Shown in pieces: positions 1-14,082 of a stretch of DNA of 14,082 nucleotides. A program made the position numbers and the translations under genes. Below the pieces are notes generated by a model that was not told where the DNA came from, did not search any database, and worked only from the letters and a program-made list of their open reading frames with translations. The DNA comes from Nanobdellota archaeon (lineage in GTDB: Archaea > Nanobdellota > Nanobdellia > Woesearchaeales > JAGLGH01). The stretch covers positions 1 through 14,082 of the forward strand of contig JAGLGH010000221.1 of NCBI GenBank assembly GCA_023144115.1. Reading direction: 5' to 3'. Position 1 is the stretch's first letter, and every line of letters starts with the position of its first letter.

Positions 1-248
1 AATCCTTTAAAGTAACCCATTTGGTATTAGTCCTCTCTTACTCATTCTAATTAATTGTTTTAAAAAAATAATAAATTAAAACTCAAGAACTCTAAAAATC
101 AAACCTCAAAATAGCAGGCTGTTAAATAAGCGTCAGGTCAAAAACCTGAAAATTGGTTTTATGAAAACAACTAACTTTAACTTAACAGCTCAAAATTTAG
201 CAAACTTTATATATATTCAAGGAATATGATTGATAAAAGGTAGTATAT
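1..248. other. Left-end intergenic stretch before the serine protease gene
   Basis: No open reading frame with archaeal start signals is visible. The stretch is very A+T rich. It holds a short hairpin, TCAGGT (133-138) / ACCTGA (144-149) with a 5-nt loop, followed by a T-richer stretch. It also holds two near-copies of a C-T-C-A-A-A-A-(TT)-T-A-G-C-A string at 105-116 and around 189-202. GCTGTTAA at 118-125 is the reverse complement of TTAACAGC at 182-189. The last part is the promoter of the protease gene. The hairpin could end transcription of a gene left of the window, but that gene is not seen. Confidence 0.5.
181..214 (+). promoter_or_regulatory. Promoter with CTTAACAGC upstream element and TATA box
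   Basis: The TATA box TTTATATA lies at 206-213, so RNA should begin near 236, giving a leader of about 13 nt before the ATG at 249; a weak AAAGG lies in that leader. CTTAACAGC at 181-189 starts exactly 25 nt upstream of the TATA box. The same nonamer at the same distance precedes the operon at 1474, and TAGCAA just before the TATA box is shared as well. Confidence 0.65.
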
Positions 249-1184
249 ATGGAACAAAAAACAATAAATATTATAATAATATTATTATTAGTAATGCTAT
301 CTTTCAGTGTTTTTGTAGGTGGTAATAGAATAAGTAATAAAGTTGATAATCTGGTAATTAATCTAACTGATAAGATTGAGGGTATATACAATAATGAAGA
401 TTTTTCTAAATCTATTGAAAATATATCTAAATCCATATATATGATTGTAAAACAACCTCTTGATCCACAAGATGGTTTAACTATGGGTAACATTTACACA
501 GATAGTGAAGGCATTGAATGGAGTAAAGGAACTGGTTTTGCCATTACAAATGATGGTTGGTTAGTTACGGCAAAACATGTTGTTGATAATTCTAATGCAA
601 TAATAGTTTTAGATTTTGATGCTAATGGAGTGGAACATCAATATACTATAAAATCTAGGGGTATGGACCCTGTGCATGATATTGCACTCATAAAGATTGA
701 TAAAGAAACAATTCCCGTAAAAATAACAACATCAAATGATTTATTGCCCATTGGTTTCAAAATTGGTTTTATAGGTTTTCCATCAAATGAAGATCAAAGT
801 GCCAAAATAGCTCATGATGGTATAATATCATATGCTAAATTTAAGGGTGAGTTAGGACACCAATTACCTGAATACAATGTTCATGCTTTTGTAAATGGGG
901 GACAAAGTGGGGGCCCTGTTTTTTTAGCAGATACTGGGGAAGTAATTGGAATTATTAGCGCAAGAGCAATAGCTTCAAATTTAGCCCCTGCAAAATATAT
1001 TGATCCATTATCATTTGAAGAAAATGATGCTAGAAGATTACTAGCAGAGATATATAACAGACAAAGTGAGATGTATAATTTATTAAGTAAAGAGGTTTCT
1101 GAGAAAACACAAATGGGAGTTGGTGTCGTAGTAGGATTCAATAAAGAGACTCTCGATAGAGTTATATCAGCTGATAATAAGTAA
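249..1184 (+). CDS. Membrane-anchored trypsin-like serine protease (S1 family, HtrA/DegP-like, no PDZ)
   Basis: A 311-aa endopeptidase predicted to act outside the cell. Residues 7-24 form one hydrophobic segment, fitting a signal anchor with the catalytic domain exported. The chymotrypsin-fold triad can be read: His110 in LVTAKHVV, Asp144 in HDIALIKI, and Ser220 in NGGQSGGPVF, which is the GxSGGP signature with GQ in place of the usual GN. The domain spans about residues 85-240. The remaining ~70 residues are helical and charged and show no obvious PDZ repeat, so it is shorter than typical DegP (about 450 aa). The start follows a TATA box by about 40 nt. It is transcribed alone, with a terminator-like hairpin about 50 nt downstream. 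A role in quality control or processing of surface proteins is inferred; the fold and triad are well supported. Confidence 0.88.
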   Translation: MEQKTINIIIILLLVMLSFSVFVGGNRISNKVDNLVINLTDKIEGIYNNEDFSKSIENISKSIYMIVKQPLDPQDGLTMGNIYTDSEGIEWSKGTGFAITNDGWLVTAKHVVDNSNAIIVLDFDANGVEHQYTIKSRGMDPVHDIALIKIDKETIPVKITTSNDLLPIGFKIGFIGFPSNEDQSAKIAHDGIISYAKFKGELGHQLPEYNVHAFVNGGQSGGPVFLADTGEVIGIISARAIASNLAPAKYIDPLSFEENDARRLLAEIYNRQSEMYNLLSKEVSEKTQMGVGVVVGFNKETLDRVISADNK

Positions 1185-1394
1185 GACATTTCAAATCTCT
1201 TTCGAAGAATTCTTCAAAAACCCAGAAAAAGCGAGAAAAACTTACCATGAATCATATATGGTACATTACCATAAGTTTTTTACTACATCTGCTTTGTTAT
1301 CCCATTTTTTTTAAATTATATCCCCTAAAATCCCTTCTCTTCAAATATCTTTCTCCTAATCTCAACATTGAAGTGAGAATATATCTGACGTTTA
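1185..1394. other. Intergenic stretch with palindrome, hairpins and T-runs
   Basis: No gene is seen here. It contains the perfect 12-nt palindrome GAAGAATTCTTC (1204-1215), the terminator-like hairpin listed separately, and a run of eight T at 1305-1312. Archaeal transcription often ends at T-runs, so the end of the protease transcript probably falls here. Confidence 0.5.
1236..1280 (+). terminator. Probable terminator hairpin after the protease gene
   Basis: AAAAACTTA (1236-1244) pairs with TAAGTTTTT (1272-1280), a 9-bp stem ending in T residues. The loop contains ATGGTA (1258-1263), which can pair either with TACCAT at 1267-1272 or with an identical TACCAT at 1243-1248. Two alternative folds are therefore possible. 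A terminator is the simplest reading; an operator is the alternative. Confidence 0.5.
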
Positions 1395-1470
1395 CTTAAC
1401 AGCCCACAAAATAGCAACTTTTATATACCTTTAAGCTTAAGATATAATTTAATATCTAAAATGTGGTGAT
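1395..1470 (+). promoter_or_regulatory. Promoter, leader and Shine-Dalgarno of the proline-rich operon
   Basis: CTTAACAGC lies at 1395-1403 and the TATA box TTTATATA at 1420-1427, the same 25-nt offset as upstream of the protease. Initiation near 1450 gives a leader of about 24 nt. GGTGAT at 1465-1470 matches the 16S anti-Shine-Dalgarno sequence, only 3 nt before the ATG at 1474. Confidence 0.7.
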
Positions 1471-1473
1471 ATC

Positions 1474-2187
1474 ATGCCTTATGACGAAGATGAAAATCAG
1501 TATGAGATTATGCCTATTCATGAGATAAATGAAATGAAAAAGGAAATAGAATCTCTAAAAAAACAGTATTTGAATAAAGGAGTATCCTCTTCTATCGATA
1601 CACTTAATAATAACATAAAAGATCTTCTGGCTATATTTCGGGAAGCTACAAGCGAGATGCGTGAAGAACAAAAGGTAGTTGATGCATCAAAGAAGAGAAT
1701 CGATGAAGTAAGTTTAAATGTTAATGAGCTTTTTGACCAGAATGCCAAGATAGCAGAAGCTATCATAGCTGTGCATGATCTTAGCAGAGAAATGAAAGAA
1801 ATGATGGATGAAATGGTAAAGAAAAGCGCAGAGCCTGAGCTGGCAACACCTGTGCCAAATATACCTCCTATCCCTACAAATGTGCCCCCAATTCCTGCAA
1901 ATATACCTCCTCTTCCTGCAGTTGCTGCAGAGCCTGAAATGCCTATGGCTCCTCCTATAGTTCCAAGACCTCCTCAGCCACCGCAAGGATTAGGCAGACC
2001 TCTGCCAGGCACAATACCTCCACCTAGGATGCCACCCCCTCCTCAGCCACCACCTCAGAGACCTATGCCAGGTTCAGAGGATATTGGCTTTCTTCCGCCA
2101 ACACCCCCTCCAAGAAGAGCAAGGGCTCCTCCACCACCATTAGGTATTCCTCTTCCAAAGAAAAAGAAAAAAGGACTTTTTGTATAA
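1474..2187 (+). CDS. Coiled-coil protein with long proline-rich tail and basic C-terminus
   Basis: I do not recognise this 237-aa protein as a member of a named family. Residues 15-117 are highly charged and helical with heptad-like spacing, so probably a coiled coil. Residues 121-230 hold 46 prolines. They begin with three tandem heptapeptides of the form N-[IV]-P-P-[IL]-P-[TA] (129-149), followed by PPP and PPPP runs. The protein ends in KKKKKGLFV. There is no signal peptide or membrane segment, so it is probably cytoplasmic. Such tails usually form extended PPII helices that bind SH3-, WW- or EVH1-like partners, and PPP runs slow ribosomes and need aIF5A; both points are family knowledge, not shown here. 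The start is supported by GGTGAT just upstream. It forms an operon with the next gene, 3 nt away, so a complex or shared scaffold is plausible. Confidence 0.8.
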   Translation: MPYDEDENQYEIMPIHEINEMKKEIESLKKQYLNKGVSSSIDTLNNNIKDLLAIFREATSEMREEQKVVDASKKRIDEVSLNVNELFDQNAKIAEAIIAVHDLSREMKEMMDEMVKKSAEPELATPVPNIPPIPTNVPPIPANIPPLPAVAAEPEMPMAPPIVPRPPQPPQGLGRPLPGTIPPPRMPPPPQPPPQRPMPGSEDIGFLPPTPPPRRARAPPPPLGIPLPKKKKKGLFV

Positions 2188-2190
2188 AGA

Positions 2191-2817
2191 ATGACAGTTG
2201 CAATTCTGGACAGACATAATTTAAGATTAGTTGATTATTTAGCAAGAGCTCATAAGAGGATAAGTAATTCTGAAAAAACTTATAGCAATCTTAATCAGAA
2301 GATAAAACAAATCAAGGATCTGGGTGAAGATAAATCTGTAAAGATTCCAGCCCAAAAGCGGAAACTTGAAGTAGCATTGAATGATCTTAGGAAAGCTATG
2401 ATTGAAGTCATAGAAGCAGAAAAGACAATGAAGTTCATGCGCAGCACAAAAAGCGCAGAAGAGATTGCAATTGAAAAAAAGATTCTTGGCATGGAAGCAA
2501 AACTTAATGATTATCTGCAATACAGAGAAAAAAGGCTGAAGAAGTTTGAAGAACTTGAAAAGAAAATAGCTGCTGAGCAGCCAAAGGCAAATCTTCTTGC
2601 TCCTCCCAAACCAGTTCCTGAGAGTAAATTACCTGCAAAAAATCCTGAAGCAAAAGCTGGAATTGGGCTTCTTGCAGATATTAAAAAAACTGTAGTCAGG
2701 TTAAATAATACCATTCAAGTTCTTAAGAAAGATAAACAATATCCTAAAGCAAAACTTGCAGAATTAGAAAATAAACTTAATAAATACATTAAAAGGGTTA
2801 AGGATTTAGGTGGGTAA
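2191..2817 (+). CDS. Coiled-coil protein, operon partner of the proline-rich protein
   Basis: A 208-aa, lysine/glutamate-rich, almost entirely helical protein that I cannot place in a known family. Two coiled-coil stretches (about residues 18-130 and 160-205) are separated by a proline/alanine-rich linker (about 131-155, with LLAPPKPVPESKLPAK). There is no cysteine, signal peptide or membrane segment. The ATG follows the upstream stop codon by 3 nt with only a weak AAAGA before it, so translation is probably coupled. With its partner it looks like a structural or scaffolding pair. Its last codons overlap one arm of an inverted repeat shared with the convergent histone-fold gene, whose stop codon lies only 5 nt beyond its own. 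Confidence 0.75.
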   Translation: MTVAILDRHNLRLVDYLARAHKRISNSEKTYSNLNQKIKQIKDLGEDKSVKIPAQKRKLEVALNDLRKAMIEVIEAEKTMKFMRSTKSAEEIAIEKKILGMEAKLNDYLQYREKRLKKFEELEKKIAAEQPKANLLAPPKPVPESKLPAKNPEAKAGIGLLADIKKTVVRLNNTIQVLKKDKQYPKAKLAELENKLNKYIKRVKDLGG

Positions 2818-2834
2818 GTTTTTTATAAATCCTT
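2800..2834. repeat. Inverted repeat at convergent gene ends
   Basis: AAGGATTTA (2800-2808) and TAAATCCTT (2826-2834) are perfect 9-nt inverted arms around a 17-nt loop that includes TTTTTT. Each arm encodes Lys-Asp-Leu near the C-terminus of its gene. It could act as a two-way terminator, or be a coincidence of the shared KDL codons. Confidence 0.45.
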
Positions 2835-2993
2835 TGCCATGACAGTCTTTCTGCCATTTCCTTCTGCACGCCTGCATGCTTCTTTTATAAGCTGCAAAAC
2901 TTTCTCATTGAGAGCCTCGCTGAATTCTGCTGCAACACTAAATCCTGCTGCTATATCTTTTATCTTGGCTTTTACTATGATTCCTTCTGACAT
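2823..2993 (-). CDS. Minimal histone-fold protein with truncated alpha3
   Basis: A 56-aa DNA-associated protein candidate. It starts MSEGIIVKAKIKDIAAGF, continues through an amphipathic helix with KVLQLIKEACRRAE, and ends NGRKTVMAKDL. That ending matches the conserved alpha2-loop-alpha3 signature of archaeal histones (HAGRKTIKAEDI in HMfB-type proteins), but it stops at the Asp-Leu, so most of helix alpha3 is missing. It fits the short DUF1931-like / alpha3-truncated histone variants known from archaea and bacteria. Expression signals are good: GAGGTG at 3006-3001, 7 nt before the ATG, and a TATA box at 3047-3040, implying a leader of about 25 nt. It is probably a dimeric or tetrameric chromatin protein; whether it wraps or bridges DNA cannot be read here. 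Confidence 0.85.
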   Translation of the reverse strand: MSEGIIVKAKIKDIAAGFSVAAEFSEALNEKVLQLIKEACRRAEGNGRKTVMAKDL

Positions 2994-3000
2994 ATTACTG

Positions 3001-3050
3001 CACCTCTTAAAGTTATTAATATGGTCTGGAGTTTATTGATATTTAAATCT
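3001..3050 (-). promoter_or_regulatory. Promoter and Shine-Dalgarno of the histone-fold gene
   Basis: On the minus strand TTTAAATA (3047-3040) is the TATA box. Initiation is expected near 3018, and GAGGTG (3006-3001) is a near-perfect Shine-Dalgarno. It lies just downstream of the lipoprotein stop codon, so the histone gene is transcribed independently. Confidence 0.7.
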
Positions 3051-3065
3051 TTCTGCTAAATTCAA

Positions 3066-3494
3066 TCAATGCAGTTGTAAAAAATCCAAATCCTTTATCA
3101 TCAGATATACCTGATTAGAAGTAGTATTAGGATTGCAGAAGTCTTCTTCTATTGTGATTGTTCCTAATCTGTATTGAATTATAGCAAGCCCCTCTTCTCT
3201 ATTTGATATGTTGCAGCTTTCGTTTCTTGCATAAAGCCCTAATTGAAGCCCGAACTTATTGATTATTGCAGTTATATTCTGCGCAAGCTCGTCAGATCCA
3301 GCAGTGTATTCATCATCAGATTGAGCTATTTTAAAATTTATCTTATAGCTTTTCTCAAAGATTCCCTCATCCCAATCTGTTATGTTTGTTGATTCATGAA
3401 ATTCCATGTATTCAAGTTCTGCAGCATCAAATCTATATGCGCATCCAGATATGACTATCAATAATATAGCTGCGATTGGGAAAAATCTGGTCAT
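3066..3494 (-). CDS. Lipobox-containing surface lipoprotein
   Basis: A 142-aa protein of unknown function. The start chosen is the ATG at 3494, because it lies 27 nt from the centre of the TATA box at 3524-3517, the spacing seen at the leaderless starts in this window. In-frame ATGs at 3512 and 3500 would add 6 or 2 residues. From 3494 the sequence begins MTRFFPIAAILLIVISGC: a basic n-region, a hydrophobic core and an I-S-G-C lipobox, so Cys18 would be the lipidated residue. The mature part is acidic with five N-x-S/T sequons and two further cysteines (Cys94 and Cys120) that could form a disulfide. Lgt and a thioredoxin-fold protein encoded about 7 kb to the right are plausible maturation factors. 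No known domain is recognised in the mature part. Confidence 0.8.
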   Translation of the reverse strand: MTRFFPIAAILLIVISGCAYRFDAAELEYMEFHESTNITDWDEGIFEKSYKINFKIAQSDDEYTAGSDELAQNITAIINKFGLQLGLYARNESCNISNREEGLAIIQYRLGTITIEEDFCNPNTTSNQVYLMIKDLDFLQLH

Positions 3495-3516
3495 AATCAT
3501 AGTATAGCCCATTTTT

Positions 3517-3580
3517 TATTTAAATCTTTTGAAAAAAAGGTTACTACCTGAAACTTTTTTATAACAAAACTTATTTATAC
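3517..3580. promoter_or_regulatory. Divergent promoter region: lipoprotein (minus) and M50 protease (plus)
   Basis: On the minus strand TTTAAATA (3524-3517) is 27 nt from the lipoprotein ATG at 3494. On the plus strand TTATTTATAC (3571-3580) is about 27 nt from the M50 ATG at 3603. Both transcripts should be leaderless. Confidence 0.65.
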
Positions 3581-3602
3581 TATCTCATTCTTCATCGCTG
3601 TT

Positions 3603-4220
3603 ATGTATTATGATAAGCAACATTACAGGTCAATCAGGCTCGGTCCTGTATCCACAAGTAAGATTGAACTTAGGGATCTGCTAAAAGCATGGGCTGCAAT
3701 CTCTTTTGCATTTGCTATACTTTTCAGTGGTGGGTTGTCATTTGGACCTGAATTTGCCATGGCTTTTATTATAAGCTGTCTTACAGTAGGAGTTGGATTC
3801 ATATTTCATGAGATGGGTCATAAATTTGTTGCTCAGCATTATGGATGTTTTGCAGAGTTCAGGTCTGATGACAGGATGCTAATATTTGCAATACTTCTCA
3901 GCTTTCTTGGTTTTATTATCGCTGCGCCTGGAGCAGTCATGATCAGCGGGCCAGTTGGGAGGATGAGAAATGGCAAGATATCAGCAGCAGGACCTGCTGT
4001 AAATTTCGCACTTGCATTGGTCTTCCTGGCATGCATAATTCTGTTAGGCAAGAACATGCTTTTTGACTATGGCTTTAGGATAAATGCGCTCTTAGGAGTT
4101 TTCAATCTTATACCAATTGGGATATTTGATGGAAAAAAAGTACTTCATTGGGATAAATCAGTTTATGCCTTTATGGTCGCTGTTGGATTGGCACTTATTG
4201 TGCTGCAGGGCTTTGTCTAA
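3603..4220 (+). CDS. M50-family (site-2 protease) intramembrane zinc metalloprotease
   Basis: A 205-aa polytopic membrane protein. HEMGH at residues 69-73 is the HExxH zinc motif (ligands His69 and His73, catalytic Glu70), inside a hydrophobic helix. The second signature, NLIPIGIFDG at 168-177, supplies the third ligand, Asp176, like the NPxPxxxLDG motif of S2P-type proteases. About five or six hydrophobic segments surround these, starting near residue 28. There is no PDZ or CBS domain, so it is a minimal M50 core. Such enzymes cut membrane-embedded substrates, often releasing regulators or clearing signal peptides. The substrate here is unknown; the divergent lipoprotein and the secreted protease are neighbours only. 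The ATG lies 27 nt after a TATA box, so the mRNA is probably leaderless. Confidence 0.88.
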   Translation: MYYDKQHYRSIRLGPVSTSKIELRDLLKAWAAISFAFAILFSGGLSFGPEFAMAFIISCLTVGVGFIFHEMGHKFVAQHYGCFAEFRSDDRMLIFAILLSFLGFIIAAPGAVMISGPVGRMRNGKISAAGPAVNFALALVFLACIILLGKNMLFDYGFRINALLGVFNLIPIGIFDGKKVLHWDKSVYAFMVAVGLALIVLQGFV

Positions 4221-4278
4221 TAATTAATAGAAATCTATATCACAAAATATCAATGCGATATGGTTTGTTAATTCAGTT

Positions 4279-4321
4279 TGCCTTTTATAAGTAGTCACAA
4301 TACCTTAAGTTTATAAAGGCA
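4279..4321 (+). promoter_or_regulatory. Promoter of the 4341 gene with inverted repeat over the TATA box
   Basis: The TATA box TTTATAAA lies at 4310-4317, 27 nt before the ATG at 4341. TGCCTTT (4279-4285) and AAAGGCA (4315-4321) form a 7-nt dyad whose inner flanks also nearly match, TATAA against TTATA with one bulged T. The right arm overlaps the TATA box, so a bound dimer would block TBP. Confidence 0.5.
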
Positions 4322-4340
4322 TGAATATTCTCTAAATATC

Positions 4341-4757
4341 ATGAATCTCGTTCAATTGTATAAGAATAGAAAAAAAGCTAATAGATTAGCAAGAGAAGAA
4401 GAAGAGAAATCAAAAAAAGAGGCAGAATTTAAAGCAGAAGAAGAAAAGCAACTAAATAAAATATATCAGGATGCTCTTGATAATATTATGCTATACCCTG
4501 GCAGTATAAAAGAATATGAAGAATTTAAGGGTTATGAACCTGGAAGTATAATTACTTGTGAAACTGGTTCTACAGAACAAGATATTCTTATAAGAAAAAA
4601 TATTAGTGGACATATGTATATTAACAATAATGATATTCAATTAAGAAATAAATTAATTGATGATAGTCTGGAAGCTATTGTTCATTCTAGCCCCTTTTAT
4701 TATCCAAATGATCCCTATCTTGCGTATTCTGGCTTACCTGTAAAAAAAGCAGAATAA
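4341..4757 (+). CDS. Small charged hypothetical protein
   Basis: A 138-aa protein I do not recognise. Residues 8-45 are a run of Lys, Arg and Glu likely to form a single charged helix or coiled coil. The C-terminal ~90 residues are mixed, with aromatic and asparagine-rich patches (HMYINNND, SSPFYYPNDPYLAY) and one cysteine at residue 73. No signal peptide, membrane segment or catalytic motif is seen. The ATG follows a TATA box by 27 nt, so a leaderless single-gene transcript is likely. Codon choice looks more A+T biased (tta, aat, ata) than in the glycogen synthase that follows; this is a visual impression only. Confidence 0.65.
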   Translation: MNLVQLYKNRKKANRLAREEEEKSKKEAEFKAEEEKQLNKIYQDALDNIMLYPGSIKEYEEFKGYEPGSIITCETGSTEQDILIRKNISGHMYINNNDIQLRNKLIDDSLEAIVHSSPFYYPNDPYLAYSGLPVKKAE

Positions 4758-4797
4758 TTTGTTCTGTTTCATTAGATACGACTAAACAGTAGCACAC

Positions 4798-4810
4798 AAA
4801 TATATTTATA
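4798..4810 (+). promoter_or_regulatory. TATA box of the glycogen synthase gene
   Basis: The AAATATATTTATA string ends in TTTATA at 4805-4810, centred about 27 nt before the ATG at 4834. This predicts a leaderless mRNA; no Shine-Dalgarno is present. Confidence 0.65.
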
Positions 4811-4833
4811 GTAGTAAATCCTCTTACACAATT

Positions 4834-6648
4834 ATGACTTTAACTAAGGCTGATATTGTTTTTGAGGTTTCTTTTGAAGTCTGCAACAAGGTAGGCGGGA
4901 TATATACTGTTGTGACATCAAAGGCAGCAATACTGGAACAATATTATCATCAGGGATATTTTCTTATAGGTCCTTATTTTGCTCAGCAGGCATTGGGTGA
5001 ATTTGAGGAAAAGCTTCCTGAAAAAAATCTGAAAAAAGCATTTGACGAACTTAAGCAAGAGGAAGGCATAATCTGCCATTATGGCAAATGGCTGATAAAG
5101 GGAGAGCCAGATGTCATACTTATTGATTTTCAGAATTATATGCATAAGGCAAATGATATAAAAAGAGAACTGTGGGAGCAATTCAAAGTGGATTCACTCC
5201 GTTCAGGATATGATTTTGATGAGCCTGTTGTCTGGAGTTATGTTACAGGTAAGCTTATTGAGAAGATTGCAAAGTATGAGAAAAAGAAGAGATGTGTTGC
5301 TCATTTTCATGAATGGCTTAGCGGTGCAGGGCTTCTATATCTCAAATCACGCAAAGTTCCCATAGCGACGGTTTTCCAGACCCATGCGACAATTCTTGGG
5401 CGGACTCTGGCATCAAGCGATGTGGACATATATGCTCTGGATGAAAAAGGCGAATGCTGCACAATGGAAAATCTTGATCCGATAGAATCAGCTTATCAGT
5501 ATAATCTGGAATCAAAATATCTCCTCGAACGCAGAAGTGCAGAGCTTTCTGATGTTTTCACAACAGTAAGCGAGATTACCAGTATGGAAGCAGAATTCCT
5601 GCTTGGTAAAAAACCTGAGATTCTTCTTCCTAATGGTCTTGATATTGATAAATTCCCCACTTTTGAAGAGCTTTCAATAAAGCATAAGATGCATAGGGAT
5701 AAAATAAGATCATTTTGCCTTTCTTATTTCTTTCCTAATTATAGTTTTGATCTTAAACAAAGCCTTTTTTATTTTCTTGCAGGAAGATATGAATTCCATG
5801 ATAAAGGCATTGACATATATATCAGGGCCCTGGGAAAACTGAATCAGAAGCTTAAAGCCAAAAAGAACGGCAAGACAATCATAGCATTTATTTGGGTACC
5901 TGCAGGAATAAGGGGAATAAAGCAGGATATACTTGAAAACCAGGTTCATTACAGAGATATCAATGACAGCCTGAATGAAAATATAGAAAATATCAAAAGA
6001 GATATAGGCTATGCTATATTTTCTGGCAAGGATCTGAATAGGACTCCTATTTTTGAGAATGAATTCATAATGGAACTTAAACGGAAGCTGATGAAGTTTA
6101 AGAAAAAAGGCCTTCCCCCTGTATCAACCCATAATCTCAATGATGAAAATGATATTATATTAAGGTCTCTGAGAGAAGCTGGACTTAATAACAATGAAGA
6201 CGATAAAGTCAAGGTCATATTCTATCCTATATATCTTAGCGGAGCTGATGGTTTGCTTGATCTGAATTATTATGAATCCATGCAAGGATCGCATCTGGGA
6301 ATATTTCCCTCCTACTATGAGCCTTGGGGTTATACCCCTCTTGAAGCAGGAGCATTGGGTGTGTCATCTGTGACAACAGATCTTGCAGGTTTTGGGAGGT
6401 ATATCCAGAAATATTCTGAAAGAGAGAAGAATAGGGGCATATTTGTCTTGAGAAGATTTGGAGTGCCTGATGAGGATGTTGTCAGGGATCTGTCTCATAT
6501 AATGTTCAAGTTTGCCAACCTTACGCATAATAATAGGGTAGTTAATAAGATTCAGGCGAGAAAACTTGCAAAACTTGCTGATTGGAGAATAATGGGCAAG
6601 AATTATGTCCTTGCGCATAACATGGCTATAGAAAAAGTATTTAAATGA
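4834..6648 (+). CDS. Glycogen synthase of the eukaryotic-type GT3 family
   Basis: A 604-aa cytoplasmic glycosyltransferase that adds glucosyl units from a nucleotide sugar to a growing alpha-1,4-glucan. The match is to the animal/fungal GT3 type rather than bacterial GlgA (GT5). Matching landmarks are EVCNKVGGIYTVV (15-27; sugar-nucleotide loop), AHFHEWLSGAGLLYL (156-170), TVFQTHATILGR (179-190), AGRYEFHDKGIDIYI (316-330) and FPSYYEPWGYTPLEAG (491-506). The last holds the E-x7-E pair (Glu496, Glu504). It is shorter than human GYS (about 737 aa): the phosphorylated N- and C-terminal tails are absent. In the region equivalent to the glucose-6-phosphate-sensing arginine cluster (about 566-580), only Arg568 and Arg576 remain, so that allosteric control is probably lacking. 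The next gene encodes a possible sensor-regulator with its own promoter. Confidence 0.93.
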   Translation: MTLTKADIVFEVSFEVCNKVGGIYTVVTSKAAILEQYYHQGYFLIGPYFAQQALGEFEEKLPEKNLKKAFDELKQEEGIICHYGKWLIKGEPDVILIDFQNYMHKANDIKRELWEQFKVDSLRSGYDFDEPVVWSYVTGKLIEKIAKYEKKKRCVAHFHEWLSGAGLLYLKSRKVPIATVFQTHATILGRTLASSDVDIYALDEKGECCTMENLDPIESAYQYNLESKYLLERRSAELSDVFTTVSEITSMEAEFLLGKKPEILLPNGLDIDKFPTFEELSIKHKMHRDKIRSFCLSYFFPNYSFDLKQSLFYFLAGRYEFHDKGIDIYIRALGKLNQKLKAKKNGKTIIAFIWVPAGIRGIKQDILENQVHYRDINDSLNENIENIKRDIGYAIFSGKDLNRTPIFENEFIMELKRKLMKFKKKGLPPVSTHNLNDENDIILRSLREAGLNNNEDDKVKVIFYPIYLSGADGLLDLNYYESMQGSHLGIFPSYYEPWGYTPLEAGALGVSSVTTDLAGFGRYIQKYSEREKNRGIFVLRRFGVPDEDVVRDLSHIMFKFANLTHNNRVVNKIQARKLAKLADWRIMGKNYVLAHNMAIEKVFK

Positions 6649-6668
6649 TTTAATTTCTAAACACAGCC

Positions 6669-6676
6669 TTTAATAA
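6669..6676 (+). promoter_or_regulatory. TATA box of the CARF-like regulator gene
   Basis: TTTAATAA is centred about 27 nt before the ATG at 6700. This favours that ATG over an in-frame TTG at 6682, and gives the regulator its own leaderless transcript. Confidence 0.55.
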
Positions 6677-6699
6677 CTTGATTGATTTTTGATTATTTG

Positions 6700-7341
6700 A
6701 TGAAAAGTCATAGTTATAGCATAATTGCTCCATTAAGCAAAGATATTGACAGCTTATTCTTTGGGATTAGAGAATATGCTCCTGAAATAATGGTCCTACT
6801 TGCTGATGATAGCACAAAATCTTTCGCAGGCATAGCAAGGCAGAGTATAGAGGGATTAGGTGTGCCTGTAACTGTGCTGCATATCCCTTCATGCAATGGT
6901 GTGAGGGAAGTGAGCAAAGTCATATATAAGATAGCTGCAAAGTATGGCAGAGATAATCTGATAATAAATTCTGTTTCAGGCAATTCTCTTGCAAATTCTA
7001 TAATCCTATCTGCTGCTTTTATCAATGGGATAAGTGCTTTTACAATCAGGGATGGTGAAATAATTAATCTTCCTGTCATGAAATATCCATACTATCGTTT
7101 TATCGGTGAAAAAAAACTTAAAATACTCCAACTATTGAATAAGGAGAAATGCTGCAACTCCCTTGAAGAACTTGGCAAAAAGATTGGCATGAGTCTTCCT
7201 CTTATTTCTTATCATATCAATGGAAATAGGGTGTCAAAAGGGCTGAAGGCCTTAGACCTGGTTGATATAGATGAAAAAAAAGGAAAAGTCAAAGTGATGC
7301 TGAGCAGGTTCGGCAAGCAGCTTATTGCACCATTGGAATAA
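6700..7341 (+). CDS. Transcription regulator: CARF-like Rossmann domain plus winged helix-turn-helix
   Basis: A 213-aa predicted cytoplasmic DNA-binding sensor. Residues 1-130 alternate beta strands and helices: SYSIIAPL, EIMVLLAD, PVTVLHIP, DNLIINSVSGNSLANSIIL, then ISAFTIRDGEIINLP. The strand followed by N-x-x-S-G-N-S-x-x-x-S and a helix sits where CARF proteins (Csa3 and the haloarchaeal HFX_2341/DUF6293 type) carry their ligand-binding N-x-x-G-G-T-like motif. Residues 136-213 form a winged helix: KKLKILQLLN, then LEELGKKIGMSLPLISYHING (recognition helix) and a beta wing ending KVKVMLSRFGKQL. It lies 51 nt after glycogen synthase under its own promoter. The ligand is unknown; cyclic oligoadenylate or another nucleotide is family-based inference. 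An ArsR-like wHTH with an unrelated Rossmann sensor is the alternative. Confidence 0.7.
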   Translation: MKSHSYSIIAPLSKDIDSLFFGIREYAPEIMVLLADDSTKSFAGIARQSIEGLGVPVTVLHIPSCNGVREVSKVIYKIAAKYGRDNLIINSVSGNSLANSIILSAAFINGISAFTIRDGEIINLPVMKYPYYRFIGEKKLKILQLLNKEKCCNSLEELGKKIGMSLPLISYHINGNRVSKGLKALDLVDIDEKKGKVKVMLSRFGKQLIAPLE

Positions 7342-7403
7342 TGACTCGAAGATGCTTGTGCTCAGTTAAATCTGACTTTCTACTTACGGTATTTGGAAAC
7401 ATT

Positions 7404-7411
7404 TTTATAAT
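7404..7411 (+). promoter_or_regulatory. TATA box of the queuosine-salvage gene
   Basis: TTTATAAT is centred 25-26 nt before the ATG at 7433; a leaderless transcript is predicted. Confidence 0.65.
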
Positions 7412-7432
7412 GCATTACAGTTTTAGATTAAT

Positions 7433-8389
7433 ATGAATAAAATAGTAGAATCTGCTAAATTTGTTGTTGACAATTCTCAACATATAAAAATAAACCTCGA
7501 TAAAGTTGATGAGTTTTGCAATTATTTTGACCATCAGCATATTAAACATTGGTTCAATGAATCGCCGTTCAATATAAGAAAGTTAAAAAATAAAGGTAGA
7601 TTAAATTTTTTATTAGTATTTAATGCCATTAGCTTTTGTTATTGGGGAGACCCAAAATGGAAGATTAATTATAATTCTGAGGAGATTGATGGAGCATATG
7701 GCATGATTGCTGCTCTTGGGAGAGCAATTGAAAATGGATATCCTATTTTGGATGCAAAATATCTTTCTGAAATTAGCAAAGAAGATTTTAATAAGGTCTT
7801 GGAAGGAAATGTGAAAATTCCTTTATTTGAAGAAAGGCTTAAGATAATAAGAACAGTTGGAAATACTTTAATGAAAAAATTTGAGGGAGATTTTACAAAT
7901 CTTGTTGCAAAAGCTAATGGCGATTCAAATAAATTATTGAGTTTATTCATTGAAAACTTCCCCTCATTTAAAGATGAATCAATTTACAAAGGAAAACATG
8001 TTTATTTTTATAAACGAGTCCAGCTTTTAATTTCTGATATCTTTCAAGCTTTTGATGGGCAGGGATTTGGCAAATTAAAAAACATTCAAGAATTAACTGC
8101 TTGCGCAGATTACAAATTGCCTTTTGTTTTAAGAAGACTTGGAATTTTTTCTTATTCAGATAATTTAGCTGAAAAGATTGATAACCAAATCCAGATTGAC
8201 AAAGATAGTGAAGAAGAGATAGAAATAAGGGCGAATACAATTTGGGTTGTTGAGATTATAAAACAAAAATTAAAGAATAAAATTCCTCATATAGATTCTA
8301 TTCATGTTAATGACCATTTATGGCTAATTGGACAGGAAAAATTAAAAGATGATAAACCATATCATTTAACCAGGACAATTTCTTATTAG
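7433..8389 (+). CDS. qng1: Queuosine-nucleotide N-glycosidase, queuine salvage (DUF2419 family)
   Basis: A 318-aa cytoplasmic enzyme that releases queuine base from queuosine 5'-phosphate or nucleoside. The length is close to human QNG1 (C9orf64, 341 aa). Conserved blocks run along the whole protein: ISFCYWGDPKW (66-76), GAYGMIAALGRAIENGYPI (87-105), IPLFEERLKIIRTVG (129-143), ENFPSF (174-179), VYFYKRVQLLISDIF (190-204; Lys194), CADYKLPFVLRRLG (224-237; Asp226 in the conserved A-D-Y-x-L-P), EIEIRANTIWVVEII (262-276), DHLWLIG (294-300) and the end PYHLTRTISY. None of the conserved blocks appears broken. It is monocistronic, with a leaderless start. Archaea normally place archaeosine at G15 and are not known for queuosine, so this points to scavenging or lateral transfer. 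Codon use looks more A+T rich than in the glycogen synthase. Confidence 0.93.
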   Translation: MNKIVESAKFVVDNSQHIKINLDKVDEFCNYFDHQHIKHWFNESPFNIRKLKNKGRLNFLLVFNAISFCYWGDPKWKINYNSEEIDGAYGMIAALGRAIENGYPILDAKYLSEISKEDFNKVLEGNVKIPLFEERLKIIRTVGNTLMKKFEGDFTNLVAKANGDSNKLLSLFIENFPSFKDESIYKGKHVYFYKRVQLLISDIFQAFDGQGFGKLKNIQELTACADYKLPFVLRRLGIFSYSDNLAEKIDNQIQIDKDSEEEIEIRANTIWVVEIIKQKLKNKIPHIDSIHVNDHLWLIGQEKLKDDKPYHLTRTISY

Positions 8390-8419
8390 TAGATTTAAGC
8401 TGAAACTTCTTTGATCTCA

Positions 8420-9241
8420 CTATGTATCAGCTATCTTGTAAAAAGCCACCCTGTTAAAAGACATTAGTAAGTACAGCCCTATTATTGTTATGCCCTGATA
8501 CACTGCAGTGAACCCAGGATAATATGCATAATACAGCGCTTCTGTTCTGAACAGCGTATATTTCAGGATAGCAGTGATTGCCATTGAGATTATCAAATAT
8601 GCTGCAATGGCTATTATTGATGACACATAGATGCTTATGTATTTCCTGATGCCTGGAAAAGTCATTGCTATTGCTTTCCTTACTGGCTGTTTCCTGCCTT
8701 TATAGAAAAGCGACTGGCAGAGATTCATAAAAGGATAATAGAAAAACACTACTGGCAGCAATATTAGAATCACTAATAATGATGCATATTGTGTTTCTAT
8801 CCCCAGGCTTATTATAAATACAAGTATCATAAAGGCAATTAAAGGGATGCCTATTATCCTTGTGTTCAGCCATGTAAATCTCTTTAACCGGTTGAGGCTG
8901 AACTTCTGCTTTTTGGACATTGACATGATAAGATCAAGTATGCAGTATTTGACAAATGAATATGCTGCTAGTACTATAAAAAAATATATTAATATATATA
9001 TGAGGACAAAAAATATCACTGAGAATATGGACGAAAGTCCTGCTACAAAATCCATGCCACTGTTTGGAAAAATAAAATCTGCAATTGCATTGATAATGAT
9101 GAAAGCAAGTATCATCACAATATCAAACAGCAAGATGAAAAAGAATTGCTTCTTGCTTTTCTTTATTGTTCTCACTGTCTTTGTGAATAACAGTTCCTGG
9201 CTTAATTTTGAGATTCTTGAAATTAATTTAGTTCTTTTCAT
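8420..9241 (-). CDS. Six-TM membrane protein B of the lgt operon
   Basis: A 273-aa polytopic membrane protein of unknown function. Hydrophobic segments lie near residues 33-57, 71-98, 128-147, 153-172, 203-225 and 246-268, with a basic N-terminal ~30 residues likely cytoplasmic. It resembles its upstream neighbour (9228-10064) in length, six-TM layout and an equivalent loop: FYKGRKQPVRKAI here against FVKGKKGFANLVR there. The two are probably old tandem duplicates. It starts inside the neighbour: GGAGG sits 6 nt before the ATG within the last codons of that gene, and the coding overlap is 14 nt, so translation is coupled. It is the last gene of the operon and is convergent with qng1, with only 30 nt between the stops. 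No transporter signature is seen. Confidence 0.8.
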   Translation of the reverse strand: MKRTKLISRISKLSQELLFTKTVRTIKKSKKQFFFILLFDIVMILAFIIINAIADFIFPNSGMDFVAGLSSIFSVIFFVLIYILIYFFIVLAAYSFVKYCILDLIMSMSKKQKFSLNRLKRFTWLNTRIIGIPLIAFMILVFIISLGIETQYASLLVILILLPVVFFYYPFMNLCQSLFYKGRKQPVRKAIAMTFPGIRKYISIYVSSIIAIAAYLIISMAITAILKYTLFRTEALYYAYYPGFTAVYQGITIIGLYLLMSFNRVAFYKIADT

Positions 9242-10064
9242 CTTTATCCTCCATAATCCTGATTATAAATATTCTCGCAAATGTAAACGACGGCAGTTCT
9301 ACTGCAAAAAATAAGACTCCGCTCATGACTATGCTGTATTTGAATATAATCACCTGCAGCATATGGATTGCTGCAATAATCAATGCTATTGCCAAGTATC
9401 GCGGGACCATATATCCTGCATTCTTATATCCTGTTCTTACTAAATTAGCAAAACCTTTTTTGCCCTTCACAAACAGTTTGCTGTATGATATTCCTGCATA
9501 ATATATGAATATGGCTGCCAATATCGGGATGATTATGCTGATATCAAATATATCTCCTGCATATGATTGTGAAGCTATCTGCTTCCTGAATCCTGCTGCC
9601 AGCTTTATGATTCCGAATAAGGCATATATTACCAGCCAGATAATGTTTATCTTAAGGAATGAACTCATGAAATCATAGTATTTATGCCTTGAGCCTGCCA
9701 GATTTCCTGCAAGATGCCAGCTTATACCCTGGAAAAAGCAATATATGAAATATGTCCCTAATGCAAGCAGCAAGCTGATGATAATTATACCATATGCAAA
9801 TTCTCTTACTCCGCTGATTGATAATATTCCTGAATATAAGGTATTACTGGATGCTACTATGCTTCCTATCTGTGCTGAGCTCTTTGCGGTCAGCGAAGAT
9901 GCTGCAATTACATACTCCAGGATTTTATCATACAATGCAGAAGAGAAAAATGTTATTGTGAAGATGAACATCATATCAGCCAGCACAGCATAAGCTATGA
10001 ATCCTGGTTTCCTGAGCATCAGCCTGAATGCTTCTTTTAGCTGTATAAGGATAGTTGCTGTCAT
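9228..10064 (-). CDS. Six-TM membrane protein A of the lgt operon
   Basis: A 278-aa polytopic membrane protein of unknown function. Hydrophobic segments are near residues 20-43, 91-112, 140-158, 174-193, 222-246 and 248-269. A long serine/alanine-rich loop (about 50-88) follows the first, and GISWHLAGN (113-121) follows the second. It appears paralogous to the next gene, sharing the N-terminal layout, segment order and a K-G-x-K-x loop after segment four. Its ATG lies 1 nt beyond the DsbA-like stop codon, with AGGAG inside the end of that gene 12 nt before the ATG. Position after lgt and a thioredoxin-fold gene suggests envelope biogenesis, but that is inference from context only. Confidence 0.8.
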   Translation of the reverse strand: MTATILIQLKEAFRLMLRKPGFIAYAVLADMMFIFTITFFSSALYDKILEYVIAASSLTAKSSAQIGSIVASSNTLYSGILSISGVREFAYGIIIISLLLALGTYFIYCFFQGISWHLAGNLAGSRHKYYDFMSSFLKINIIWLVIYALFGIIKLAAGFRKQIASQSYAGDIFDISIIIPILAAIFIYYAGISYSKLFVKGKKGFANLVRTGYKNAGYMVPRYLAIALIIAAIHMLQVIIFKYSIVMSGVLFFAVELPSFTFARIFIIRIMEDKDEKN

Positions 10065-10065
10065 A

Positions 10066-10749
10066 TCAGTTCATTGCTCCTAAAATCTGTTCTGTTATCT
10101 TTTCAGGGTCAAGCTGTTTTTCAATAGCTTCTTCTAGTGTATCATAATCCTGTGAACCTATAATCATATCTCCATTTATTATGAATATTGGTGTTGCTCT
10201 TATGTTATTTGCCTGAGCTTCCTGCATATCTGCCATAACTTTTTTTGTTTCTTCTCCTGATTGTATGCATGAATCAAATTCTGCAATATCCAGCCTCAGC
10301 GATTCTGCAAGCGATATGAATGCTTCATAATCTAATTTTCCAGATTCAAACAAAACATCATGATATTCTATAAATCTTCCCTGATTGCGAGCGCATTCTG
10401 ATGCCACAGCTGCATCAAACGCATTAGGATGCAGGTTATTCTGGGGCAGATGCTTGAATACAAAATTTATTGTTTCACCATATCTTTCAAGGATTTGCTT
10501 TAGTTCTGGATAAGTCTGCTTGCTGTACACACATCCAAAATCACTGAATTCAATAAGGTCAATTGGTGCGCCTGGATTAGTGCCTGTTGAAGTATTGATG
10601 AATGCCTGCTGTTTTGGGATATCCTCTGGAGTCAGGCCTGTTTCAGGAACAGGAAAAAAGAAATCTATCCTGATAGAAAATAGGATCAGTAATACCATAA
10701 TCAGTACTAGTGATATGTTAATTGTGAGGGATTTTGTTTTTTCTTCCAT
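10066..10749 (-). CDS. Membrane-anchored DsbA-like thioredoxin-fold protein with CXXS site
   Basis: A 227-aa extracytoplasmic thioredoxin-fold protein of the DsbA / Thioredoxin_4 type. Residues 9-31 form a hydrophobic signal anchor. The domain (about 60-215) has LIEFSDFGCVYSKQTYPEL (65-83), FVFKHLPQ (97-104), SECARNQGRFIEYHDVLF (117-134) and the cis-Pro motif RATPIFIING (184-193). The active site is Cys73-Val-Tyr-Ser76: the resolving cysteine of the usual CPYC/CPFC is serine (codon AGC). Cys119 and Cys161 are also present; Cys119 is in the motif common to this family. A CXXS site cannot work as a simple dithiol oxidase, but CXXS proteins can act as isomerases, thiol carriers or redox-inactive chaperones. 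Its start lies 32 nt inside the end of lgt, and it is followed 1 nt later by a membrane-protein gene. Confidence 0.88.
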   Translation of the reverse strand: MEEKTKSLTINISLVLIMVLLILFSIRIDFFFPVPETGLTPEDIPKQQAFINTSTGTNPGAPIDLIEFSDFGCVYSKQTYPELKQILERYGETINFVFKHLPQNNLHPNAFDAAVASECARNQGRFIEYHDVLFESGKLDYEAFISLAESLRLDIAEFDSCIQSGEETKKVMADMQEAQANNIRATPIFIINGDMIIGSQDYDTLEEAIEKQLDPEKITEQILGAMN

Positions 10750-11488
10750 TTTTAATTTTTATTGCAATAAATATAATAGATAATATGAATGCCACAATCA
10801 GTCCATATTGTGTTGCTGTAAGTCCAAAATATGTCTGGTCAATCCTTAGCAGATCTATCAAGAACCTTCCGCTTGCATAAATTATAGCATAAGTGAGGAA
10901 AAGAAGACCTCTTGTTTTAACATATATCTCCTTTTTTCTTATGTACATAAGGACTCCGAACAGGCAAAAGAGAAAGAGCGCAGAATATATGCTTGTTGAA
11001 TGCACAAGCTCTCCCTGGTATAATACTCCCCAGGGCATTGTTGTTGCCTTCCCTATGTGTCCGCCATCAGCTATATAACATCCAATCCTTCCTATTGCAT
11101 GACCTATAACAAAGCCAGGTGCTATTATGTCTGCATATTCCCAGATATTCAGCCCTTTTATCCTTGTGTATATTATCGCGCAGGAAATTGCAAGAGCAAA
11201 TCCTCCGAAGAATGCCAGACCCCCTTCCCAGATAGCAAATATTTTCCAAAGATTATGGGAATAATCTCCCCAGTGAAGAATAATATGAAACATCCTAGAA
11301 CCTATTATTCCTGCAAGCAATAATATGAAAATCATATTATAGACATGATCTGGATTCGCGTTTTTTTGTTTTGCTTCTTTTATAGCAATGAATGTCGCTA
11401 CAAGGAATCCAATTGCTGCTATCAATCCCCATGTCATAATAGTCAGCTTCCAGATGTGAATCTCAGGATAATAGATGTATGGTAACAT
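10718..11488 (-). CDS. lgt: Prolipoprotein diacylglyceryl transferase
   Basis: A 256-aa polytopic membrane enzyme that moves a diglyceryl-lipid group from a phospholipid to the lipobox cysteine of preprolipoproteins. Hallmarks are IWEGGLAFFGGF (86-97; bacterial enzymes have GGL-x-(F/Y)-(H/Y)-GG), the Lgt signature IGHAIGRIGCYIADGGHIG (128-146; Arg134 matches the essential Arg of GRxGN/C), PWGVLY (152-157), and the late GRFLIDLLRIDQ (207-218) with GLTATQYGLI (222-231). Length is near the bacterial norm (about 260-290). Gly-rich helices fit about seven TM segments. The ATG is 27 nt from a TATA box, so it starts a leaderless operon transcript. In an archaeon the donor would have to be an ether lipid (archaetidylglycerol); this is inference. 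The lipoprotein at 3066-3494 is a candidate substrate. Confidence 0.93.
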   Translation of the reverse strand: MLPYIYYPEIHIWKLTIMTWGLIAAIGFLVATFIAIKEAKQKNANPDHVYNMIFILLLAGIIGSRMFHIILHWGDYSHNLWKIFAIWEGGLAFFGGFALAISCAIIYTRIKGLNIWEYADIIAPGFVIGHAIGRIGCYIADGGHIGKATTMPWGVLYQGELVHSTSIYSALFLFCLFGVLMYIRKKEIYVKTRGLLFLTYAIIYASGRFLIDLLRIDQTYFGLTATQYGLIVAFILSIIFIAIKIKNGRKNKIPHN

Positions 11489-11511
11489 GATTGTGGATTA
11501 AAGATTGGATG

Positions 11512-11519
11512 TTTATAAA
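11512..11519 (-). promoter_or_regulatory. TATA box of the lgt operon
   Basis: TTTATAAA on the minus strand is centred 27 nt from the lgt ATG at 11488. No other promoter is evident before the operon's last gene, where genes overlap or lie 1 nt apart. Confidence 0.65.
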
Positions 11520-11554
11520 GATTGTGTTAAAAAGTTTTCAAAGAATTTTTTTGA

Positions 11555-11596
11555 TTGGCATTGGGCGATTTTGGAAAAATCAACAATTCCTGCCAA
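11555..11596. promoter_or_regulatory. Nested inverted repeat between divergent promoters
   Basis: The outer arms are TTGGCA (11555-11560) and TGCCAA (11591-11596). The inner arms are GATTTT (11567-11572) and AAAATC (11576-11581), with a 3-nt loop. The element sits midway between the lgt TATA box and that of the 11640 gene, where a shared operator would be expected. Confidence 0.4.
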
Positions 11597-11608
11597 AAAA
11601 CAATAAGA

Positions 11609-11616
11609 TTTATAAA
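11609..11616 (+). promoter_or_regulatory. TATA box of the 11640 gene
   Basis: TTTATAAA is centred 27-28 nt before the ATG at 11640, which selects that ATG over an in-frame TTG at 11634. Confidence 0.6.
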
Positions 11617-11639
11617 TTAAGTAATCTTCTTAGTTGATT

Positions 11640-12044
11640 ATGGGTCTAATACATTTTGGAGATCTTTATAATGATGGAGTAGGGCTATCAAGAATTATAG
11701 ATTATAAAAAAATTAGACCTCAGAATATACTATTGCTTGAAGAGACTGTAATCAGTAGATCTAATAATAAAGGTAGGTTTAAATATAGATTGATGGTAAC
11801 AAATATCCAGAAAATATTGGATTTTGAAAGACCAGAAATCAGAAAAAATCCAAATTATAAATACCGTACTATTGTGCCTGTTAAAAATCATATTATTTCT
11901 ATAAGCGACCTATCCTTTGAGAAATACTTCAATCTATATAATAAAATAGAATCAAAAGAAGATTTTTCTGAAGTTAAAACTCTTTTGAATCATTACTCCC
12001 CTAAGATCCAAAGCCCTACTCTCTTTTTTAGGACTCAACATTGA
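11640..12044 (+). CDS. Hypothetical protein, 134 aa
   Basis: Not recognised. The protein begins MGLIHFGDLYNDGVGLSRI and is basic with isoleucine-, lysine- and asparagine-rich stretches. Its mixed alpha/beta pattern includes strands such as RFKYRLMVTNIQKILDF and YRTIVPVKNHIISISD. It has no cysteine, membrane segment, signal peptide or evident catalytic motif. The leaderless start is supported by promoter spacing. Strong A+T codon bias resembles the 4341 and 12281 genes. A hairpin, CAGCT (12077-12081) / AGCTG (12084-12088) then five T, follows and may end the transcript. It could be a DNA- or RNA-binding accessory protein, but nothing in the sequence proves this. Confidence 0.6.
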   Translation: MGLIHFGDLYNDGVGLSRIIDYKKIRPQNILLLEETVISRSNNKGRFKYRLMVTNIQKILDFERPEIRKNPNYKYRTIVPVKNHIISISDLSFEKYFNLYNKIESKEDFSEVKTLLNHYSPKIQSPTLFFRTQH

Positions 12045-12060
12045 TTCCAAATTCCTTCTA

Positions 12061-12131
12061 AAAAGGTTCTTAAGACCAGCTTTAGCTGCTGTTTTTAACT
12101 GTGGGATACAGGTTAATGCATAATAGGAGGT
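12061..12131. other. Structured, GC-richer intergenic island
   Basis: By count 27 of 70 bases at 12061-12130 are G or C, higher than the surroundings. Three short stem-loops follow one another: GGTT/GACC (12065-12077, weak), CAGCT/AGCTG (12077-12088) with five T at 12092-12096, and TTAAC-TGT (12095-12102) against ACA-G-GTTAA (12108-12116). AGGAGGT, an excellent Shine-Dalgarno sequence, lies at 12125-12131 but no convincing plus-strand gene follows. On the minus strand an open frame of 60 codons runs 12134-11952. A terminator, a small RNA or a decayed minus-strand gene are all possible. Confidence 0.35.
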
Positions 12132-12212
12132 CATTTGCTTTATTCTATAATCTATAATTATTACAATTCAATCACAAATATTGTCTTTTTTATAAAACAC
12201 ACCATCACTAGG

Positions 12213-12275
12213 TTTATATTAGCTCCCTCATTACCTAAGAGTAACAAACACCCTGGGTGTTTCAAAAAAGAGGTG
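12213..12275 (+). promoter_or_regulatory. Promoter, 5' dyad and Shine-Dalgarno of the large unknown gene
   Basis: The TATA box TTTATATT (12213-12220) predicts initiation near 12243. AAACACCC (12246-12253) and GGGTGTTT (12255-12262) are perfect 8-nt inverted arms separated by one T, placed at about +3 to +19 of the RNA. GAGGTG (12270-12275) lies 5 nt before the ATG at 12281. The dyad could be an operator or an mRNA 5' hairpin (7 bp with a CTG loop). Confidence 0.65.
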
Positions 12276-12280
12276 CGAGA

Positions 12281-13792
12281 ATGTTCAAAAAATTGAAAGC
12301 AAAAGTATCAATCGAAGAATTTGTTAAAGAATATTTCCCAGATTCTAAAAATCATAATTGGGACGATTCAAAAGTTAGGAAAGGGTTCAAACAAAAACTT
12401 AACAAACATGTTAAATCAAATGATTATGATACACTTGATTTTATCCTCAAAGAAGGCGCTGAATTAGTTAGATTGGATAGTTCAATAGGTCACAATTTTA
12501 TTCATTGCAGCGAAGATCTTCTATCTGTGGATAGAGATTCGCTAAAATATGTAGTTAAAAGAACAAAGCAGTATTTAACAGATGGACATCGAGTTGAGGT
12601 TAAAGATTTGTTAGAAATATATTCTAATTCATTAGATCAAAATGATTTTGAATTAACAATGTCTGAAGCAACAGAACTTTCAAATAAATTAAATATGTCT
12701 CTTATGCAACAGTCTACAAACTTCTCACCAACATTTGCAAGGTTATATCAAGACAATAAAAAAAGATTGGGAAATAAGAATTTTGATAGTTTTATTTCAA
12801 TAGTAAACAACTTATCTGATGTGGATTCTGAAACTGCGAAAGACCTATTTGGTTATAATCCATTCTCATCGTCTTATCCAATACTTAATCTTGATAAATT
12901 ACCTCCTAAGATTGTAAGTAAGTTTTTTGATATTATTGAATATGCAGAAAAAAACAAAGATTCTGGGAATCATGGTTCAGTTATAGAAGCCAGAGGAGAT
13001 TTCATCAAAACATGTTCTTCATCAGTTAAAACAATATACAATCAACTTGGAGAAGAATTAACCTTTAAAGTATTGGATAGTGTTGAACAAATTGCCAATA
13101 AGAGCATTGAATCTGCAGAGAGCGCTTTAACTGGTTTAAGTTATACAATGAACAAAAAAGATTCCTCAAATAATTTGAATTACAATCAAATACAAGATGG
13201 GTTAAGTATTCTAGAATCTGTAGAACAAGGTCCATTTAATATGAAGTTCTCTTCAAAAATTTATTCAATGGTAAAAAATAACCAAAAAGATGAACTGCTT
13301 GATAAAGTTTCAAATGCAGAATCAGTTGCAAAAATTATTGATTGCAATACTGGAAGTGTTTTTGAAACATATTGTTCTTTATGCGAAAAATATTCTTTAG
13401 ATGTTGCGCAAAAAGTAATTGAGACTGTAAAAGAACAAGCAAAAACAAGTTCTAAAATCGCAAAAAGCTTATTATATAATGCTTCAGGGATATTATATGG
13501 TAGTTCAGGAATAATGGATTATAATCTTGGACTAACTACTTTTATAGACTATAATCAAGGGATAACTATTTTTAATAATTTAGCTGAAGGGATAAGAGAT
13601 TGCGCTAAAGAACATGAACGAGTAGGGCTTTTAATGAGTTATGATGGACAATTCGTTGCAAGGGATTTTGGTTCAGAAGGCGTAAAAGAACTGGCTAATG
13701 CACTTTGCATAATAGAAAAATATAGTAAAGGTAAGGACTACTTTATAGCTAAAATGGGAGCAAGAGCAGCTGGGAAAGAGGGAAAATATTAA
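12281..13792 (+). CDS. Large helical repeat-like protein of unknown function
   Basis: A 503-aa protein I do not recognise. The ATG at 12281 is preferred over an in-frame GTG at 12257 because GAGGTG sits 5 nt before it and the GTG falls inside the 5' dyad. It is almost wholly alpha-helical, hydrophilic, and lacks a signal peptide or membrane segment. Residues 241-288 and 361-406 look like copies of one unit: F-x3-C near the start, then Y, L, a F/AxKV-(L/I)-(D/E)-x-V core, A-x(3)-S, and an A-x-x-(G/S)-L-x-(Y/S) end. A weaker copy may lie at 149-190. This suggests a HEAT- or armadillo-like solenoid. Near the C-terminus DYNLGLTTF (413-421) and DYNQGITIF (423-431) are a tandem duplication. It is probably a binding scaffold rather than an enzyme; this is inference. 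Confidence 0.75.
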   Translation: MFKKLKAKVSIEEFVKEYFPDSKNHNWDDSKVRKGFKQKLNKHVKSNDYDTLDFILKEGAELVRLDSSIGHNFIHCSEDLLSVDRDSLKYVVKRTKQYLTDGHRVEVKDLLEIYSNSLDQNDFELTMSEATELSNKLNMSLMQQSTNFSPTFARLYQDNKKRLGNKNFDSFISIVNNLSDVDSETAKDLFGYNPFSSSYPILNLDKLPPKIVSKFFDIIEYAEKNKDSGNHGSVIEARGDFIKTCSSSVKTIYNQLGEELTFKVLDSVEQIANKSIESAESALTGLSYTMNKKDSSNNLNYNQIQDGLSILESVEQGPFNMKFSSKIYSMVKNNQKDELLDKVSNAESVAKIIDCNTGSVFETYCSLCEKYSLDVAQKVIETVKEQAKTSSKIAKSLLYNASGILYGSSGIMDYNLGLTTFIDYNQGITIFNNLAEGIRDCAKEHERVGLLMSYDGQFVARDFGSEGVKELANALCIIEKYSKGKDYFIAKMGARAAGKEGKY

Positions 13793-13881
13793 ACTTTGAA
13801 CCATCTACAAACTATTTAGGATTTGTTCATTTCAATAAAACCCAGACTTGTCATAATTTCCCCCAGTTTAAAATTAAAAAC

Positions 13882-13970
13882 AGCCTCCGGCGAGAGTTGA
13901 ACTCGCGACCTCAGCCTTTTTGTTGTTATTAACATACCAAGGCTGCGCTATACCACTAAGCCACGGAGGC
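13882..13970 (-). tRNA. tRNA-Thr(GGU) with intron
   Basis: Folded on the minus strand: acceptor stem GCCTCCG / CGGAGGC; D arm GCT...AGC with a GG in the loop; anticodon stem CAGCC / GGCTG; 7-nt loop T-T-G-G-T-A-A after splicing, so the anticodon is GGU (reads ACC and ACU, threonine); five-base variable loop AGGTC; T arm GCGAG-TTCAACT-CTCGC. The discriminator is T73, as in many archaeal tRNA-Thr, and no CCA is encoded. The mature length is 72 nt. A TATA box at 14013-14006 implies a 5' leader of about 12 nt, and T-runs follow the 3' end. Confidence 0.95.
13918..13934 (-). other. 17-nt archaeal tRNA intron at position 37/38
   Basis: The loop between the anticodon-stem strands is 24 nt instead of 7, so 17 nt must be removed after A37. 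The precursor can form a relaxed bulge-helix-bulge: a short TTG/CAA helix, GTA and AAA bulges on opposite strands, and a terminal TGTT/AACA stem with an AAT loop. This is the shape cut by archaeal tRNA splicing endonuclease. Shifting the intron by one base (36/37) gives the same mature RNA. Confidence 0.85.
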
Positions 13971-14005
13971 AGGTTTATGGTATTGAATATAAGATTTGAT
14001 TGTGA

Positions 14006-14013
14006 TTTATAAA
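14006..14013 (-). promoter_or_regulatory. TATA box of the tRNA-Thr gene
   Basis: TTTATAAA on the minus strand predicts initiation near 13982, 12 nt before the first base of the tRNA. The remaining bases to the window end are A+T rich with no gene seen. Confidence 0.55.
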
Positions 14014-14082
14014 GCTTTTGCACTGTTAAAATTTAAAATTAATACACAAATAAAATCAAACCTTATCAAGATACAGCTTAAA

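What the first reader, a model, noticed from the sequence alone, without database searches (positions are those of the whole stretch)
7433..8389. Complete queuosine-salvage enzyme (Qng1) in an archaeon
The protein carries the full set of DUF2419/Qng1 motifs (FCYW, ADYxLP, FYKRVQ, EIRxxxxW, DHLW and the C-terminal HxxRxxxY-like end). Established knowledge: Q is made by bacteria and salvaged by bacteria and eukaryotes, while archaea make archaeosine at G15 through a different transglycosylase. An intact salvage enzyme under an archaeal leaderless promoter suggests either that this archaeon modifies its tRNA wobble base with scavenged queuine, or that it takes Q nucleotides for another use such as 7-deazaguanine recycling from a host or neighbour.
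Basis: partly seen in the sequence, partly recalled or inferred. Interest (0 to 1): 0.8.

Follow-up and report, generated by a model that had tools for sequence, protein, structure and literature searches.

The report
Queuosine-salvage enzyme in a DPANN-type archaeon
A small archaeon carries an intact, probably borrowed copy of the enzyme that frees the tRNA base queuine from used nucleotides, but its relatives suggest that the enzyme may serve nucleotide recycling as much as tRNA modification.

Summary
Window 7433-8389 (+) encodes a full-length Qng1: Pfam Q_salvage E 5.9e-79; model TM 0.94 to the solved Sphaerobacter enzyme; K199 and D231, mutated in solved entries, are kept as K194 and D226. 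The contig is archaeal: congener G106 has the flanking genes in order without Qng1, so it is a single-gene gain or clean loss. Tree neighbours mix archaea and Patescibacteria.

The genome's only transglycosylase (TGT) is bacterial-type; QueA, QueH, QueC and QPTR gave no match (genome 87% complete). But this TGT has a preQ1-like pocket motif (GGLAFGE), G106 keeps a like TGT without Qng1, and among 237 genomes of the phylum Qng1 does not go with TGT (12 of 24 against 93 of 213), whereas QueA (24 of 24) and QPTR (29 of 39) do. Queuine salvage looks likelier in relatives: a Qng1-TGT pair in G066, and QPTR near short-loop TGT in 13 genomes.

Unexpected: a separate Qng1-like clade (13 genomes) keeps the catalytic core but lacks W71 and other canonical residues; in two genomes it adjoins pentose-phosphate genes, suggesting nucleotide catabolism.

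The parts
7433..8389 (+). Qng1 (queuosine-5'-monophosphate N-glycosylase family, PF10343), 318 aa; catalytic K194 and D226 kept
7402..7411 (+). TATA-like element TTTTTATAAT, spaced for a leaderless transcript starting at or near the ATG (inferred)
   Evidence: no transcript data
6682..7341 (+). Winged-helix regulator weakly like Csa3, directly upstream; a homologue stands at the same place in congener G106, which lacks Qng1, so it is not tied to Qng1
   Evidence: (all matches below the curated cut-offs)
8420..9241 (-). Protein of membrane type (by its sequence; no Pfam match), 30 bp after Qng1; in G106 its homologue follows the regulator with no Qng1 between

Best explanation
A Qng1 with intact catalytic residues, most likely gained as a single gene by a Nanoarchaeota/Woesearchaeota-like archaeon from a pool shared with Patescibacteria. 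It hydrolyses queuosine-5'-monophosphate (and perhaps queuosine) from degraded tRNA, probably of a host or neighbour, to queuine plus ribose-5-phosphate (or ribose). Family, fold, catalytic residues and genomic setting are shown here; the activity and the direction of transfer are inferred. The fate of the products is not settled. I give about 0.45 to queuine being used by the genome's single bacterial-type TGT to make Q34, and about 0.40 to the enzyme serving mainly nucleotide scavenging (ribose-5-phosphate recovery or removal of an unusable nucleotide). The stated confidence is for the enzyme and its acquisition.
For: PF10343 over the whole domain; Sphaerobacter Qng1 E 2e-68; fold TM 0.94 to the queuosine complex 7u1o. 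PDB 7ulc and 7u5a are mutants D231N and K199C (titles, letters); the window has D and K there. Of 19 columns that are identical in the two solved enzymes and clearly commoner in canonical than in divergent archaeal members, the window keeps 14, W71, D202, W271 and E274 among them. G106, same genus: glycogen synthase, regulator, two membrane-type genes, DsbA and Lgt in the same order, with 285 bp between the ends of the regulator and membrane-gene matches and no trace of Qng1 there. Tree of 46 rows: archaeal canonical Qng1 needs 9 label changes and bacterial 8; the window's starred clade (100/98) holds archaea together with proteins named Peregrini-, Nomura- and Uhrbacteria. One bacterial-type TGT in the genome. 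Relative G066 has Qng1 and, 17 bp from its match on the same strand, a TGT with the shortened GGSLGKS loop; no QueA, QPTR or QueH match there.
Against: For the tRNA fate: own TGT pocket GGLAFGE; no Qng1-TGT co-occurrence (12 of 24 against 93 of 213, Fisher p 0.67; 16 of 37 with the added genomes); TGT 86% identical in G106 without Qng1. Against acquisition: a clean loss in G106 would look the same, and some bacterial labels may be misbinned MAGs. No activity data for any archaeal member. The window departs from the two solved enzymes at 5 of the 19 columns (89, 139, 165, 231, 312), and which of them touch the base was not mapped.
Confidence: 0.75

Rival explanations
1. The enzyme works in nucleotide scavenging: it splits Q-5'-MP (or a broader set of nucleoside monophosphates) so that ribose-5-phosphate enters central metabolism, and the TGT uses another base.
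For: Qng1 is independent of TGT in the phylum although QueA and QPTR are not; 20 of 37 Qng1 genomes have no TGT match at all and one more (G329) only one below the cut-off; in G069 a divergent Qng1-like gene lies among transketolase N and C, RpiB and Rpe, and in G215 between homologues of that RpiB and Rpe; own TGT pocket motif is preQ1-like.
Against: The pentose-phosphate neighbours belong to a separate clade with changed residues, in two genomes of one family, and not to the window's type; G066 shows a Qng1-TGT pair; no pentose-phosphate family was matched by the window's own genes.
Confidence: 0.4
2. Neutral passenger: a transferred gene in transit that confers little and will be lost, as its patchy distribution suggests.
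For: Over the cut-off in 24 of 237 genomes; absent from G106, the only other genome of the genus in that draw; broken or partial copies in G170, G033 and G318.
Against: Catalytic residues intact, a TATA-like element of its own, and 118 of the 120 listed homologues (one of them the window's own near copy) have W, K and D at 71, 194 and 226.
Confidence: 0.1
3. Bacterial contig misbinned into an archaeal genome.
For: Some close relatives carry bacterial (candidate-phyla) names.
Against: Gene order shared with G106; archaeal TATA spacing at 6 of 14 starts; contamination 0.22%; Qng1 also in a single-contig 1.30 Mb archaeal genome.
Confidence: 0.01

Closest known systems
Sphaerobacter thermophilus Qng1 (PDB 7u07, 7u1o, 7u91, 7ulc, 7u5a; organism recalled)
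   Same: Whole fold (TM 0.94), 37% identity in the structural alignment, catalytic K and D, FC[FY]W, ADYK and EIR motifs
   Different: Archaeal host; F231 and V196 where the solved enzymes have Q and A; activity untested
Human QNG1/DUF2419 (PDB 7ugk)
   Same: Same fold (TM 0.90) and motifs
   Different: The human enzyme serves a QTRT1/QTRT2 TGT that takes queuine (recalled); the window genome has one bacterial-type TGT with a bulky pocket residue
Queuosine synthesis genes in DPANN (Castelle 2021, PMC8204110, passages)
   Same: Bacterial queuosine genes, Tgt among them, in DPANN archaea
   Different: That work reports QueA, QueH and Tgt; the word 'salvage' does not occur in its main text; the window genome has no QueA or QueH match
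Direct queuine salvage by TGT (Chlamydia type, PMC11570991, passages)
   Same: TGT without QueA or QueH; relatives here with the short GG[SA]LG loop fit it
   Different: The window's TGT has a preQ1-like motif, as in Bartonella; no QPTR match

Membership tests
Qng1 / Q_salvage (PF10343) | Profile match over the whole domain above the cut-off | tested here: met
   266 bits against 25, positions 7-285 of 285
Qng1 / Q_salvage (PF10343) | Catalytic Lys and Asp (K199, D231 of the solved bacterial enzyme) | tested here: met
   K194 and D226
Qng1 / Q_salvage (PF10343) | Same fold as solved Qng1 | tested here: met
   TM 0.94, 1.8 A to 7u1o
Qng1 / Q_salvage (PF10343) | Placed among canonical Qng1 by phylogeny, outside the divergent clade | tested here: met
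   the divergent clade (100/100) excludes the window. The solved bacterial and human enzymes lie on the other side of the midpoint root, which is for drawing only
Qng1 / Q_salvage (PF10343) | Hydrolysis of queuosine-5'-monophosphate | not testable with these tools
   Needs an assay
Queuine salvage to tRNA (Qng1 + TGT that takes queuine) | A TGT of bacterial or eukaryotic type in the genome | tested here: met
   One, 452.7 bits, over the TIGR00430 cut-off
Queuine salvage to tRNA (Qng1 + TGT that takes queuine) | Queuine-type pocket GG[LS][AS]G | tested here: not met
   GGLAFGE; motif from PMC11570991
Queuine salvage to tRNA (Qng1 + TGT that takes queuine) | Precursor transporter QPTR (PF02592) | tested here: not met
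   No match in own genome, 87% complete; QueT/QrtT and other transporters not searched
Queuine salvage to tRNA (Qng1 + TGT that takes queuine) | Qng1 and TGT travel together in the phylum | tested here: not met
   12 of 24 Qng1 genomes against 93 of 213 others; 4 of 13 added Qng1 genomes
Archaeosine pathway | ArcTGT | tested here: not met
   PF01702 finds one TGT and it is over the bacterial-type cut-off; both models ring in all 14 control genomes, four archaea among them. ArcS not searched
De novo or preQ1 route to Q | QueC, QueA, QueH | tested here: not met
   No match in own genome, 87% complete; QueD, QueE, QueF, QueG not searched

The most novel reading that the evidence does not exclude
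Archaea of this phylum use the Qng1 fold in two ways. Canonical members, such as the window's and the Qng1-TGT pair of G066, let archaea salvage queuine for Q34. A separate clade with changed residues around the conserved catalytic core is a new nucleoside-5'-monophosphate N-glycosylase that feeds ribose-5-phosphate to transketolase, RpiB and Rpe, so that scavenged RNA becomes a carbon source in host-dependent cells; the window's gene may do the same with Q-5'-MP.
Probability: 0.35. Interest if true: 0.7.

Novelty: new member of a known kind. Interest (0 to 1): 0.5.

Why it matters
It widens a salvage enzyme known from bacteria and eukaryotes to archaea that are thought to live off other cells, and gives a testable case of archaea taking a tRNA micronutrient from neighbours. 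The wider survey suggests that the sampled genomes of this archaeal order have the bacterial-type TGT or none, with no archaeosine-type TGT that I could read among them, and that a Qng1-like clade may have turned to nucleotide catabolism, which would be a new activity for the fold.

Tried and rejected
Idea: the canonical (W71) type goes with TGT and the divergent type does not. In the first set it looked strong (11 of 14 against 1 of 9; G069 counted in both because it has one of each; G033 and G170 assigned from partial or split sequence; G008 and G032 left out). I wrote the prediction down and tested it on the 13 further Qng1 genomes: 2 of 6 canonical (two of these six already known, one with and one without TGT) and 2 of 4 divergent have TGT over the cut-off. 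G307 and G318 were not typed and have none. The prediction failed; pooled (without G329) 13 of 20 against 3 of 13, Fisher p 0.03, post hoc. I do not rely on it.

Misbinning: made very unlikely by synteny with G106. Remnant of Qng1 in the G106 gap: best frame score 31 against a shuffled mean of 32, none. Mobile-element signs: only short imperfect repeats around the gene. Window genes beside Qng1 in other Qng1 loci: no match beyond the own locus, but several of those loci reach only about 1.5 kb to each side. Sigma-70-like promoters: 10 found, 9.7 expected by chance, uninformative.

Short-loop TGT as queuine-type: GGSLG is one residue shorter than GGLAVGE and resembles, but does not match letter for letter, the published GG[LS][AS]G; the reading leans on 0 of 15 with QueA (against 16 of 72 long-loop, Fisher p 0.06) and 13 of 15 with QPTR (against 14 of 72, p 1e-6).

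Neighbour families of Qng1-like genes were picked by eye as looking like nucleotide enzymes, without a control set; only the PPP genes of G069/G215 and the regulator come from a systematic comparison.

Papers: Zallot 2014, Yuan 2019 and Hung 2023 are not held, so a mention of archaeal Qng1 in them cannot be excluded.

Full report
What is there. The ORF at 7433-8389 (+) starts with ATG and gives 318 residues. Pfam PF10343 (Q_salvage) covers it at E 5.9e-79, to the last profile position; NCBIfam has no match. By sequence the only solved relatives found are Qng1/DUF2419 chains, E 2e-68 to 4e-49. An AlphaFold model from an 18-sequence alignment (pLDDT 93.5) lies at TM 0.94 and 1.8 A from the queuosine complex 7u1o, and at TM 0.90 from the human enzyme. 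The solved mutants D231N and K199C (titles, letters) point to the residues that matter; the window has D226 and K194 there. Of the 120 listed homologues (one is the window's own near copy) 118 have W, K and D at window positions 71, 194 and 226. The database search found 1320 relatives, 120 of them listed; three listed names are archaeal (an archaeon, a Nanoarchaeota archaeon, a Candidatus Diapherotrites archaeon), each called 'queuosine salvage family protein'.

Setting. The window is a contig of a 1.72 Mb genome in 408 contigs, 86.9% complete, 0.22% contaminated. The taxon is not told. In same-genus genome G106 the genes run glycogen synthase, winged-helix regulator, two membrane-type proteins, DsbA, Lgt in the window's order, but Qng1 is missing: 285 bp lie between the ends of the regulator and membrane-gene matches, with no remnant. 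Thus Qng1 was gained by the window's line or lost cleanly in G106. The tree of 46 Qng1 proteins mixes archaea and bacteria (archaeal canonical rows need 9 label changes, bacterial rows 8); the window lies in a starred clade with archaea and with proteins named Peregrini-, Nomura- and Uhrbacteria, candidate phyla by my knowledge. Transfer is the likelier reading, with the caveat that some bacterial labels could be binning errors. Before the start stands a TATA-like TTTTTATAAT at 7402-7411; TTTWTA occurs at -33 to -20 in 6 of 14 chosen gene starts and at 1.9% of plus-strand positions, which fits leaderless archaeal transcription.

Pathway in the genome. PF01702 finds one TGT, P0122, 376 aa; it passes the cut-off of the queuosine-type model TIGR00430. 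Its best solved relatives are named queuine tRNA-ribosyltransferase (best E 5e-99), then QTRT1 (1.9e-81); the archaeosine enzyme is far (4e-25). No match was found in the own genome for QueA, QPTR, QueC or QueH; a 13% gap in the genome remains. QueD, QueE, QueF, QueG, QueT and ArcS were not searched.

Survey. The same 237 genomes of the phylum were searched with five families. Over the cut-off: Qng1 24, TIGR00430 TGT 105, QueA 24, QPTR 39. QueC passes its low cut-off in 184, but only 13 genomes have a match of 100 bits or more; the rest I read as other ATP-pyrophosphatases. TIGR00430 rings in all 14 control genomes, over the cut-off in 10 (which ten is not told, presumably the bacteria), so an archaeosine TGT would show as a weak match; in the 237 I read only G099, G126 and G146, all outside the window's order, as of that type. 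Of QueA genomes 24 of 24 have TGT (p 6e-10), of QPTR genomes 29 of 39 (p 4e-5), of Qng1 genomes 12 of 24 (p 0.67). A 371-genome draw added 13 Qng1 genomes, 4 of which have TGT over the cut-off, making 16 of 37. Qng1 therefore does not follow TGT here, although the method detects such links for two other genes. QueH was found in 19 of the 24 QueA genomes and in none of the other 23 of the 47 searched; of the first 24 Qng1 genomes only G155 and G170 have QueA and QueH.

TGT pocket. TGTs that salvage queuine typically contain GG[LS][AS]G, and in a model of Bartonella TGT the Val of its GGLAVG comes within 1 A of the cis-diol of queuine; that TGT prefers preQ1 but can process queuine at elevated concentration (PMC11570991, passages). 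The window has GGLAFGE, and Val (LDHV) where the three printed TGT chains have Cys. Of 104 of the 105 TGTs classed, 15 have a shortened GG[SA]LG loop: 0 with QueA, 13 with QPTR, which in all 13 lies on the same contig within 1.6 kb by the coordinates; 72 have the long loop with a residue such as I, L, V or F (window type): 16 with QueA, 14 with QPTR; 17 are others (8 with QueA, 2 with QPTR). I read the first group as queuine importers and inserters. G066 belongs to it, has no QPTR match, and carries Qng1 on the same strand with the two matches 17 bp apart, Qng1 first: the clearest archaeal case of Qng1-fed queuine salvage, a single genome. The window's TGT belongs to the long-loop group, which argues against, but does not exclude, queuine as its base.

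A second Qng1 clade. Thirteen Qng1-like proteins form one clade at 100/100 support. Compared with 18 canonical archaeal ones they keep R135, G143, D181, K194, Q197, D226, Y227 and H311 in all 13, and E264 and R266 in 12 (the other has a gap there), but none has W71, L199, D202, V232, W271 or V273, and one of 13 has E274. That these shape the base pocket is inferred; ligand contacts were not mapped. A database search with one of them finds 34 proteins: 21 lack W71, one does not cover it, 12 have it; the only organism name among the first kind is Woesearchaeota. A model of it (pLDDT 88.8) has the Qng1 fold (TM 0.83). In G069 its gene lies among transketolase N and C, RpiB, a small unknown gene and Rpe; in G215 between homologues of that RpiB and Rpe. 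Neither genome has a TGT match. They share a family and the proteins are 51% identical, so this is close to one observation, not many; of 8 genomes of that family, 4 gave a match to this protein, and only these two matches are of the divergent kind by identity (51% or more; the others 31-33%). Elsewhere single genes resembling nucleotide enzymes lie nearby: a cytidine/deoxycytidylate deaminase (G283) and a 5'-nucleotidase (G377; below the cut-off in G303) near the divergent type, a MazG gene (G254) near the canonical type; these were picked by eye. My reading is that this clade hydrolyses a nucleoside monophosphate and passes on ribose-5-phosphate.

Regulator. In six genomes (G050, G069, G078, G155, G170, G300) a canonical Qng1 lies near a regulator with two AsnC/Lrp-type winged helices, on the opposite strand (family by comparison; Pfam on three of the six). 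In G069 a gene similar to a methyltransferase lies between. Three of these genomes (G050, G069, G300) have no TGT match.

Known or new. Queuosine-synthesis genes in DPANN are published (PMC8204110, passages). In the listings, and in passages of PMC11130926, PMC4425180, PMC4810244, PMC12313893 and PMC9508795, I saw no report of Qng1 in archaea; the founding DUF2419 paper and two others are not held, and a source database already names archaeal members. I file the window's gene as a new member of a known family, of moderate interest; the divergent clade would be a new variant.

Noticed in passing
L067:2200-7208 (G069), L070:4941-7121 (G215): Divergent Qng1-like genes beside RpiB and Rpe (and split transketolase in G069), in genomes without a TGT match.
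   Followed up: partly
L085:6727-8858 (G066): Qng1 and a short-loop TGT in tandem in an archaeal genome; a TruD gene lies nearby.
   Followed up: partly
13 genomes, coordinates: QPTR transporter genes within 1.6 kb of short-loop TGT in archaea: an apparent queuine import module.
   Followed up: partly
L073:5043-5981, L066:3955-4893, L074:4791-5813, L075:7233-8171, L077:3636-4574, L200:6548-7483: Double AsnC/Lrp-type regulator near canonical Qng1, opposite strand, in six genomes; ligand unknown.
   Followed up: partly
L006 (G004) and L197 (G254): The catalytic Asp is Glu in two canonical archaeal Qng1 proteins (AEYK).
   Followed up: no
window 10066-11488 (-): Lgt (prolipoprotein diacylglyceryl transferase, 4.2e-50) and a DsbA-like protein in an archaeon, also in congener G106.
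   Followed up: no
window 4834-6648 (+): Glycogen synthase of the Pfam Glycogen_syn family, 6.8e-164; relatives in 4 of 6 genomes searched (G106, G004, G078, G086).
   Followed up: partly
window 1474-2187 (+): Protein with a proline-rich C-terminal half; no Pfam match over its cut-off.
   Followed up: no
window 12257-13792 (+): 511-aa protein without any Pfam match.
   Followed up: no
window 13882-13970 (-): ARAGORN reports a tRNA with an unclear two-base anticodon, probably spurious.
   Followed up: no
54 of 105 TGT-bearing genomes: Bacterial-type TGT without QueA, QPTR or Qng1 matches: the base it inserts is unknown.
   Followed up: no
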